Source: Clostridia bacterium (lineage in GTDB: Bacteria > Bacillota > Clostridia > Oscillospirales > Butyricicoccaceae). Taken from it: DNA of 64,000 nt. The notes below the pieces were generated by a model. That model made no database searches, was not told the DNA's origin, and was given only the letters and a program-made list of their open reading frames with translations. Positions 1-64,000 of this stretch are shown here, piece by piece. The stretch is taken from the NCBI GenBank assembly GCA_017455565.1, contig JAFSZV010000042.1, forward strand, positions 1 to 64,000, read 5' to 3'. A program made the position numbers and the translations under genes. Each line of letters starts with the position of its first letter. The first letter of the stretch is position 1.

Positions 1-111
1 GGGGATCAAGAGAAAAGCATCCAACGCATGAAAAGTGCCGGCGTGTCAGTCAGACAGATCAGCCGTCTGACCGGGGCAACGTATTATGTCATTCAAAAAA
101 TCAGTAATTAA
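1..111 (+). pseudogene. C-terminal fragment of a transposase or recombinase (cut by window edge)
   Basis: Frame 1 is open from the first base to a TAA at 109-111 and encodes about 36 residues. They contain a helix-turn-helix-like stretch, GVSVRQISRLTG followed by YYVIQKI, typical of the C-terminal tail of IS200-like (Y1) transposases and some serine recombinases of Firmicutes. The upstream part lies outside the window, so it may be intact or truncated. The bases just after the stop (GAGAACCGTCCC near 121-133) resemble what I recall of the ends of such elements, then join directly to an ISL3 remnant. Family assignment is tentative. Confidence 0.45.
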
Positions 112-133
112 GTGTCAATCAGAGAACCGTCCC

Positions 134-373
134 ATGATTGCCTGTGACCTTGCCCGCAAGATCCGGCGACACCAGACGCATATCCTCAATGCAATCCGTT
201 TGGATATAAGCAACGCAAGAATTGAAGCCACAAACAACAAGATAAAGCTCATTATTCGCAAAGCCTACGGGTTTAGAAACATTGACAATATGCTCGACCT
301 CGTATACCTCGTGTGCTCGGATTTGGAGATCCCCCTTCCCAATCGAAAGCGTGATGCTCTCATTGTCGCATAA
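134..373 (+). pseudogene. ISL3-family transposase, C-terminal remnant
   Basis: About 79 residues match the C-terminal end of ISL3-family DDE transposases: SNARIEATNNKIKLIIRKAY then GFRN, followed by a short hydrophobic helix and a lysine/arginine-rich tail. A full ISL3 transposase is about 400 residues or more, so most of the protein is missing and the reading frame begins abruptly after the tail of another mobile-element gene. The right terminal repeat of the element follows 27 bases after the stop, which supports the assignment. It should be non-functional. Confidence 0.75.
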
Positions 374-399
374 TTACAGGGGTTTTGGCCATTTTTGTA

Positions 400-421
400 C
401 CACGACTATGCCAGAAGAGCC
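400..421. repeat. Right terminal inverted repeat of the ISL3-like element
   Basis: CCACGACTATGCCAGAAGAG followed by CC. Read on the minus strand this begins GGCTCTTC and continues with GGCATAGTCGTGG, as I recall for ISL3-family ends. It lies 27 bases past the stop of the transposase remnant, where the right end should be. The left end is not in the window. Confidence 0.65.
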
Positions 422-482
422 ACTTGTTCTTGCAATTTCCGAAAATGTATTTTTTAAATGGCTGAAATGGGAGAGTAAATGA
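422..482 (+). pseudogene. Possible C-terminal tail of a gene cut by the ISL3-like insertion
   Basis: Immediately beyond the ISL3 end, one frame stays open for about 19 codons (LVLAISENVFFKWLKWESK) and stops at 480-482. Its TGA overlaps the ATG of the next gene in an ATGA arrangement, the usual sign of translational coupling. It could be the last exposed piece of an upstream partner gene whose front was removed by the insertion. The stretch is short and could be chance; no family is recognised. Confidence 0.25.
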
Positions 483-934
483 AGAAAAAGCATCCTGTAT
501 GGGCATTGATTATGGTCATCTTGACCTGCTGTCTTTTCTGTGTGTTTTTTCGCGGTAAAACCGTAAAAGAATGGATGCTGCTTCCAGACAAAAGCTTTTT
601 TTCTGAATATTCGGTCGTGGAAAAACAGGTTTTGATCCGATGTGACATAATGGTAAAAAAGCTCTATGGCACGCCGCGGCAATTTACGCTGAAAGCAGTT
701 CTTCCGAAAGATGTGAAGGGCGGCCTGCTTAAAGAAGAGATGCTGACTGGATGGGCCGATTCTTTGAAGGAAACCGTATTTATCATTGATGAGAAATATG
801 AGGAACGATTTGTTGTTGTTTTCGCTGGACCGATTGCCGAAAATTCTCAAAAATGTAATCGCAATCTTCCGGAAATTGTGATAGCAGATATTTCTGAATC
901 GTCTGCTGCGGTTTTGTATTTGTTTTCGACTTAG
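479..934 (+). CDS. Small membrane-anchored protein of unknown function
   Basis: Encodes 151 residues that I do not recognise. Residues about 7-25 form one hydrophobic segment after a KKK start, so the protein is probably anchored with the rest outside the membrane. The remainder is soluble, lysine- and glutamate-rich, with a hydrophobic strand near residues 110-117. The ATG has GGGAGAG four bases upstream and overlaps the stop of a possible truncated upstream gene. A decayed Rhs-like sequence begins at its 3' end. That setting, between IS scars and Rhs debris, is compatible with an immunity protein of a polymorphic toxin module, but this is inference only. Confidence 0.55.
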   Translation: MKKKHPVWALIMVILTCCLFCVFFRGKTVKEWMLLPDKSFFSEYSVVEKQVLIRCDIMVKKLYGTPRQFTLKAVLPKDVKGGLLKEEMLTGWADSLKETVFIIDEKYEERFVVVFAGPIAENSQKCNRNLPEIVIADISESSAAVLYLFST

Positions 935-1096
935 ATGCTTACGGCAACGTGATGAGACCAATCAGTGCCGCTGAACCAGACGAAAATCTACGATTGCGAT
1001 GCCTTTCAAAATGAGAAGGATCGCGTTGGCTATGATCCCAACCCCTGCCGCTGTTGCGGGGAAAAAGGCTATCAGTTGAAAGGAGATTGCCGCTGA
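931..1096 (+). pseudogene. Decayed Rhs/YD-repeat fragment
   Basis: Two frames in succession resemble the end of an Rhs core. The first reads LDAYGNVMRP from 931. After a frame change near 998 the second reads DRVGYDPNPCRCCGE, comparable to the DPNPFRYCGEY-type motif that closes Rhs cores in Clostridia, and stops at 1094-1096. No start codon or ribosome site is present and the frames are broken, so it is a relic. Similarity is judged by eye over short motifs. Confidence 0.4.
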
Positions 1097-1140
1097 TTCG
1101 CACACGTTTGTTTGCTTTTTCCACACGCCACAAGTTTTCC

Positions 1141-1170
1141 TTGACAAATGCGGCGGGTATCCGATATACT
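1141..1170 (+). promoter_or_regulatory. Sigma-A promoter of the riboswitch-permease unit
   Basis: TTGACA at 1141-1146 and TATACT at 1165-1170, spaced 18 bases. Transcription would start near 1177, directly in front of the riboswitch aptamer. Confidence 0.75.
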
Positions 1171-1177
1171 TTTTATC

Positions 1178-1270
1178 GGAAAAGGGAGTAGTTTGCGCGC
1201 CTTGCGCGCGGCGCAGTTCGTCATCACGTGCTTTGCACCGGGTTGTGCCTGAAAGAAAACGAGACTTTGC
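1178..1270 (+). promoter_or_regulatory. yybP-ykoY family (manganese) riboswitch aptamer
   Basis: The leader carries the family's conserved blocks in order: AAAGGGAGTAG at 1180-1190, a GCGCGC/GCGCGC helix, TCGTCATCACGTGC at 1218-1231, CACCGGGTTGTG with the second conserved loop, and GAGACTTTGC at 1261-1270 (compare AAGACCTTT in known members). yybP-ykoY RNAs sense Mn2+ and usually control metal efflux or metal-insertion proteins. The 3' conserved strand is also the 5' arm of a terminator, so ligand binding should prevent termination and turn the permease on. Identification is by motif recognition; a covariance-model search would settle it. Confidence 0.85.
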
Positions 1271-1304
1271 TGCATTTTGCGATGCCGGTAAAAGTCTTTT
1301 TTTT
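1262..1304 (+). terminator. Riboswitch-controlled intrinsic terminator
   Basis: AGACTTT at 1262-1268 pairs with AAAGTCT at 1291-1297, with a possible inner GCAT/ATGC pairing, followed by eight T residues at 1297-1304. The 5' arm lies inside the conserved 3' part of the aptamer, so aptamer and terminator exclude one another, an ON-switch layout. Confidence 0.75.
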
Positions 1305-1326
1305 ATTGGAAGGAAAGGAAAATGGT

Positions 1327-2595
1327 ATGCAGACGTTAGCTTTGATCCTCTTCCTGATTACCTATGTTCTGATGATTGCCCTCAGCGACAAAAGGCCCTA
1401 TGTGGCGCTGATCTCCGCTGTGATTTCCGTCGCGTTGGGCATCATGCCCGCGGCAAAGGTCTTCTCGGCGGTGGACTGGAACGTTTTGATGATGCTGGCG
1501 GGAACCATGGGCACGGTATCGCTGTTTATCGCTTCAAAAATGCCCAACCGGCTGGCGGATCTGATCCTTCAGAAAACGCCAAACGTCATGTGGGTGGCGG
1601 TGGCCATGTCGATCTTTGCGGGCGTGGTATCTGCCTTTATTGACAATGTGGCCACGGTGCTGATGATCGCCCCGGTGGGCTTTGCCATCTGCCGCAGGAT
1701 GAACATTTCGCCGGTGATGATGCTGATCTGCATCTCGGTCTCCTCGAATTTGCAGGGCGCGGCCACGCTGGTGGGCGATACCACATCCATCATGCTGGGC
1801 GGCTATGCCAACATGGATTTTCTGGACTTCCTCTTCATGCAGGGCAAGCCCAGCATCTTCTGGGCAGTGGAGCTGGGCGCGCTGGCAACGGCGCCGGTGA
1901 TCATGCTGCTGTTCCGCCGGGAGAAGGGCAAGGTGACCATGAGCAAGCTCACCGAGGTGGAGGATTATTTTCCCACCGTGCTTCTGGCGGCCACGGTGAT
2001 CCTGCTAATCGCAGCGTCTTTTATTCCAAGCAAACCCTCTGTCACAAACGGCCTGATCTGCCTTTCGATCTTTGCCATTGGCTTGATCCGAAGCGTTGTA
2101 AAGGATAAGGACTTCACAACCGCAAAGGCGGCGCTGAAGGATATCGACTTTATGACGCTGGTGCTTTTGGGAAGCCTGTTTATTGTGATTGCCGGTTTGA
2201 CCGAGGTGGGCGTTATTGACCGGATCAGCCAGATGTTCGTCCGGGTGGGCGGCAAGAACCTGTTCGTCATGTACAGCCTGATCGTCTGGGGCTCGGTGCT
2301 GATGTCTGCCTTTATTGATAACATTCCTTATGTCGCCACCATGCTGCCCGTGGTTACGGGCATCGCCGCCATGATGGGGTGCAGCCCGTATGTGCTTTAT
2401 TTCGGCCTGCTGACCGGCGCCACGCTGGGCGGCAATCTGACACCCATCGGTGCCTCCGCCAACATTGCCACCATCGGGATCTTGCAGAAGGAGGGCTATA
2501 AGGTCCGCACGCAGGACTTTTTGAAGGTGGGCGTGCCTTTCACATTAACCGCGGTGACGGTGGGTTATCTGTTCTGCTGGCTTGTATGGGCCTGA
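1327..2595 (+). CDS. Ion-transporter-superfamily permease (ArsB/NhaD/SLC13-like)
   Basis: A 422-residue integral membrane protein with about ten or more hydrophobic helices in two inverted halves, each carrying a re-entrant DN motif: AFIDNVATVLMIAP around residue 106 and AFIDNIPYVATM around 331. This is the signature of the ArsB/NhaD/CitM ion-transporter superfamily. Substrate cannot be read from sequence; the Mn2+-type riboswitch in front makes a metal-linked efflux role plausible (inference). The ATG at 1327 is preferred over upstream in-frame codons, which lie inside the riboswitch, because AGGAAAGG sits eight bases before it. It appears to be a single-gene unit closed by a terminator. Confidence 0.85.
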   Translation: MQTLALILFLITYVLMIALSDKRPYVALISAVISVALGIMPAAKVFSAVDWNVLMMLAGTMGTVSLFIASKMPNRLADLILQKTPNVMWVAVAMSIFAGVVSAFIDNVATVLMIAPVGFAICRRMNISPVMMLICISVSSNLQGAATLVGDTTSIMLGGYANMDFLDFLFMQGKPSIFWAVELGALATAPVIMLLFRREKGKVTMSKLTEVEDYFPTVLLAATVILLIAASFIPSKPSVTNGLICLSIFAIGLIRSVVKDKDFTTAKAALKDIDFMTLVLLGSLFIVIAGLTEVGVIDRISQMFVRVGGKNLFVMYSLIVWGSVLMSAFIDNIPYVATMLPVVTGIAAMMGCSPYVLYFGLLTGATLGGNLTPIGASANIATIGILQKEGYKVRTQDFLKVGVPFTLTAVTVGYLFCWLVWA

Positions 2596-2605
2596 ACAAC
2601 GCATC

Positions 2606-2632
2606 AAAACGGACGGCGCCGCCGTCCGTTTT
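2606..2632 (+). terminator. Intrinsic terminator after the permease
   Basis: Perfect hairpin AAAACGGACGGC-gcc-GCCGTCCGTTTT. The A/T ends would let it act in both directions. Confidence 0.8.
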
Positions 2633-2638
2633 CTCACA

Positions 2639-2667
2639 TTGACAAGCTATTTTAAAAATTTTATAAT
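2639..2667 (+). promoter_or_regulatory. Consensus sigma-A promoter
   Basis: TTGACA at 2639-2644 and TATAAT at 2662-2667 with 17-base spacing, a perfect consensus. It also decides the start of the next gene, because an in-frame ATG at 2668 would touch the -10 box. Confidence 0.85.
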
Positions 2668-2700
2668 ATGAATAAAAAAACAAACAGGGGAGGCTTCGCT

Positions 2701-3381
2701 ATGGAAAAGGCCGTCTTGCGGCATCCATATCTCATGATCCGCCATCCAAACGGCCGCCTGGCTTACGGCGGCGATCAGACCGCCGCGAAGAATAAGACCA
2801 TGCGCCGCTGCGGCTGCGGCGTGGTGGGCGGAGCCGATCTGCTGATTTATCTGCACCGCTGGCACGCAGGCTGCCGCACCGAGGTGTTTTCCGGCGCAGA
2901 CAGAGAGCCGATCCCCCAGGAGCAGTATGGGCCGCTGGTCGAAGATCTCCGGCGGCGGTATTTTCCCATCCTGTATCCCTTTGGAAAAGACGGGATCACC
3001 CTCGCTCTGGGGATGAACCGCTATTTCCGCAAATACGGGATTCGGCTCCGGGCCCGCTGGAACGCCGGAAGGCGCACGCTCTGGACAAATATGGAGCGGA
3101 TGCTGGAGGAAGATATCCCCGTGATCCTTTCCATTGGACCGAATTTCCCGCTGTTCTGGCAGAAGCACAGGCTTTCCCTTTACCGCCGCACCGCTGAGGG
3201 CTATCGCCCGTCAAACGCGACCAACTCCCATTTTCTGATGGTGACCGGGATAGAGGGGGAATGGCTGAGAGTGTCGTCTTGGGGAGAGGAATACTATATC
3301 AATCGGGACGAATACTGCGAATATGTTCGCAAACACAGCTGCTGGCTGTTCAGCAACATCCTTTCGGTGAAAAGCATATGA
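2701..3381 (+). CDS. Predicted C39-like (papain-fold) cysteine peptidase
   Basis: Encodes 226 residues without signal peptide or membrane segment, so probably cytoplasmic. A papain-fold pattern is visible: GGDQ with Gln26, then CGCG with Cys37/Cys39, then SHFLMVTGI with His177, and SSWGEEYYI near 193-200, in the order Gln-Cys-His-Asn/Ser expected for C39-type peptidases. The family call rests on this pattern only; the substrate is unknown. The ATG at 2701 follows AGGGGAGG by seven bases. The stop overlaps the start of a DEDDh exonuclease (ATGA), so the two are translationally coupled. Confidence 0.55.
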   Translation: MEKAVLRHPYLMIRHPNGRLAYGGDQTAAKNKTMRRCGCGVVGGADLLIYLHRWHAGCRTEVFSGADREPIPQEQYGPLVEDLRRRYFPILYPFGKDGITLALGMNRYFRKYGIRLRARWNAGRRTLWTNMERMLEEDIPVILSIGPNFPLFWQKHRLSLYRRTAEGYRPSNATNSHFLMVTGIEGEWLRVSSWGEEYYINRDEYCEYVRKHSCWLFSNILSVKSI

Positions 3382-3929
3382 CCGCGGTGGAACGATTTGT
3401 CGCGTTCGACGTGGAGACGCCCAACCGGGCAAATGATCGCATGAGCGCCATCGGCATTGCGGTGGTGGAGGACGGGGAGATTGTACAGTCCTTTCATACG
3501 CTGGTCAATCCCGAGACCTGGTTCGATCCCTTCAACGTGTATCTGACGGGCATTACGCCCCAGACGGCCTCGCAGGCGCCCACGTTCCCTCTGGTGTGGT
3601 CCATGATCGAAGGATTTTTTTCCCGCGGCGTGCTGGCGGCGCATAACGCGCCCTTTGATATGGGTGTGCTGGCCAAATGCCTGAAGGCCTATGAGTTGGA
3701 GTGGAAGAGCGCCGTCGACTATCTCTGCACGTGCCGCATGGCGCGGAAAACCCTTCCATTGCTTGACAATCACCGCTTGGATACGCTCTGCCGGTATTTT
3801 GATATCCCGCTGGACCATCACCGGGCGGAAAGCGACAGCCTTGCCTGTGCAAAGCTTTTGCTGGAGCTTACGGCGATGGGAGCCGATCCGGCGGCCTTCT
3901 GCCGAAGCTACGATCTATTGCGTTTCTGA
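3378..3929 (+). CDS. DEDDh-family 3'-5' exonuclease (DnaQ/PolC-epsilon-like)
   Basis: 183 residues forming one exonuclease domain. Motif I is FVAFDVET (Asp11, Glu13), motif II lies in LAAHNAPFDMGVL, and motif III is HHRAESDSLACA with the His and Asp of the DEDDh type near 147 and 152. Such proteins remove nucleotides from 3' ends; free-standing ones can be proofreading, repair or RNA enzymes. No polymerase, BRCT or helicase domain is attached. The ATG overlaps the preceding stop. Confidence 0.85.
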   Translation: MTAVERFVAFDVETPNRANDRMSAIGIAVVEDGEIVQSFHTLVNPETWFDPFNVYLTGITPQTASQAPTFPLVWSMIEGFFSRGVLAAHNAPFDMGVLAKCLKAYELEWKSAVDYLCTCRMARKTLPLLDNHRLDTLCRYFDIPLDHHRAESDSLACAKLLLELTAMGADPAAFCRSYDLLRF

Positions 3930-3991
3930 ACCTTCCGGCGCTTAATCTGCCGGAAGCATTTGCTGTTTACATTTTTAAAGGAGGGCCGACC

Positions 3992-4930
3992 GTGGATTTT
4001 CTGCGCCTGTTGGAGGGGCTTCGCACACCGCTTCTGACCCAATTTTTTTCCGCAATCACTTACGCCGGCGACGAGATCTGTTTTATGGTGTTGGCGCTGC
4101 TGCTGTTCTGGTGCGTCAGCAAGCATTACGGCTATTATCTGTTTACCGTGGGTTTTTTGGGGATCGCGGCCAACCAGAGTCTGAAGCTACTGTTCCGGAT
4201 CCCGCGGCCGTGGGTCGTGGATCCTGGATTCACGATTGTGGAGTCGGCCCGCGCCGGCGCAGGCGGCTATTCTTTCCCTTCGGGACATACGCAGAACGGT
4301 GCAGGGATCTTTGGCGTCCTTTGGATTCACTGCAAAAAGGTCTGGCAAAAAATCTTTTGCGCAGTGCTGATCGTGCTGGTACCGGTTTCCCGCATGTATC
4401 TGGGCGTCCATACGCCGCTGGACGTAGGCATCGCTTTTATCACGGCCATCCTGCTGGTGGCGGCGCTTTATCCCTGCTTCCGCACGGAAGAGGCGTTCCG
4501 CCGCTGTATGCCCTGGCTGTTCATACTGCTGGCCGCGGTGTCGGCGGGTTATTTGATTTTTGCCCTGTGCTATGCGTTTCCCGCGGATATTGATCCGGAA
4601 AACCTGTTCGAAGGGACCAAAAACGCTTATACCATTCTGGGCTGCATGCTGGGACTTGGCGTTTCCTATGCCTACGACCGGAAAAAGCTTCATTTTGACA
4701 CAAAAGCGCCCTTTTTAGGGCAGGCGCTCAAGTTGGTGCTGGGGCTTGCGCTGCTCATGACGGTCCGCGTCGGCGCAAAGCCCGTGCTGAAGACGCTGCT
4801 CAACGGTCATGCTGCTGCGGACGCCATTCGTTATTTCCTTATGGTGATCTTTGCGGGTTGCGTCTGGCCGCACACCTTCCCGCTGTTTGCCAGGATCGGG
4901 AAGAAAGACGGGCAGGGGGAAAAGGCATGA
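3992..4930 (+). CDS. PAP2-family membrane phosphatase
   Basis: 312 residues with several membrane helices and the three phosphatase signatures: KLLFRIPRP near residue 64, SFPSGH near 94-99 and SRMYLGVHTPLDV near 133-145. The catalytic His and the Arg/Lys residues of the acid phosphatase/PAP2 superfamily are all present. Members dephosphorylate lipid pyrophosphates such as undecaprenyl pyrophosphate or phosphatidate at the outer face of the membrane; the substrate is not determinable here. The start is GTG at 3992 behind AAAGGAGGG. Its last codon overlaps the Nudix gene. Confidence 0.85.
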   Translation: MDFLRLLEGLRTPLLTQFFSAITYAGDEICFMVLALLLFWCVSKHYGYYLFTVGFLGIAANQSLKLLFRIPRPWVVDPGFTIVESARAGAGGYSFPSGHTQNGAGIFGVLWIHCKKVWQKIFCAVLIVLVPVSRMYLGVHTPLDVGIAFITAILLVAALYPCFRTEEAFRRCMPWLFILLAAVSAGYLIFALCYAFPADIDPENLFEGTKNAYTILGCMLGLGVSYAYDRKKLHFDTKAPFLGQALKLVLGLALLMTVRVGAKPVLKTLLNGHAAADAIRYFLMVIFAGCVWPHTFPLFARIGKKDGQGEKA

Positions 4931-5310
4931 CAGAGGTTGTTGCCGCGCTGATCCGCAAGGGGGACCGTTTTCTGATCTGCCGACGTCCGGCCCACAAGGC
5001 CCGCGGACTTTTGTGGGAATTTGTCGGCGGAAAGATCGAACCCGGGGAGACCGGAAAACAGGCCCTTGTGCGCGAGTGCCGGGAAGAGCTTGATATCACC
5101 GTTCTGCCAGGGAAGATCTTTATGGAGGTCACCCATGCTTATCCCGATCTGACGGTGCATCTGACCCTGTTCGAGGCGTCGGTCGTTTCCGGTACGCCGC
5201 GGCTTTTGGAGCATTGCGATCTGCGCTGGATTACGCCCGCCGAGATAGGGGAGTTTCATTTCTGCCCCGCGGACGAAGCGATCCTGAAGGAGATCAAACA
5301 GCGGTTTTGA
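4927..5310 (+). CDS. MutT-like Nudix hydrolase
   Basis: 127 residues, the usual size of MutT-type enzymes. The Nudix box starts at Gly34 (GGKIEPGET) and continues ALVRECREELDI, giving G-x5-E-x7-REL-x-EE. The family hydrolyses nucleoside diphosphates linked to another moiety, and small proteins of this kind usually clean up oxidised (d)NTPs. The ATG overlaps the PAP2 stop (ATGA), so it is co-translated. A terminator follows. Confidence 0.85.
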   Translation: MTEVVAALIRKGDRFLICRRPAHKARGLLWEFVGGKIEPGETGKQALVRECREELDITVLPGKIFMEVTHAYPDLTVHLTLFEASVVSGTPRLLEHCDLRWITPAEIGEFHFCPADEAILKEIKQRF

Positions 5311-5334
5311 TCCAACTGCCGATATCGGCCCCGT

Positions 5335-5361
5335 CCCGCCCTTTACGGGCGGGTTCTTTTT
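5335..5361 (+). terminator. Intrinsic terminator after the Nudix gene
   Basis: CCCGCCC-tttac-GGGCGGG followed by TTCTTTTTG. Confidence 0.8.
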
Positions 5362-5378
5362 GCCTTTTTGGACACGCT

Positions 5379-5402
5379 CATACGCGCCCGCGTGCGCGTA
5401 TG
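5379..5402. repeat. Perfect 9-bp palindromic hairpin
   Basis: CATACGCGC-ccgcgt-GCGCGTATG. There is no T tract after it, so it is not a normal terminator. It lies 22 bases upstream of the -35 box of the K+ channel gene and could be a regulator-binding palindrome or a leftover repeat. Confidence 0.45.
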
Positions 5403-5424
5403 CCGGATTTCTTTCAGGATGGCT

Positions 5425-5453
5425 TTGACAACTGCCATCGGGTAGGATATACT
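5425..5453 (+). promoter_or_regulatory. Sigma-A promoter of the K+ channel unit
   Basis: TTGACA at 5425-5430 and TATACT at 5448-5453 with 17-base spacing. Confidence 0.8.
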
Positions 5454-5494
5454 GTTATTCAGAATATACGCTTTCGGCAAGGGGAAGAGCGAAT

Positions 5495-6706
5495 ATGAAA
5501 AAACAGGAACAATGGGAGGCGCGGCGGGCGCGTCTGGCAAAGGTCGTGGAGGTGGGAGCTTCTACCGATTTTGTCAGCCGCGGCTATGATTTTCTCATTA
5601 CGGCAATCATCATCGTCAATCTTGCCGTGGCGCTGGCCGGCACGTTTTCCGATTTCTATCAGCGCCATATGGTGCTGCTGGAAGCGATTGAGCATATCAC
5701 GGCATGGCTGTTCGCTTTGGATTATGTCCTGCGGATCATTGCTGCGAAATACATCTTCCCGCGGCCGACCGAGCTTCGCTCCGTGTTTCGCTACATCGGC
5801 TCGTTTGGCGGACTGATCGACCTGTTCAGCTTTCTTCCCACTTTTTTACCCGTGTTTTTCCCAGCGGGCGCGGTGGCCTTCCGGATCTTCCGGATCATCC
5901 GTATTTTCCGCCTGTTCCGCATCAATACGTATTATGATTCGCTGAACGCCATCACCGAGGTTCTTTCCCAAAAACGGCAGCAGCTCGCGTCGTCGGTGTT
6001 CATCATTCTGGTGTTGATGCTGGCTTCGAGTCTGTGCATGTACAGCGTGGAGCACGAGGCGCAGCCCGAGGTGTTCAAAAACGCCTTTTCCGGACTGTGG
6101 TGGTCGGTGTCGACGCTTTTGACCGTGGGCTACGGCGATATTTATCCCATCACCACGCTTGGTAAAATCCTCGGTATTGTGATCACCTTTCTCGGCGTCG
6201 GCATGGTGGCCATTCCCACCGGTATCATTTCTGCGGGCTTTGTGCAGCAGTATGCGCATTTGCAGAACACCGGCCGTCTTGCCAGAGAAAAGGATATCCA
6301 GTTTATCAAGATCCGTCTTCAGCAAAAAGATCCGTGGATCGGGCGGCCCGTTTCCGGACTGGAGCTGCCTTACGGACTGATCCTGACGGCGGTCCATCGG
6401 GATCATGACGTTCTTGTCCCGAAGGGAAACCTGACGCTGGAGCAAAACGACACCGTGATCCTTGCCGCCGAGCCGCTCCCCGGCGACATGCACGTAGAGT
6501 TGAAGCAGGTGACGCTGCTCAGTGAAAACCCCTGGAATGATCAGTATGTCCGCGATCTGGATATCTCCCGCCAATCGGTGATCGTGATGATCAAGCGCGG
6601 CAGGCGGGTCATTATTCCCAACGGAGGGACCCGCCTGAAAGAAGGGGACACGCTGCTGCTTCATTCCAAGGTCCATGTGCCGGGCGGCACCGAGTTTCAG
6701 ATCTGA
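5495..6706 (+). CDS. Voltage-gated-type potassium channel with C-terminal RCK/TrkA-C domains
   Basis: 403 residues. Six membrane helices are expected: S1-S3 in residues about 25-115, an arginine-rich S4 reading RIFRIIRIFRLFRI near 129-145, S5, a pore loop with the K+ selectivity filter TVGYGD near 209-214, and S6. After a cytosolic linker come two TrkA-C-like segments (about 283-330 and 349-400), which in related proteins bind ligands and gate the pore. This is a Kv-like prokaryotic channel. The ATG has GGGGAAG upstream. Its stop overlaps or abuts the next gene. Confidence 0.9.
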   Translation: MKKQEQWEARRARLAKVVEVGASTDFVSRGYDFLITAIIIVNLAVALAGTFSDFYQRHMVLLEAIEHITAWLFALDYVLRIIAAKYIFPRPTELRSVFRYIGSFGGLIDLFSFLPTFLPVFFPAGAVAFRIFRIIRIFRLFRINTYYDSLNAITEVLSQKRQQLASSVFIILVLMLASSLCMYSVEHEAQPEVFKNAFSGLWWSVSTLLTVGYGDIYPITTLGKILGIVITFLGVGMVAIPTGIISAGFVQQYAHLQNTGRLAREKDIQFIKIRLQQKDPWIGRPVSGLELPYGLILTAVHRDHDVLVPKGNLTLEQNDTVILAAEPLPGDMHVELKQVTLLSENPWNDQYVRDLDISRQSVIVMIKRGRRVIIPNGGTRLKEGDTLLLHSKVHVPGGTEFQI

Positions 6707-6723
6707 TGAAAGAAGGACGGGTC

Positions 6724-7599
6724 ATGGAGGCGGGCTGTGCGCTCTGTCCGCGCAAGTGCGGTGTTGACCGGACAAATAAGCGCGGCTGCTGCGGCGAGGG
6801 GACAACGGTCCGCGCTGCACGTGCTGCGCTGCATTTCTGGGAAGAGCCCTGCATCAGCGGGGAAAAAGGCTCCGGAACGGTCTTTTTCACCGGATGCACG
6901 CTGGGGTGCGTATTTTGCCAGAACCGGAGCATCAGCAAGGACGGCGTCGGGAAGGAAATCGGCGTTTCACGTCTTGTCGAAATCTTTCACGAACTGGAAA
7001 ACCAGGGAGCGAACAATCTGAATCTTGTAACGCCGACGCACTTTACACCGCAGATTTTGCAGGCATTGTCCATTGCAAAGCTGAAGATCCCCGTTGTGAT
7101 GAACACGGGAGGATATGAGCGCGTCGAAACACTTCGTCTATGGGAAAACAGCGTGGATATCTATCTGCCGGATCTGAAATATTTTGACCCGGCGCTGTCG
7201 GCCCGGTATTCCGCGGCTCGCGACTATTTTCCGGTGGCTTCCGCCGCGATCCTTGAGATGCACCGGCAGCAGCCGCGTCTTGTCTGGGACGGGGATCTTC
7301 TCAAAAAGGGCCTGATCGTCCGCCATCTGGTGCTGCCGGGATGCAGCAAGGATTCGCTGCGGCTGCTGGATTTTTTGGATCACGCGCTGCCCAAAGAGAA
7401 CTTTCTTCTCAGCCTGATGAGCCAGTATACGCCTACGCCCACCTGCGCGGGTTTTCCGGAAATTAACCGAAGAGTTACCACTTATGAATATCAAACTGTG
7501 GCGGAGCGGGCGGCGGAACTGGGTTTTCAGGGCTTTTTGCAGGACAGGCGATCGGCAAAGGAAGAATACACGCCGCCTTTTGACTTAAATGGGATTTGA
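6724..7599 (+). CDS. PflX-like radical SAM protein
   Basis: 291 residues from the ATG at 6724, chosen because GAAGGA precedes it by seven bases; ATG 6706, overlapping the previous stop, is the alternative. An N-terminal cysteine cluster (CALCPRKCGVDR and RGCCGEG) precedes the radical SAM motif C58-x3-C62-x2-C65. The layout matches the uncharacterised Fe-S proteins related to pyruvate formate-lyase activating enzyme (COG1313, PflX). They cleave S-adenosylmethionine to a 5'-deoxyadenosyl radical, but the target protein or substrate is unknown, and no glycyl radical enzyme is nearby. Confidence 0.85.
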   Translation: MEAGCALCPRKCGVDRTNKRGCCGEGTTVRAARAALHFWEEPCISGEKGSGTVFFTGCTLGCVFCQNRSISKDGVGKEIGVSRLVEIFHELENQGANNLNLVTPTHFTPQILQALSIAKLKIPVVMNTGGYERVETLRLWENSVDIYLPDLKYFDPALSARYSAARDYFPVASAAILEMHRQQPRLVWDGDLLKKGLIVRHLVLPGCSKDSLRLLDFLDHALPKENFLLSLMSQYTPTPTCAGFPEINRRVTTYEYQTVAERAAELGFQGFLQDRRSAKEEYTPPFDLNGI

Positions 7600-7628
7600 A
7601 TCATTAAAATAGAAACAGGAGGAAACCG

Positions 7629-9035
7629 ATGATGTACCGTGAACAAATCGAAGCCTATTTTGCGGATAAGCAGGAACAGATCGTCTCTGATATCTGCCGC
7701 CTGATCCGCATCAAGAGCGAAAGAGGGGCGTCTAAGCCCGGCATGCCCTTTGGCGAGGGCCCCTGCGCCGCGCTGCAGGAGGGCAGGCGTATGCTGGATG
7801 AGATGGGCTTCCGCACCAAGAATTTTGACAATTACGTAATCACTGCCGAACTCAACGATAAGCCTGCCTATCTGGGCATTCTGGCGCACCTTGACGTGGT
7901 AAGCGAGGGGAGCGGCTGGACCTTCCCGCCTTATGAAGGAACGGTGAAGGACGGCCTTCTTTACGGACGCGGTTCCGCCGACGACAAGGGGCCGGCGGTG
8001 GTGTCCATGTGGGCGATGAAGGCCGCCCGCGAGATCAATCCCAACCTGTCCAAGGGCGTTCGTCTGATTCTGGGCAGCGCGGAAGAGACCGGCAGCGAGG
8101 ATCTGGAATACTATTTGCCGAAGGAGCCCGCGCCGCCGCTGAGCTTTTCTCCCGACGCGGAATATCCCGTCATCAACATCGAAAAGGGCATGCACCGTCC
8201 CATTTTTGGCGCTTCTTGGGCCGAGGATCCCGCGCTTCCGCGGGTGACGGCCATCCATGGCGGGACCACCGCGAATATTGTGACACGGGAATGCGATGCC
8301 GAGCTGGAAGGCGTTTCTGCCGCCCAGGTCCGCGCAGCTTGTGAAAAGACCGAAGGGCAGACCGGCGTCCAGTTCACCGTTGCCGAAGAAGAGAGGAAGG
8401 TTCGCGTCCACGCCCTCGGCGTCAGCGCCCACGCCTCCTCGCCCGAGAGCGGTAAAAACGCGCAGGTCGCCATGATCGCCATGCTGGCGTCGCTGCCGCT
8501 GGCCGACACGGCCTGCACCCGCGCGATCCGCGGACTGGCGCGGCTGTTCCCCTTCGGGGACGACCACGGCGCGGCGCTGGGCGTCGATCAGCGGGACCAG
8601 ATCTCCGGCCGCCTGACGCTGGTGTTCAGCGTGCTGGAGTTGGGGCTTACCGGGTTCCGCGGCCAGTATGACAGCCGTTGCCCCATCTGCGCCAACAATG
8701 AGAATATGCGTTTTGTGGCGGAAAAGGCGCTGACCGATTGCGGCTTCCGCGTGCTGGAAAACGGCGAAATGCGTCCGCCGCACCACACGCCGGCCGATTC
8801 CGATCTGTGCAAGACGCTGCTTAAGACCTATGAGGAATATACCGGGCTCAAAGGCGAATGCATCGCCATCGGCGGCGGCACCTATGTGCACGAGATCGAG
8901 GGCGGCGTTGCCTTCGGCTGTGCCCTGCCCGGCACCGACAACCGAATGCACGGCGCCGATGAGTTTGCCGTGATCGAAGAGCTGATGCTCAGCGCCAAAA
9001 TGTTTACTCAGATCATTCTGGAGCTCTGCAAATAA
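7629..9035 (+). CDS. pepV: PepV/Sapep-type metal-dependent dipeptidase
   Basis: 468 residues, M20 peptidase family, the usual length of PepV. Metal-site residues are visible: HLDVV (His87, Asp89), GSADDKG near 116-122, the catalytic Glu-Glu pair in GSAEETGSED near 150-156 and an Asp in SPDAEYP near 176, with a late His in GGGTYVHEIEG. It removes N-terminal residues from dipeptides in the cytosol. AGGAGG lies close to the ATG pair at 7629/7632; the first is used here. The gene follows the radical SAM gene by 29 bases and precedes nadE by 20. Confidence 0.9.
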   Translation: MMYREQIEAYFADKQEQIVSDICRLIRIKSERGASKPGMPFGEGPCAALQEGRRMLDEMGFRTKNFDNYVITAELNDKPAYLGILAHLDVVSEGSGWTFPPYEGTVKDGLLYGRGSADDKGPAVVSMWAMKAAREINPNLSKGVRLILGSAEETGSEDLEYYLPKEPAPPLSFSPDAEYPVINIEKGMHRPIFGASWAEDPALPRVTAIHGGTTANIVTRECDAELEGVSAAQVRAACEKTEGQTGVQFTVAEEERKVRVHALGVSAHASSPESGKNAQVAMIAMLASLPLADTACTRAIRGLARLFPFGDDHGAALGVDQRDQISGRLTLVFSVLELGLTGFRGQYDSRCPICANNENMRFVAEKALTDCGFRVLENGEMRPPHHTPADSDLCKTLLKTYEEYTGLKGECIAIGGGTYVHEIEGGVAFGCALPGTDNRMHGADEFAVIEELMLSAKMFTQIILELCK

Positions 9036-9055
9036 TTAATAAGGGGACGTGCCTT

Positions 9056-10966
9056 ATGAAAGATGGATTCATTAAGGTCGCTGCCGCGGCGCCCGGGATG
9101 CGTCTTGCCGACTGCGCCTTCAACGCGGCCGCCATCGCTGCGTCTGCGCGGAAGGCTGCGGAGCAGGGGGCAAACCTTTTTGTGACGCCGGAGCTTTCGA
9201 TCACCGGCTATACCTGCGGGGATCTGTTTTTCCAGCGGACCCTGCAGGACGCGGCGGAAAAGGGTGTGGAAGCGGTTCTTTGCGCCACGGCAGATCTTTC
9301 CATGCTGATCGCCGTGGGAGCGCCTGTGTGCCATCAGGGAAAGCTCTATAACTGCGCCGTGCTGCTGTATCGTGGGCGGATTTTGGGCGTGGTGCCCAAG
9401 ACTAATCTGCCCAATTACGACGAATTTCAGGAGCTGCGGTTTTTCTCGCCTGCGCCTGCGGGCGAGAGCACGGCGGCGTTCTGCGGTATGGAAGCGCCCT
9501 TTGGCGCAGGGCTTCGGTTTGTTTGCGAAGAACTGCCCGCGTTCACCTTGGGCATTGAGATCTGCGAGGATCTTTGGGTACCCGTATCGCCCTCGGTTGC
9601 CATGTGCCGCGACGGCGCGACTGTGATCGCCAACCTTTGCGCCAGCCACGACGGCTCCGGCAAGGCCGCAGAGCATCGCGCGCTGGTCACGTCCCATAGC
9701 CGGAGTTGCCATTGCGCCTATCTTCTTTCCAACGCGGGGATCGGGGAAAGTACGGGGGAGCTGGTGTTTTCCGGCCGTCAGCTTGTGGCGGAAAACGGCG
9801 TTTTGCTGGCAGAAACGGCGGCGTTTTCCGATGATATGGCGATCACTGAGATTGACGTGGAGCGTCTGGCCACCGAGCGGCGCAGAACCAATACCTATCC
9901 CGCCCCGGCGCGCATGGCTGCCGAGCCCATCCGATTCTCCATGCCCCTGCGGGAAACCGGGCTGACGCGGCCGGTTGCCGCCGACCCCTATCTCCCGGCA
10001 GAGCCCCGGGCCTGCGCCGAAGAATGCGCCTGTGTCTTTTCCCTGCAAACGCAGGCGCTGGCTCGCCGGATGAAGCATATTGGCGCTTTTAGCGCTGTTA
10101 TTGGCGTTTCCGGTGGATTGGATTCCACGCTGGCGCTGCTGGCGGCCCACGGAGCCATGAAGCTGCTGGGAAAGGACGCCTCCGGCGTTACCGCCGTTAC
10201 CATGCCCTGCTTCGGCACCAGTGCCCGCACCCGGGACAACGCGGGCGTCCTTTGCAAAGAGCTGGGGCTGACGCTGCGGGAGATTCCCATCGCCGCCGCG
10301 GTAAGCGGTCATTTTGCCGATATTGGACACGATCCCGCAAATCATAACGTGACCTTTGAAAACGCGCAGGCCCGGGAACGCACCCAAATTTTGATGGATC
10401 TCGCCAACGAGAACAATGGCCTTGTGGTGGGCACGGGCGACCTGAGCGAGCTTGCGCTGGGCTGGGCCACCTACAACGGCGACCATATGAGTATGTATGG
10501 CGTCAACGCGGGCATTCCCAAAACCCAGATCCGCAAGATCGTCCGCTGGTATGCGGATACCTGTGGCAGCGCGCCGCTGCGCGAGGTTTTGCTGGATATT
10601 CTGGACACGCCGGTTTCGCCCGAGCTGCTCCCGCCCAAAGAGGGGCAGATCGCCCAAAAAACCGAGGATCTGGTGGGCCCCTATGAGTTGCACGATTTCT
10701 TCCTTTATTATATCCTGCGCTGGGGCTTTGCTCCGCGCAAGATCCTGCGGCTGTCCTGTTATGCCTTTGCAAACGAATATGACAGAGCGACAATTTTACA
10801 CTGGATGAAGAACTGCTACCGGCGCTTCCTCTCTCAGCAGTATAAACGCTCCTGTATGCCGGACGGGCCTATGGTGGGGCCGCTGAGCCTTTCGCCCCGG
10901 GGCGCATGGAGAATGCCGTCTGACGCGTTCAAAACCGCGTGGATGACGGAATTGGAAGAACTGTAA
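9056..10966 (+). CDS. nadE: Glutamine-dependent NAD+ synthetase
   Basis: 636 residues in two domains. The N-terminal nitrilase-type glutaminase (about 1-290) shows Glu near 45, Lys near 115 in PKTNLPNYDEF and Cys170 in IEICEDLW. The C-terminal synthetase has the PP-loop SGGLDSTLALL near 352-362. The enzyme adenylates and amidates nicotinate adenine dinucleotide using ammonia from glutamine, the last step to NAD+. Length and motif order fit the bacterial glutamine-dependent type. A terminator follows directly. Confidence 0.95.
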   Translation: MKDGFIKVAAAAPGMRLADCAFNAAAIAASARKAAEQGANLFVTPELSITGYTCGDLFFQRTLQDAAEKGVEAVLCATADLSMLIAVGAPVCHQGKLYNCAVLLYRGRILGVVPKTNLPNYDEFQELRFFSPAPAGESTAAFCGMEAPFGAGLRFVCEELPAFTLGIEICEDLWVPVSPSVAMCRDGATVIANLCASHDGSGKAAEHRALVTSHSRSCHCAYLLSNAGIGESTGELVFSGRQLVAENGVLLAETAAFSDDMAITEIDVERLATERRRTNTYPAPARMAAEPIRFSMPLRETGLTRPVAADPYLPAEPRACAEECACVFSLQTQALARRMKHIGAFSAVIGVSGGLDSTLALLAAHGAMKLLGKDASGVTAVTMPCFGTSARTRDNAGVLCKELGLTLREIPIAAAVSGHFADIGHDPANHNVTFENAQARERTQILMDLANENNGLVVGTGDLSELALGWATYNGDHMSMYGVNAGIPKTQIRKIVRWYADTCGSAPLREVLLDILDTPVSPELLPPKEGQIAQKTEDLVGPYELHDFFLYYILRWGFAPRKILRLSCYAFANEYDRATILHWMKNCYRRFLSQQYKRSCMPDGPMVGPLSLSPRGAWRMPSDAFKTAWMTELEEL

Positions 10967-10982
10967 AGCATAATACTATTAC

Positions 10983-11012
10983 AAAAGCCGCCGGCAATGC
11001 CGACGGCTTTTT
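10983..11012 (+). terminator. Intrinsic terminator after nadE
   Basis: AAAAGCCGCCGGC-aat-GCCGACGGCTTTTT with one internal mismatch. Confidence 0.8.
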
Positions 11013-11020
11013 CCGTTTGC

Positions 11021-11047
11021 ACATCACCGTCCTGCCCGGCATAAATT
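11021..11047 (+). promoter_or_regulatory. Candidate mother-cell sporulation promoter for cotJ
   Basis: CATAAATT at 11040-11047 resembles the -10 of sigma-E/sigma-K promoters. An AC at 11021-11022 is 17 bases upstream, the sigma-K spacing. cotJ is sigma-E controlled in Bacillus, which makes a sporulation promoter here likely, but the match is short. Confidence 0.35.
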
Positions 11048-11080
11048 GGGACAGAGACCCGGAAGAAAGGAGATTTCTGT

Positions 11081-11347
11081 TTGAACAGACCTATGACGAA
11101 TATGCGGATGCGGCGTCCCATGAACACGGTGTCCCGACCCCGTGCCGCCGCCTTTACCGACGTTGCCGGAGCCGGTGTTCCGGCGCCGCTGCGGGAATGC
11201 AGCGGGGAGCTGGGACGGCTCCCGCTTGCCATGGCATACGTTCCCATGCAGGATTGGGGCGAAACTTACGGCGCGTGCCGCGCCTTGTGCCGCGGAACGC
11301 TGTTTCCTGTGCTGGATCTGCCCTTTGAGGGGGTGCGGTGCGGATGA
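11081..11347 (+). CDS. cotJA: Spore coat associated protein CotJA
   Basis: 88 residues. The C-terminal half carries the CotJA pattern LAMAYVPMQDWGETY and RGTLFPVLDLPFEG, while the N-terminal 45 residues are an arginine- and proline-rich variable extension. CotJA is a small coat component made in the mother cell with CotJB and CotJC. The start is an unusual TTG at 11081, supported by AAAGGAG eight bases before it. The stop overlaps cotJB (ATGA). Confidence 0.85.
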   Translation: MNRPMTNMRMRRPMNTVSRPRAAAFTDVAGAGVPAPLRECSGELGRLPLAMAYVPMQDWGETYGACRALCRGTLFPVLDLPFEGVRCG

Positions 11348-11595
11348 ACGGAAAATGGGAAGCGTTGCGGGCGGTGTCGGAGACCGGCTTTGTCCTGCAG
11401 GAACTCATTGAATATCTGGATACCCACCCCGCAGACGCGCAGGCGCTGAGCGCGTATCGGCAGGCAAGGGATGCCTATGAGGCCGCAAAGGACTATTATG
11501 TGGCCAATTACGGTCCCTTGTGCGCCGAGAATGTGCCCGACGGCGAAATGTGGGATTGGGTCGCTCAGCCCTGGCCCTGGGAAACGGAGGTTTGA
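11344..11595 (+). CDS. cotJB: Spore coat protein CotJB
   Basis: 83 residues with the family's features: a helical N-terminal half (LQELIEYLDTHPADAQAL), the central AKDYYVANYGPL segment and the tryptophan-rich end MWDWVAQPWPWE. The ATG at 11344 overlaps the cotJA stop; an in-frame GTG six bases earlier is the alternative. It sits between cotJA and cotJC in the canonical order. Confidence 0.9.
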   Translation: MNGKWEALRAVSETGFVLQELIEYLDTHPADAQALSAYRQARDAYEAAKDYYVANYGPLCAENVPDGEMWDWVAQPWPWETEV

Positions 11596-11597
11596 CC

Positions 11598-12209
11598 ATG
11601 TGGAGCTATGAACGAAGACTGCAATTCCCCGTAAAGATCCGCAGCACCGATGCCCGTTCTGCCAAGATTATCATTTCGCAACTTGGCGGGCCCGACGGCG
11701 AACTGGCGGCATCCATGCGATATTTGAACCAACGCTACGCAATGCCGTATCGAAATGTTTCTGGCGTGCTTACGGATATCGGTACGGAAGAATTGGCCCA
11801 TATGGAGATGATATCCGCTATCATTCATCAGCTTACGCGGGATCTTTCCATGGAAGAGATCAAAGAGCAGGGCTTTGCCGATTATTTTGTGGATCATACC
11901 CTTGGCATCTATCCTGTTTCTGCCTCCGGCGTGCCGTTTTCAGCCACCTATTTCCAATCCAAGGGCGATCCCATCACCGATCTGACTGAGGATATGGCCG
12001 CCGAACAAAAAGCACGCACCACTTACGACAACATCCTGCGCCTGGTAGACGATCCCGATATTCTGGAACCAATCCGCTTTTTGCGGGAACGGGAGATCGT
12101 CCATTTTCAGCGGTTCGGCGAAGCCCTTCGCACTGTGCAGGAAAATCTCGACAGCCGCAATTTTTATGCTTTCAACCCCGCCTTTGATACCGGAAGACTG
12201 GAAAACTAA
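11598..12209 (+). CDS. cotJC: Spore coat protein CotJC, manganese catalase family
   Basis: 203 residues of the ferritin-like Mn-catalase fold. Metal ligands are visible in EELAHMEM near 64-71, AAEQKARTTYDNIL near 136-149 and REREIVHFQRFGEAL near 162-176. CotJC is the spore-coat member of the dimanganese catalases. The ATG at 11598 has CGGAGG seven bases upstream and lies two bases after cotJB. A long terminator hairpin closes the operon. Confidence 0.92.
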   Translation: MWSYERRLQFPVKIRSTDARSAKIIISQLGGPDGELAASMRYLNQRYAMPYRNVSGVLTDIGTEELAHMEMISAIIHQLTRDLSMEEIKEQGFADYFVDHTLGIYPVSASGVPFSATYFQSKGDPITDLTEDMAAEQKARTTYDNILRLVDDPDILEPIRFLREREIVHFQRFGEALRTVQENLDSRNFYAFNPAFDTGRLEN

Positions 12210-12240
12210 AGAACAAGCCGCAAAAACGGAAGCCTGACAG

Positions 12241-12288
12241 CAAGAAGGTGACGGAACTGTATCCGTCACCTTCTTGGATTGCGTTTTT
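12241..12288. terminator. Terminator between cotJC and the convergent GNAT gene
   Basis: A perfect 15-bp stem (CAAGAAGGTGACGGA with its complement) around a 6-base loop. The T run at 12283-12288 is displaced by six bases. Confidence 0.65.
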
Positions 12289-12305
12289 TGACTGGATGGC
12301 CCGCG

Positions 12306-12980
12306 CTATTTCCACATCCAGACCATCAGATTGTCAGAGCGTGTCATCCCGAGTTTGTTTTGCATTCTGAGTGAGCTTTGATTGTCCTTTTCCACCTGGC
12401 CGAAAGGAATCCAGCCGCTCTCCATCGTCTTTGCCATGAAATGGGCCTGAAGTGCGGTGCCGAAGCCTTTGCGCCGGTGTTCTGGAAAAACATAAAGGAG
12501 CCCCATGCTTCCTTCCAGATGCTCTCCGATAAAGCCGACCAGACGTCCCTCATGATATCCCAGCAAAATGGATTTTCTTTTGATAACCATTTCGAGCTCC
12601 TCTGCACGGATCAGCCGATAGGTTTCCGAAAGCATTGCAAAATCGGTTTCATCCGCCGTTCTGACTGTCAATCTCGCGTCAAGCGGCGGTTTTTGACCGT
12701 AATAGGCAACCTGATAACACACCAGTTTTTCAGAGAAGCCGTATCGTTCAAAGGCGGCGTTTCCGAGAGCATGATTTGAAACCATCAGCAGATCACAGTC
12801 TTGACCGGCATAACGGTCGAGCAGCGAAATGTCGGCCGTCATGTCGTTGCAAGCCAGCAAATAAGCGCCGCTGATCTTGTCGTAAACCAAAAACGCATGA
12901 TCCCGTTCCGCAAGGATTTTTCCGCTACCGCGCTTCAGTACACGGTCAAGCCCTAAATAATCAATGCCACTTATATCCAT
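12306..12980 (-). CDS. GNAT-family N-acetyltransferase
   Basis: 224 residues. The acetyl-CoA binding motif A is seen in LLYVFPEHRRKGFGTALQAH near 170-189, after a divergent N-terminal half that may be a degenerate second GNAT-like domain. The C-terminal NQSSLRMQNKLGMTRSDN is the usual motif B region. The acceptor is unknown. It lies 16 bases downstream of endonuclease III on the same strand and probably shares its transcript. Confidence 0.8.
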   Translation of the reverse strand: MDISGIDYLGLDRVLKRGSGKILAERDHAFLVYDKISGAYLLACNDMTADISLLDRYAGQDCDLLMVSNHALGNAAFERYGFSEKLVCYQVAYYGQKPPLDARLTVRTADETDFAMLSETYRLIRAEELEMVIKRKSILLGYHEGRLVGFIGEHLEGSMGLLYVFPEHRRKGFGTALQAHFMAKTMESGWIPFGQVEKDNQSSLRMQNKLGMTRSDNLMVWMWK

Positions 12981-12996
12981 GTAATACCTGCAACGG

Positions 12997-13647
12997 TCAG
13001 CGAGCAGATTCCCTGTGCTTTGCGTCGTCGCACAGGCGCTTCAGCGGGCAGATGCCGCATTGCGGATTGCGGGCCGTACAGATGTCCCTGCCAAAATGGA
13101 CGAAGCGATGGCAGAGGCTGGCCTGTTCGTTCGGCTCCACCACTTTTTTCAGTGCCATTTCCACTTTATAAGGGTCATTCCCGCAATCCTTTGGAGTGAG
13201 TCCCAGCTTGCCGCTGATACGGATACAATGGGTGTCCGCGACAATGGCGGGCTGGCCGTAAATGTCCGAGAGGATCAGGTTGGCCGTTTTGCGGCCGATG
13301 CCGGGCAGGGAGAGGAGCGCTTCCATGGTGTCGGGCACTTTGCCGCCAAAGCGTTCCAAGAGCATGACAGAGGCGTTTTTGATGTCGTTTGCTTTGGTGC
13401 GGAACAGGCCGCAGGGCTTTACGATGCGGCAGAGCTCCTCTAAGTCGGCCGCGGCCAGCGCCTCCAGCGTGGGAAAACGGGAATAAAGTTCCCGCGTGAC
13501 AAGATTGACCCGCGCGTCGGTGCATTGAGCCGACAGCCGCGTGGCGAACAGCAGCTCGTAATCCTTTTGCGCCACCAGAGAGCAGGTGTCGGGATAATGT
13601 TCCCTCAAAATGCGGACGACCTCCGCCGCTTTTTCTTTTTTTGTCAT
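12997..13647 (-). CDS. nth: Endonuclease III (DNA glycosylase/AP lyase)
   Basis: 216 residues, normal length. The helix-hairpin-helix LPGIGRKTANLIL includes the catalytic Lys, the catalytic Asp is in VADTHCIRIS, and the C-terminal 4Fe-4S cluster is C-x6-C-x2-C-x5-C (CTARNPQCGICPLKRLC). The enzyme removes oxidised pyrimidines from DNA and nicks the abasic site. It is transcribed divergently from the CPBP protease gene. Confidence 0.95.
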   Translation of the reverse strand: MTKKEKAAEVVRILREHYPDTCSLVAQKDYELLFATRLSAQCTDARVNLVTRELYSRFPTLEALAAADLEELCRIVKPCGLFRTKANDIKNASVMLLERFGGKVPDTMEALLSLPGIGRKTANLILSDIYGQPAIVADTHCIRISGKLGLTPKDCGNDPYKVEMALKKVVEPNEQASLCHRFVHFGRDICTARNPQCGICPLKRLCDDAKHRESAR

Positions 13648-13696
13648 AAAGCACCGCCTGTTTTTCTTTCTTTTTCTGAAATATTATAGCGCAAGA

Positions 13697-13725
13697 TTGC
13701 AAACGGCGCAAGGATGGATTATAAT
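13697..13725 (+). promoter_or_regulatory. Sigma-A promoter
   Basis: TTGCAA at 13697-13702 and TATAAT at 13720-13725, spaced 17 bases, upstream of the CPBP protease gene. Confidence 0.7.
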
Positions 13726-13755
13726 AGCAGGAAAGAAACCGCTTAGGGGATGCTT

Positions 13756-14601
13756 ATGCGAAAGAATACGTTAAAACCGTTGCTGACGGTGGCCTTTGCC
13801 ATGCTACTGATGGTGCTTTCTCAAACCGTGGCGAGCACTGCGGTGCTGCTGTATCACTGCGGCGGCCTGCTGCGGCAGGGTATGACCTTTGAAGAATTGG
13901 ACCGGCTGCTGATAGACGAGCTGTTTGCCCATCAGATTGAGGCGCTGCTGATCTCTTACGGTATCGTGATCGTTGTACTTATGATCGCAGCGGTGGCAAA
14001 GAAGCGCCGTTTTCTGGCGTATACCGGGCTGAACAGGCCTTCCCGTTTCTCGCTTATCCTGCCGGCGGCGGTGGCCGGTGTGGCGGCGTCGCTCTGGTTC
14101 GGTATAGCCATCGGGCTGTTTCCGTGGCCGCAAACCTGGATTGACAGCTACGCCGAAGCGGCGTCGGCGCTGGAATCGGCTTCGCCCGCGCTTGGCGCGC
14201 TTGCCGTGTGCCTGTGCGGACCGGTCATCGAGGAGATCCTGTTCCGCGGACTAATCTACGATGCCCTTTGCGCCTTGATTCCCGCCGGGCTGGCGGTGGT
14301 GTTTCAGGGGGTCCTGTTCGGAAGCGTCCATGGGTCGAAGCTTTGGATGGTCTATGCCGGACTGATGGGCTGCTTGCTGGGATATGTCCGCAAGCGGACC
14401 GGGAGCCTCTGGCCCACCATCGCGCTGCACATCGCATATAACAGCGCTTCGTATCTCTGGGATCCGCTGTTTGAGCGGGTGGGCGAGAGTAACGCGGCGG
14501 TGGCGGGATTTTTTGCGGGCGGCGCGATCCTTTTGATCGCAGCCATTTCGACGATCCAGCGGCGCACTGTTCCGCCGCAGTCTCCGAAAACCGAAGAATA
14601 A
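13756..14601 (+). CDS. CPBP (CAAX/Abi) family intramembrane metalloprotease
   Basis: 281 residues with about eight membrane helices. The three catalytic motifs are present: EEILFRG near 159, GSVHG near 191 and HIAYN near 225. Bacterial members are implicated in bacteriocin self-immunity or membrane-protein processing; the substrate here is unknown. The start at 13756 is preferred to the ATG at 13750 because the AGGGGA ribosome site overlaps the earlier one. A second family member lies about 4 kb downstream. Confidence 0.85.
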   Translation: MRKNTLKPLLTVAFAMLLMVLSQTVASTAVLLYHCGGLLRQGMTFEELDRLLIDELFAHQIEALLISYGIVIVVLMIAAVAKKRRFLAYTGLNRPSRFSLILPAAVAGVAASLWFGIAIGLFPWPQTWIDSYAEAASALESASPALGALAVCLCGPVIEEILFRGLIYDALCALIPAGLAVVFQGVLFGSVHGSKLWMVYAGLMGCLLGYVRKRTGSLWPTIALHIAYNSASYLWDPLFERVGESNAAVAGFFAGGAILLIAAISTIQRRTVPPQSPKTEE

Positions 14602-14625
14602 GCCGCCAAAAGCGGCTTTTTCTTT
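14601..14625 (+). terminator. Intrinsic terminator after the first CPBP gene
   Basis: AGCCGC-caaaa-GCGGCT followed by TTTTCTTT; the hairpin begins at the stop codon. Confidence 0.75.
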
Positions 14626-14634
14626 GTAAAAGAC

Positions 14635-14663
14635 TTGTGAAAAAACTGATTATCTGGTAAAAT
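14635..14663 (+). promoter_or_regulatory. Sigma-A-like promoter of the long plus-strand gene run
   Basis: TTGTGA at 14635-14640 and TAAAAT at 14658-14663 with 17-base spacing, about 40 bases before tagA. Confidence 0.6.
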
Positions 14664-14703
14664 AATTTAATAATGCTTGTAAAACGGAAGGGAAGAGATC
14701 ACG

Positions 14704-15429
14704 GTGAAGCAGCAGATCATGACGATCCTGTTTGACGACGTGACCATGGATGAGGCTGTGTCCTCGGCAATGGAGTCAATCCGCGAGGAAAAACGCTGCC
14801 GTGTGGTAACGCCCAACGCGGAATTTGCGCTGGAAGCAAAAAAGAATCCACGGTTTTTGAATATTTTGAACGGCTCGGAGCTGGTATTGGCCGACGGGAT
14901 CAGCGTGATCTACGCCTCCCGCATCGTGGGAAGGCCGCTCCGCGGTCGGGTGACCGGCGTCGGCTTTGCGCAGGCGCTGGCAGCCGCATTGGCGAAGGAG
15001 GGGAAGAGCCTCTACCTTCTGGGCGCCAAGCCGGGCGTAGCCGAGAGCGCGGCGCAGCGCCTGCAGGAAAGCAATCCTGGGCTTGTGATTGCCGGCACTC
15101 ACGACGGCTATTTCCGCGAAGAGGCCCCGGTGGTGGAAGCCATCAACACGGCTCGTCCCGACGCGCTGTTTGTCTGCCTGGGCGCGCCGAAGCAGGAGTA
15201 TTTCATGGAGGATCACGGCGGAGAGCTGAATGTTCCCGTGATGGCAGGCTTGGGCGGCAGCATGGATGTGCTGGCCGGCAACGTCAAGCGGGCGCCCGCT
15301 TTTTTTCAGAAGTGCGGCATGGAGTGGCTGTACCGTCTGTGCAAAGAGCCCAAGCGTTGGCGGCGCATGGCAAGGCTGCCGCTGTATCTTTGGGACGCTT
15401 TGATGTGGAAAAGGAAAGGAGCAAAATGA
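14704..15429 (+). CDS. tagA: WecG/TagA/CpsF family N-acetylmannosaminyltransferase
   Basis: 241 residues, the normal size. The family signature is clear: VVTPNAEFALEAKKNP near 33-48, LVLADGISVIYASR near 60-73, SLYLLGAKPGVAESAA and the LFVCLGAPKQEYF motif. TagA transfers ManNAc to GlcNAc-PP-undecaprenol, completing the linkage disaccharide of wall teichoic acids or similar wall polymers. TagO-like and epimerase genes that would supply its substrates are elsewhere in this window. The start is GTG; an ATG five codons later is the alternative. thyX follows by one base. Confidence 0.88.
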   Translation: MKQQIMTILFDDVTMDEAVSSAMESIREEKRCRVVTPNAEFALEAKKNPRFLNILNGSELVLADGISVIYASRIVGRPLRGRVTGVGFAQALAAALAKEGKSLYLLGAKPGVAESAAQRLQESNPGLVIAGTHDGYFREEAPVVEAINTARPDALFVCLGAPKQEYFMEDHGGELNVPVMAGLGGSMDVLAGNVKRAPAFFQKCGMEWLYRLCKEPKRWRRMARLPLYLWDALMWKRKGAK

Positions 15430-15430
15430 C

Positions 15431-16198
15431 ATGCTGCACGTTACATTGGTGGAGCATACCCCGGATCCCGAACGGCTGATCGCTGCCTCGGCAAAGATGT
15501 GCTATTCCGCGGCTGACGCGGATACGATTTTAGATGGGCTGACCCCGGAAAAGACTGAAAACTTTTTGAAAATGCTCACCGAGATGGGCCACGAGAGCCC
15601 CATTGAGCATGCCTCGTTTACCTTCGCCATCGAGGGCGTGTCCCGCAGTCTTTTGGCGCAGATTACCCGTCACCGCATGGCGTCGTTCAGCGTGCAGTCG
15701 CAGCGCTATGTCAAGATCAAAGAGGGCGCGTTTTCCTTCGTCACGCCGCCGGAGATCGCCAAGGATCCCGCAGCCGAGGCCAAGTATCAGACGTTCATGC
15801 AGGATTGCTATCAGACGTATCTTTCCCTTGCCGATTCGCTGCAGGAGCGGTATATGAAGGAGCTGACGGCGCAGGGCGTCCCCGAAAAGGCGGCGGCCCG
15901 TCAGGCGGAGAAAATGGCCATTGAAGACGCCCGCTATGTGCTGCCCAACGCCTGCGAAACCAAAATGATCATGACGATGAACGCCCGCAGCTTGTACAAT
16001 TTCTTCCGCCTGCGCTGCTGCAACCGGGCACAATGGGAGATTCGCGAACTGGCGTGGCAGATGCTCAAATTGTGCCGCGAGGCGGCGCCTACGCTGTTTG
16101 CCAAGGCGGGGCCGTCGTGTCTCAATGGGCCGTGCGGCGAAGGGAAAATGACCTGCGGCAAGGCAGACGAAGTGCGGGAACGCGGGAAGAGCCTATGA
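15431..16198 (+). CDS. thyX: FAD-dependent thymidylate synthase
   Basis: 255 residues. The ThyX signature RHR-x7-S is at residues 80-90 (RHRMASFSVQS). ThyX methylates dUMP to dTMP using methylene-tetrahydrofolate and reduced FAD, replacing ThyA. The C-terminal extension has several cysteines (LNGPCGEGKMTCGK), less common in the family. The stop overlaps tmk, so dTMP synthesis and its phosphorylation are genetically coupled. Confidence 0.95.
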   Translation: MLHVTLVEHTPDPERLIAASAKMCYSAADADTILDGLTPEKTENFLKMLTEMGHESPIEHASFTFAIEGVSRSLLAQITRHRMASFSVQSQRYVKIKEGAFSFVTPPEIAKDPAAEAKYQTFMQDCYQTYLSLADSLQERYMKELTAQGVPEKAAARQAEKMAIEDARYVLPNACETKMIMTMNARSLYNFFRLRCCNRAQWEIRELAWQMLKLCREAAPTLFAKAGPSCLNGPCGEGKMTCGKADEVRERGKSL

Positions 16199-16860
16199 GC
16201 GAACGACATCTGATCGTTTTGGAGGGAACCGACGGCAGCGGGAAATCCACCCAGTCGGAGCTGGCCTGCCGCGCCCTTGCGGCGGCGGGGGTGGAGTATA
16301 AACGGCTGACCTTTCCCCGTTATCAGGAGGACAGTTCCGTGCTTCTGCGGATGTATTTACGGGGGGATTTCGGCTTGCATCCCGGCGACGTGAACGCCTA
16401 TGCTGCTTCCACCTTCTTTGCCGTGGATCGCTACGCCTCGTATAAAACCGATTGGCAGGCCGATTTTGAGGCGGGGCGCACCATCTTCTGCGACCGCTAT
16501 ACCACCTCAAACGCCGTGCATCAATCTTCCAAACTGGAGGAAGACCAGCTTCTCGCCTTTTCTCAATGGCTGTTTCATTACGAATACGACCTTTTGGGGC
16601 TTCCCGCGCCCACCTGTGTCCTTTATCTGGATATGCCCCCTGAGATATCCTTTCAAATGCTGCAAAAGCGGCAGGGGGGAAGCGGCGATATTCATGAACT
16701 GGATCACGATTATCTCCGCCGCTGTCACCAGCGGGCTTCGGCCCTTTGCGAAACATACGGCTGGCATCGGATCCCCTGCGCCGAAAACGGCGCGATCCGT
16801 CCGGCGGAGGCGATCCATGCCGACGTGATGGCGGCGCTGTTTGAGGAGCTGGGCAAGTGA
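16195..16860 (+). CDS. tmk: Thymidylate kinase
   Basis: 221 residues. The P-loop GTDGSGKS is at residues 11-18 and the nucleotide-monophosphate motif DRYTTSNAVHQ near 100-110; the LID region follows near 150-165. It converts dTMP to dTDP. The ATG at 16195 overlaps the thyX stop, which decides the start over upstream in-frame codons. Confidence 0.92.
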   Translation: MSERHLIVLEGTDGSGKSTQSELACRALAAAGVEYKRLTFPRYQEDSSVLLRMYLRGDFGLHPGDVNAYAASTFFAVDRYASYKTDWQADFEAGRTIFCDRYTTSNAVHQSSKLEEDQLLAFSQWLFHYEYDLLGLPAPTCVLYLDMPPEISFQMLQKRQGGSGDIHELDHDYLRRCHQRASALCETYGWHRIPCAENGAIRPAEAIHADVMAALFEELGK

Positions 16861-17678
16861 GCCCCGCCATCGGTTTTGCGGCGGACGGCGATAGGCGCTC
16901 GCTGGCGAAGCTTTATCGGGTCTGCTTTCCGAAGGATGAGCCGGCGTTCTGGGACTGGATCTTTCGAAATCCCTATCGTGCTGAAAACACGCTGGTGATC
17001 CGCAATGAGGATAAAGTCATCTCGTCCCTCCAGATGATCCCCTGCGCTATGCGGTTGAATGGACAACGCTTTGCGGCGCATTATATCTATGCCGCGGCGA
17101 CGCTTCCCGCATATCGGGGAGCGGGCCTGATGGCCGGGCTTCTTTCGGAGGCCGCCGCCATCGGACGGGCAAGGGGACATGCCTTCAGCGTTCTGATCAC
17201 GCAGGAAGACAGCCTTTTGACATACTACGGTCGGTTTGGTTACCTGTCCGTGCTTTGCTGTGAGCGAAAACGGACTGGCGCCGGCATCCTTTTGCCGGAC
17301 GAGACCGTGCGCCGGGCGGAAGAGCGGGATATCCCCGCGCTCAACGGTCTTTACGAAGCGGCCTGCGGGAACCTTTTGCACGGCGTTCGGACACCTGAAC
17401 ACTGGCGCGGGCAGTTGGAGCTTTTTCCGGAGGGCGCATATCTTCTGGAGCACTGCGGCGAAGCCGCCGCGTATTGTTTTTCAGACGAGCGGGGTTGTAT
17501 CGAAGCGGTGGGCAAAGGGTCAGAGCGCCTTGCGGGACATCTGAACGGGCCTGGCGCGGAGATCCAGTCGCCGCCCTGCAAAGAAGCGGTCCCCATGGGC
17601 TGCATCCGTCCGCTGGACCCTGGCGCGGCAGCCGCGGTGCGCGAAGCGCGGGGCTATTTGAATTTAATGTATAACTGA
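16857..17678 (+). CDS. GNAT-family N-acetyltransferase (Eis-like N-terminal part)
   Basis: 273 residues. Motif A is in YAAATLPAYRGAGLMAGLLS near 75-95, and LLTYYGRFGYLSVLC near 119-134 is the usual GNAT beta5 region. The layout resembles proteins with an Eis-like N-terminal acetyltransferase domain and an additional C-terminal domain. Acceptor unknown. The GTG start overlaps the tmk stop (GTGA). Confidence 0.8.
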   Translation: MSPAIGFAADGDRRSLAKLYRVCFPKDEPAFWDWIFRNPYRAENTLVIRNEDKVISSLQMIPCAMRLNGQRFAAHYIYAAATLPAYRGAGLMAGLLSEAAAIGRARGHAFSVLITQEDSLLTYYGRFGYLSVLCCERKRTGAGILLPDETVRRAEERDIPALNGLYEAACGNLLHGVRTPEHWRGQLELFPEGAYLLEHCGEAAAYCFSDERGCIEAVGKGSERLAGHLNGPGAEIQSPPCKEAVPMGCIRPLDPGAAAAVREARGYLNLMYN

Positions 17679-17715
17679 CTTGTTTGCTGCGCGGGTTCCG
17701 CGCGATGGAGATTTC

Positions 17716-18594
17716 ATGAAACAGGACCGTTTGATTTTGACGGCGGGCTTTATGCCTGCCGCGGTGATGGCGCTGCTGCTTCTGGCGGAAAATCTGCTGG
17801 GGCAGGGCGTTCTTCCAAACCATATTTTGGTGCTGGCGGCGATGGAAGTGGGCGTCTACTTTCTTCCAATCCTGCTGCTGCGCCTGCTGAAGGACGACGA
17901 AGGGAAACGGGCCGTTTTCCGTTGCAGACACTTTAAGCACCGCGCCGTGTGGTTTGTGCTGTGGATGTCGCTTGCCGCCGCGCTTTTTGCCGCGCTGCTC
18001 AACGGGGCGGCTTCGCTGCTTCTCAAGGAAAATGTGTATACCGACACTTTTTCGCAGCTGACAGCCTACGGTGTCACCGAGCGGTGGCAGACCGTACTTG
18101 TGGTGGTAATCCTTCCCGCCGTTATGGAAGAGCTGTTTTTCCGCGGTGTGATGTTCAGCGCGCTGGAGCGTGCGGGGACGCTGCCTGCCTTACTGTTGAC
18201 CTCGGCCGCCTTTGCCATGATCCATGGGGATCTGGGAAATCTGGCGGGGCCCTTTGCTGCCGGAATGATCTACGGCTATATGGCATATATTCTGGATTCG
18301 GTTTGGCCTGCCGTGTTTGCTCATATGGTGAACAACAGCCTTCATCTGTTTTTGGCGCTCGCGGCGCGGAGTTATTCCGTGCTGGGCATCTGGTCATATA
18401 TCGTGCTCATCGCGCTGTTCTGCTTTTGTATGTTTTTGGCGCTGGCCATGCGCTCGCTGGAAAAACTGATCGAAAGAGGAAGGCTTCGCCGTCTGCAATA
18501 CGGCGACTTCGGCACCACACTCAGCGGAATCTTCGTTTCGCCGGGAATGTGGCTTTTGCTGATCCTGTTCCTTGTTCGTGTTTTGTATTGGTAG
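17716..18594 (+). CDS. CPBP family intramembrane metalloprotease (second copy)
   Basis: 292 residues with about eight membrane helices and the motifs EELFFRG near 138, FAMIHGD near 166-172 and HMVNN near 203. It shares only these motifs with the CPBP protein 4 kb upstream, so the two are distant paralogues rather than a fresh duplication. The ATG at 17716 has GGAG five bases upstream; an in-frame TTG 36 bases earlier has no ribosome site. mltG follows after 12 bases. Confidence 0.85.
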   Translation: MKQDRLILTAGFMPAAVMALLLLAENLLGQGVLPNHILVLAAMEVGVYFLPILLLRLLKDDEGKRAVFRCRHFKHRAVWFVLWMSLAAALFAALLNGAASLLLKENVYTDTFSQLTAYGVTERWQTVLVVVILPAVMEELFFRGVMFSALERAGTLPALLLTSAAFAMIHGDLGNLAGPFAAGMIYGYMAYILDSVWPAVFAHMVNNSLHLFLALAARSYSVLGIWSYIVLIALFCFCMFLALAMRSLEKLIERGRLRRLQYGDFGTTLSGIFVSPGMWLLLILFLVRVLYW

Positions 18595-18606
18595 GAGGAT
18601 CGTAAT

Positions 18607-19722
18607 ATGGCATCCAGAGAAAATCTTGAAAAAAACGAACCCGCAAATCATCTGTTCAGCGGTTTTTTCGCGGGCGTGATCCATACGGTCGGCTACGTTT
18701 TGCTGGTCGTGGGTATTTCGCTGCTGCTGGCGACCATCGGCCTGCTTCTGGCCAATGATTTCCTGGCGCTTCTGAAGGAAGACAAGCCGGTGACCATTGA
18801 GCTGCAGGACGATACCGCCGCCGCGGACGTGGCGAAGCTGCTGAAGGAGGAGGACGTAATCAAATATCCCTTCCTGTTTAAGCTGATCACCAGGCTGAAG
18901 AAGGTCGACGCCTTCCGGAGCGGCACCTACGAGGTCAACAGCAACATGGACTACGGACAGCTTTTGAATACGCTGCGGGGCGGAGGAAAGATCACGCGGG
19001 ACGTTGTGACGGTTACCATACCGGAGGGCTATAATCTGAAGGAGATCTGCGCCCTTTTGGTGGAAAAGGACGTGGTGAAGGAAGACGTCTTCTGGGACGT
19101 TGCAAACAATTACGATTTCGCCCATTTTATGCTGAAGGACGTGCCGCTGGGCGAAAACCGGCTGGAGGGCTATCTTTTTCCGGACACCTATGAGTTCTAT
19201 ACCAACAGCGACAACATTAATGACCGGGGCCACACCATCGACGTGATCAACAAGATGCTCAACAACTTCGTCAAGAAGTATACGCAGGCCATGCGCAACC
19301 TGACCGAGGCAAACGGAAAAACCATCGCCGAGGTGGTGAATGTAGCCTCGCTGGTGGAAAAAGAGGCGCAGAAGGAAGATGAGCGCACCATCATCGCCGG
19401 CGTCATTTACAACCGCCTCAACAGCAGCAGTTTCCCATATCTGCAGGTGGATCCCACGATCCTTTACGTCATTGGGCATAAGGAAGCCCTTACCGTGGAG
19501 GATCTGCAGATCGACAGCCCCTATAACACCTATAATCACGAGGGGCTTCCGCCCACGGCCATCTGCAATCCCGGCGTGGCCTGTCTGATGGCGGCGATCA
19601 AGCCCGAGCATCACAATTATTATTACTACGTTGCCAAGCCCGACGGCAGCCATATTTTCAGCCGGACGCTGGAAGAGCACAACCGCGCTGTGGCCGATGT
19701 GGAAGCGGGAAAATACGACTGA
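18607..19722 (+). CDS. mltG: Endolytic murein transglycosylase MltG
   Basis: 371 residues. A short cytosolic N-terminus and one membrane helix (about 25-50) are followed by a LysM-like segment and the YceG/MltG catalytic domain, with the catalytic Glu in NVASLVEKEAQKEDER near 242-257 and VDPTILYVIG downstream. MltG cuts nascent peptidoglycan strands outside the membrane. In Bacillus the homologue (yrrL) sits in the alaS-yrrO neighbourhood, as here. TAGGAGG precedes the ATG; the stop overlaps the next start (TGATG). Confidence 0.93.
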   Translation: MASRENLEKNEPANHLFSGFFAGVIHTVGYVLLVVGISLLLATIGLLLANDFLALLKEDKPVTIELQDDTAAADVAKLLKEEDVIKYPFLFKLITRLKKVDAFRSGTYEVNSNMDYGQLLNTLRGGGKITRDVVTVTIPEGYNLKEICALLVEKDVVKEDVFWDVANNYDFAHFMLKDVPLGENRLEGYLFPDTYEFYTNSDNINDRGHTIDVINKMLNNFVKKYTQAMRNLTEANGKTIAEVVNVASLVEKEAQKEDERTIIAGVIYNRLNSSSFPYLQVDPTILYVIGHKEALTVEDLQIDSPYNTYNHEGLPPTAICNPGVACLMAAIKPEHHNYYYYVAKPDGSHIFSRTLEEHNRAVADVEAGKYD

Positions 19723-20936
19723 TGGAAAAACCTGAGATCCTGGCGCCCGCGGGAGATATGGAGAAGCTGCGGTTCGCCGTGGCTTACGGAGCCGACGCCG
19801 TTTATCTGGCGGGGAAAGCATACGGGATGCGCACCGCTTCCGATAACTTCACCGTGGATGCGCTTGCAGAGGCCGTTGCGTATTGCCACGAGCGGTGCGT
19901 CAGGGCCTATGTTACGGTGAATACGCTGCCCCGCGACGGTGAGATGGAAAAGCTGCCGCAGTATCTTACGGCGCTGAACGACATGGGCGCGGACGCGCTC
20001 ATCGTGGCCGATCTGGGCGTTTTGCGGGCGGCAAGGCGCTTTGCGCCCCGCTGCCAGATCCATGTTTCCACGCAGACGAGCATTGTCAATTCGGCCGCGA
20101 CCGCGGCATGGCATGAATTGGGCGCTTCCCGCGTGGTGCTGGCAAGAGAGCTTTCGCTTGACGAGATCGCTTATATCCGGGCACAGACGCCGCCTTCGCT
20201 GGAGATTGAGGCATTCGTTCACGGCGCCATGTGCATGGCCTATTCGGGGCGGTGCATGCTCTCCAATTATCTGGCGTCCCGCGACGCTAACCGTGGCAAC
20301 TGCGCCCAGCCCTGCCGCTGGAGCTACCGTGTTGTGGAGGAATACCGCCCAGGGGAATATATGCCGGTGGAAGAAGACGCGCACGGCACCTATATTTTCA
20401 ACTCCAAAGACCTGAATATGCTCCCCTATATAGACCGCCTTGCCGCCGCCGGAATCGGCAGCTTCAAGATCGAGGGCCGCGCCAAATCCGCCTATTATGC
20501 CGCTGTGGTCACGGGTGCTTACCGCCGCGCCGTGGATCTGTACGCTTCCGATCCTGCGCGCTTTTCGCCGCCGCAGGAGCTTTTGGACGAGGTACATAAG
20601 GTGAGTCATCGGGAGTATTTTACCGGTTTTTATTTCGGCGATCCCAAGACCCAGCATATGGATGACAGCGACTATATCCGCGAATGGGATGTGTGCGCCG
20701 TCGTGGAGGAATGCGACGGGGCGGGAAATGCCCGGCTGCGGCACAAGAACAAGTTTGCCGAAGGCGACGCGCTGGAGCTTTTGATGCCCGGCTGCGCCGC
20801 GGAGACCGTCCGGCTGCACGATATGCGCGACGGGGACGGGGCGTCGCTTCCGCTGGCAAACGTCCCGCACATGACGGTTTTGACGACCCTGCCGCACAAG
20901 GCGCCTCCAATGTCGATTTTGCGAAAGAAAAAATAA
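19722..20936 (+). CDS. trhP: U32-family protein, tRNA 5-hydroxyuridine synthesis (TrhP-like)
   Basis: 404 residues of the collagenase-like U32 family. The signature FVHGAMCMAYSGRCMLSN and GNCAQPCRW near 165-202 supplies the conserved cysteines. Despite the peptidase name, characterised members (TrhP, RlhA) hydroxylate RNA using prephenate; Bacillus yrrN/yrrO, beside mltG, perform the tRNA ho5U34 step. Synteny mltG-trhP-alaS supports the tRNA role. It is slightly shorter than some members with a C-terminal extension. Confidence 0.82.
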   Translation: MEKPEILAPAGDMEKLRFAVAYGADAVYLAGKAYGMRTASDNFTVDALAEAVAYCHERCVRAYVTVNTLPRDGEMEKLPQYLTALNDMGADALIVADLGVLRAARRFAPRCQIHVSTQTSIVNSAATAAWHELGASRVVLARELSLDEIAYIRAQTPPSLEIEAFVHGAMCMAYSGRCMLSNYLASRDANRGNCAQPCRWSYRVVEEYRPGEYMPVEEDAHGTYIFNSKDLNMLPYIDRLAAAGIGSFKIEGRAKSAYYAAVVTGAYRRAVDLYASDPARFSPPQELLDEVHKVSHREYFTGFYFGDPKTQHMDDSDYIREWDVCAVVEECDGAGNARLRHKNKFAEGDALELLMPGCAAETVRLHDMRDGDGASLPLANVPHMTVLTTLPHKAPPMSILRKKK

Positions 20937-20963
20937 TTTTAACCATAAAAGAGGATGAACACC

Positions 20964-23627
20964 ATGGAAAAAAGAGGACTGAACGAGCTGCGGGAGATGT
21001 TCCTCAGCTATTTTGAGAGCAAGGACCATCTTCGCCTGCCCAGTTTTTCGCTGGTGCCCCAGAACGATGCGTCGATTCTGCTGATCAACGCAGGAATGAC
21101 CCCCATGAAGCCCTGGTTCAAGGGCGAAGAGGTTCCGCCCCGCCGCCGGGTCTGCACCTGCCAGAAATGCATCCGCACCGGCGACATTGAAAACGTGGGC
21201 AAGACAGACCGACACGGCACGTATTTTGAGATGCTGGGTAATTTCTCGTTTGGCGATTATTTCAAGAGCGAGGCCATTGCATATAGCTGGGAGTTTTTGA
21301 CTAAGGTGGTGGGGATCGACGAAAACCGACTGTACCCCTCGGTTTATCAGGACGACGACGAGGCGTTCCGCATCTGGAACGAGGAAATCGGCATCCCCTC
21401 CGATCGCATTTACCGCTTCGGGAAAGAAGATAATTTCTGGGAGCATGGCTCCGGCCCCTGCGGCCCCTGCTCCGAGATTTATTACGATCGGGGTCCCGAA
21501 TACGGCTGCGGCAAGCCCGGTTGCACCGTGGGCTGCGACTGCGACCGGTATATGGAGATCTGGAACAATGTGTTCAGCCAGTTCGACAACGACGGCAAGG
21601 GCAATTATACCGAGCTCAAGCAAAAGAACATCGACACCGGCATGGGCCTGGAGCGGCTGGCCTGCGTGGTGCAGGGCGTGGGCAGCCTGTTTGAGGTGGA
21701 CACCGTCCGGAACATCACGGCGAAGGTCTCCGTCATCACCGGCGCACACTATGGCGAGAGCAATGAAAAAGACGTTTCGCTGCGCGTGATCACCGACCAC
21801 ATCCGTTCGGCCACCTTTATGATCTGCGACGGAATCCTGCCCTCCAATGAGGGCCGGGGCTATGTGCTGCGCCGGCTGCTGCGCCGCGCCGCACGCCACG
21901 GCAAGCTGCTGGGCGTAAGTGAGCCCTTCCTGTTTGATGTGGTGGATACTGTCATCGGGGAAAATGAGATCCATTATCCCGAGCTGCGGGAGCGGCAGGA
22001 ATACATCACCCGCGTGATCCGCGTGGAAGAGGAGAACTTCGCCCGCACCATCGACGGCGGACTCAAGATCTTCCAGGAGATGCTTTCTGCCCATCAGGCA
22101 AAGCAGGAAACGGTTTTTTCCGGTGCGGATGCCTTTAAACTTTACGACACTTACGGATTCCCCATCGATCTGACGGCGGAAATGGCCGCCGAAGCCGGAA
22201 TGACCGTGGACCAGGTGGACTTTGACCGTCTGATGCAGGAGCAGAAGGCCCGCGCCCGCGAGGCTCGCAGGGCGCTGGGCGATCTGGGCTGGGCAGGTGT
22301 TGAGCTGGGACAGGATATGCCCGCCACCGAGTTTACGGGTTATGATCGGGACGTGTGCGAGGCAAAGGTGCTTGCCATCGTTGCCGAGGGCGAACTCCGG
22401 GAAGAACTGATGCCCGGGATCCCGGCCATGGTGGTGCTGGACAAGACCCCGTTCTACGCCGAGATGGGCGGCCAGGTCGCTGACCACGGACATATCGTTG
22501 TCAAGGCCGGCGGCGCGGGCGAAGCGCCGACCTTCGACGTCAGCGACGTGCAGAAGAACAAGGGCGGCAAATATCTTCACGAGGGCATGCTGAAGAACGG
22601 GATCATTTCCGTGGGCGACACCGTGCTGGCCATGATCGACACCCAGCGCCGCGCCGCCATCCGCCGCGCCCACTCCGCCACTCATCTGCTTCAGGCGAAA
22701 CTGAGAAATGTGTTGGGCGACCATGTGCATCAGGCGGGCTCGCTGGTGGAGCCCGACCGTCTGCGCTTTGACTTTACCCATTTTTCCGCGCTGACCGCCG
22801 AAGAAAAGCAGCAGATCGAAGAACTTGTCAACGAGGATGTCCTTCACGGCTTTGCCGTCGACACCCAGGAGCTTTCGCTGGCAGAGGCGAAGCAGCGCGG
22901 CGCAACCGCCCTGTTTGGTGAAAAATACGGAAGCACCGTGCGCGTGGTCAGCGTAGGTGAAAAGGGATCGATATCCATGGAGCTTTGCGGAGGCACCCAC
23001 GTGGGCAACTCCGCCATGGTGGGCTCCTTCCATATCGTTTCCGAGGCGTCGGTTGCCTCCGGCGTCCGGCGCATCGAGGCCATCACCGGCAAAGAGGTGC
23101 TGCGTCAGGCACATGAGCTGGAGCACACGCTGCTCAGTGTGGCCGAAACGCTGAAAACCAATCCTTCCGATCTGCTTTCCAAGGCCGAGAGCAGCGTAAA
23201 CGAGCTCCGCGCTGCCCATCAGGAGATGGAGAGGCTCAAGGATCGTATTCTCTCTGGCGATGTGGACAGGATGCTGTTTGCCTCGAAGAATCTCGGCGGC
23301 CTGCGGGTTGTCACGGCGACCCGCTCGGATCTGGAGGCCGGCGATCTTCGCAAGTTCGGAGATTTCATCCGGGACAAGGATCCCAACGTGGTGGCCGTGC
23401 TCGCCACTGTGCATGAGGATAAGATCACCTTCCTTGCCGTTTGCGGTAAAAACGCCATAGAGCGGGGCGTCAAGGCGGGCGATATTATCAAGACGATTGC
23501 GCCCATCGCCGGCGGCAAGGGCGGCGGAAAACCCGACAGCGCCATGGGCGGCGGCAGCGACCTGATGAAGCTGGACGACGCTTTGGCGGCAGTGGACGAC
23601 ATTGTGGCACAAAAGTTTGCGCAGTAA
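20964..23627 (+). CDS. alaS: Alanyl-tRNA synthetase
   Basis: 887 residues, full length. The N-terminal class II catalytic core includes LINAGMTPMKPWF and the RVCTCQKCIRTGDIENVG segment. The editing domain has the zinc motifs HSATH at 570-574 and CGGTH at 675-679, and the DHHA1/C-Ala domain ends with GGKGGGKPDSAMGGG. It charges tRNA-Ala and clears mischarged Ser/Gly. The ATG at 20964 is chosen because the AGAGGA site lies directly against the earlier ATG at 20955. Confidence 0.96.
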   Translation: MEKRGLNELREMFLSYFESKDHLRLPSFSLVPQNDASILLINAGMTPMKPWFKGEEVPPRRRVCTCQKCIRTGDIENVGKTDRHGTYFEMLGNFSFGDYFKSEAIAYSWEFLTKVVGIDENRLYPSVYQDDDEAFRIWNEEIGIPSDRIYRFGKEDNFWEHGSGPCGPCSEIYYDRGPEYGCGKPGCTVGCDCDRYMEIWNNVFSQFDNDGKGNYTELKQKNIDTGMGLERLACVVQGVGSLFEVDTVRNITAKVSVITGAHYGESNEKDVSLRVITDHIRSATFMICDGILPSNEGRGYVLRRLLRRAARHGKLLGVSEPFLFDVVDTVIGENEIHYPELRERQEYITRVIRVEEENFARTIDGGLKIFQEMLSAHQAKQETVFSGADAFKLYDTYGFPIDLTAEMAAEAGMTVDQVDFDRLMQEQKARAREARRALGDLGWAGVELGQDMPATEFTGYDRDVCEAKVLAIVAEGELREELMPGIPAMVVLDKTPFYAEMGGQVADHGHIVVKAGGAGEAPTFDVSDVQKNKGGKYLHEGMLKNGIISVGDTVLAMIDTQRRAAIRRAHSATHLLQAKLRNVLGDHVHQAGSLVEPDRLRFDFTHFSALTAEEKQQIEELVNEDVLHGFAVDTQELSLAEAKQRGATALFGEKYGSTVRVVSVGEKGSISMELCGGTHVGNSAMVGSFHIVSEASVASGVRRIEAITGKEVLRQAHELEHTLLSVAETLKTNPSDLLSKAESSVNELRAAHQEMERLKDRILSGDVDRMLFASKNLGGLRVVTATRSDLEAGDLRKFGDFIRDKDPNVVAVLATVHEDKITFLAVCGKNAIERGVKAGDIIKTIAPIAGGKGGGKPDSAMGGGSDLMKLDDALAAVDDIVAQKFAQ

Positions 23628-23638
23628 GGAGGAGAACG

Positions 23639-23977
23639 ATGGAAAACTGTATTTTCTGCAAGATCGCAGCGGGGGAGATCCCCTCGAAAAAGATCTATGA
23701 AGACGAGAAGGTCATGGCTTTTTATGACATCGCGCCCGCGGCGCCGGTGCATGTGCTGGTCATTCCCAAAGAGCACGTGCTGGAGAGCGCCCGGGAGATC
23801 ACCGGAGAGCATGCCGCGCTGATCGGCCATATCTATCAGGTCATTGCTCGCCTTGCCAGCGAACTTGGGTTGGACTGCGGTTATCGCGTGGTCACCAACG
23901 TCGGTTCCGACGCGGGCCAGACGGTCATGCATCTGCACTTCCATCTGCTGGGCGGCAAGCTCGGCCCTATGGCTTGA
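23639..23977 (+). CDS. HIT-family (HinT) nucleotide-binding hydrolase
   Basis: 112 residues. The N-terminal CIFCKIAAGEIPSKKIYED with a Cys pair, and the histidine triad HLHFHLLGG near 100-108, are typical of HinT purine-nucleoside phosphoramidases. AAGGAGG lies before the ATG, 11 bases after alaS; the next gene begins five bases after its stop. Confidence 0.92.
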   Translation: MENCIFCKIAAGEIPSKKIYEDEKVMAFYDIAPAAPVHVLVIPKEHVLESAREITGEHAALIGHIYQVIARLASELGLDCGYRVVTNVGSDAGQTVMHLHFHLLGGKLGPMA

Positions 23978-23982
23978 TCTGA

Positions 23983-26190
23983 ATGGCGGCTCTTTGGCGG
24001 CAGAACGGCAGGCAGTCCCGAAAACTGCTCTGGTTTTCTGCCGCCTTTTTTCTCGCCGCGGCTGCTTTTTCCCTGCTGGCGGGGGCTTTTGACGACGTTT
24101 ACGCCGCGCTCTGGCTGACGCTGGGAATCTTTTTCGGTTTGAGCGCGGCGGTTGTTTTACTGCTGCGGGAGGCCTCTTTTTCACGGACGGCGATCCTGTT
24201 TGGCGCGGTCTTCGGCTGCGTCTGGTGCCTTTGCTATACTGCGTTGGTTTATCGGCCGGCAGTTTCGTTGGCCGGCGAGGCGGGAATTCTGCGGGTGGAA
24301 CTGACGGAATACGCGGAATCTCGCACTTCCTACGGTCTGGCTTACGGTATTCTCACCGAGATCGACGGACGCGCCTGCCGTCATAACGTCCGCGTTTATC
24401 TGAAAGACGGTTCGCCGGATTATGTGCCGGGAGACGTTTTGACGTTTGCGGGGTCGATCCGGCGGGCAAATCCCAATTACCGTGCCGCACTGCTGCAAAA
24501 AGGCTGTTTCCTTACCATCAGGCAGGAGGAAGCAGAGACCTGTCTGCGTGCCGGCGCGATGACATTTTTGCGCCGTGCGCGGGTCCTTTCCCATAATCTG
24601 GGCGCTCGATCGCTGAAACTCCTTCCGGGCGACGAAGGCGCGCTTCTTGCGGCGATGCTGTACGGCGATAAAAGCGGGATGCCGCACGATCTGGAGCGTT
24701 CGCTCACCGTCAGCGGCATTCGCCATATCACAGCGGTCTCCGGACTGCACGTTTCGATCCTCGCGGGGATGCTGATCCGTCTTTTGGGCAAGAAAAAGGG
24801 TCTGCTTGCGGCTGTGCCGGTTTCCGTAATCTATGCCGCCATTGTAGGGTTTCCGGCATCGGTGATCCGGGCGGTGGTGTTTCTTGTGTTTTGGTCAGCC
24901 TCATTCTGGCTCAAAGAAGAACGGGACCCGCTCACCGCGCTTGGCGGCGGACTTACCCTGTTGCTGCTGCTGAATCCGTTTTCCGCGCTCAGCGTGAGCC
25001 TGCTGCTTTCCTTTTTCGCGACGCTTGGCTTGATCGTTCTTGCACCGCCCATCTCTCAGGCGCTTTACGCGCCGCTTAAGCGCGTGAAATGGAAACCGCT
25101 TCGCGGGGCGCTGCATTATACTGCGTCGACTGCTGCCGCTTCCGTCGCGGCGATTCTGTTCACGCTGCCTGTGAACATGCTGTTTTTCGATTCGATCCCG
25201 CTGGTGGGTCTTCTGACCAATCTTCTTGTCCTTTGGACGGTGGCGATCGCTATGGAGTTGGGGATCGTCATGCTGACGATTTCCTTTGTCTTCACGCCAG
25301 CGGCGGCTTTGCTCGGCGCACACATCGCCCGCTGGCCGCTGCGGTGGATCGTTCTGGTTGCGAAAACGACCGGCGCGTGGCGTTTTGCCGCGGCAGACGC
25401 GGCGAATCTGTATCTGGCGCTGTTCGGATTTCTGACCCTTTTTGTCCTGCTTTTGTGGAAAAGGAGGCGCGTAGCGGGAAAAACCGCCGTGATTTTCGCG
25501 CTTACGATGCTGTTCGCGGCCGCCGCGCTGACGGCGGGTGAGCGGATGATGCTGAGAGAGGTCCAGATTCTGTCTTCCGGTGGGCAGCCGGTGATCCTGA
25601 TCCGCGGCGAACGGATCTCAATGGTCAACACAGGCGCGCAGAGCGAGACGGCGGCAAGGGCGCTGGAAGATGCAATGGTTCGCTGGAACGCCGCAGAAAC
25701 AGACACGGTGCTTTGCACCTCCGCGCAATACCGGACGCAGGGCGGGCTGGCCGCCGTGCTGCGTGTCCAGACGCCGCAGCGCCTGATCCTTCCCGCAAAG
25801 AGCCGGGAAATTTCCGAGGCCTTTTCCGATAAAAACCCGTTGATCTACAGAGAATCAGGAACTGTAATGGTAAACAGCTTGTCAATCGAACTGATATGCG
25901 CAGACGAGAATTTGTATGCCTGCCGCATGGTGGGCGACCATTTTTCACTGCTGAATCTGTGCGGCTTGAAACCAGAACAGATCCGTCCTCTTCTTGAAAA
26001 CAGGATTTGCGAGGCGGAATATCTTCTGCTGGATGACCGACTGATGAATGATTCTGTCCTGCTGCTTTATCTGGCGCAAACGGTAAAGCCGGACCGGATC
26101 CTGGTGGCGGATTTCGAACGTACGGCAACGACTATAACGGCATTCCTGTCGTCATGCTGGGATATGACGGCGTGCGCATACGATATGTGA
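23983..26190 (+). CDS. comEC: ComEC/Rec2-family DNA uptake channel with degenerate C-terminal hydrolase domain
   Basis: 735 residues. An N-terminal membrane/OB region (about 1-190) precedes the ComEC competence core of about eight helices, including GIRHITAVSGLHVSILAGML near 245-265. ComEC forms the channel that imports single-stranded DNA. Family members with a C-terminal metallo-beta-lactamase domain show HxHxDHxGG there; here the aligned position reads TSAQYRTQGGLAAVL near 578-592 and no later His ligands are found, although the fold-like pattern (VNTGAQSET) remains. The nuclease-like activity is therefore predicted absent. holA follows after nine bases. Confidence 0.85.
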   Translation: MAALWRQNGRQSRKLLWFSAAFFLAAAAFSLLAGAFDDVYAALWLTLGIFFGLSAAVVLLLREASFSRTAILFGAVFGCVWCLCYTALVYRPAVSLAGEAGILRVELTEYAESRTSYGLAYGILTEIDGRACRHNVRVYLKDGSPDYVPGDVLTFAGSIRRANPNYRAALLQKGCFLTIRQEEAETCLRAGAMTFLRRARVLSHNLGARSLKLLPGDEGALLAAMLYGDKSGMPHDLERSLTVSGIRHITAVSGLHVSILAGMLIRLLGKKKGLLAAVPVSVIYAAIVGFPASVIRAVVFLVFWSASFWLKEERDPLTALGGGLTLLLLLNPFSALSVSLLLSFFATLGLIVLAPPISQALYAPLKRVKWKPLRGALHYTASTAAASVAAILFTLPVNMLFFDSIPLVGLLTNLLVLWTVAIAMELGIVMLTISFVFTPAAALLGAHIARWPLRWIVLVAKTTGAWRFAAADAANLYLALFGFLTLFVLLLWKRRRVAGKTAVIFALTMLFAAAALTAGERMMLREVQILSSGGQPVILIRGERISMVNTGAQSETAARALEDAMVRWNAAETDTVLCTSAQYRTQGGLAAVLRVQTPQRLILPAKSREISEAFSDKNPLIYRESGTVMVNSLSIELICADENLYACRMVGDHFSLLNLCGLKPEQIRPLLENRICEAEYLLLDDRLMNDSVLLLYLAQTVKPDRILVADFERTATTITAFLSSCWDMTACAYDM

Positions 26191-26199
26191 GGTGAACAG

Positions 26200-27243
26200 A
26201 TGGCTTACGAAAAACGATCCGCGGACCGCGCCGCGCTTCAAAAACTGAAGCAGGATATCCGTGCCGGAAAGCCGGAAACGCTTTATGTTTTTTGGGGAGA
26301 AGAGAGCTACCTCAAGCGTTATTATCTCAAACAACTCCGCGAGCTGTGTGGCGGCGTGTTTCCTGAGTTTAATACTGTGACGCTGAACGGCGAACAGGTG
26401 ACGGCAGAGACGCTGAGCGGCGCCGTTGACAGCGTGCCCATGGGCAGCGAACGCAAGCTGGTGGTGGTGCGGGATTATAAGCTGATGCAGCCGTCGGGGG
26501 ATATGAAGGAATATCTTCCGCAGCTTTTGGGAAATCTTCCGGAGTATATTTGTCTGGTGTTTTACTTTGAAACGCTGGAGTTCAAGGCTGATAAGCGGCT
26601 CAATCTCTGGAAACAGATCGAGGCGAACGGACAGATCGTCGAGTTTGCTCAGTCGGCGGCAGACAGCCTGATCCCCTGGATCAAAAGCCATTTCGAGGCG
26701 CACGGCAAATCCATCGGCACCAGGGAATGCGAATATCTGATGTTCCTTTGCGGGACCTCTATGGATAACCTGTTGACCGAGATCGACAAGATCTCCGCTG
26801 GGACGACGGGATCGGTCATTGAACAGAGCGATATCGACGCGCTGGGTTCCCGCATGCTGGAGGCCACGGTGTTTGAGCTGACCGACAGTTTGGCAGAAGG
26901 GAAACAAGATAGGGCGCTGGCCATTTTGCGGGACCTTTTTGACATGAAGCAGGAGCCTGTGGCGATCCTGGCCGCCGTGACAAAGCAGTTCCAGCGGCTT
27001 TATGGCGCAAAACTGGTGTCAGCCGCCGGAAAAGGTGAGAATGAATTGGCAGAGCTGCTGGAATACCGGTCCGCTTACCCCGCCCGGCGGGCGATGCAGA
27101 GCGCACGGCGCTTTTCGCTGCCGCAGCTTCGCAAGGCGCAGCAGTTGTGTCTGGAAACGGACGTTGCGATGAAAAGCAATCTCCCGGACGATCAGCGCAC
27201 GCTGGAGCTGTTTTTGTTCAGACTTGCGGAGGCATCCAGATGA
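26200..27243 (+). CDS. holA: DNA polymerase III delta subunit (clamp loader)
   Basis: 347 residues matching the HolA architecture: AAA+ domain I opening with YVFWGEESYLKRYYLKQL near 29-46, the domain II helices with MEATVFELTDSLAEG-type motif near 222-235 (LEATVFELTDSLAEGK) and an all-helical C-terminal collar. No Walker A is expected in delta. comEC-holA adjacency is common in Firmicutes. Its stop overlaps the next start. Confidence 0.9.
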   Translation: MAYEKRSADRAALQKLKQDIRAGKPETLYVFWGEESYLKRYYLKQLRELCGGVFPEFNTVTLNGEQVTAETLSGAVDSVPMGSERKLVVVRDYKLMQPSGDMKEYLPQLLGNLPEYICLVFYFETLEFKADKRLNLWKQIEANGQIVEFAQSAADSLIPWIKSHFEAHGKSIGTRECEYLMFLCGTSMDNLLTEIDKISAGTTGSVIEQSDIDALGSRMLEATVFELTDSLAEGKQDRALAILRDLFDMKQEPVAILAAVTKQFQRLYGAKLVSAAGKGENELAELLEYRSAYPARRAMQSARRFSLPQLRKAQQLCLETDVAMKSNLPDDQRTLELFLFRLAEASR

Positions 27244-27827
27244 TCCCGCTGCGGCCCGTGATCCTGGTGGAGGGGAAATACGACAAAATCAAGCTGTCGC
27301 AGATCTTTGACGCCACCATCCTCACTACGGAAGGATTTGGAATTTTCAAGCAAAAAGAAAAAACCGCGCTCTTGCGGCGGCTTGCCGAGACCTGCGGTCT
27401 GCTGATCTTTACCGACGCCGACGGAGCCGGCCTTGTGATTCGCAATTATCTGAAAGGCGCAATCCCGTCGGGAACGGTTTATCACGCCTATCTGCCGCCG
27501 GTAAAAGGCAAGGAACGGCGAAAGGCCCATCCCTCCGGCGAGGGGCTCCTCGGCGTCGAGGGCGTGTCAGATGAGCTGATTATAAAGGCGGTGCGAGACA
27601 GCGGCGCGCTGGACTTGGAACCGCGGGCAAAAGGCGACTTGACAAAGGCCAATTTGTATGATCTGGGTCTTTCTGGCACGGAAGGCAGCACGGCACGGCG
27701 AAAAGCGGTCATGCGGGCGCTGTCGCTGCCGGAAAACCTCAGCGCAAACGCGCTGCTTGACGTTCTCAACTGCGTGACGGATCAAAACGGCTTGCGCCGT
27801 CTGCTGAAGCAAATGCCGCAAAGATAA
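27240..27827 (+). CDS. RNase M5-like Toprim protein (DUF4093)
   Basis: 195 residues. The N-terminal Toprim domain shows VEGKYDK at about 9-15 and the acidic motif FTDADGAG near 57-64. A C-terminal DUF4093-like half follows. Relatives include RNase M5, which trims 5S rRNA precursors, but the KYDK/DADG variant differs from classical RnmV, so the exact substrate is uncertain. The ATG at 27240 overlaps the holA stop and follows GGAGG by seven bases. Confidence 0.75.
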   Translation: MIPLRPVILVEGKYDKIKLSQIFDATILTTEGFGIFKQKEKTALLRRLAETCGLLIFTDADGAGLVIRNYLKGAIPSGTVYHAYLPPVKGKERRKAHPSGEGLLGVEGVSDELIIKAVRDSGALDLEPRAKGDLTKANLYDLGLSGTEGSTARRKAVMRALSLPENLSANALLDVLNCVTDQNGLRRLLKQMPQR

Positions 27828-27839
27828 GGGGTGACGCCT

Positions 27840-28520
27840 GTGACAAAACGGTTCGATTGTTTGATCCGAACGAAGGAAGATCTGAAAGCGGCGGTGGAAA
27901 CCTTCGGCATCGTGCCGTTGTTTCGCAATTCTATCTCAGGATTCTCAGTTGAGGAACACGTGGCGCCGGAAGCGTGGTTTCAATCCGAAGAGGGCGTGTG
28001 GGAGTGGAAGGGTCCGGTGATCCGGGAGACCGGCTGCGCTTACGGTAAATTCTTTGAGCGCAAAGCAGCGTTTGTCAGCCGGACATGGTTTCCCGATCTG
28101 GCAAATTACCGCCGCGACGGCTACGATTTCGACGCGCGTTGGGACGAAGGTCTCGCCGCCCGAAGCGACAAGGAACTTTTTGAACTGATCGAGAAAAACG
28201 GCCCGATCCTGTCTCGCCGGCTGAAGCAGATGGGGGATTACCGCAAGGGCGGAAGAAAGGGCTTTGATACATCCATCAATCGCCTGCAAGAGCAGGGCTA
28301 TGTGGTCATCAGCGATTTTGTCTATCTGACAACGGAAAAAGGCGAACAATACGGATGGGGGATTGCGGAATACGCCACCGCTGAGCGGCAGATGGGGCAG
28401 GCGTTTGCGGCGCATGTGTATGACCGGATGCCGGAGGCGTCTTATCGGCGGCTGCTGGAACTGCTGAAGACGATTGTTCCGAACACGGATGAAGCAACCT
28501 TGAAGCGGTTTTTGAAGTAA
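27840..28520 (+). CDS. Conserved protein, AlkZ-related (YcaQ-like) family
   Basis: 226 residues, soluble. Conserved-looking stretches are SGFSVEEHVAPEAWF, VWEWKGPVIRETGCAYGKFF and NYRRDGYDFDARWDEGLA, which I associate with clostridial proteins labelled AlkZ-related; a winged-helix-like part (ILSRRLKQMGDYRKGG) follows. AlkZ proteins are DNA glycosylases for crosslinks, but catalytic equivalence is not shown here. Two GTG codons (27831, 27840) are possible; the second has AAGGGGTG at proper spacing. Confidence 0.55.
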   Translation: MTKRFDCLIRTKEDLKAAVETFGIVPLFRNSISGFSVEEHVAPEAWFQSEEGVWEWKGPVIRETGCAYGKFFERKAAFVSRTWFPDLANYRRDGYDFDARWDEGLAARSDKELFELIEKNGPILSRRLKQMGDYRKGGRKGFDTSINRLQEQGYVVISDFVYLTTEKGEQYGWGIAEYATAERQMGQAFAAHVYDRMPEASYRRLLELLKTIVPNTDEATLKRFLK

Positions 28521-28586
28521 GCACTTCGCCCAGTGGAGCGAGTCAGAATATATCAATCAGATGAAAAAATTGAAAGGAGAATTCAA

Positions 28587-28745
28587 ATGAAAAAGTACGT
28601 TTGCGAGCCCTGCGGTTATGTTTATGATCCCGCGGTGGGCGATCCCGACAGCGGCATCGCCCCCGGCACTGCCTTTGAGGATATCTCTGCGGATTGGGTT
28701 TGTCCCATCTGCGGCGCCGCCAAATCGGATTTCCGCGCGGAATGA
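28587..28745 (+). CDS. Rubredoxin
   Basis: 52 residues, the standard size. Iron ligands are Cys6, Cys9, Cys39 and Cys42 in CEPCG and CPICG, with the usual [10 protein letters not shown] loop. It is a soluble one-electron carrier, often used for oxygen or peroxide detoxification in anaerobes. AAAGGAGA precedes the ATG at 28587. The stop overlaps the DUF1858 gene, suggesting a redox pair. Confidence 0.96.
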
Positions 28746-28966
28746 CGGATTTCTGGGAAATGGAGGAAGGCCCGCTTTCGGGCGACAATCTGATTGCGGA
28801 GATTGTGAATCTCTATCCGGAAACGGTGGAGTTTCTGGAAAGCGTCGGCATGCACTGTGTGGGCTGCACGGCCGCAGCGGGCGAAACGCTGTTTGAGGCC
28901 TGCCGGATCCACGGCTTGAGCGGCGCGAAAGTGCTGCGCGAGCTCAACCGCATCCTGACGGAATAA
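28742..28966 (+). CDS. DUF1858 redox-disulfide domain protein
   Basis: 74 residues. The pattern [20 protein letters not shown] then VGC matches the DUF1858 domain found at the front of ScdA/Ric-type iron-sulfur repair proteins and beside hybrid-cluster proteins. The CVGC motif is a likely redox or metal site. It starts by ATGA overlap with rubredoxin, so both are probably made together. Confidence 0.8.
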
Positions 28967-28975
28967 AACGGCACG

Positions 28976-29007
28976 CAAAAATGCGCCTCGTATGAGGCGC
29001 ATTTTTC
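28976..29007. terminator. Bidirectional terminator between convergent genes
   Basis: AAAAATGCGCCTC-gtat-GAGGCGCATTTTT, perfect, serving the DUF1858 gene and ypeB. Confidence 0.85.
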
Positions 29008-29018
29008 TTTGCAGACGT

Positions 29019-30317
29019 TTAACGGCGCAGCGTGCCGCCCTCTGTTTGCGACAGCAGATCAATGGCTTCGATCTGGCCGTTTTCACAGTTGATATAATAA
29101 ACCACGGAATCGTCTGATCCGCCGGTGCAGACGTATTCCCAGCAAAGGATGTCGTTTTTTCCTGCGGACTGCCGGTAAACGGCAGCTTCCGAGGTAACGG
29201 AAAGCGTGGGATTCAGCATCGCGCGGGCGTCCTCCGACGAAAACGAGGGCTCTGCCGATTGCCGGTTTTGATGGTTCATCAGATAATCCGACGCGTCGAA
29301 ACGCACCACATCGCCGTTGTCCAGCGCCACGCCCACGCGAACAGAATCGCCGTAGGCGGTGACGCCATTGGCTGCATCCGACATCGTGACGGTGCAGATC
29401 CCGCCGTTTACAGTGGAATCTCCGGCCTTCAATGTTGTAAGGCCGATGGACTTTACAAAATCCGTTGCGGAGCGGATCGCGGCCTCTTGATTCAGACGGA
29501 TCTCTCCAATCTCCCGCGGATCGCAAAAGGCCAGGAGCTTTCCACCCGATCTTGAAAAAGACGCCGTGCGCTGGCCGACGGAAAACAGATAAGAGGGAAC
29601 ACGGCCTTCACAGTCGCCGAGAAACGCGGCCTGATCCCCCAAGAGCTTCTTCGCGTTTTTTTCGCATTCTTCCCGGGGACATGGCGTTTCCTGTCCCAGC
29701 CCCAGCGCCGTTCGCGTGTCCATATGGTCGGAGCCAGCGCCGTCGTATTCCAATGCGGGGTAAGAAGAAAATCCGTCGTTTAATTCGGACAGCGACTGTC
29801 CGAACGCTTCGCTGCCGGACGCAACGGGATCAGGAAACAGAAAAATCCCGGCGTCAAGCTGCTCCTTCAGCGGCGCCATTGCGTCAAGCATCTCGCGGGA
29901 ATTGCGCTGCAGCGTGGAAAGGGTGTCCCACTGTTCCGCGCCGTCGTTCCCGTAGAGTTCGCTTCGCAGAAGATAGTGCGCGTAATCGGCGGTCTGTGAA
30001 AGATAGGCGCCAAGCGTTTCCGTTGCCTCGACGCTGACCGGCAGGGAAGAGAGCAGGGCTGAGGCGGCCGAACCTTCCCGCCAGATGTCCGCCGCCAGGG
30101 ACTGCCGCATGGCAGCCGACGCATATTGCGTCTTTTCCAGCGCGGTGTCCATTGAAGACAGGCTGTTCATCAGTTGAGAAAGGCCGCTTTGATAGACAGA
30201 TTGCAGATGGGAAGCGTAACGTGAGGCGCGGTTTGCGTAAAAAAGCGTGCTTCCGCCGAAAATGACGGCAAGCGCCAGCGTGAATCCGGCAAAATGCCGG
30301 AGCGGTCCATGATTCAT
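29019..30317 (-). CDS. ypeB: Germination protein YpeB
   Basis: 432 residues. An N-terminal membrane anchor (about 8-30) is followed by a long helical YpeB N-domain (YASHLQSVYQSGLSQLMNSL region) and C-terminal PepSY-like repeats ending near VVYYINCENGQIEAIDL. In Bacillus YpeB is needed for deposition and control of the cortex-lytic enzyme SleB in the dormant spore. sleB is normally adjacent, but no SleB-type gene is next to it here. RBS CAGGAGGAAG precedes the ATG. Confidence 0.88.
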   Translation of the reverse strand: MNHGPLRHFAGFTLALAVIFGGSTLFYANRASRYASHLQSVYQSGLSQLMNSLSSMDTALEKTQYASAAMRQSLAADIWREGSAASALLSSLPVSVEATETLGAYLSQTADYAHYLLRSELYGNDGAEQWDTLSTLQRNSREMLDAMAPLKEQLDAGIFLFPDPVASGSEAFGQSLSELNDGFSSYPALEYDGAGSDHMDTRTALGLGQETPCPREECEKNAKKLLGDQAAFLGDCEGRVPSYLFSVGQRTASFSRSGGKLLAFCDPREIGEIRLNQEAAIRSATDFVKSIGLTTLKAGDSTVNGGICTVTMSDAANGVTAYGDSVRVGVALDNGDVVRFDASDYLMNHQNRQSAEPSFSSEDARAMLNPTLSVTSEAAVYRQSAGKNDILCWEYVCTGGSDDSVVYYINCENGQIEAIDLLSQTEGGTLRR

Positions 30318-30338
30318 CGTATCTTCCTCCTGTTTTTC

Positions 30339-30368
30339 TTAGTATTTAGAAATCTTAAGGAAATATGC
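30339..30368 (-). promoter_or_regulatory. Candidate sporulation (sigma-E/G) promoter of ypeB
   Basis: On the minus strand GCATATTT (30368-30361) and AATACTAA (30346-30339) are 14 bases apart, resembling sigma-E/sigma-G -35 and -10 elements and lying about 20 bases before the ypeB start. Confidence 0.4.
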
Positions 30369-30389
30369 GGCTTTCAAAGCAAATCCCTG

Positions 30390-30418
30390 TTGCTGAACAT
30401 AAAAAAAGGTGATATAAT
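30390..30418 (+). promoter_or_regulatory. Sigma-A promoter of trpS
   Basis: TTGCTG at 30390-30395 and TATAAT at 30413-30418, 17-base spacing. Confidence 0.7.
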
Positions 30419-30454
30419 ACAAATAATTATGGCAAGAAGAAAGGAGCGGAAACC

Positions 30455-31471
30455 ATGCCTGAAATTGCCGAACAAAGAAAAAAGATCGTCCTCAGCGGGA
30501 TCCAGCCCTCGGGCAATCAGTTCACGCTGGGAAACTATATCGGAGCGATCCGCAACTGGGCCTTGATGCAGGACGAGTTCGATTGCCTTTATATGGTGGC
30601 GAACGAGCATTCTATCACCGTCCGGCAGGAGCCCGCCAAGCTGCGGGAGAACACCTACCGCGGGCTTGCGAGCCTGCTTGCCGCCGGGATCGACCCGCAG
30701 AAAAGCATCGTATTTATCCAAAGCCATGTTCCGGCCCATGCGGAGCTTGCCTGGATTTTGAATTGCTATACAATGTTCGGAGAGTTGTCCCGCATGACGC
30801 AGTTCAAGGACAAATCCGCGAAAAACGCGGACAATATCAACGCCGGTCTGTTCACCTATCCTGCGCTGATGGCGGCGGATATCCTGCTGTATCAAGCCGA
30901 TCTTGTTCCTGTTGGGGCCGATCAAAAGCAACATGTGGAGATTGCCCGCGACATTGCCGGACGGTTCAACGGCCTGTACGGAAACACCTTCCGCCTGCCA
31001 GAGCCTTATATTCCGGCCGTCGGCGCGAAGATTATGAGTCTTGCCGAGCCTGAGCGGAAAATGAGCAAATCCGACGCCAATGAAAACGCCAAGATCCTGG
31101 TGATGGATAAGCCGGAAGATATTATGCGGAAGTTCAAGCGCGCCGTCACCGATTCTTACGGAGAGGTCAGCCGGGGCGAGGACAAGCCGGGCATCAACAA
31201 TCTGATTACCATTTATTCCGTTGCAACGGGGAAAACTCCGGAGCAGGTGGAAGCCGAGTTTGCCGGAAAGGGTTACGGCGATTTCAAGAAAGCCTGCGGC
31301 GAAGCCGTGGTAGAGATGCTGCGGCCCTTCCGCGAGCAGGTGGAGGATTTGATGAAAAACCGGGATTATCTGGATCAGGTTGCCAAAGCGGGCGCAGACC
31401 GGGCCGAACACCTAGCCTTGCGGACACTTGCGAAAGTACAGAAAAAGGTGGGTTTTGTTCCAAAACCGTAA
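30455..31471 (+). CDS. trpS: Tryptophanyl-tRNA synthetase
   Basis: 338 residues, standard length. Class I signatures are visible: SGNQFTLGNYIGA near 19-31 (HIGH region) and KMSKSD near 201-206. GADQKQHVEIARDIAGRFN is the usual tryptophan-site helix. No T-box is seen in its short leader. An AAAGGAG site precedes the ATG. Confidence 0.96.
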   Translation: MPEIAEQRKKIVLSGIQPSGNQFTLGNYIGAIRNWALMQDEFDCLYMVANEHSITVRQEPAKLRENTYRGLASLLAAGIDPQKSIVFIQSHVPAHAELAWILNCYTMFGELSRMTQFKDKSAKNADNINAGLFTYPALMAADILLYQADLVPVGADQKQHVEIARDIAGRFNGLYGNTFRLPEPYIPAVGAKIMSLAEPERKMSKSDANENAKILVMDKPEDIMRKFKRAVTDSYGEVSRGEDKPGINNLITIYSVATGKTPEQVEAEFAGKGYGDFKKACGEAVVEMLRPFREQVEDLMKNRDYLDQVAKAGADRAEHLALRTLAKVQKKVGFVPKP

Positions 31472-31494
31472 CCTCGGAAAGCAGGGAAGCACTC

Positions 31495-32640
31495 ATGTTT
31501 CATATGATCAACGACAGCGTAACGCTGACCAGTCTTTTTGCCTTTGTGCTGGCGCTGGCGGTGTCCTTTGCCGTCACGCCGGCAGTCAAGATGTTTGCCA
31601 TCAAGATCAAAGCCATCGACGTGCCGAAGGATTCCCGGCGGATGCACAAGTTGCCGATCCCCCGGGCAGGCGGCCTTGCGATCTTCACGGGCTTTTTGGT
31701 GGGGTTTTTGCTGTTTGGACAGTTGACGGCGCAGAGCAGGGCGATCCTGATTGGGGCGCTGCTGTTGGTGGCGCTGGGCGTGGTTGACGATGTGGTGGCC
31801 CTTAAGCCCCCGGTCAAATTCCTCGGGCAGATCGTTGCCGCGCTCATCCCCGCGCTCAGCGGCGTTGTGGTGGAGTATTTCAGCAATCCGTTTTCGCAAA
31901 GCGGTTATCTGGCGCTGGGCGTGTTTTCCATTCCCGTTACGGTGATCTGGATCGTGGGCATCACCAACGCGGTCAACTTCATCGACGGTCTGGACGGGCT
32001 CGCCTGCGGCGTTTCCACCATCGCAACGGTGACGATGTTCGTCATCGCCATCCTGTATTCCGAGGTGCAGATCGCCGTAATGATGGCGGCGCTTGCCGGC
32101 GGATGCCTTGGCTTTTTGCCCTATAACATGAATCCGGCCAAAATTTTCATGGGAGACACCGGGGCCATGTTTTTGGGCTATCTTCTGGCGGTGACCTCGA
32201 TCCAGGGCCTGTTCAAGTTTTATGCGGTGATCTCCTTTGCCGTGCCGTTCATTGTGTTGGGCTTGCCCATTTTTGATACGGCCTTCGCCATCGTGCGGCG
32301 TGTGGCCCACGGGCAGAGCCCGCTGCAGGCCGACCGTGGCCATGTGCATCACCGGCTGATCGATCTGGGCTTTGACCAGAAGCAGAGCGTGGCGATCCTC
32401 TATGCGTTCAGCGCCGTGATGGGGCTGACGGCCGTGATCCTTGCCACCACAAACGAGGCAAAGCTCATTATCCTTGCAGTGGCCGTCCTGATCTGCTTCT
32501 TCCTGGGGATGACCCTGATGACGGTGGAAAAACGCCATCAGAAGGAAGAACAGGCGATGATCGACGAGCTTTGTGAGGAAGTGGAAAAAAAGAAACGGCA
32601 GGCGGAACAAAGCAACGAAGCGGAAGAAAAAAAGGAGTAA
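31495..32640 (+). CDS. tagO: Undecaprenyl-phosphate GlcNAc-1-phosphate transferase (TagO/WecA-like)
   Basis: 381 residues with about eleven membrane helices. Family motifs: DDVVALKPPVKFLGQ near 98-112, NAVNFIDGLDGLACG near 159-173, AKIFMGDTGAMFLGY near 215-229 and the HVHHRL cytoplasmic motif near 284, which marks the GlcNAc-1-P branch rather than MraY. The C-terminal tail is highly charged. It makes GlcNAc-PP-undecaprenol, the first lipid intermediate of wall polymers. The epimerase gene follows after four bases. Confidence 0.9.
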   Translation: MFHMINDSVTLTSLFAFVLALAVSFAVTPAVKMFAIKIKAIDVPKDSRRMHKLPIPRAGGLAIFTGFLVGFLLFGQLTAQSRAILIGALLLVALGVVDDVVALKPPVKFLGQIVAALIPALSGVVVEYFSNPFSQSGYLALGVFSIPVTVIWIVGITNAVNFIDGLDGLACGVSTIATVTMFVIAILYSEVQIAVMMAALAGGCLGFLPYNMNPAKIFMGDTGAMFLGYLLAVTSIQGLFKFYAVISFAVPFIVLGLPIFDTAFAIVRRVAHGQSPLQADRGHVHHRLIDLGFDQKQSVAILYAFSAVMGLTAVILATTNEAKLIILAVAVLICFFLGMTLMTVEKRHQKEEQAMIDELCEEVEKKKRQAEQSNEAEEKKE

Positions 32641-32644
32641 TCTC

Positions 32645-33799
32645 ATGAAAAGAACCGTCATGAGCATCTTCGGAACGCGCCCCGAGGCGAACAAAATGTG
32701 TCCTCTGGTGCGGGAGCTGGAGAGCAGGGGAGAAATTGAATCTATCGTCTGCGTGACGGCGCAGCATCGGGAGATGCTGGACCAGATGCTGGCGGCGTTT
32801 GACGTGCATCCCGATTACGACCTGAACATCATGGAAAAGCGGCAGACGCTTTCCACCATCACCGCGAAGGCCATGACCGGGCTGGAGGGGATCTTGCAGA
32901 AGGTCCGCCCCGATATCGTTCTGGTCCACGGCGACACGACCACCACCTTTGCCTCGGCCCTTGCCGCGTTTTACAATCACATCGCCATCGGACATGTGGA
33001 GGCCGGGCTGCGCAGTTTCGACCTGCAGTCGCCCTATCCCGAAGAAGCAAACCGCCGGCTGGTGGGCGCCTTGGCCGACGTACACTTTTCGCCCACGAAA
33101 AACAACGCCGCAAATCTGCGGCGTGAGCGTATCAACGCGCCGGTTTTTGTGACGGGGAACACCGCCATCGACGCGCTCAAGCTGACGGTGCGTGAGGATT
33201 ATGCCTTTGAAAACGAGGCGCTGCGCAAGCTGCGCTTCGATCAGAAAAAGGTGATCGCCATCACGGCACATCGCCGGGAGAACTACGGCGCGCCTATGGA
33301 GAACATCATGTCGGCGTTGGGTCGGATCGCCCGGGCGCATCCCGAGGCGCAGCTCGTCTATCCCGTCCATCTCAGCCCCTATGTGCAGGAAACGGCGCAC
33401 CGGCATCTTGACGGGATCGAAAACGTGCTGCTGATCGATCCGCTGGGCGTGGCCGATATGCACAACCTGATGGCCCGCGCTTTTTTTGTCATGACCGATT
33501 CCGGCGGGCTTCAGGAGGAGGCGCCGGCGCTGGGCAAGCCCGTTCTGGTGCTTCGCCGCGAAACGGAACGGCCCGAGGCTGTGGAAGCGGGAACGGTGCG
33601 AGTGATCGGGACGGAGGAAGAAGCGATCGTTTCCGAGGCCGGGATCCTGCTTTCCGGCGGGGCGCGATATCATCAGATGGCCCACGCTGTCAATCCTTAC
33701 GGCGACGGCTTTGCCTGCCGCCGGATCGCAGACGACCTGCTGTATTATCTGGGTGAGCGGGATACGCCTGCCGAGGATTTTTCCGCAGGGGGAGCGTGA
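32645..33799 (+). CDS. wecB: UDP-N-acetylglucosamine 2-epimerase (non-hydrolysing)
   Basis: 384 residues of the WecB/MnaA family: FGTRPEANKMCPLV near 7-20, HGDTTTTFASALAAFY near 97-112, GHVEAGLRSFD and TDSGGLQEEAPALGKP near 286-301. It interconverts UDP-GlcNAc and UDP-ManNAc, the donor used by TagA. The ATG at 32645 follows AAGGAG. Placement next to tagO supports wall-polymer linkage synthesis. Confidence 0.93.
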   Translation: MKRTVMSIFGTRPEANKMCPLVRELESRGEIESIVCVTAQHREMLDQMLAAFDVHPDYDLNIMEKRQTLSTITAKAMTGLEGILQKVRPDIVLVHGDTTTTFASALAAFYNHIAIGHVEAGLRSFDLQSPYPEEANRRLVGALADVHFSPTKNNAANLRRERINAPVFVTGNTAIDALKLTVREDYAFENEALRKLRFDQKKVIAITAHRRENYGAPMENIMSALGRIARAHPEAQLVYPVHLSPYVQETAHRHLDGIENVLLIDPLGVADMHNLMARAFFVMTDSGGLQEEAPALGKPVLVLRRETERPEAVEAGTVRVIGTEEEAIVSEAGILLSGGARYHQMAHAVNPYGDGFACRRIADDLLYYLGERDTPAEDFSAGGA

Positions 33800-33805
33800 T
33801 GACCA

Positions 33806-34564
33806 ATGAAACGGCGCAGTCTTGCCGCACTCATCGCGGCGCTGGCAGTGATCGCCGTGGGAATCTTAATCAGTTTTTTCCTTTCCCTTACGGCGAAAAA
33901 CACGGGGAAATACACCATCTCCCTGCCCGGACAAAGCACGGCGACTATCGACGATATGGGCCTTATTCGGGAGAAAAACCGGGAGACGGTGCAGGCGGTC
34001 ACAATTGATGAGAAAAATGCGCAGGCCGTGATCGGCGCGTTGGAGCGGCCGGAACAGTATCAATGCACATATGTGATTACCTATCGTTACGGCGAAAACA
34101 CCGCCGCCTTTACCGGTATGATTGCCGTGAATGGCGCACGTTCTTATGCGCAAACGGTGAACGACGACGGGCAAGCGATGTTTTATGCGCTTTTGACAGA
34201 CCGCTGGAGCTATGTCTGGGGCGAAGACGAGATCTATCGCCGCTTTCCGCGAAAAAGCCGCGATGCGGATCTCTATGCCTGCGCGCCCACCTATGAGGAT
34301 CTGCTGGACATTCCGCAGGAGCAGATTCTGAAAGCGTATGTGGAAGAGCTGGATGGTCAGCTTTGCCTTGCGGTGCTGACCGGCGATCCCATGACGGACG
34401 AGTGGCAGGAATGGCGGATCCTGGTCGACAGCGGCATTTTGCTGACGATGGAAGCAAAAAACGGAATCGAAACAACGTATTCTGCCGTGTTGGGCACCTT
34501 GTCGCTGAACACGCCAGAAGAACGGTTGTTTCTTTTGCCGGACGAAAGATCCCCTGAAGCATAA
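33806..34564 (+). CDS. Secreted or membrane-anchored protein of unknown function
   Basis: 252 residues, unrecognised. Residues about 4-30 form a signal anchor (MKRRSLAALIAALAVIAVG). The extracellular part contains beta-rich segments such as QCTYVITYRYGENTAAFTGM and IETTYSAVLGTL, reminiscent of outer-leaflet lipoprotein-like folds, but there is no lipobox Cys. It follows the epimerase by six bases and probably belongs to the same transcript, which suggests a cell-envelope role (inference). Confidence 0.6.
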   Translation: MKRRSLAALIAALAVIAVGILISFFLSLTAKNTGKYTISLPGQSTATIDDMGLIREKNRETVQAVTIDEKNAQAVIGALERPEQYQCTYVITYRYGENTAAFTGMIAVNGARSYAQTVNDDGQAMFYALLTDRWSYVWGEDEIYRRFPRKSRDADLYACAPTYEDLLDIPQEQILKAYVEELDGQLCLAVLTGDPMTDEWQEWRILVDSGILLTMEAKNGIETTYSAVLGTLSLNTPEERLFLLPDERSPEA

Positions 34565-34591
34565 AACACCGCAGATTCTGCGGTGTTTTAT
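34562..34591. terminator. Bidirectional terminator
   Basis: TAAAACACCGCAGA-ttc-TGCGGTGTTTTAT, between convergent genes. Confidence 0.85.
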
Positions 34592-34609
34592 CAAAAGGGC
34601 AGATATCGG

Positions 34610-34930
34610 TCAAAAGCCAAGCAGAAGCAATACGCCGATGATCAAAAGCGTATCGCTGATGTTTTCACTTTCGTCCGCGACAAGAAAGTATACCAGCACC
34701 AGAAGCAGAACGGTGTCGGCATTCACATCGGGAAGCTTGACATTTCCGCCGAAAAGACTTTGCAGCAGACCGCTTTTTTTTGCGGGACTGTCCTCCGCCT
34801 GACCGGCATCTTCTTCTGTCACGTCCTGAAAGGGGAGCGGCGCGTCCTGTCCGGTCTCCGCCGCTCCGGGCAAAGATGCGGGCGCTGTTTCTGCGGCGTT
34901 ATCGTTGCCTGCCATGTATCGGCTGTACAC
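34610..34930 (-). CDS. Small membrane protein of an uncharacterised three-gene unit
   Basis: 106 residues. A polar, acidic N-terminal 70 residues precede a strongly hydrophobic end with VLLLVLVYFLVA and LLIIGVLLLLGF, likely one or two membrane segments at the C-terminus. The start is GTG behind a very strong GGGAGGTGAT. It lies four bases after the 164-residue gene and is the last of three tightly spaced minus-strand genes. No family name is known to me. Confidence 0.6.
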   Translation of the reverse strand: MYSRYMAGNDNAAETAPASLPGAAETGQDAPLPFQDVTEEDAGQAEDSPAKKSGLLQSLFGGNVKLPDVNADTVLLLVLVYFLVADESENISDTLLIIGVLLLLGF

Positions 34931-34934
34931 GTCA

Positions 34935-35429
34935 TCACCTCCCTAAAAGGTGCATGGCAGACATGGCGGCTTTTGCCACATTTGCCATTTTCAATGCCCG
35001 GTCGATGCTGCCGGCCCGCTCTTCCTTGAGATAAGGCCGCATTGCGTTGATCAGATCGACCCGCTCGCTTTTCAGCAGGTTTCCCTGTCCGGAAAGCGCC
35101 GTCATGAATTGCGGAAGCGCCGCGGCAAGCGCGGGAATCGCGGCGCCGGATGCGTTCGGCGCGGAGGATTCCTGCGGGGAACCGGGCGGAGCGGATCTCT
35201 TTTGCGCGGCGAGCTGCTGCAGAAGCGCCGTCAGGGAAGCCGCCGAACCGGATTCAGGCGCGTCGGCGGCGTTTGTCGGCGGCGGAGCGGATTGCTTTTC
35301 GGAAGATTCGGCTGAGCCCGGATCAGGACCATTCCGTTGGGCCAGAATGGCTTTCGCGGTTTCGACGACCTTTTTCATGCTGTCCTGATCTGTGACCAGA
35401 CGATTCAACCGCTCATCCAGGTCAGCCAT
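34935..35429 (-). CDS. Uncharacterised protein with low-complexity middle
   Basis: 164 residues. A helical N-terminus (LDERLNRLVTDQDSMKKVVE) is followed by a Pro/Ser/Ala-rich linker (about 35-100) and a helical C-terminus with FMTALSGQGNLLKSERVDLI and an ALKMANVAKAAMSAMHLLG end. No signal peptide. The middle gene of the trio, with six bases to its upstream neighbour and four to its downstream one. I recall similar small proteins in Clostridia but no function. Confidence 0.6.
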   Translation of the reverse strand: MADLDERLNRLVTDQDSMKKVVETAKAILAQRNGPDPGSAESSEKQSAPPPTNAADAPESGSAASLTALLQQLAAQKRSAPPGSPQESSAPNASGAAIPALAAALPQFMTALSGQGNLLKSERVDLINAMRPYLKEERAGSIDRALKMANVAKAAMSAMHLLGR

Positions 35430-35435
35430 GGTGAG

Positions 35436-35717
35436 TCAGATCCCCAGCACTTCTATGACCTTTGCAGCCATGGCGGTACCGTCCTTTGAACTGAGCAGAT
35501 TCTGCAGCAGGGCCCGGCCAGGATCGCGGTGTGCGTTTTGTGCCGCGCGGGCCGCTGCTTTCAATGCGTCGCCGCCGCTGCCGGCAATCATGTCGATCAG
35601 TTGACGGCCTGCAGGCGTGTTCATGACGGTGTTGTATTGATCCAGCCCTTTTATGATCTTCAGTCCCTGGGGCGACGACATCATGGAGCGTGCGGCGTTC
35701 TCGATTTCTCCGGACAT
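35436..35717 (-). CDS. Small helical protein, first gene of the uncharacterised trio
   Basis: 93 residues, predicted all-helical, with short repeats of the type GLKIIKGLDQYNTVMNTPAG and AAKVIEVLGI. AGGAGGAATCATT precedes the ATG, and a possible sporulation-type -10 lies about 30 bases upstream. Function unknown. Confidence 0.6.
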   Translation of the reverse strand: MSGEIENAARSMMSSPQGLKIIKGLDQYNTVMNTPAGRQLIDMIAGSGGDALKAAARAAQNAHRDPGRALLQNLLSSKDGTAMAAKVIEVLGI

Positions 35718-35746
35718 AATGATTCCTCCTTAACTCGTGTTATTCC

Positions 35747-35772
35747 AGTATATGACGCCGTGGCTTGAAAGT
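35747..35772 (-). promoter_or_regulatory. Candidate sigma-K/sigma-E promoter of the trio
   Basis: On the minus strand CATATACT (35754-35747) is preceded by AC (35772-35771) with 16 bases between, close to the sigma-K pattern. No convincing sigma-A promoter is seen. Weak because the motif is short. Confidence 0.3.
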
Positions 35773-35793
35773 GCCACCGAAAGGAAAGACAAT

Positions 35794-36255
35794 ATGAAAA
35801 TTTGCGTGTGCGCGGATTCTCACGGAAATCCAAAGGGCTTGCAAGAAATGCTTGACCGAGAGCGGCCGGAGGTCTTGCTCTTTTTAGGCGATGGAGAGCG
35901 CGATTGGAAATGGATCACGGTCCCGCGGGAAACCATGTTTTTTGCGGTCTGTGGCAACTGTGATCTTGCGTCGGCATGGCCGGCATCCGAGCGGATCGAG
36001 CTCTGCGGAAAGAGGATATTCTTGACGCACGGGCATTTTTACGGCGCGAAGTCCGGCCTTTACGGTCTGGAACGCTATGTGGCCGAGCATCCCGTGGATC
36101 TGGTGCTTTACGGCCATACGCATCATCCCGACTGGCAGAACGACGGTGTTTGCGATTACCTCTGCCCAGGCAGTATGGGCTATGGGGAAGAACGCTACGC
36201 GGTGATCCTCCTGAAGGAAAAGCAGCCCATCGACGTTTCGTTTCGACGACTGTAA
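35794..36255 (+). CDS. YfcE/MJ0936-type metallophosphodiesterase
   Basis: 153 residues. All dimetal motifs are present: ADSHGN near 7-12, LFLGDGERD near 29-37, CGNCD near 53-57, THGHFYG near 76-82 and GHTHHPDW near 108-115. Small proteins of this group hydrolyse phosphodiesters in vitro; physiological substrates are mostly unknown. AAAGGAAAG lies before the ATG. An insertion element begins five bases after its stop. Confidence 0.88.
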   Translation: MKICVCADSHGNPKGLQEMLDRERPEVLLFLGDGERDWKWITVPRETMFFAVCGNCDLASAWPASERIELCGKRIFLTHGHFYGAKSGLYGLERYVAEHPVDLVLYGHTHHPDWQNDGVCDYLCPGSMGYGEERYAVILLKEKQPIDVSFRRL

Positions 36256-36336
36256 AAAAGGGCGCGTTGCAAAATAGAGCCAGTTAAGGCAAAGGCACCA
36301 GCTTTCCCCGAAAAAAGGGTTGGCTGGCGTCTTTGT

Positions 36337-36850
36337 TTGCTGACAGACGCGCAGCTTGAGGAGCTGGATTACAGGAGACTGTACAAAGCGTTCTCGTGGA
36401 AAGGACGAAATTCGTCACCGACCCGCGGGTGTTATACAAGGTATTGTGCTATGCGGAAGAATTCCATATATGCAGCAACCGTCAGATCGCGGATGCCTGT
36501 CATAATCGGATCGACATGATCTGGCTTTTGGACGGGGAGCCGATGCCGGATCAGAGCGCCATTTCCAGGCTCAAGCGGCGCTGCGCGCAGAGATTAAATC
36601 TGTTTTACCAGCATGTCAGGCTGTTGGAAAAACAGGGAGAAACAGGCACAAGGTTGTTTTCATTGACGGGACGAAGCAGGCGCGCCGCGCCGGGGGGTAT
36701 ACGTTCTGCTGGCGCGGAAGCATTGAAAAGCATCTCAACAAGGTAAAGCAAGCCGTATTGGAAAAGACGGGCTTGAAAACACTGCTGGGACTGCAAAAGC
36801 GGCAGAATCAAACAGAGCCCGCCGAACTAAAATCTCTCCACACTCCGGCT
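36337..36850 (+). pseudogene. IS1182-family transposase remnant
   Basis: Similarity runs through several frames: LDYRRLYKAFSWKGR, then FVTDPRVLYKVLCYAEEFHI with CSNRQIADAC and MIWLLDGEPMPDQSAISRLK, then VVFIDGTKQARRAGGYTFCW with RGSIEKHLNK. These are the N-terminal and first catalytic-region motifs of IS1182 transposases (compare FIDGTK followed by YTFVW). The rest of the catalytic domain is missing and at least two frameshifts are present, so it is inactive. Confidence 0.75.
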
Positions 36851-36896
36851 CTTTTTGTTGTTTATTCCCAAAGCAACCTGTTTGTCGATAAAATGA

Positions 36897-36930
36897 GGGC
36901 GCGCTGCAATCTTCATTTTGCAACGCGCCC
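36897..36930 (-). terminator. Hairpin at the IS right end, probable terminator of the NlpC gene
   Basis: GGGCGCGCTGCAA pairs with TTGCAACGCGCCC (one mismatch) around an 8-base loop, inside and including the terminal repeat. It lies just beyond the stop of the convergent minus-strand gene. T-richness on that side is weak. Confidence 0.5.
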
Positions 36931-36949
36931 TAATTCTTTTGTGCGGTTA

Positions 36950-37870
36950 TCAGTCGCTCAGAACACGGCCGCAGCCGATGTAGTGATTGACGTAGTAGGT
37001 ATCGTCCAATCCGTCGTAACGGACGCCCTTTCCGGGAGAGGCGGCGTGAATGAACTGCCCGTCGCCCACATAGATGCCCACGTGGCCCACCTTGCTGCTG
37101 CCGCTGGTCTGAGAGAAGAAGACCAGATCGCCGGGCTTCAACTCCGACTTTTTGATGCGGACGGAATTGCTGTACTGCGTGGCAGAGGAGTGGGAGAGAG
37201 AAACGCCGAAGTGCGCGAATACATACTGGGTAAAGCCGGAGCAGTCAAAACCGCTGGGGCTTGTCCCACCGTAAACGTATTTGCAGCCCAGAAGGTCGGC
37301 GGCGTAATCAATGATTTCCTGCCGGGTCCCGTTGGCGGAAGATGTCGAACCAGAAGAGCTGGAGCCTGAGGAACCGGAAGAAGCGGTGTAGGGAACGATC
37401 GTCACATAGTCCGGAGAGATATAACCGGTATTGCCGTTGTATTGAACCTTGAACCAGCCGTTGTTGATGCCGATGATTTTGGCGATTTTGCCCTCATACA
37501 GCTTGGTGACGATGCTGTTTTCCGTTCCGGGCGCGCTGCGCATATTCAGCACGGCGGTCGTGACCTTGGCGCCGCCACACTCAATGTTCATGATGGGCTG
37601 CGGGGCGACATAGTCAGCGCTCATATAACCCACGGTACCCTGATAGGCGACCTTATACCAGCCTCCGGCCTCATCGAGGATGGCGACGCGGGTGTCGTTA
37701 TACAGCTTCCCGATGCTGGCAGAGTCGGTAGAGGGCTCCTTGCGGAAATTCACGGCGGAGTTGGTGGTGACGATCCCGCCCTGCACATCGTAGGCAAAGA
37801 CGGAAACGGTCAGCAGCGCGGCAAAGATGCAGGCAAGGATGAGAATACGGGTGACAGATCTCATTTTCAC
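36950..37870 (-). CDS. Secreted NlpC/P60 peptidoglycan endopeptidase with two SH3b domains
   Basis: 306 residues. A signal peptide (RILILACIFAALLTVSVFA, about 7-25) is followed by two bacterial SH3 domains (about 33-88 and 102-158), a Ser/Gly linker (SSGSSGSSSSGSTSS) and an NlpC/P60 domain with Cys210 in DCSGF, His263 in GHVGIYVG and a later His in FIHAAS. Such enzymes cut the D-Glu-diaminopimelate bond in stem peptides. The start is GTG at 37870 behind GGGAGG; ATG two codons later is possible. Confidence 0.92.
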   Translation of the reverse strand: MKMRSVTRILILACIFAALLTVSVFAYDVQGGIVTTNSAVNFRKEPSTDSASIGKLYNDTRVAILDEAGGWYKVAYQGTVGYMSADYVAPQPIMNIECGGAKVTTAVLNMRSAPGTENSIVTKLYEGKIAKIIGINNGWFKVQYNGNTGYISPDYVTIVPYTASSGSSGSSSSGSTSSANGTRQEIIDYAADLLGCKYVYGGTSPSGFDCSGFTQYVFAHFGVSLSHSSATQYSNSVRIKKSELKPGDLVFFSQTSGSSKVGHVGIYVGDGQFIHAASPGKGVRYDGLDDTYYVNHYIGCGRVLSD

Positions 37871-37896
37871 GGTGATACCTCCCGGTGAAGTGATGG

Positions 37897-38199
37897 TTAT
37901 TTTCCGCTGAGTGCTCTTTCCAGCCAGATAGAGCCGAGTTCCATGGCATCGTAAAGATTTCCGCGTTCAGCGGATTTGACCACGCGGTCGACAGAACTGA
38001 TCTCGGGGTCTGTGTACTGAAGCTGGATGGATACACGATCAGAAAGCGTATATCCGTCTTTGGGCTGCGAGGACAAGACCTGCAGCATGATGATGTATTT
38101 GTCAGCCATGCTGCCGTAATAAATGACAGAGTCCTTTCTCATCAGGGGATGACCCTTGTAAGTCAGGGGCAGGACGTCCTTTTTCCCGGTTGCTTCCAT
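37897..38199 (-). CDS. Conserved small protein of unknown function
   Basis: 100 residues from the ATG at 38199, which has CGGAGG upstream; earlier in-frame codons lie in the promoter. Visible features are LPLTYKGHPLMRKDSVIYYG and YIIMLQVLSSQPKDGYTLSD, then a helical end SIWLERAL. It seems soluble and cytoplasmic. I recall similar proteins in Oscillospirales genomes without an assigned role. It is followed after 26 bases by the NlpC gene on the same strand. Confidence 0.65.
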   Translation of the reverse strand: MEATGKKDVLPLTYKGHPLMRKDSVIYYGSMADKYIIMLQVLSSQPKDGYTLSDRVSIQLQYTDPEISSVDRVVKSAERGNLYDAMELGSIWLERALSGK

Positions 38200-38221
38200 A
38201 TGAATACCTCCGAATGCATTT

Positions 38222-38250
38222 AGTATAACAAAAAAGATTACAAAAGTCAA
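38222..38250 (-). promoter_or_regulatory. Sigma-A promoter (minus strand)
   Basis: Minus-strand TTGACT (38250-38245) and TATACT (38227-38222), 17-base spacing, in an AT-rich gap. Confidence 0.75.
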
Positions 38251-38277
38251 ACAAAACAGTTACAAAAAATAAACAAA

Positions 38278-38308
38278 AATGCCGCCGGAATTTTGGCGGC
38301 GGCATTTT
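38278..38308 (-). terminator. Terminator after ireB
   Basis: AATGCCGCC-ggaatttt-GGCGGCGGCATT flanked by A and T runs; on the minus strand it is followed by TTTTTG. Confidence 0.8.
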
Positions 38309-38328
38309 GACTCCGCAGGGAGATCCGT

Positions 38329-38577
38329 TCAATCGGAAAGATAATGCCGCACCAGCTCCTGCAACAGCTCGTCACGGTCGATCTTGCGGATCAGCGTGCG
38401 CGCGTTGTTGTGGTTGGTGATATAAGTGGGATCCTCCGACAGAATGTATCCAACAATCTGATTGATGGGATTATAGCCCTTTTCCTGCAGCGCGTCATAC
38501 ACCGCGGTCAGGACCTGCTTCATCTCCAGATCGGCGTCGTCACTGATTTTAAACTTCCGCGTTCCGTCCAATAACAT
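38329..38577 (-). CDS. ireB: IreB-family regulatory phosphoprotein (UPF0297, ReoM-like)
   Basis: 82 residues, usual size. The family core [20 protein letters not shown] then [15 protein letters not shown] and [19 protein letters not shown] is clear. In Enterococcus and Listeria these proteins are phosphorylated by PASTA Ser/Thr kinases and control cell-wall synthesis by influencing MurA degradation. The ATG at 38577 has GGAGGGG upstream. In many Firmicutes ireB lies near alaS and mltG; here it is in a separate locus. Confidence 0.92.
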
Positions 38578-38624
38578 GAGATCCCCTCCAAACTGAATTG
38601 CGATCATAAATCAATATCAATAGC

Positions 38625-38653
38625 ATTATACATCAGTCCAGCATTAAAGTAAA
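38625..38653 (-). promoter_or_regulatory. Sigma-A promoter of ireB
   Basis: Minus-strand TTTACT (38653-38648) and TATAAT (38630-38625) spaced 17 bases. Confidence 0.65.
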
Positions 38654-38676
38654 GGGAAAAAGCGAACAAAATTACG

Positions 38677-38709
38677 AAAAAAAGCCGGGACGAGGTATTC
38701 GCCCCGGCT
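38677..38709 (-). terminator. Terminator of the pheST operon
   Basis: Minus-strand stem AGCCGGG/CCCGGCT followed by seven T residues, ten bases after the pheT stop. Confidence 0.8.
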
Positions 38710-38718
38710 GAAAGAGGA

Positions 38719-41436
38719 TCAAAGGCGAAGGACGGCGCCGAATTCCGCGGTCAGCACGCCGAGGATTCGCCGGATGATTTCGTCCGCCTCTGCGTCGGTC
38801 AGCGTATGGTCCGGGCTGCGAAGCGCCAGAGAGAACGCCACGCTCTTTTTGCCGGGCGGGACGGGCGCGCCGCGGTAAACGTCGAACAGATCCAGATGAT
38901 CCAACGCCTTTCCAGCGGCGGAGCGGATTGACTGCTCAAGCTGCAGCACATAGAGCGCGTCGTCGCAGACGACGGCAAGGTCGCGCATAGTGGCGGGGAA
39001 TTTGGGAATGGGCTGATAGCGGTGTTCTTGATCCACCAGCTCAAACATCAGATCCAGATCCAGCTCGGCGGCATAAAGCTCCGCGCCGATTCCGTAATTT
39101 TTCAAAACATTGGGGTGGACCTGCCCGGCATGACCCACCGTGCGCTCGCCGCAGCGGATCTCGGCGCACCGTCCGGGATGATAGCTGGGGTCGTCGCTGC
39201 AGGGGAGAAAGACGCAGCCGTGGATCGAGAGCATGGAGAAGACCGCTTCGATACAGCCTTTGAGATGGAAGAAGTCCTCGCCATAGGTGGCCATGGTGAG
39301 CGTCATCCTTTCATCCGGGAGCTGATTGGGATCGACATTACCGTTGTCGGTCAGCTTGGGCAGATAGACCTTTGCCTGCTCAAAAAGGTGGATCTCAGGG
39401 GCACGAAAATTATAGTTCCGTGCGGCGACCTCCAGCATGGCGGGCAGCGCCGTAGTCCGCATCAGGCTCTGATCCTCGCCCAAGGGATTGGTGATGACAA
39501 CGGCCTTTCTCCTCGGATCGTCTTCTGTAAGGGCGATCTTATCCGCCGCCTTGGGACTCATGAAGGCCAGTGTGCGCGCTTCGTTGTATCCGACGGCGTT
39601 GCAGGCGTCGTTGACCAGACGGTCGAACTTCTGCCGTTTGGTCAGGCCGCCCTTGGTAGTCTGGCCGGAAAGCAGCGTCGAGGAGATTTTATCATAGCCA
39701 TAATACCGCGCGATTTCCTCGGCGATATCGGCCTCGCCGTCCATATCGCCGCGCCAAGAGGGGACGGTGACCTTGTCGCCGTCAACGGTAAAGGCCAGTT
39801 TTTCCAGCGTTTTCACCATGAAATCACGAGGCACCTGGGCGCCGATGAGCGCATTGACCCGCTCTGGACGCAGGGTGAGCACGCGCACGGGCTTTTTGAC
39901 GGGATAGGCATCCACGATGCCGCCGATGATCTGGCCCGCGCCCAGCTCTTCCACCAGTTGGCAGGCTCGCTGCAGCGCGGTAACGCAGCCCTCCTGATCG
40001 ACACCGCGCTCAAAGCGGCCCGAGGCCTCGGTGCGCATGCCCAGCCTGCGGGAGGTGGTGCGGATGCTCACGGAATCAAACATGGCGGATTCAAAGACAA
40101 TCATCTGGGTATCTTCGGTGATTTCGCTGTTTTCGCCGCCCATCACGCCGGCGATGGCAACGGCTTTTTTCGGATCTGCGATGACCAGCGTATTGGCCCG
40201 CAGGCTGCGTGTCTGCCTGTCCAGCGTGGTGCAGCGTTCGCCCTCGTCGCTGCGTCGGACGATGATCTTGCCGCCGTCGATGCACTTATAGTCAAAGGCG
40301 TGCATGGGCTGGCCGTATTCCAGCATCACATAGTTGGTGATGTCTACGATGTTGTTGATAGGCCGGATGCCTGCGGCGCGGAGCCGGTCGCGCATCCAGC
40401 GGGGAGAGGGGGCGATGTGAATATTTTTCGCCATGGCGGCGCTGTATCGCGGGCAGAGGTCTGCGTCGCGGATCTCCACCGAAAGATAGTTGCTGACATC
40501 GTCCGCGGTTTCTTTTATTACAGGAGCTGTAAGGGCAAAGGGCTTGTCAAACGTAGCGGCGCTTTCCCGGGCCAGGCCGATGATACTCAGGCAGTCGGGA
40601 CGGTTGTGCAGGATGTCAAAATCAAAAACGATCTCGTCCAGCCCCAGCACGGCGCAGATATCATCGCCGGGCTTGCAGGGATAGCTGTCCGGCAGGATCA
40701 GGATGCCGTCGCTGATGCAGTGGGGAAACTCGGCCTGCTGGGCGTGGAGATCTTCCAGCGTGCAGATGCCGCCGGATTTGGTATTGTAAGCCACCAGATC
40801 GTTTTCGTGCAGGTTGGAGCAGGCGCTCTCGGTCACAACAGCGGCGGCGCCCGTGTCCAGCTTGACGGAGAACAGGCCGTAGCGCGCCGTTATGACAGAC
40901 AGCACCTTTGCCGCCACCACGGGGCCGAAGACCTTGTCGCCGGGCTTGATATCCGCAGGGATCGAGGGCTTCGCGGGATCGAGAGGCTTATAGTCGCCCA
41001 GCAGCGCGGCGGGGATGATGGCGGCTTCCGGAATGTCCCGCTCCTCTAAACGAAGCTCCTTTAAAGAACAGAGCATGCCGTTGGATTCCACGCCGCGCAG
41101 CTTGCCCTTTTCAATGGCGACGCCGCCGGGCAGGGTGGATTTGTGCAGGGCGGCGGGGACCGTGTCGCCCACATGGACGTTCCACGCGCCGGTGACGATC
41201 TGAACGGGCGCCTCCCGGCCCACGTCCACTTGGCAGATCCACATATGATCGGAATCGGGGTGGCGATCCATGGAAACGATCCGTCCCGCAACCACATTGG
41301 AGATCCCGTCGGCGGCGCTTTCCCAGCTGCCGACCATGGTCCCGGCCATGGTCATATCGGCGGCATATTGCTTTGCCGGGACGTTGTGGATCCCCACGTC
41401 GGTATAATCCTTAAGCCAGCTATATGGTAATTTCAT
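38719..41436 (-). CDS. pheT: Phenylalanyl-tRNA synthetase beta subunit, enlarged
   Basis: 905 residues, about 100 longer than usual. Domains in order: N-terminal B1 (MKLPYSWLKDYTD), tRNA-binding OB fold (about 40-130), an extra segment (about 137-243), resumed B1 (DGILILPDSYPCKPGDD), B3/B4 editing region (HNRPDCLSIIGLARE and INNIVDITNYVMLEYGQPMH), B5, the catalytic-like core and the C-terminal FDX-ACB domain. The extra segment looks like a second, divergent copy of the OB fold (VVAAKVLSV versus VVAGRIVSM). With PheS it forms the tetramer that charges tRNA-Phe. It is the last gene of the T-box operon, 16 bases after pheS. Confidence 0.95.
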   Translation of the reverse strand: MKLPYSWLKDYTDVGIHNVPAKQYAADMTMAGTMVGSWESAADGISNVVAGRIVSMDRHPDSDHMWICQVDVGREAPVQIVTGAWNVHVGDTVPAALHKSTLPGGVAIEKGKLRGVESNGMLCSLKELRLEERDIPEAAIIPAALLGDYKPLDPAKPSIPADIKPGDKVFGPVVAAKVLSVITARYGLFSVKLDTGAAAVVTESACSNLHENDLVAYNTKSGGICTLEDLHAQQAEFPHCISDGILILPDSYPCKPGDDICAVLGLDEIVFDFDILHNRPDCLSIIGLARESAATFDKPFALTAPVIKETADDVSNYLSVEIRDADLCPRYSAAMAKNIHIAPSPRWMRDRLRAAGIRPINNIVDITNYVMLEYGQPMHAFDYKCIDGGKIIVRRSDEGERCTTLDRQTRSLRANTLVIADPKKAVAIAGVMGGENSEITEDTQMIVFESAMFDSVSIRTTSRRLGMRTEASGRFERGVDQEGCVTALQRACQLVEELGAGQIIGGIVDAYPVKKPVRVLTLRPERVNALIGAQVPRDFMVKTLEKLAFTVDGDKVTVPSWRGDMDGEADIAEEIARYYGYDKISSTLLSGQTTKGGLTKRQKFDRLVNDACNAVGYNEARTLAFMSPKAADKIALTEDDPRRKAVVITNPLGEDQSLMRTTALPAMLEVAARNYNFRAPEIHLFEQAKVYLPKLTDNGNVDPNQLPDERMTLTMATYGEDFFHLKGCIEAVFSMLSIHGCVFLPCSDDPSYHPGRCAEIRCGERTVGHAGQVHPNVLKNYGIGAELYAAELDLDLMFELVDQEHRYQPIPKFPATMRDLAVVCDDALYVLQLEQSIRSAAGKALDHLDLFDVYRGAPVPPGKKSVAFSLALRSPDHTLTDAEADEIIRRILGVLTAEFGAVLRL

Positions 41437-41452
41437 GCTTTCTTCCTCCTTC

Positions 41453-42472
41453 TCAGAATTGCTTCAGGAAGCGCTCGTCGTTGTCGAAGAGCAGCCGCAG
41501 GTCGTCGATCTTGTAGCGGAAGAGCGTGATGCGCTCTAGACCGACGCCGAAGGCAAAGCCCGTATAGACCTCGGGATCAATGCCGCAGGCCCGCAGCACG
41601 TTGGGATGCACCATGCCGCAGCCCAGCACCTCGATCCAGCCCTCGCCCTTGCACATGGGGCAGCCCTTGCCGTGGCATTTGAAGCAGCTGATGTCCATTT
41701 CCGCAGAAGGCTCGGTAAAGGGGAAGTAGCTGGGGCGCAGGCGGATGGAAGTTTCTTCGCCGTAAAGGGTCTTGGCAAAGGTCTCCAGCGTGCCCTTCAG
41801 ATCGCCCAGGGTGATGTTTTTGTCGATGACAAGCCCCTCAATCTGGTGGAACATGGGGGAATGGGTGGCGTCGAACTCATCGTTGCGGAAAACGCGGCCC
41901 GGCGCGATGATGCGGATGGGGGGCTGGGTCTTTTCCATGACGCGGGCCTGGATGGGCGAGGTCTGCGTGCGGAGCACCATGCTGTCGTTGACATAAAATG
42001 TGTCGGAAGGGTCACGACTGGGATGGGTCTTGGGCGCGTTGAGCATATCAAAATTGTAATGCACCAGTTCGACCTCGGGCCCTTCTGCCACGGAATAGCC
42101 CATACCGGTGAAAATGTCGATCACCTCGTCCAGAACGGTGGTCAGCGGATGCTTTTTCCCCAGCGTGATCTTTTTGCCGGGCAAGGTCACGTCCAGCGTT
42201 TCCTTTTTCAGACGGCGCTCCAGCTCAAAAGCGGCGGCCCGCTGTCCGGCTTCTTCAATGGCGGCTTCGATTTTGCCGCGGACCTCGTTGGCAACCTGCC
42301 CGATGATGGGGCGCTCTTCTGCCGTAAGCTGACCCATGCCGCGCAGAATGGCAGTCAGCTCGCCCTTTTTGCCCAGATAGCGGACGCGCGCGGCCTCCAG
42401 CGCCTCTTTGGCCTCGGCAGATCCGATCTCAGAAAGCGCCTGATCCAGGATCTGTTGCAGTTTTTCTCTCAT
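41453..42472 (-). CDS. pheS: Phenylalanyl-tRNA synthetase alpha subunit
   Basis: 339 residues, standard. A coiled-coil N-terminal arm (about 1-90) precedes the class II catalytic core with motif 2 ([19 protein letters not shown]), [15 protein letters not shown] near 245 and the [11 protein letters not shown] motif 3 near 310. [17 protein letters not shown] cysteine pattern is present in the C-terminal half, as in many clostridial PheS. It lies 25 bases after the metallo-hydrolase gene. Confidence 0.96.
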
Positions 42473-42497
42473 GATTGCGGCTCCTTTTTATGATAAA

Positions 42498-43103
42498 TTA
42501 TTCGGATACAAAGATATAAGGCATTTTGGGAACCCGAAGCGCGTAGATCGCCTCCAGGTCCTTCAAAACGGCATTTTTGGGAACAAGGAAAGGATCGGCA
42601 TGGCTCACGCCCACCAGGCGTGCCGGACTGTCCCGCAGCGTCCGAATGGTCTGCTGCAGCGTTCCTGCGTTATAGGCGGGGCGGCCCTGCTTCATGGTGC
42701 TGTAAATGCCGTCGCCGACGAAAAGATAGGTTCTGTCAACCTCCAGCGCCAGGGAATCCTTCGCGTGGGAAGAAGGAAAGGGGAGTACGCGGATCGACGG
42801 GTCTTCCTGCAAGACGACAGGCTCTGCTATGGCTGCCCCGGTGTGCGTTTTTTGAAGGGTGAATCTTCCCTGATACACCGCTTGCGGTGCAAGCTGCTGC
42901 AGATTTGCCACGTGGTCGGGGTGAAAGTGCGACAGGATCACGCAGATCGGCTTGTCGAGCGCACCGAGGATATCGGCTGTCGACTCGTCGGCGCCTACGT
43001 CAAAGACATAATACCGATCTTTTGCGTCTGCGATCACCACGTCAGCTGAAAGCGGGTCTTCCGAGGGAGGGATCCAAAAGATGCTGCCAGTCAATTTCTT
43101 CAT
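42498..43103 (-). CDS. Metallo-beta-lactamase-fold hydrolase, first gene of the pheST operon
   Basis: 201 residues. The dimetal motif is intact: SHFHPDH with His59, His61, Asp63 and His64, plus PFPSSHAKDSLAL and FVGDGIYSTM further on, giving the third His and the bridging Asp. There is no signal peptide. Function unknown; candidates are a thioesterase, lactonase or nuclease-like activity. The ATG at 43103 follows TTGGAGG by six bases, inside the T-box controlled transcript, so it should be induced when tRNA-Phe is uncharged. Confidence 0.82.
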   Translation of the reverse strand: MKKLTGSIFWIPPSEDPLSADVVIADAKDRYYVFDVGADESTADILGALDKPICVILSHFHPDHVANLQQLAPQAVYQGRFTLQKTHTGAAIAEPVVLQEDPSIRVLPFPSSHAKDSLALEVDRTYLFVGDGIYSTMKQGRPAYNAGTLQQTIRTLRDSPARLVGVSHADPFLVPKNAVLKDLEAIYALRVPKMPYIFVSE

Positions 43104-43118
43104 AGCTGCCTCCAAATA

Positions 43119-43375
43119 AAAAGAAAAGCCTCCGTCCTCTTCTGGGACGAAAGCCTGCGCTTCCGCGGTACCACCCGCATTCCCGGCCAATGCCGGGCAC
43201 TCTTTGCCGGTAACGGGGCTGCCGCCCGTGCCTACGCAGCAAAATGCCTTCAACACAGGTGCTCGAAAGGGAACTTCCCGCAAACCGTAACGCAGGCGGC
43301 TCTCAGCCGGTGACCGCCATTCTCTGAACGTTCCGCAAATACGGTACTCGCTTTGTCATTGCATCAATATTTGAT
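43119..43375 (-). promoter_or_regulatory. T-box leader with Phe (UUC) specifier
   Basis: On the minus strand the leader contains Stem I with the specifier loop CCCTTTCGAGCACC, where TTC at 43267-43265 reads as a phenylalanine codon. It then has the T-box GGGTGGTACCGCGG, whose TGGT can pair with the ACCA end of tRNA-Phe. The terminator GCTTTCGTCC-cagaaga-GGACGGAGGC followed by TTTTCTTTTT ends just before the first gene's ribosome site. Uncharged tRNA-Phe should favour the antiterminator. The specifier agrees with the downstream pheS and pheT. Confidence 0.93.
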
Positions 43376-43381
43376 AAAATT

Positions 43382-43410
43382 AAAATATCACACCGGCAGG
43401 GAAAATGCAA
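43382..43410 (-). promoter_or_regulatory. Sigma-A promoter of the T-box operon
   Basis: Minus-strand TTGCAT (43410-43405) and TATTTT (43387-43382), 17-base spacing, placing the start near 43375. Confidence 0.6.
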
Positions 43411-43586
43411 GCGTTATTTCTTTGCTTTACGGCGCAAAAGGAATGGAACTTTTGTTCAACTTGTCGAAAATGCAAAGAAAAATCGCGTCTTTTCCGTGAA
43501 AATAGCAGCTTGCACAAGCAATTTTCCCATCAACTTTAAATTTTCTGTACAGTTTTCACCAAAATGATAATTTTCAAAAAACACAC

Positions 43587-43615
43587 TTGCAACAAATGCC
43601 CGCATCCTGTATGAT
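43587..43615 (+). promoter_or_regulatory. Sigma-A promoter of the uracil permease unit
   Basis: TTGCAA at 43587-43592 and TATGAT at 43610-43615, 17-base spacing. The region 43411-43586 between the two divergent promoters is AT-rich and shows no gene. Confidence 0.7.
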
Positions 43616-43643
43616 AAAATAAGAATCAAAGGAGGCGAGGGGC

Positions 43644-43709
43644 ATGAAGCGCGGCGAAAGCACAATCCTGCAGATGGCGGCGCCGTCTCCGTTTTTTCTA
43701 TTCTTATGA
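43644..43709 (+). CDS. Leader peptide upstream of the uracil permease
   Basis: A 21-codon frame, MKRGESTILQMAAPSPFFLF plus a final Leu, begins with ATG eight bases after a perfect AAAGGAGG. The last codons are T-rich (TTT TTT CTA TTC TTA) and the stop lies five bases before the 5' arm of a strong terminator. A ribosome finishing the frame would cover that arm. The arrangement is that of a transcription-attenuation leader, and the U-rich end resembles the UTP-sensitive pyrBI leader of enterobacteria. The peptide itself is unlikely to have a job. Confidence 0.6.
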   Translation: MKRGESTILQMAAPSPFFLFL

Positions 43710-43714
43710 TTTTG

Positions 43715-43755
43715 TCAGCATTTCTATCGTTGATCGACGGAAATGCTGATTTTTT
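43715..43755 (+). terminator. Attenuator hairpin before the uracil permease
   Basis: TCAGCATTTC (43715-43724) pairs perfectly with GAAATGCTGA (43740-43749), followed by six T residues, only seven bases before the AGGAGGG of the permease gene. As no gene ends here, its place between promoter and gene marks it as an attenuator. Confidence 0.8.
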
Positions 43756-43772
43756 AATTTAGGAGGGTAAAG

Positions 43773-45110
43773 ATGAAAGAGAAAAATGAGAAAAAGGGCC
43801 TCGGCAATGAGGCGGTCTACGACGCTCGCACGCTGGGCACACCCAAAATGCTGATCCTGGGCCTTCAGCATCTGTGCGCCATGTTTGGCGCCACGGTCGT
43901 CGTCCCTATCCTGGTCTCCGGCTTCGGCCTGCCGATGTCGGTCCAGACGACGCTGCTGATGGCCGGTCTCGGCACACTGCTGTTCCACCTGTGCACCAAA
44001 TTCAAGGTCCCCGCGTTCCTTGGCTCTTCTTTTGCTTATCTGGGCGGCTTTTCCATGGTCGCCACGCTTCCTGCCTATGAGGGCATGGATCCCGAGACCA
44101 AGCTGGCCTATGCGCTGGGCGGCGTGGTCGTGGCCGGCCTGCTGTATCTGGTGCTTGCGCTGCTCTTTAAACTGGTGGGAGCCAAAAAGGTCATGCGTTT
44201 CTTCCCGCCCATCGTCACCGGTCCCATTATCATCCTCATCGGTCTGAATCTGGCAGGTTCCGCCGTTTCTCAGGCCAGCCAGAACTGGCTGCTGGCCCTG
44301 CTCGCTATCGCGGTGGTCGTGATCGCCAACATCTGGGGCAAGGGCATGATCAAGATCATTCCCATCCTGCTTGGCGTGGTGATCTCCACCATCGTCGCGG
44401 CGCTCACCGGCAATATGGATTTCTCCGCTGTGCATTTGGCCGGCTTCCTGGGCCTGCAGAAGTTCGTTTTGGCGAAGTTTGACTTCTCCGCGATCTTCGT
44501 CATGGCACCCATCGCCATCGCCGCCATGATGGAGCACATCGGCGATATCTCCGCCATTTCTTCCACCACAGGCAAAAACTTCATCGAGGATCCCGGCCTG
44601 CACAGCACCCTCATGGGTGACGGTTTGGCAACTTCGCTTGCCGCCATGTTCGGCGGCCCTGCCAACACCACCTACGGTGAAAACACCGGCGTTTTGGTAC
44701 TCTCTAAGGTCTACGATCCCAAGGTTGTCCGCCTGGCCGCCTATTTCGCCATCTTTCTGTCCTTCTCGCCCAAGTTTGACGCACTGGTTACGTCGATCCC
44801 CGCCGCGGTCATCGGCGGCATCAGCTTCATCCTTTACGGCATGATCTCCGCGGTGGGCGTCCGGAACATCGTGGAAAACCGGGTTGACCTGACCAAGTCC
44901 CGCAACCTGATCATCGCTGCCGTAATCTTCGTTACCGGCCTGGGTCTGCCCGGCGTGACCTTCACCATCGGCAGTGCCACCATCACCCTCACCGGTATGG
45001 CCATCGCCGCTGTGGCCGGCGTTCTGCTCAACGCCATCCTGCCCGGCAACGATTACGAGTTCGGCACCTCTGCCGAGGCCGACAGTTCCGCCAATCTGGG
45101 CGCGTATTGA
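43773..45110 (+). CDS. uraA: Uracil permease (NCS2 family)
   Basis: 445 residues with fourteen expected membrane helices. The family hallmarks are GLQHLCAMFGATVVVPIL near 29-46, GSSFAYLGGF near 84-93, MEHIGDISAISSTTGKNF near 252-269 and GGPANTTYGENTGVLVLSKV near 294-313. The two catalytic Glu residues of UraA-type carriers fall in MEHIG and YGEN. It takes up uracil, or possibly another nucleobase, with protons. AGGAGGG precedes the ATG. The attenuated leader upstream fits pyrimidine control. Confidence 0.92.
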   Translation: MKEKNEKKGLGNEAVYDARTLGTPKMLILGLQHLCAMFGATVVVPILVSGFGLPMSVQTTLLMAGLGTLLFHLCTKFKVPAFLGSSFAYLGGFSMVATLPAYEGMDPETKLAYALGGVVVAGLLYLVLALLFKLVGAKKVMRFFPPIVTGPIIILIGLNLAGSAVSQASQNWLLALLAIAVVVIANIWGKGMIKIIPILLGVVISTIVAALTGNMDFSAVHLAGFLGLQKFVLAKFDFSAIFVMAPIAIAAMMEHIGDISAISSTTGKNFIEDPGLHSTLMGDGLATSLAAMFGGPANTTYGENTGVLVLSKVYDPKVVRLAAYFAIFLSFSPKFDALVTSIPAAVIGGISFILYGMISAVGVRNIVENRVDLTKSRNLIIAAVIFVTGLGLPGVTFTIGSATITLTGMAIAAVAGVLLNAILPGNDYEFGTSAEADSSANLGAY

Positions 45111-45141
45111 TCCAAACAAATACAAACAGATGCAAACGGCA

Positions 45142-45172
45142 AAACGCCGGGTCGAATGGCCCGGCGTTTCTA
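45142..45172. terminator. Terminator between convergent uraA and amidase genes
   Basis: AAACGCCGGG-tcgaatgg-CCCGGCGTTT followed by CTATGCTTTT. Confidence 0.75.
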
Positions 45173-45670
45173 TGCTTTTCGCACGCCCTCGATATGCAGG
45201 CACCGCAGCTTGCGGATGGCGTATGTAGACAGGGGACGGAAGTCACAATCGCTGCTGTGGGCGGCGATAAACACGGTGTCCGGCGTGGGGTCGCCGTCGA
45301 TCCGCACAACAAATGGCGTGTGGTGATAGTTCAGATTTTCACCGACTGCAAGTTGCACCAGATCGCCTGGTTCCAGTTGCCCGATGGAAACCTCCCGGGC
45401 AAAGGGGCCGTCGCCCAGATTTCGGGTCAAAAAATTGTAGAAGTATTGGACGCCCGTCCATGCGGGAGCGCGCTGGGAAGCCGTTTTGTAAAACCAGCCG
45501 AAGGTGGGCGTGTAATTCATCACACCGGCTCCGGCGTAAAGGCATTGGCTGGCAAAGTTGGTACAGTCGCCGCCAAGACTGCTGAAATCGAGATAAGCCG
45601 GATTGCGGCGGTAGGCCCATTTGTGAGCATAATCCACGGCTGCAGTCCGGTCGTATGGAATCAAGGACAT
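45170..45670 (-). CDS. Putative amidase-domain (Amidase_6) protein
   Basis: 166 residues. An N-terminal helix with YDRTAAVDYAHKWAYRRNP leads to the GGDCTNFASQCL motif with candidate catalytic Cys36, and FIAAHSSDCDFRPLSTY carries the candidate His. This is the pattern of the Amidase_6 domain found in many spore-forming Firmicutes, thought to act on peptidoglycan. No signal peptide is seen, so it might work in the spore or mother cell (inference). AGGAGGGTTAAAC precedes the ATG. Confidence 0.8.
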   Translation of the reverse strand: MSLIPYDRTAAVDYAHKWAYRRNPAYLDFSSLGGDCTNFASQCLYAGAGVMNYTPTFGWFYKTASQRAPAWTGVQYFYNFLTRNLGDGPFAREVSIGQLEPGDLVQLAVGENLNYHHTPFVVRIDGDPTPDTVFIAAHSSDCDFRPLSTYAIRKLRCLHIEGVRKA

Positions 45671-45780
45671 AGTTTAACCCTCCTGCACCATTGTATGTAG
45701 CTTCCGGCCTGTTTGGGAAGGGAAAAAGCTTTTTTTCTTTACAGACCTTTCGCTTAGAGAAGATCCGGTTTTCACCTGCT

Positions 45781-45809
45781 TTGACACGCTATCGGAAACA
45801 TGCTATGAT
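45781..45809 (+). promoter_or_regulatory. Sigma-A promoter of psuK-psuG
   Basis: TTGACA at 45781-45786 and TATGAT at 45804-45809, 17-base spacing. Confidence 0.8.
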
Positions 45810-45831
45810 AGCTTCGAATGGAGGGATCGTT

Positions 45832-46752
45832 TTGCGGGAACAGATCATCGGGATCGGCGGCGCGAACGTTGATCTTTGCGGAAGGGCCAGCGGCCGGGTG
45901 GTTCCGGGCGACTCCAACATTGGGAGCATCCGCATTTCAGCAGGCGGCGTTTGCCGGAACATCTGTGAAAACGTCGTAAAATTGGGAACGCCCGCCGCGC
46001 TGATCAGCGTTGCCGGCGACGATGCCAATGGCGATTTTCTGCTGCGGCGCTGCGAAGCAGCAGGTCTGGATGTGAGCGCCGTTCACAGGATCTCGGGGAA
46101 ACGCACGGGAGCCTATCTTTCCATCCACTCCGGCGATGGAGAAATGACAGCGGCCGTCAATGATATGGAGATCGTTTCCTGCATTACGCCGGCGTTTCTC
46201 ACCCCATATATCCAACGGATCCGTGCGGCAAAAGCGATTTTGATCGACGCGAATCTTCCGCCCGACACCATCCGCTGGATCGGGGAGACCTTTTCAGACC
46301 GTCCCATCTTTGCCGACCCGGTGTCCTGCGCGAAGGCGGAAAACCTGCTTCCTGTTCTGAAGCGGCTGTTTTTGCTGAAGCCCAATCAAACAGAGGCCGA
46401 GACGCTCACGGGCTGTCATGATCCGCAGACCAGCGCGGCAGCGCTGCACAAAATGGGCGTCAGACATGTCTGCGTCAGCTCCGGCGCCGACGGTGTGGCA
46501 TATTACGGCGAGCATGGAAGCTTGCTGACAAGGCCAAAGACTTTACGGTCTTTTCCCAATGCTACCGGCGCGGGCGATAGCCTGACGGGCGGTTTGCTGG
46601 CCGGTTATGCGCAGGGAATGCCGCTGGAAGAAGCGCTGCGTTTTGCCGTCACCGCCTCGGTGCTTACCTTGCAGAGCGCCGATACCATCCGCCCCGACCT
46701 GAGCAGGGAACTGGTCATGAAATCACAAAAGGAGTGCTTCTGTTATGCTTAA
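45832..46752 (+). CDS. psuK: PfkB-family pseudouridine kinase
   Basis: 306 residues of the PfkB sugar-kinase family: GIGGANVDLCGRASG near 8-22, SAGGVCRNICENVVKLG near 39-55 and the anion-hole motif NATGAGDSLTGG near 243-254. Adjacency to psuG identifies it as the kinase that phosphorylates pseudouridine. The start is TTG at 45832, supported by GGAGGG six bases upstream; no ATG fits. It overlaps psuG by eight bases. Confidence 0.88.
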   Translation: MREQIIGIGGANVDLCGRASGRVVPGDSNIGSIRISAGGVCRNICENVVKLGTPAALISVAGDDANGDFLLRRCEAAGLDVSAVHRISGKRTGAYLSIHSGDGEMTAAVNDMEIVSCITPAFLTPYIQRIRAAKAILIDANLPPDTIRWIGETFSDRPIFADPVSCAKAENLLPVLKRLFLLKPNQTEAETLTGCHDPQTSAAALHKMGVRHVCVSSGADGVAYYGEHGSLLTRPKTLRSFPNATGAGDSLTGGLLAGYAQGMPLEEALRFAVTASVLTLQSADTIRPDLSRELVMKSQKECFCYA

Positions 46753-47659
46753 AGATTATCTTTCGATCCGTCCGGAGATCCAAAGCGCGCTCAGCGCCGG
46801 AAAGCCCGTCGTGGCGCTTGAATCCACGATCCTTTCCCACGGAATGCCGTATCCGCAGAATCTTGATTTCGGGCGCAGGGTCGAGAAGATCATCCGTGAC
46901 GAGGGCGCTGCTCCCGCCACGATCGCCATATTGGACGGAAAGCTCAAGGTCGGCCTGAACGACGCCGAACTGGAACGCATGTGCCGTGCCGAAGACGTGG
47001 GTAAGGTGAGCCGCCGGGATGTTCCGGTATATCTTGCCACAGGCAAGGCGGGCGCGACCACCGTTGCTACCACCATGCTGATTTCCGAACTGACTGGTAT
47101 CCGCGTATTTGCCACCGGCGGCATCGGCGGCGTCCATCGCGGCGCGGAAACAACAATGGATATTTCCGCCGACCTGCAGGAGTTGGCGCACACCTCGGTG
47201 ACGGTGGTCAGCGCAGGCGTTAAATCCATTCTGGATATCGGACTGACGCTGGAATATCTCGAAACGATGGGCGTTCCTGTTTTGGGCATGCGGACAAAAG
47301 ATTTTCCCGCTTTTTATTGCCGCGAGAGCGGATTTAAGGTGGATTACGCGCTGCGGGACGAAGAGGAAGCGGCGCGCATCATGAAGGCAAAGTGGGACGT
47401 CGGCATGAAGGGCGGCATGATCGTCGCGAATCCGATCCCAGAAGAATATGCCATGGACAGCAAATACATGAACGGCATCATTGCGCAAGCCGTTGCCGAG
47501 GCGAAAGAAAAGGGGATCCGGGGTAAAATGATCACGCCGTTTTTGCTGGCGCGTATCGTAGAACTCACGGGAGGCGAATCGCTGGCATCCAATATTCAAC
47601 TCGCGTTCAACAACGCCCGCTGCGCTTCGCGCATCGCCGTGGCTTACAGCAGGCTGTAA
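46745..47659 (+). CDS. psuG: Pseudouridine-5'-phosphate glycosidase
   Basis: 304 residues, normal length. The family motifs are ALESTILSHGMPYPQN near 22-37, KAGATTVATTMLI near 100, FATGGIGGVHRGAE near 121-134 and SAGVKSILDIGLTLE near 157-171, which holds the catalytic Lys. It splits pseudouridine 5'-phosphate into uracil and ribose 5-phosphate. With psuK it salvages uracil from modified RNA, in keeping with the uracil permease nearby. AAAAGGAG lies upstream of the ATG. Confidence 0.95.
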   Translation: MLKDYLSIRPEIQSALSAGKPVVALESTILSHGMPYPQNLDFGRRVEKIIRDEGAAPATIAILDGKLKVGLNDAELERMCRAEDVGKVSRRDVPVYLATGKAGATTVATTMLISELTGIRVFATGGIGGVHRGAETTMDISADLQELAHTSVTVVSAGVKSILDIGLTLEYLETMGVPVLGMRTKDFPAFYCRESGFKVDYALRDEEEAARIMKAKWDVGMKGGMIVANPIPEEYAMDSKYMNGIIAQAVAEAKEKGIRGKMITPFLLARIVELTGGESLASNIQLAFNNARCASRIAVAYSRL

Positions 47660-47684
47660 GCGATATTCAATACAGAAACTGCAG

Positions 47685-47712
47685 AAATCCGGCTTGCGCC
47701 GGATTTTTTAAA
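47685..47712 (+). terminator. Terminator after psuG
   Basis: AAATCCGGC-ttgc-GCCGGATTT followed by a T tract. Confidence 0.85.
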
Positions 47713-47960
47713 TTTTTCTTAGGACCATATCTGGATCCGTTCGGTTTGTAAGAGGTTAGTTGACGTCAGTTATAAGGCAACACCGCGTAATTCTTAAAAG
47801 CTATGCTGCGTTGCTTTTAAAATAGTTTTTTGATGCAATGGCAAGCTTAAAATGGAAAGCTAAATCACTTTACAGCCTGCATTTTATATTGATAAAACAG
47901 AATTATATTGAAAAACGGGAAGAAAAAAGGTATATTTTTTCTGTTTTCTTAGTAATAATA
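47713..47960. other. AT-rich intergenic stretch without a recognised gene
   Basis: This gap is far richer in A and T than its surroundings. It contains GAGGTTAGTTGACGTCAGTT and GGCAACACCGCGTAATTC, which look like debris of a mobile-element end, but no reading frame, repeat pair or RNA element could be assigned. It separates psuG from the promoter of the giant gene. Confidence 0.4.
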
Positions 47961-47989
47961 TTGAATTATTTTAGCTTTCGTGTTATAAT
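47961..47989 (+). promoter_or_regulatory. Sigma-A promoter of the giant surface-protein gene
   Basis: TTGAAT at 47961-47966 and TATAAT at 47984-47989, spaced 17 bases. It leaves an 80-base leader with a small AGGG/CCCT hairpin before AAAAGGAGG. Confidence 0.75.
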
Positions 47990-48079
47990 TCTGTAAAATG
48001 TATTTCTGCGCGAAGTTCTTGAAGATTATCAGGGTATTCCCTGTTTATATAGAGTAAACTTTGGAAAAGGAGGCTTTTT

Positions 48080-51000
48080 ATGAAGCAGTTTTTTAAAAAG
48101 TCCACCGCGCTTCTTCTGACCTGCTTTATGGTGCTGGGCATGCTCCCCACGGGGATCTTTGCCATCGACATCGGCAGCGAAGCCGACAGGACGCTGACGC
48201 TGGGTGCTGGGCAGAATCCCTATCATGCGGAAGTCCTGGTTTCCGGCTTCGACGGAGAAGAGGGCGTCGCGTCCGCGACCCTCTGGTACAGGGATGGTCC
48301 GTTCCAGCAGAGGGACTTGGCCAATCTTCGCGTCCGGCTGATCAACGGCGACGACGTCTATACCGCGGAAGCGGAAATGGACGAGCTGGAATCGGTGAAG
48401 TTTAACGGCGGTGATTACGTTGTAAAGACCTTCAACAACGGAAGTCCCATCGCCCTGAAGCCCGATCACAGGTTCGTCTTTGAGTATCAGCTGATCGTTG
48501 ATCCTGAAGGCACGTGGCAGGAGGTCGACGGCGATAATGACATCGGCTTTGACTTTGCCGACATCACCGTTGCGCCCGCTGAGATCACCGGCGCCATCCC
48601 GGGCGAAGAGCAGACCATTACGGTCACCACCAACGAGACTGACGACGCGAAGCTGCTCTTCACTTATAACGGCGTAGAAACAGACGGCGCCTTTGAAAAC
48701 GGCGAGGCGACCTTTGCCTTTTCGCCCGTTGCGGCAACCAGAGGTCCCGCCAAGTCGGTTGAGGTCCTGATCTATGATGTGCCTGGAAAGCTGAACAAAA
48801 AGATCACCGTTCCCGTTGCGTTTCTGGACTACAACGTCACCTTCAACATGAACGGTCACGGCGATCAGGTCCCCCAGCAGACTGTGGAAGTCGGCGGGAT
48901 GGCCGCCGAGCCCACGCCCGCTCCCGATGAGGACGGCTGGGATTTCATGGGCTGGTATCGCGACGATCCTGATACCCTGTGGGATTTTAATACGGTCCTG
49001 GATGGCGACCTGACGCTGAACGCGCTGTGGGAGCAGACCGAGATCGCGATGCTTGTATACCCTCAGACAATCGATCCCGCTTATGACGGCGAAGAGTATA
49101 CGATTACCGTCACCCTGACGGAGAGCAACGTGGGCAACGTCCAGTTCGCCTACAACGGCAAAACCGTCCGTGTCCCCGTGGAACCCATCCCCGGCGGCCA
49201 GGGCGAGGCCACGTTTACCTTCACCGCCGTTGAAGGCGCGGACACCGTTACGGTTATCGCTTACAACGTGCCCGAAAGGGCCGACAACGAAGCCACTGTC
49301 GATCTGGTCTTCGACAATGTCTGGACCGTCACCTTTGACATGAACGATCCTACCGGCGAAACGGAGCAGGTTGCTCCGCAGAAGGTCCGGGATCATGGCT
49401 TCGTCACTGAACCCGCCCAGCCCTCCCGGGACGGCTATACCTTTAAATGCTGGCTGGACGAGACCGGCACGCGGTATGAGTTTGACACGCCTGTTGAGTC
49501 CGACCTTGTTCTGACTGCAGACTGGGAACCGGTCCTTGTCACCGTTACCATTGAAGAAGAGGACCATCAGATTACCGCGCTGGATCAGTGGCCGCCCCTT
49601 GCGGATCAGGATCCCGATGCGCCCGGCTACCAGATTTACCAGTACGATACGGTTGAGTTTACGGTCACCCTTCCTGAGGGCTATGATCCCGCCACTCTGA
49701 AGGTCACGGCCAACGGCGTCGCGCTCAATCCCATTGAGATCAACGGCACCGCGTATAAATACAAATATGAGGCCAAGACCGATACCGCGTTCAAGATCAC
49801 GGCCCCCAAGAAGTTCGTTTATACCATCGCCATGTCCGTGGGCGAGCACTATACCGCGGGCATTCTGGATGATATGACGATCTACGGCACCGTGGAGTAT
49901 GGCGACAGCTACCGCTTCACCGTGCGTCCCGACAATGGCAAGAAATATCCCATCAAGGCTGTCTATGTCAACGGCAAGCTGATGGACGGCACCTTCCCCT
50001 CCGCCGTCCAGATGGACTTCACCGTTGAAAACGTCACCGAGAACCAGACCATTCAGGTCGTCATGGGCGAGATGCAGGATTACACTGTCACCTATATCGT
50101 CCGCGACCGCCTGTATATGACCCAGAAGGTCACGCAGGCCGTTTCCGGCGACACCCTGCTGACCCCGCCTGACGCTCCCGTTGTCGAGGGCTATACCTTC
50201 GTCGAGTGGAACACCAGACAGGACGGCACCGGCGACACCTTTGACGCTACTTATGCCATCGCCGGAGACCTGGTGGTCTATGCCCAGCTCGAAGCCATTA
50301 CCGGCGTCATCAAGTACGACATGAACGCCGACGGCGACGCCACCGATCCCGCCGCGCTCCGCGATACGGAGAAGACCTGGGGTCAGGCAGTCCAGCTGGA
50401 TACCACCGTTCCTACCCGCGAAGGCTACGACTTTAAGGGCTGGGCCACCAGTGCCGACGGCCCTGTGGTCTATCAGCCCGGTGACACTTATTCCACTGAG
50501 ATCGAGGGCGACAGCGTCACGCTGTATGCCGTCTGGGAGGCTCAGACCTTTACGGTCGAGACCAACAGCGGCACTGGTTTCACCGTCGATTCTTATGAAA
50601 AGGCCGTGAATTACGACGGCAGCGTCACCATCACCTTCCACGCGGACGAGGGTTACCGTGAGTTCCTGCCCACCGTCAGCATCAGCCCCGACGCGGGTTA
50701 CACCTCTGATTGGGATGTTAATGCTGAACCCGCTGAGGACGGAACTTATACCATCACCCTGAGCAACGTCAAGACCGACATTTACGTTTCCATCAACGTC
50801 ACCAAAAACGAGACCTACACGGTCACGTTCTACACCGCGTTGCAGGATGATCCCATCGTCACCGAGATCTATCAGACGCAGGAAGTGGAGTATAACAAGT
50901 GCGCCACCCAGCCCGCCGCCCCCGTGATCGAAGGCTACACCTTTATGGGCTGGTTCACGTCTGAGAACGCCGATCCCGAGACCGATACGCCGTATGATTT

Positions 51001-54000
51001 CACCGCTCCCGTTACCGGCGTTCTGGATCTCTATGCCATCATGGAGCCCATCGTTCTGACCGTCACCCTGCCCGACATTTCTGACGGCTGGACCATTGAT
51101 CCCGCGACCGGGGACCACGATGTGGCTTACGGTGAGAACTTCACGTTCACTATCACCGTTGCCGAGGGCTTCGACGCCTCCAATATGATGGTCGCCTCCA
51201 ACGGCATGGCACTAACCCCCGTTGAGACCAATGCCGATGCCCAGGGCGAATCCACCTGCACGTTCACCATCTACAATATCAAGGAAAACCAGACTGTTAC
51301 CGTTGTGAACGTCGTCCGCCGGACCATTACCATTACTTATATTGATAATGGCGGCGAAGGCGGCCCCGGTCAGGAAGTCGTCAACTACTATGTTGACGGC
51401 CGCGACGACAACGGCTACATCTCCATGGTTGAACCTTCCCGCGTCGGCTACACGTTCGCCGGCTGGGCTCTCACCAATGACGCGCAGCCCGGCGACGCAG
51501 GCATCTATTTCCCCGGCGATGTTGCCGACTTCACCGCCGACACCACCCTCTATGCCGTTTGGGAAGCAAAGTCGACGACCATCATGCTGACTGCCGACGT
51601 AGACGAGCAGTATGAGGGTAAGGACATCGTCCTGACTGCCGAGGTCAATTCTGATGATCTTGCCACCATCAGCTCCGGCACCGTGATTTTCTATCGCATC
51701 AGCCGCGACGGGCTGGATGATCCGTATGCCAACAGCGAGCGTATCGGCACCGCCACCGTCGCCGCCAATCTGGCCATCATTACCGTTCAGGCCACCGATT
51801 GGATCTTTGCCGACATGGCGGAGAACAACAACTACGATTGCATCTGGGCCGAGTTCATCCCCGATGAGGGCGACGGTTACAGCGCCTGCGACACGCTTGG
51901 CCTGAATGCTAACGAGTATGCGGAAGTAAGAGTCCTGTCCACCGCCATCACCTGGGAGCTGGGCAGCAACGACGGCGATCTGGCTGAAAACGCCAATGTC
52001 CTCACCATCACCGATGAGGAGGGTAATTCTGTGGACAGCATGGTAGCCGGCCACCAGTACACACTGACCCTGCCCGCTGTTTACGCGCTGGACAATTACA
52101 AGATGCTGGAAGCCGACACCGACTACACCGTTGAGTGGCAGTATCTGGCGCCCACCGGCGACTGGGCCACTTACACCGACGGCGCTGCCGGCGGCACCTG
52201 CACCGTCTATCCCGAGTATTCCCAGTATTCCTTCCGCGCCAAGGTCACGCCGCTTGCCGGCGCCACCACCGAGTATCTGAAGGCCGCCAAGTACAACGAG
52301 GACAACGATCCCGAGGTCTATACCGAGATCGTTCCCGACGAGTATGCTGCCTTCCTGCTCACCAAGGCGACCGAGAAGACCGAGAAGGAAGACGTCAATG
52401 TCACCGTTACCATCGTTGACAAGATCACCTCTACCGAGGATGTGGACGTCTACCAGCTGGATAAGCTCACCATCTACGCCGAAGTGGCTCCCGCCGGCGA
52501 GTCCGCCGAGATCCCCGACGGCACCGTTACCTTCTACTATCTCAGCGAAGACGGCGAATATATCAAGATCGGCGCCGCCGAGTTGGAGAAGAAGGACGGC
52601 ATCATGAAGGCTGAGATTACCACCACGGCACTTCCCGTTGCCAAGGAGACCAACACCAAGCTCGACGTCAGCGTAACCGCTGTCTACGAGGGCAACAAGT
52701 CCTTCAACGCCAGCGCCGCCTATGACGAAGAGACAAAGGCCATCACCGTTGCTGACGAGTACACCGGCGAAACCACCGATGCCACCGTCACCGTCTGGTC
52801 CTCTGTCATCTACGTCAACGAGGATGTGGAAAACGTCGCAGACTTCTTTGATCCCACCGATGACAACGGTATCGTCATCGGCGTCGACGGCGGCGCCGTC
52901 CTCGCCAACGAGACCAGCGTCACCCTGATGATCAGCGACATCTACACGTTGGATCATCCCGAGCTGGATAAGCTGAAATACGGTGTGGACTACGAAGTCA
53001 AGTGGCAGATTCTGAACAACTTTGCCGCTTACGAGGATAACCTCGCGGGCGCGCCCTGGGAGGATCTGGATGCCACCGGCCTGAGCTGCAAGCTCAATCC
53101 TGTGAAGCAGGGCAGCGCCTACCGTGCTGTCGTGACTGCTCTGGAGAGCGTTCCCACCATGGGTTCCTACTCTGAGTTCGCACAGGATATTTCCGGCCGC
53201 CGCGTCTATTACTCCAACATTCTGGTGGCAGCCGACGGCGACACCACGCTCACCGTCACGATCAACACCAGCAACACCGACGAAGGCTATGAAGGCATCG
53301 TGGAGGGTGAGACCGTCAAGATCCACACTTACGCTGCCGGCGCTTCCGGCGCCACGCCCGTCAGCCAGATCACCGCTGCAGTCGAGAAGGACGGCGAGGA
53401 AGTCTGGACCGAGACAAAGACCGACGTCAACGGCTATACCTTCTTTGAGTGGCCCACTGAGGAGCCCGGCTTCTACACCCTGATTGTCACCGCCGAGCCT
53501 CAGAACGGTTACGAACCCATTACCATTATCCGCAACCTGATCGTCCGCGACGATGATTACAGCTTCGACGTCATCGAAGACACCTTTGTTTACGATGGCA
53601 AGCTCCAGGGTCTGGATGTGGAAGCCACCGATATGTGCGACGACTTCGACGCCATGGCGCAGGCTGAGTGGTACGTGCTGTACTACGATGCCGACGGCAA
53701 CATGGTCGAGCCCACGCAGGCCGGCGAGTACAAGGCTGTCGTCAAGCTGGCTGCTTCCGCTCACTGGACCGAGAAGACTCTGGAAGCCACGCTGACCATT
53801 GAGCAGCGCAAGGTCTCCGTTGAGGATCTGGTCGCTCAGGCCAAGGTCTACGACGGCACCACCGATGCCAACCTGGTGGAAGTCGTTCTGGCCGACGCCA
53901 AGACCGACGAGACTACCGGTCTGCCCAATGAGGACACCGGCGTCATCAACGGCGACAGCATCTATGCCACCGGTAAGGGCGTTCTGAGCAGCGCCGACGC

Positions 54001-57000
54001 CGGCGAGCAGACGCTTTCTGTCACCGACGTGGTCCTGGGCGGCGACGACGCCGACAACTACGTGATCGACGATACTTCCTACACCGAGAAGATCATCGTC
54101 CAGCGCAGCCAGGTCAAGGGCGCCATCGCTCCCTCCACCTATCAGTTCACCGGCGACGACCTCACCGTTCCCGCTGAGGAGATCTACCTGATCGATCAGC
54201 AGGGCTTCGAGATCGCGGCTGAGAACTACGAAGTCACCTATTATTATCACCACGGCGAAGGCGTTGAAAAGGTCGATGCCATGAACAAGCTGGGCATGTA
54301 CACCGTCATCGCCAGACCCGACCAGGATAACTACAAGGGCGGCGCTGTCCAGACCATCTATGTGGTCGAGGGCGAAGGCACCGCGGCTGATGTGGACAAG
54401 AGCGCCGTCAGCGCGCTGATCACCATCAACGATACCGTTGAGCTGTTCAGCGACGAGCTGAAGGGCGTTTCCGCCACCGCCACCACCGGCGAGATCGACA
54501 AGATCGAGTATCACGACGGCAGCTGGACCACCACTGTTCCCGCCAAGGCCGGTCGTTATCTGGTCAAGGTCACTGCCTCTACCGACGACGTGGCCTACGG
54601 CATCTACACCATTGTGAAGGCGCATCCCGTTCTGACGCTGTCTGCTGAGGATATGGAATATGATTCCGCCCGGTACGATGGTGAGATCACGTTCGTCAAC
54701 GAAAGCGACAACAGCGCCGAGGTTTACGGCACTGCTGCCGGCGACCACATCCGCGGCGCGGCTTACGAGGCTCCCACCGAAGTCGGTCAGTACATCGTCA
54801 CGGCCCACGTGGGCGAGACCGAGAACTACACTTCTCACGAGGTGAGCGCTCCCTTCGCCATCACGCCCAAGGCCCTGACCATCACGGCCGACAGCTGGCA
54901 GCGCCGCCAGTATGGCGCGTTCCCGGATATGACCGCCACCTTTGAGGGTCTGGCTACCGAAGGCGTTGCTCCCGACACCTCGCTGCGCGACGTCCAGATC
55001 CAGCCCGAGTTCATCTTCAACACCTATGAGAACGTTGACATGACCACGGTCGGCACCTTTGTGGTGGAACCCATCTCCGCGCTGGCTTCCAACTATGCCA
55101 TCACCTATGTTAACGGTCAGTACACCGTCACCGATATGAGCAATCCTCCCAAGCCCGAGCTTGCGATCCACGGTATGATCGACAACGGAACGGGTGAAGA
55201 GATCGCTTACTACGGCGACGAAATCCAGCTCTACGCCTATGGCAACATGATGAACGGCGTGGAGAACAACTCCAGCGTTTATGCCTGGGAGATCGTCAGC
55301 GGCCCCGCTTCCATCAACGATCAGGGCCTGATGACCATGGATCAGGATCTCAGCGCGGACAATGAAGTCACCGTCAAGCTGACCCGCGGCACCGGCGCCG
55401 AGGCCATCAGTACCACCCTGACCTTCACCGTCTTGAAGAAGGAGATCAAGGTCACCGTTCCCGCCTATGATCTGGTGTTCAATGGCGAAGAACAGAGCTA
55501 TGACGACACCCTGCCTTATGCTTCCGAAGGCGATGCCGAAGTGGAGATCCTGGACGGCACTGCCCGGACGGATATCGGCACCAACATCGTTTCGGCGCAG
55601 GTTGCTGAGACCGAGGACAACTACCAGTCCGAGGTCTACTGCGGTCCCTTCACCATCAATGACAAGGAAGTCACCGTGAAGCCCGAAAAGCCCGACACCG
55701 TCACCTACGGTGATCTGGTTGTGTATCCCGATCCCAAGTACACCGAAGAAGGCACCGTTAACGGCATCGACGCACTCACCGACGCCGAGGTGGTTTCCGT
55801 GGCCGACGTGTACAACAATCTCGATGTGGCCTACTGGTACGAGATCCTGCTGGCCGGCAGAGAGAACATGAACTACAACGTCAAGTACGTGACCGCCAAC
55901 GACGCTGAGAGCGTTGAGATCGAAGAACTCGACTTGACCGTGACCCTCGGCTCCCACAAGGATACCGAAGGCATCACCAACGGCTCTCTCGATCCTGAGC
56001 CTGCCTATCCCGAGAACGGCGCCGAAGTCGCCGCGCTCAACTTCGAGCAGAACGGCTTCCGGATGTACGGCGAACCTAACCGCGTGATGGATTATGTGAT
56101 TGAGGCGCTCATCGAGGGCGATTCCGAGGCCGATCTGGTTGAGCTGCTGAACAAGCTGGTCATCTTCGAGAAGTTGATCGACGCCGACGCCAACATCAAG
56201 TACACCGATCCCATGACCGATCCTACCACCGCGACTTACGACCAGTACATGGAAGGCGTCACGGAGGATTATGAGATCGCTGACGGCGGCATCGACTTCG
56301 TCAACTACAATGTCGACGTGATCTCCGGCGCTCAGAATATCTATCAGCGGCCCGTCACCCTGCGCGGTCCCGATGAGGAGAATCCCAATGAAGTATCCCT
56401 CTTCATCAACGACCTGCAGGATGAAGAGAGCCTGCTGGCTGCTCTGGAGGCGGTCCTGGTTGCTGAGAAGTACACCGACGCCAACGGCAACGAAGTCGGC
56501 GGCCTTGCCACCCTGCTGAAGCATACCATCGCGGATCTGGATCTCCAGATCGTCTGCGAGCCCGCGCTGGCTGACATCACTGACGACACCGAGACCGTTA
56601 CGGTCACCATCACGGTCGGCAATCCCAACTACTGGATGGAGCCCGCTTTCGTGCTCACCGTCAACATCCTCCGCGACTACTACAGAGTTGACTACGTCAG
56701 CTTTGGCCGCACTTCCGCTACCATTACGCTGACCCATGTCTATCCCGACGGCACCGAAGTGAGGGAGTGGCTGCCCGGCGACAGCAAGGGCAAGGTCAGC
56801 CAGTCGCTGAAGTACGTCATCTACGCCTACGACGAGGAGAGCGAAGATCAGTCCTATGACCACTATAAGGAGATCACCCCGCTGTATGAGTACACCATGA
56901 AGGCCGGCACGCAGCAGGGCAGATACACCGTTTCCTACAAGCGGCTGCCCGCCGGCAAGTACAAGACCTTCGCCGTCGCTGAGGGCTACACCCTGATCGG

Positions 57001-57010
57001 CGCAAACTGA
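48080..57010 (+). CDS. Giant secreted repeat protein with InlB-type and MBG/YDG-type domains
   Basis: 2976 residues. A signal peptide (about 1-28, ending GIFA) is followed by a beta-rich region to about 250. Six InlB B-repeat-like units lie at about 251-317, 414-484, 668-741, 742-821, 912-989 and 1081-1163, each with a GYTFxGW-like core and an ALWE/AVWEA-like end. Long Ig-like stretches follow, then YDG/MBG-type domains near 1910-2007 (KVYDGTTDANLVEVVL), 2262-2353 and 2455 onward. No LPXTG, SLH or membrane anchor is seen at the end (YTLIGAN). Codons end mainly in C or G and the ribosome site is strong, suggesting high expression. An SLH-domain gene lies 78 bases downstream. Likely a surface or matrix protein; ligand unknown. 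Confidence 0.88.
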   Translation: MKQFFKKSTALLLTCFMVLGMLPTGIFAIDIGSEADRTLTLGAGQNPYHAEVLVSGFDGEEGVASATLWYRDGPFQQRDLANLRVRLINGDDVYTAEAEMDELESVKFNGGDYVVKTFNNGSPIALKPDHRFVFEYQLIVDPEGTWQEVDGDNDIGFDFADITVAPAEITGAIPGEEQTITVTTNETDDAKLLFTYNGVETDGAFENGEATFAFSPVAATRGPAKSVEVLIYDVPGKLNKKITVPVAFLDYNVTFNMNGHGDQVPQQTVEVGGMAAEPTPAPDEDGWDFMGWYRDDPDTLWDFNTVLDGDLTLNALWEQTEIAMLVYPQTIDPAYDGEEYTITVTLTESNVGNVQFAYNGKTVRVPVEPIPGGQGEATFTFTAVEGADTVTVIAYNVPERADNEATVDLVFDNVWTVTFDMNDPTGETEQVAPQKVRDHGFVTEPAQPSRDGYTFKCWLDETGTRYEFDTPVESDLVLTADWEPVLVTVTIEEEDHQITALDQWPPLADQDPDAPGYQIYQYDTVEFTVTLPEGYDPATLKVTANGVALNPIEINGTAYKYKYEAKTDTAFKITAPKKFVYTIAMSVGEHYTAGILDDMTIYGTVEYGDSYRFTVRPDNGKKYPIKAVYVNGKLMDGTFPSAVQMDFTVENVTENQTIQVVMGEMQDYTVTYIVRDRLYMTQKVTQAVSGDTLLTPPDAPVVEGYTFVEWNTRQDGTGDTFDATYAIAGDLVVYAQLEAITGVIKYDMNADGDATDPAALRDTEKTWGQAVQLDTTVPTREGYDFKGWATSADGPVVYQPGDTYSTEIEGDSVTLYAVWEAQTFTVETNSGTGFTVDSYEKAVNYDGSVTITFHADEGYREFLPTVSISPDAGYTSDWDVNAEPAEDGTYTITLSNVKTDIYVSINVTKNETYTVTFYTALQDDPIVTEIYQTQEVEYNKCATQPAAPVIEGYTFMGWFTSENADPETDTPYDFTAPVTGVLDLYAIMEPIVLTVTLPDISDGWTIDPATGDHDVAYGENFTFTITVAEGFDASNMMVASNGMALTPVETNADAQGESTCTFTIYNIKENQTVTVVNVVRRTITITYIDNGGEGGPGQEVVNYYVDGRDDNGYISMVEPSRVGYTFAGWALTNDAQPGDAGIYFPGDVADFTADTTLYAVWEAKSTTIMLTADVDEQYEGKDIVLTAEVNSDDLATISSGTVIFYRISRDGLDDPYANSERIGTATVAANLAIITVQATDWIFADMAENNNYDCIWAEFIPDEGDGYSACDTLGLNANEYAEVRVLSTAITWELGSNDGDLAENANVLTITDEEGNSVDSMVAGHQYTLTLPAVYALDNYKMLEADTDYTVEWQYLAPTGDWATYTDGAAGGTCTVYPEYSQYSFRAKVTPLAGATTEYLKAAKYNEDNDPEVYTEIVPDEYAAFLLTKATEKTEKEDVNVTVTIVDKITSTEDVDVYQLDKLTIYAEVAPAGESAEIPDGTVTFYYLSEDGEYIKIGAAELEKKDGIMKAEITTTALPVAKETNTKLDVSVTAVYEGNKSFNASAAYDEETKAITVADEYTGETTDATVTVWSSVIYVNEDVENVADFFDPTDDNGIVIGVDGGAVLANETSVTLMISDIYTLDHPELDKLKYGVDYEVKWQILNNFAAYEDNLAGAPWEDLDATGLSCKLNPVKQGSAYRAVVTALESVPTMGSYSEFAQDISGRRVYYSNILVAADGDTTLTVTINTSNTDEGYEGIVEGETVKIHTYAAGASGATPVSQITAAVEKDGEEVWTETKTDVNGYTFFEWPTEEPGFYTLIVTAEPQNGYEPITIIRNLIVRDDDYSFDVIEDTFVYDGKLQGLDVEATDMCDDFDAMAQAEWYVLYYDADGNMVEPTQAGEYKAVVKLAASAHWTEKTLEATLTIEQRKVSVEDLVAQAKVYDGTTDANLVEVVLADAKTDETTGLPNEDTGVINGDSIYATGKGVLSSADAGEQTLSVTDVVLGGDDADNYVIDDTSYTEKIIVQRSQVKGAIAPSTYQFTGDDLTVPAEEIYLIDQQGFEIAAENYEVTYYYHHGEGVEKVDAMNKLGMYTVIARPDQDNYKGGAVQTIYVVEGEGTAADVDKSAVSALITINDTVELFSDELKGVSATATTGEIDKIEYHDGSWTTTVPAKAGRYLVKVTASTDDVAYGIYTIVKAHPVLTLSAEDMEYDSARYDGEITFVNESDNSAEVYGTAAGDHIRGAAYEAPTEVGQYIVTAHVGETENYTSHEVSAPFAITPKALTITADSWQRRQYGAFPDMTATFEGLATEGVAPDTSLRDVQIQPEFIFNTYENVDMTTVGTFVVEPISALASNYAITYVNGQYTVTDMSNPPKPELAIHGMIDNGTGEEIAYYGDEIQLYAYGNMMNGVENNSSVYAWEIVSGPASINDQGLMTMDQDLSADNEVTVKLTRGTGAEAISTTLTFTVLKKEIKVTVPAYDLVFNGEEQSYDDTLPYASEGDAEVEILDGTARTDIGTNIVSAQVAETEDNYQSEVYCGPFTINDKEVTVKPEKPDTVTYGDLVVYPDPKYTEEGTVNGIDALTDAEVVSVADVYNNLDVAYWYEILLAGRENMNYNVKYVTANDAESVEIEELDLTVTLGSHKDTEGITNGSLDPEPAYPENGAEVAALNFEQNGFRMYGEPNRVMDYVIEALIEGDSEADLVELLNKLVIFEKLIDADANIKYTDPMTDPTTATYDQYMEGVTEDYEIADGGIDFVNYNVDVISGAQNIYQRPVTLRGPDEENPNEVSLFINDLQDEESLLAALEAVLVAEKYTDANGNEVGGLATLLKHTIADLDLQIVCEPALADITDDTETVTVTITVGNPNYWMEPAFVLTVNILRDYYRVDYVSFGRTSATITLTHVYPDGTEVREWLPGDSKGKVSQSLKYVIYAYDEESEDQSYDHYKEITPLYEYTMKAGTQQGRYTVSYKRLPAGKYKTFAVAEGYTLIGAN

Positions 57011-57022
57011 TTTTCAAAAGGC

Positions 57023-57054
57023 TCCCTGTCCCGCTCTTGCGAGCGGGACAGGGA
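57023..57054 (+). other. Strong hairpin without T tract between the giant and SLH genes
   Basis: TCCCTGTCCCGCTC-ttgc-GAGCGGGACAGGGA, a perfect 14-bp stem. It ends 20 bases before the downstream ribosome site. It may be an RNA processing or stability element that sets different levels of the two proteins, or a weak terminator. Confidence 0.6.
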
Positions 57055-57088
57055 AGATGCAGCAATGAGTTAGAAGGAGGATTTGCTT

Positions 57089-58039
57089 ATGAAAAAGCGT
57101 CTGTTTATGATGTTCACCAGCCTCCTCGTGGTCGCTTGTCTGCTCAGCACGATGTGCCTGAGCTTTGCCGGTGGCGGTGTTATCGATCCCGGTGATGGCG
57201 ATGAAGGCGAGTTCACCGATGAGGATGAAGAGGTCGATCGGAGCGGCGTCGTGTTTATGCCCGGCGAGGGCTATACCCTCAAAGAGAAAGAGGGCACCGA
57301 GCGGCAGAAAAACGGTTCCGTTATCGTCATGCCCAACCCCGCCACCGGCCGCGTCGGCGAGCAGTTTGTCCCCGACGTGATCCCCGATGACGAATACTAT
57401 GAGTTTTCCGGTTGGGCCATTTTGAAGCCCGACGGAACGCTGGAACCCATCGATCTTCTGGAGTACCGTTTCCCTCTGTCTCCCCGCACCAACGTGGTCG
57501 CCATAATGAACGACACCTGGCCTCCTTATCTGGATATGAAGCAGGATCGTTCCGACTGGTACTACAAGTACGTTCGTGATCTGTCCATCGCCGGCGTGGT
57601 GAACGGTTATCCCGGCTACCTGTTCGAGCCCAATGGCCTGACCACCTGGGGCGAAGCCCTCAAGCTGATCATGCGTGCCACCGGTTATCCCGAGCAGGCT
57701 CCCACCGAAAAGCACTGGGCCAGCGGTTATCTGACCAAGGCCCGCGCCGACGAGCTGGTTCCCGCCGATCTCGAGATCAATCTGGATGATCCCATCACCA
57801 GAGCGGAATATGCCCGCGTCGCCGCCGCTGCGCTCCATCTGAAGCCCGTCGACATCGCGTCTCCCTTTGCGGATACCGATGAGATGGCGATCCTGGAGCT
57901 CTACAGCATCAAGATCGTGGAAGGCGACTTCAACAAAGACGGCGTCCGTGTGTTCCGTCCCGATGACAACATCATCCGTTCCGAGATGTGCGCCGTCATC
58001 TGGAGGATCTACAACTACCAGAAAACGCTGGACGCTTGA
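57089..58039 (+). CDS. Small S-layer homology (SLH) domain protein
   Basis: 316 residues. A signal peptide (about 1-27) is followed by a very acidic segment (DPGDGDEGEFTDEDEEVD), a degenerate InlB-like stretch (about 55-145, with YYEFSGWAI) and SLH repeats from about 148 to the end: WYYKYVRDLSIAGVVNGYPG, ITRAEYARVAAAALHLKP, and FRPDDNIIRSEMCAVIWRIY. SLH triplets hold proteins on pyruvylated secondary wall polymers. The ATG at 57089 has AAGGAGG eight bases before it. It shares codon style with the giant gene and may anchor or display it (inference). Confidence 0.9.
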   Translation: MKKRLFMMFTSLLVVACLLSTMCLSFAGGGVIDPGDGDEGEFTDEDEEVDRSGVVFMPGEGYTLKEKEGTERQKNGSVIVMPNPATGRVGEQFVPDVIPDDEYYEFSGWAILKPDGTLEPIDLLEYRFPLSPRTNVVAIMNDTWPPYLDMKQDRSDWYYKYVRDLSIAGVVNGYPGYLFEPNGLTTWGEALKLIMRATGYPEQAPTEKHWASGYLTKARADELVPADLEINLDDPITRAEYARVAAAALHLKPVDIASPFADTDEMAILELYSIKIVEGDFNKDGVRVFRPDDNIIRSEMCAVIWRIYNYQKTLDA

Positions 58040-58064
58040 GTTTCCTTTTCCTGAACATAACAAA

Positions 58065-58095
58065 AGAGGGCAGACATAGTTTGTGTCTGCCCTCT
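58065..58095. terminator. Hairpin after the SLH gene
   Basis: AGAGGGCAGACA pairs with TGTCTGCCCTCT. Only A residues precede it and no T tract follows on the plus strand, so the sequence suits a terminator reading on the minus strand better, though it is also the only hairpin after the SLH gene. Confidence 0.6.
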
Positions 58096-58212
58096 CAGCT
58101 TGTCAAAATATAAAAATAGCCCATCAGGCGATTTTGCTTACCAGTCGTTTTATGTCCGTTTTCTGCGTAAAAACGGCGAAAAGGCCAGTAAAGCAGGATT
58201 TCCGGCAGTCTC

Positions 58213-58250
58213 AGAAGCGGCCCCGGCTGACAGGTCGGAGCCGCTTCTTT
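58213..58250. other. Intergenic hairpin
   Basis: AGAAGCGGC pairs with GCCGCTTCT around an 18-base loop, then TTG. Together with the hairpin before it, it fills the space between the convergent SLH and radical SAM genes; the bases 58100-58212 hold no supported gene. Confidence 0.4.
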
Positions 58251-58292
58251 GTCCCGACAGATGTCGGAAAAGGAGAAGGAGAAAAGAGAAAA

Positions 58293-59663
58293 TCAGTTGG
58301 GATGGTCTTCCTGCCACAGCTTTTCCGCTACAGGGGCCCAGTTTGCGGCATAGCTTTTGCACTTTTCGCAAAGGTGCTCCACGCTTTCCGGCGCTTCCAA
58401 ATCGGTGGATCTCGCGCCGGTCTTTTTGACAAGCTCCCGCAGGATATCCGGATTCTCCAGCATGGGGCAGGGGCGAAGCATATTGTCATTAAAGGGCTGG
58501 CCCTTGTAATATGCCAGAAACAGCGGCTGCCGCAGGCAATCCAGCAGCGAGCTTTCGTGGATATTCGCGCCGGAATAATGGATGAAAACACAGGGTTCCA
58601 CGTCGCCGGCGGCGTTGATGTGACAATAGCGCCGTCCGCCTGCCACGCACCCGCCGGCAAACTCGCCGTCATTCTGAAAATCAATGCAGAAAAGGGGCTT
58701 TCCGTCTTCTGAATCGCGGATAAAGCGGATCCGGTTTTTCATATAGGTCCGCTGATCCGGCGAGAGCAGCAACTCAGTCGAGGCATTCATCCCAACGGGC
58801 ATATAGTGGAAGAACCAGGCAAAAACACAGCCCTTTTCGATGAGCATGTCCAGAAAGGCGTCTGAGGTCACGTCCAGATAATTCCGGCTAGTATAGCAGA
58901 CGGAAACGCCAAAGGGGATCCGGTAAGACCGCATCAGGTCCATGGTCTGCATCGCCTGATCAAAGTGTCCCGCGCCGCGCCGCGAATCGTTTGCCTCACG
59001 GAAGCCCTCGATGCTCACCGAAAGGAAGAAATTCCCCACTCGCAGCATCTCCTGACAGAAGGCGTCGTCGATCAGCGTCCCGTTGGTAAAAGCGTGAAAG
59101 GCTACGTCGGGGTGCGCCTCGCACAGGCGGATGATATCCGCTTTCCGCACCAGCGGCTCGCCGCCGGTAAACAGACAGGCGTGGATCCCCAGTTCCTTGC
59201 CCTCGGTCAATACCCGGTCCATCACCTCATAGCTGAGATTCTGATGATGGCCGTACTCCGCCGCCCAGCAGCCGGTGCAGCGCATGTTGCAGGCCGACGT
59301 GGGATCCATCAGAACGATCCAGGGAATGTTGCACTGATATTCTTTTGCGGCCTCTTCTGATGTTTTGTAGCCGCGGAATCCGCCCTCATAGGCGGCGTTC
59401 AGAAGGAATTTCGAAAGGATAACAGGATCGGTATCCCTGATTACCCGATTAGCGTATCTGGCCCATTTGCTGTTGGGATCCGCCGCGATCGAACGCAGAC
59501 GGTCGTAACTGTCATCAGACCACGAGCTTCCCATGATCCGCTTGATCAGACCGATCAGCGAATCGGCCAGCGCGGCTGCGTCTTCATTTTTTCCCCGCTG
59601 GATCAGATGATCCAGCGCCAGTTGAAAGGCCTTGCGTTCGGCGGCGTGCAAGAAGCTTTGCAT
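58293..59663 (-). CDS. Radical SAM protein with C-terminal SPASM-like cysteines
   Basis: 456 residues. A helical N-terminal region of about 115 residues precedes the radical SAM core with Cys125-x3-Cys129-x2-Cys132 (CNMRCTGC), followed by LFTGGEPLVRKADII and SVSIEGFREANDSRRG. The end holds spaced cysteines (GGCVAGGRRYCHINAAGDVE, then PCVFIHYSG, PCPML and LCEKC) like SPASM domains binding extra 4Fe-4S clusters. Relatives include maturases of peptides and proteins, but no candidate precursor is next door. AGGAGGGATCAAG precedes the ATG. The gap 59664-59893 upstream has no other gene. Confidence 0.87.
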   Translation of the reverse strand: MQSFLHAAERKAFQLALDHLIQRGKNEDAAALADSLIGLIKRIMGSSWSDDSYDRLRSIAADPNSKWARYANRVIRDTDPVILSKFLLNAAYEGGFRGYKTSEEAAKEYQCNIPWIVLMDPTSACNMRCTGCWAAEYGHHQNLSYEVMDRVLTEGKELGIHACLFTGGEPLVRKADIIRLCEAHPDVAFHAFTNGTLIDDAFCQEMLRVGNFFLSVSIEGFREANDSRRGAGHFDQAMQTMDLMRSYRIPFGVSVCYTSRNYLDVTSDAFLDMLIEKGCVFAWFFHYMPVGMNASTELLLSPDQRTYMKNRIRFIRDSEDGKPLFCIDFQNDGEFAGGCVAGGRRYCHINAAGDVEPCVFIHYSGANIHESSLLDCLRQPLFLAYYKGQPFNDNMLRPCPMLENPDILRELVKKTGARSTDLEAPESVEHLCEKCKSYAANWAPVAEKLWQEDHPN

Positions 59664-59822
59664 CTTGATCCCTCCCTTTCTATGTGATTCGTTTTTGATT
59701 TCTTATTAATAATATTGTAGGGGAAACAACATCCGCTTTCTATGGGCAGAAGAAGGGAAGTGACGCAAAACCGGGCACAACATGCCTTTTGCCCAAAGAT
59801 TTTCGGCTTTTGCGGCAATTTC

Positions 59823-59851
59823 TTGTCTTTCCATGCGGTTTGTGATAAACT
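59823..59851 (+). promoter_or_regulatory. Sigma-A-like promoter
   Basis: TTGTCT at 59823-59828 and TAAACT at 59846-59851, spaced 17 bases, before the small gene and tag. Confidence 0.6.
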
Positions 59852-59893
59852 ATATTTGGTCAAAATCCCGCCGTTTTGAAAAAGGAGGACATC

Positions 59894-60211
59894 ATGCTTA
59901 CACGAAACTGGCTCATGAATCCGGAAAATGTTGCCTATTGCGACGAAAATGAAATTCTGCCGCATTTTGCGCGGGCATTTGGGATCCATGATCTGAAGGA
60001 ATGGGTCGACCGCCTACGGGCGGAGCCTAACGCCGAGGGCTTCGTGCTCAAAGGGGAGAACCGCACGGCGGTCAAGCTATTTATTCCCAATCTGGTCTTC
60101 CGCGAGCCCATCGAGATGGGAGAAAACGTGTGGCTCTATCTGGGCGAGATGTATCCCGCCTATTGCCTTTATATCCCGTGGGACGAGGCCGCGGAAGGAG
60201 AAAAGCCCTGA
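59894..60211 (+). CDS. Small conserved protein of unknown function
   Basis: 105 residues, soluble. An acidic segment (CDENEILPHFARAFGIHDL) is followed by strand-like parts (AVKLFIPNLVF and NVWLYLGEMYPAYCLYIPW). No domain is recognised. The ATG at 59894 follows AAAGGAGG. Its stop overlaps the tag start (TGATG), so it is made together with the DNA glycosylase. Confidence 0.6.
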   Translation: MLTRNWLMNPENVAYCDENEILPHFARAFGIHDLKEWVDRLRAEPNAEGFVLKGENRTAVKLFIPNLVFREPIEMGENVWLYLGEMYPAYCLYIPWDEAAEGEKP

Positions 60212-60816
60212 TGGGGACCTGCTTTTGGGGCGCGATCAGCCCGGAAATGCAGCGGTATCACGACGAAGAATGGGGCGTCCCGCTGCATGATGACCGCAGG
60301 CTCTTCGAGTTTCTGATGCTGGAGTGTCTCCAATGCGGCCTGAGCTGGAAGCTGATGATTCGCAAGAGGGAGGTCTTCCGCGCCTGCTTCGACGGCTTTG
60401 ATTACGACAAGATCGCGGCCTACGGCCCTGCGGACGAGACCCGCATTCTGCAGACTGGCGGCATGCTGCGCTCACCGAAAAAGGTGCGCGCCGTGATCGG
60501 CAACGCCCGGCGTTTTCAGGCCATACGCGCCGAATACGGAAGCTTTGACACCTGGCTCTGGCGGTTTACCGGCGGGAAAACGCTATTATACGAAGGCCAT
60601 GAAACGGGAGACTTTCCTGCGGCAAACGCGCTTTCCACTGAGATCGCGAAGGAGCTGAAGCAGTGGGGATTTACCTATTTGGGACCGGTGACAGTCTATG
60701 CCTATCTTCAGGCCTGCGGCCTCATCAACGATCACGAGGCGTCCTGTGACTGCTATTCCCGGATAAACGAACGATTTCCAACGGTGCGCCTGCCGCGGGC
60801 AGGCGAGCGCCGGTGA
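60211..60816 (+). CDS. tag: DNA-3-methyladenine glycosylase I
   Basis: 201 residues. The Tag zinc site is recognisable: Cys4, His17 in RYHDEEWG, and a C-terminal His and Cys in NDHEASCDCY. ECLQCGLSWKLMIRKREVFR is the conserved helix with the aromatic base pocket. The enzyme removes 3-methyladenine from alkylated DNA. GGAAGGAGAA precedes the start, which overlaps the upstream gene by one base. Confidence 0.93.
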   Translation: MGTCFWGAISPEMQRYHDEEWGVPLHDDRRLFEFLMLECLQCGLSWKLMIRKREVFRACFDGFDYDKIAAYGPADETRILQTGGMLRSPKKVRAVIGNARRFQAIRAEYGSFDTWLWRFTGGKTLLYEGHETGDFPAANALSTEIAKELKQWGFTYLGPVTVYAYLQACGLINDHEASCDCYSRINERFPTVRLPRAGERR

Positions 60817-60838
60817 AGTATTGACAAGAGGTGATTTC

Positions 60839-61498
60839 ATGAGGACTGTTACCGTTAAGGGAACGGGCAAGCTGGAGTTTAAGCCCGACCTTGTTACACT
60901 GGGGATCATGCTGCGCGCGAAGCATCAACAATATGACGAAACCATGGCGCTGGCCGAGCGTCAGCTTGAGGCGCTTCGGGCCGCGCTGGAGCGGGCGGGC
61001 TTTGCCCGCGACGATCTGAAGACCGCTGACCTGCGCATCGAGCCGGAATACCGGAGCGAGCACGATGATAAGGGCAATTACCGCCAGATTTTCGTGGGCT
61101 ATATCTGCCTGCATTCGCTTAACCTTGCGTTCGATCTGGAGATGGATCGTCTTTCCGCGGCGCTTTCTGCCATGGCGGAAAGCACCTCTGAGCCGGAATT
61201 TTCCGTGCAGTTTACCGTGCGGGATGAGGAGGCTGCCGCCGCTGCGCTACTGGAAAATGCCGTTCGCAACGCACGGGAAAAGGCAGAGCTGCTTTGCCGC
61301 GCCTCCGGCGTCGCGCTGGGCGGCGTACAAAGCATCCAATATCACTGGGATGGACACAGCTTCGTTTCCGATACCCGTTGCGAGATGGCCAACGGCGCTC
61401 TGCCCATGCTGGCGGCTTCCAAGCGGGCGGCGATGGATATTGCGCCCGAGAAGATCCGCGTCAGCGACACGGTGACGATCATCTGGGAGATCTGCTGA
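60839..61498 (+). CDS. SIMPL-domain (DUF541) protein
   Basis: 219 residues. The SIMPL pattern is seen at the start (TVTVKGTGKLEFKPDLVTLG) and in the ALAERQLEALRAALERAGFA and YRQIFVGYICLHSLNLAF parts. Such proteins are often periplasmic or membrane-linked stress proteins; this one has no signal peptide, so it is probably cytoplasmic. The ATG at 60839 follows AGAGGTGA. The 140 bases after it hold no gene, only a GACGGCA/TGCCGTC hairpin near 61602-61624. Confidence 0.82.
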   Translation: MRTVTVKGTGKLEFKPDLVTLGIMLRAKHQQYDETMALAERQLEALRAALERAGFARDDLKTADLRIEPEYRSEHDDKGNYRQIFVGYICLHSLNLAFDLEMDRLSAALSAMAESTSEPEFSVQFTVRDEEAAAAALLENAVRNAREKAELLCRASGVALGGVQSIQYHWDGHSFVSDTRCEMANGALPMLAASKRAAMDIAPEKIRVSDTVTIIWEIC

Positions 61499-61638
61499 AA
61501 GGGAGGCGGCTTTACGGCGGGCGAGGCGAAACATACCGGCCTTGCGTCCAGGTGATTGCCTGCCGCGCCATAAGTTGTTATTCCCGTAAAACCGACGGCA
61601 GCCGCGCCTGCAGCGTGCCGTCTTGCGTGGGAGGAATC

Positions 61639-62634
61639 ATGGAGATTTACGGAACGCTTGGCCCCGCCTGCGGCGATCCTGCTGTGCTGGAAGCGATGTT
61701 TCGCGCGGGGATGACCGGCCTGCGCCTCAACCTGTCTCACGGGATGCTGGAAGAGAGCCGACCGCTTTTGGAGCAAATGTGCGCGGCGGCCGAAGCCGCC
61801 GGTGTTCGTCCCGACCTGCTCATCGATCTGCAGGGGCCCGAGCTGCGCGTGGGAAGGGAAGGCCTTCCGCTGACGCTCACCCCCGGCGGGACCGTTTCGC
61901 TGGCACGTATTCCGCTGCCGCCTGCGGCGCGGGACGCGGCGCGGCCCGGAACGGAGCTTTTGCTGGATGACGGGAAACTCCTGCTTTGTGTTTGCGAGGG
62001 GGACAAGGCCCGGGTCCTGCGGGGAGGAGTGCTTCTCCCGCAAAAAAGCGTGGCGATCCCGGGCTTTTCGCCTGCGCTTCCGGCGCTCACCGAGATGGAT
62101 CATCAGAATCTTTCGCTGGCGGCCGCGTTTGGCGTCACCGGCGTGATGCAATCCTTCGTCCGGGACAGAAATGACCTGCTTGAAGTGAGAAACGCAATGG
62201 AAAAACATGGCTGTAAAGGTATAAAACTTTATGCAAAAATCGAGAGCCGCGCTGGCCTTTCCAGCCTTTCCGACTGGATTAGCCTGCCCGACGTGTTGGT
62301 GATTGCCCGGGGCGATCTGGGCAATGCCTTTCCGCTGTGGGAACTGCCCGCCATTCAAAAATCGGTGGCGGCAAAAGCAAGGGCGGCAGGAAAGCCGTTT
62401 CTCGTGGTAACGCAAATGCTGGCTTCCATGGAGAAGTCTCCCGTGCCCACACGGGCGGAGGTCAGCGACATATTCAACGCAGTGTTGGACGGCGCCTCCG
62501 CCGTGATGCTCACCGGCGAGACGGCGGTGGGACGCTATCCCGTCGAGGCTATGACTTATTTCTGCAAAACCGCGCACCGGGCGCAGACCTGGCTGCAGGC
62601 GGAAGGAGGAAGAGAATGGATTATATCGAAGTGA
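61639..62634 (+). CDS. Compact pyruvate kinase-like protein
   Basis: 331 residues, about 140 shorter than a normal pyruvate kinase; it ends after the barrel and lacks the C-terminal allosteric domain. Active-site parts kept are RLNLSHG near 28-34, Lys200 in AKIES, ARGDLGNAFP and MLASMEKSPVPTRAEVSDIF then MLTGETAVGRYPVEAM. The LDTKGPE motif is altered to IDLQGPE, so a K+-site Thr and its neighbouring Lys are changed. It could be a slow enzyme or a regulatory paralogue. The ATG at 61639 has GGGAGGA before it; its 3' end overlaps prmA by 19 bases. Confidence 0.8.
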   Translation: MEIYGTLGPACGDPAVLEAMFRAGMTGLRLNLSHGMLEESRPLLEQMCAAAEAAGVRPDLLIDLQGPELRVGREGLPLTLTPGGTVSLARIPLPPAARDAARPGTELLLDDGKLLLCVCEGDKARVLRGGVLLPQKSVAIPGFSPALPALTEMDHQNLSLAAAFGVTGVMQSFVRDRNDLLEVRNAMEKHGCKGIKLYAKIESRAGLSSLSDWISLPDVLVIARGDLGNAFPLWELPAIQKSVAAKARAAGKPFLVVTQMLASMEKSPVPTRAEVSDIFNAVLDGASAVMLTGETAVGRYPVEAMTYFCKTAHRAQTWLQAEGGREWIISK

Positions 62635-63605
62635 AGATTACCACCACTCACGAGGCGGCCGAGCTGCTGGCAGAGCTTTTAGCCGAGATCACAGGCGGCT
62701 GCAGCGTGGACGACCCGCAGACTGTGGAGGATTTTATCCACGCGCCCGTCAAGCGGTGGGACTATATCGAAGATCAGCTTTTTGACAACCCCGACCGTCT
62801 GCCATCGGTGAGCTGCTATCTCACGCCAGACGCCGACGGCGCATCTCGGCTGAAACAGGCAGGCCAGCTTTTGGCGGAGCTGAAGATGCAGGACGAGGGC
62901 GGTTTTTACGGCGCTTTGACCATGGAAGTTTCGCCCGTCCGCAGCGAGGATTGGGAGAATAAATGGAAAGAATATTATAAGCCTTTTGCGGTGGGCGACA
63001 GGCTTTTTGTCTGCCCAAGCTGGGAAAAGGCAGAGGTGCCGGATGGAAGGGTGCTTTTGACCATGGATCCGGCCTCCAGCTTTGGTACCGGTTCCCACGC
63101 CACCACGCGGATGTGCATGGAGCAGCTTGACGCCCTTGACGTGGCCGGGCAAAAGGTGCTGGATGTGGGCTGCGGCAGCGGCATTTTGGCCTGCACGGCA
63201 CTGCTTTTGGGCGCACGGCACGCGCTGGCCTGCGACATCGAGGAAAACGCTATGCGCGTCACCGCGGAAAACATGGATAAAAACGGTCTGATGGGGACAC
63301 GCTATTCCACCCACTGCGGCGACCTTCTTTCCGATCCCGTTTTGCGGGAAGAGCTGGCCGCCGGAGGACCCTATGGGGTCATCCTGGCCAACATCGTGGC
63401 TGATGTGCTCATCGCAATGGCGGACTATCTTCCCGCATGGCTTTCGCGCGATGGTCATCTAATCCTTTCGGGGATCATCGATTCCCGCGCGCAGGAGGTG
63501 CGGAATGCCTTCCGCAAGGCCGGCATGGTGATTACGCAGGAGCGCGCCCGGGACGGCTGGGTGATGATCTGCTGCATGCACGGGAGCGATTCTGAAAAAC
63601 TCTGA
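62616..63605 (+). CDS. prmA: Ribosomal protein L11 methyltransferase
   Basis: 329 residues, usual size. The N-terminal ferredoxin-like L11-binding domain (about 1-110) is followed by the methyltransferase domain: SFGTGSHATTRMC near 158-170, VLDVGCGSGILACTALLLGA near 181-200 and NIVADVLIAMADYL near 258-271. It trimethylates L11 residues with S-adenosylmethionine. The ATG at 62616 follows GGAAGGAGGA, inside the end of the previous gene. rsmE follows under its own promoter. Confidence 0.95.
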   Translation: MDYIEVKITTTHEAAELLAELLAEITGGCSVDDPQTVEDFIHAPVKRWDYIEDQLFDNPDRLPSVSCYLTPDADGASRLKQAGQLLAELKMQDEGGFYGALTMEVSPVRSEDWENKWKEYYKPFAVGDRLFVCPSWEKAEVPDGRVLLTMDPASSFGTGSHATTRMCMEQLDALDVAGQKVLDVGCGSGILACTALLLGARHALACDIEENAMRVTAENMDKNGLMGTRYSTHCGDLLSDPVLREELAAGGPYGVILANIVADVLIAMADYLPAWLSRDGHLILSGIIDSRAQEVRNAFRKAGMVITQERARDGWVMICCMHGSDSEKL

Positions 63606-63618
63606 AGTTTTGGTTTTT
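63596..63618 (+). terminator. Terminator overlapping the prmA stop
   Basis: AAAACT-ctga-AGTTTT followed by GG and seven T residues; the loop contains the prmA stop codon. Confidence 0.7.
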
Positions 63619-63630
63619 TTCACTTTCCCG

Positions 63631-63659
63631 TGGACAAATCCATCTCTTTTTGATATAAT
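63631..63659 (+). promoter_or_regulatory. Sigma-A promoter of rsmE
   Basis: TGGACA at 63631-63636 and TATAAT at 63654-63659, 17-base spacing. Confidence 0.75.
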
Positions 63660-63682
63660 AACTTTCATCGGGGAGGGATGTG

Positions 63683-64000
63683 ATGCGCCTGTTCGTTTCT
63701 GCTGACCGGGTATGCGGCGGTAGCCTGACCCTTGAGCCTTCCGACGCGCAGCACGTTTCCCGCGTGTTGCGGATGCAGCCGGGCGACGGGATTACCGTCT
63801 GCTGCGACAACGGACGAGCTTACCGCTGTGTTCTCGACGCGGTGGGAAAAAAGGACGTGACGGCGAGGATCCTTTCGGAGGAGCCTTTCGATAACGAACC
63901 CAGCGTATTCGTCACCGTTTACGCCGGACTTTCCAAGGGAGACCGTTTTGATTACCTGATCCAGAAATGCGTGGAATGCGGCGTTTCGCATATTGTTCCG
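63683..64000 (+). CDS. rsmE: 16S rRNA m3U1498 methyltransferase, N-terminal part
   Basis: The first 106 residues are in the window; the rest lies beyond its end. MRLFVSADRV opens the PUA-like N-domain, SDAQHVSRVLRMQPGD is the characteristic helix, and VYAGLSKGDRFDYLIQKCVE with CGVSHIVP begins the SPOUT methyltransferase domain. RsmE methylates U1498 of 16S rRNA. The prmA-rsmE order is common in Firmicutes. GGGAGG lies six bases before the ATG at 63683. Confidence 0.93.
   Translation, partial: MRLFVSADRVCGGSLTLEPSDAQHVSRVLRMQPGDGITVCCDNGRAYRCVLDAVGKKDVTARILSEEPFDNEPSVFVTVYAGLSKGDRFDYLIQKCVECGVSHIVP

Follow-up and report, generated by a model that had tools for sequence, protein, structure and literature searches.

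The locus described here raises the question of how transcription of a putative uracil permease gene in a member of the Clostridia is set by the short leader that precedes it. UTP-sensing leader-peptide attenuation is a textbook enterobacterial device, and for Bacillota the standard teaching is that PyrR controls the pyrimidine genes. The DNA analysed, referred to as the window, is a stretch of 64,000 nucleotides from a Clostridia bacterium (genome G000), in which the leader occupies positions 43587-43773. The comparisons presented below point to a pyrBI-like, ribosome-dependent transcription attenuator that would sense pyrimidine triphosphates and above all UTP, a reading given a probability of about 0.7.

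Anatomy of the permease leader

An earlier note on this DNA had described a promoter, a ribosome site, a 21-codon frame with a U-rich end, and a stop codon 5 nt before a 10-bp hairpin followed by six Ts; direct reading together with the scanner confirmed each of these elements (Table 1). The leader frame has its own ribosome site, the five nucleotides between its stop codon and the stem read TTTTG, and the terminator stands between the frame and the permease gene. Since the gap between hairpin and permease is only ~22 nt, there is no room in it for a second promoter. The hexamer TATGAT is kept in an alignment of four leaders of the window's genus, and a -10-like hexamer lies 5′ of the leader frame in 42 of 43 non-redundant leaders. 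The possible pause hairpin has no general equivalent at the corresponding position across leaders (mean z -0.19).

Table 1. Coordinates of the leader features, the permease gene and the PyrR-like loops (window positions unless a locus is named)
Feature	Position	Strand	Description	Basis
Sigma-70-type promoter	43587-43615	+	-35 TTGCAA (43587-43592), 17-nt spacer, -10 TATGAT (43610-43615)	Promoter scan, 9/12 consensus positions
Leader-frame Shine-Dalgarno	43630-43635	+	AGGAGG, 8 nt 5′ of ATG 43644	Direct reading; same-genus alignment conservation
Leader frame	43644-43709	+	21 codons, MKRGESTILQMAAPSPFFLFL, stop TGA 43707-43709	Scanner; equivalents in 43 non-redundant orthologues
G+C hairpin	43672-43688	+	Immediately 5′ of U-tract; may act as a pause hairpin or a weak additional terminator	Promoter/hairpin scan; conservation absent
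U-rich tract	43692-43705	+	TTTTTTCTATTCTT at leader-frame end; proposed UTP-sensitive pause region	Direct reading; U content across leaders
Intrinsic terminator (putative attenuator)	43715-43755	+	10-bp perfect stem and U6; arms TCAGCATTTC (43715-43724) and GAAATGCTGA (43740-43749), TTTTTT (43750-43755)	Direct reading and scanner
Permease Shine-Dalgarno	43761-43766	+	AGGAGG	Direct reading
UraA-like NCS2 uracil permease	43773-45110	+	Putative regulated gene	TIGR00801, 322 bits, over cut-off
PyrR-like loop, pyrR-pyrC gap	L073 11453-11468	-	CAGAGAGNNNNGCAAG, one mismatch	
PyrR-like loop, pyrR-pyrC gap	L074 5324-5339	-	CAGAGAGNNNNGCAAG, one mismatch	
PyrR-like loop, pyrR-pyrC gap	L075 1917-1932	+	CAGAGAGNNNNGCAAG, exact	

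The product of the downstream gene scores 223 bits against E. coli UraA and 70 bits against UapA. Because its score for the strict uracil-permease equivalog lies below the cut-off (316 bits, with 477 required), we infer its uracil substrate from its UraA-like sequence, and the gene placed under the leader would accordingly be a pyrimidine gene. In two other genomes, permease orthologues lie directly 3′ of pyrR; Bacillus pyrimidine permeases likewise adjoin pyrR.

Other features were recorded on both sides of the locus. Downstream (3′) of the permease, a gene pair (45691-47659, +) encoding a PfkB kinase and an Indigoidine_A/PsuG-like protein probably serves pseudouridine breakdown, which yields uracil, and a 2976-codon frame (48080-57010, +), which starts with a signal-peptide-like segment and contains repeated stretches resembling domains, probably encodes a giant surface protein. 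On the other side, a T-box leader (43140-43368, -; 101 bits), divergent from the permease leader, is located upstream of pheS/pheT-like genes (38719-42472).

Recurrence and geometry of the leader frame

Permease orthologues were gathered from named genomes and from whole genomes belonging to the genus, family or order of the window's bacterium. The short frame with terminator and U-rich end for which the earlier note had suggested looking among orthologues does occur in them: 51, all from Clostridia, combine a ribosome site with a 14-41-codon frame that ends at a terminator; 43 non-redundant leaders remain once those more than 80% alike are dropped. The anatomy is common to these 43, and the leader peptides differ between genera. 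A qualifying leader frame occurs in 38 of the 56 non-redundant orthologues that have a leader terminator, which is more than chance would provide, since dinucleotide shuffles of the 150 nt upstream lead one to expect 2.5; none of 20,000 simulations reached 38 and none went above 10.

Examples of the arrangement have been found in Pseudoflavonifractor capillosus (L093, MQAQMMAFMCWAYHFHLPI) and in metagenome-assembled genomes of Oscillibacter (L084, MLYSMHSACMAAGSFSPFSFV) and Lawsonibacter (L089, MFRSVFFCGPVGFGLSISVSR). In the nearest relative, whose permease is 96% identical, the frame ending is different, the U-rich tract is kept and the terminator is identical. In Faecalibacterium hattorii (L137 1861-2004, +), a 47-codon frame, spotted by eye as its length exceeded the scanner range, runs across the terminator and stops on the start codon of the permease (TCATGA). 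Many other permease orthologues, among them most of those from Lachnospiraceae, lack the device.

Scans of ~300 kb of the window's genome and ~400 kb of G395, a relative within the order, gave no convincing case besides the permease leader. In 22 carrier genomes, searches around carA and pyrE, limited to operon heads within ~1.5 kb, returned only spurious matches, and nothing of the kind was found upstream of the pyr operon of G004. Among the genes tested, the device thus appears to be specific to the permease. The open-access literature yielded no description of a leader of this kind in Clostridia; an earlier account in subscription papers may exist.

Of the 43 leaders, 38 have their frame end at or within the hairpin, compared with 5 of 76 ordinary genes, and the stem often begins with the last bases of the stop codon. 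Such a geometry, as read from the sequences, fits occlusion of the terminator by a ribosome. In E. coli, a stop codon placed 5 bp before a terminator lowers termination from ~90% to <10% in a translation-dependent manner (PMC4824070).

The same observations bear on whether the frame could simply be the gene of a small, possibly membrane, protein with its own terminator, the permease being promoted separately. Peptide ends are fairly hydrophobic, as such a gene might have, but this explanation is very unlikely: the distance from hairpin end to permease is mostly 2-39 nt, too short for a promoter, the peptides are unlike between genera, the stops overlap the hairpin unlike those of ordinary genes, and synonymous positions are biased towards U.

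No antiterminator is predicted in these leaders. The 5′ arm of the terminator pairs with upstream RNA at 0.31, against 0.48 in shuffles, and none of the 43 leaders exceeds z=2. The absence of an antiterminator is the expectation for a device of the pyrBI type, in which the ribosome itself would have to come within hairpin-blocking distance of the stem; the position of the leader frame would allow this.

The U-rich tract and the nature of the signal

The U-richness of the frame end is strictly local. In 38 leaders, U makes up 43-54% of the 30 nt 5′ of the stem and 26-34% of the next 30 nt upstream, so that the block is confined to ~30 nt before the stem. Values for the same 30 nt are 26-38% in 13 orthologues without a leader frame, and in two carrier genomes the 30 nt preceding terminators at ordinary gene ends contain 19-29%. 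Within the leader frames, the U fraction is 0.48 in the last 24 nt compared with 0.26 in the first 24 nt (P=1.6e-7) and reaches ~0.5 over the last 18 nt; codon shuffling gives z=8.3 for this enrichment. The preference extends to synonymous positions, NNT and NNC codons standing at 187:78 in the last eight codons of the leaders and at 1087:3618 in the permease genes. The E. coli pyrL leader, found as a control by the same scanner, is alike, its stem being preceded by 30 nt with a U fraction of 0.40. Since A is depleted in the Clostridia tracts (~0.1, with U at ~0.5), the tract is not merely unstructured RNA. Pairing between the tract and the ribosome site was considered as a cause of the U-richness and rejected, being just mildly above shuffles (mean z -1.2; -0.5 in the window).

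The codons within the tract could themselves be the signal, a ribosome stalling at leader Phe or Leu codons when the charged tRNA is short. The earlier note had named these codons as a second possible signal; the window frame does end in PFFLFL, and across leaders the final eight codons specify Phe more often than any other residue (63/344). Ser, Leu, Val and Ile are common as well, however, with no single amino acid dominating and no codon type repeated across leaders, so that the repeated codons for a single amino acid expected of such a leader are not seen. The synonymous preference for U also speaks against the proposal, as does the nature of the gene, a uracil permease not being a Phe or Leu gene. 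Moreover, given the lack of an antiterminator, ribosome stalling upstream would not keep the terminator from forming. Amino acid attenuation is therefore highly improbable. The trp, his and leu leader-peptide attenuators resemble the Clostridia leaders in that a ribosome on a leader frame decides the fate of a terminator, but they rely on stalling at specific codons and on an antiterminator, neither of which is seen here. Sequence comparison shows that the conserved property is U itself rather than a peptide or an amino acid.

The role of U must also be weighed against control by translation alone, in which leader translation blocks the terminator and the regulated step is that translation, or the general supply of ribosomes, without UTP-dependent pausing. 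Two leaders of the window's genus (L004, L006) are in line with it, having short frames that enter the hairpin and little U-richness; in these, translation alone may set readthrough. The mild pairing between tract and ribosome site would also suit such a mechanism. For the leaders as a whole it is unlikely, as a sharply bounded U-block elsewhere, with U favoured over A (0.5 vs 0.1), would serve no purpose in it, and the gene under control encodes a pyrimidine transporter.

The tract is rich in U+C, and CTP may therefore matter as much as UTP. Rho is drawn to UC-rich RNA (PMC13323073), which would be the rationale for seeing the tract as a Rho entry site and the device as Rho-based. The likelihood of this is close to negligible: the tract spans just ~30 nt and is dominated by U, a strong intrinsic terminator follows it at fixed spacing, and the frame ends at the hairpin.

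The preferred reading, UTP-sensing attenuation of the pyrBI type, would operate as follows. Polymerase would start at the leader promoter and produce an RNA with a strongly initiated 21-codon frame. With ample UTP, it would speed through the U-rich frame end and leave the ribosome behind, allowing the hairpin (43715-43749) to fold and transcription to stop before the permease. When UTP is short, polymerase would slow down in the U-rich tract and the ribosome would close the gap. Once at the stop codon, 5 nt before the stem base (and on it in many relatives), the ribosome would cover the 5′ arm with its footprint, block the hairpin and permit transcription of the uracil permease. The computable tests that could have refuted the pyrBI-like interpretation were run and none did so; at the sequence level they support it.

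Control of pyrimidine genes in carrier genomes

The principal regulator to be considered in Bacillota is PyrR, and the window's own genome encodes it (G000:C69:28549-29076; 232 bits, over cut-off), as do two near relatives with the device (G005, G008); it was not found in the other carrier genomes searched. The claim of the earlier note that no PyrR-type sequence occurs in the leader holds, an Rfam search that included the PyrR element (RF00515) giving no match and the window containing no PyrR loop motif. The missing Rfam match, and the unlikeness of leader sequences between genera, also speak against a riboswitch aptamer. In contrast, the pyrR-pyrC gap of the same species carries a PyrR-like loop (Table 1). 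This loop is not detected by the RF00515 model and is probably, judging from its sequence, a PyrR-binding site in a divergent PyrR leader. Some permease orthologues elsewhere do have PyrR leaders (L154, L143), both below the Rfam gathering score. For the window's leader, with no sign of PyrR control found in its sequence, government by PyrR or another ligand-binding RNA is extremely improbable. In the window's species, biosynthesis would thus probably be under PyrR and uptake under the leader frame.

Carriers also differ in their biosynthetic capacity. In G390, G153 and G415, whose genomes are 97-100% complete, no carA, carB, pyrE or true pyrB was found at the thresholds used, and these organisms are probably auxotrophic for pyrimidines and retain the putative attenuator of the permease. 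In G000, carB was found (C69:1732-4854) and no carA at E ≤ 1e-30; its carA may be missing through a cut at the contig end.

Among known systems, enterobacterial pyrBI with its pyrL leader is the closest. Both have a leader frame that is, or in the Clostridia would be, translated, 30 U-rich nucleotides before an intrinsic terminator, no antiterminator and a pyrimidine gene downstream. They differ in that the 44-codon frame of E. coli crosses the hairpin whereas Clostridia frames mostly stop at or inside it, the F. hattorii frame resembling pyrL in reading through the terminator, and in that the E. coli target is aspartate transcarbamylase rather than a uracil permease. PyrR attenuators of the Bacillus type (RF00515) likewise act by transcription attenuation on pyrimidine genes of Bacillota, permeases included, but require PyrR and a conserved binding hairpin that is missing here; the sensor in the Clostridia leaders would instead be polymerase and ribosome. 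Regulator-free sensing of UTP by polymerase is known for uptake and salvage genes through reiterative transcription and start-site switching at E. coli codBA, upp and carAB (PMC6245113). Those mechanisms act at initiation through a U-run in the first few nucleotides, and the start region of the window (AAAATAAGAATC) has no U-run. What would be new here, to judge from the sequences, is a pyrBI-like mode of action in another phylum and on another gene, with the stop codon placed right at the terminator.

The main difficulty for ribosome-dependent control concerns the relative speed of the two machineries. Bacillota are classed as organisms with runaway transcription (PMC13323073; background in PMC7858274), under which a leader ribosome of the ordinary kind would lag too far behind the polymerase. 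Control by the ribosome would then be weakened unless a real pause of polymerase occurs, and a nucleotide-dependent pause could be the kind of signal able to overcome it. Median stop-to-terminator distances, taken as a possible proxy for coupling, are 15-23 nt in G000 and G395, no different from E. coli, in a comparison based on small numbers and no Bacillus control.

It is fairly probable that a broad group of Clostridia, mostly with PyrR-less genomes, governs uracil uptake through UTP-dependent polymerase pausing and a chasing ribosome. If this is true, transcription and translation would be coupled, at least locally, in Bacillota, in conflict with the runaway-transcription label, and pyrBI-type attenuation would have arisen independently in Clostridia with the stop codon built into the terminator base. 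A widespread leader that is workable solely if the ribosome catches polymerase would make the question of coupling in Bacillota testable with simple reporters in gut Clostridia. For the organisms themselves, the leader would supply pyrimidine control in genomes devoid of PyrR, including those of apparent pyrimidine auxotrophs reliant on uptake.
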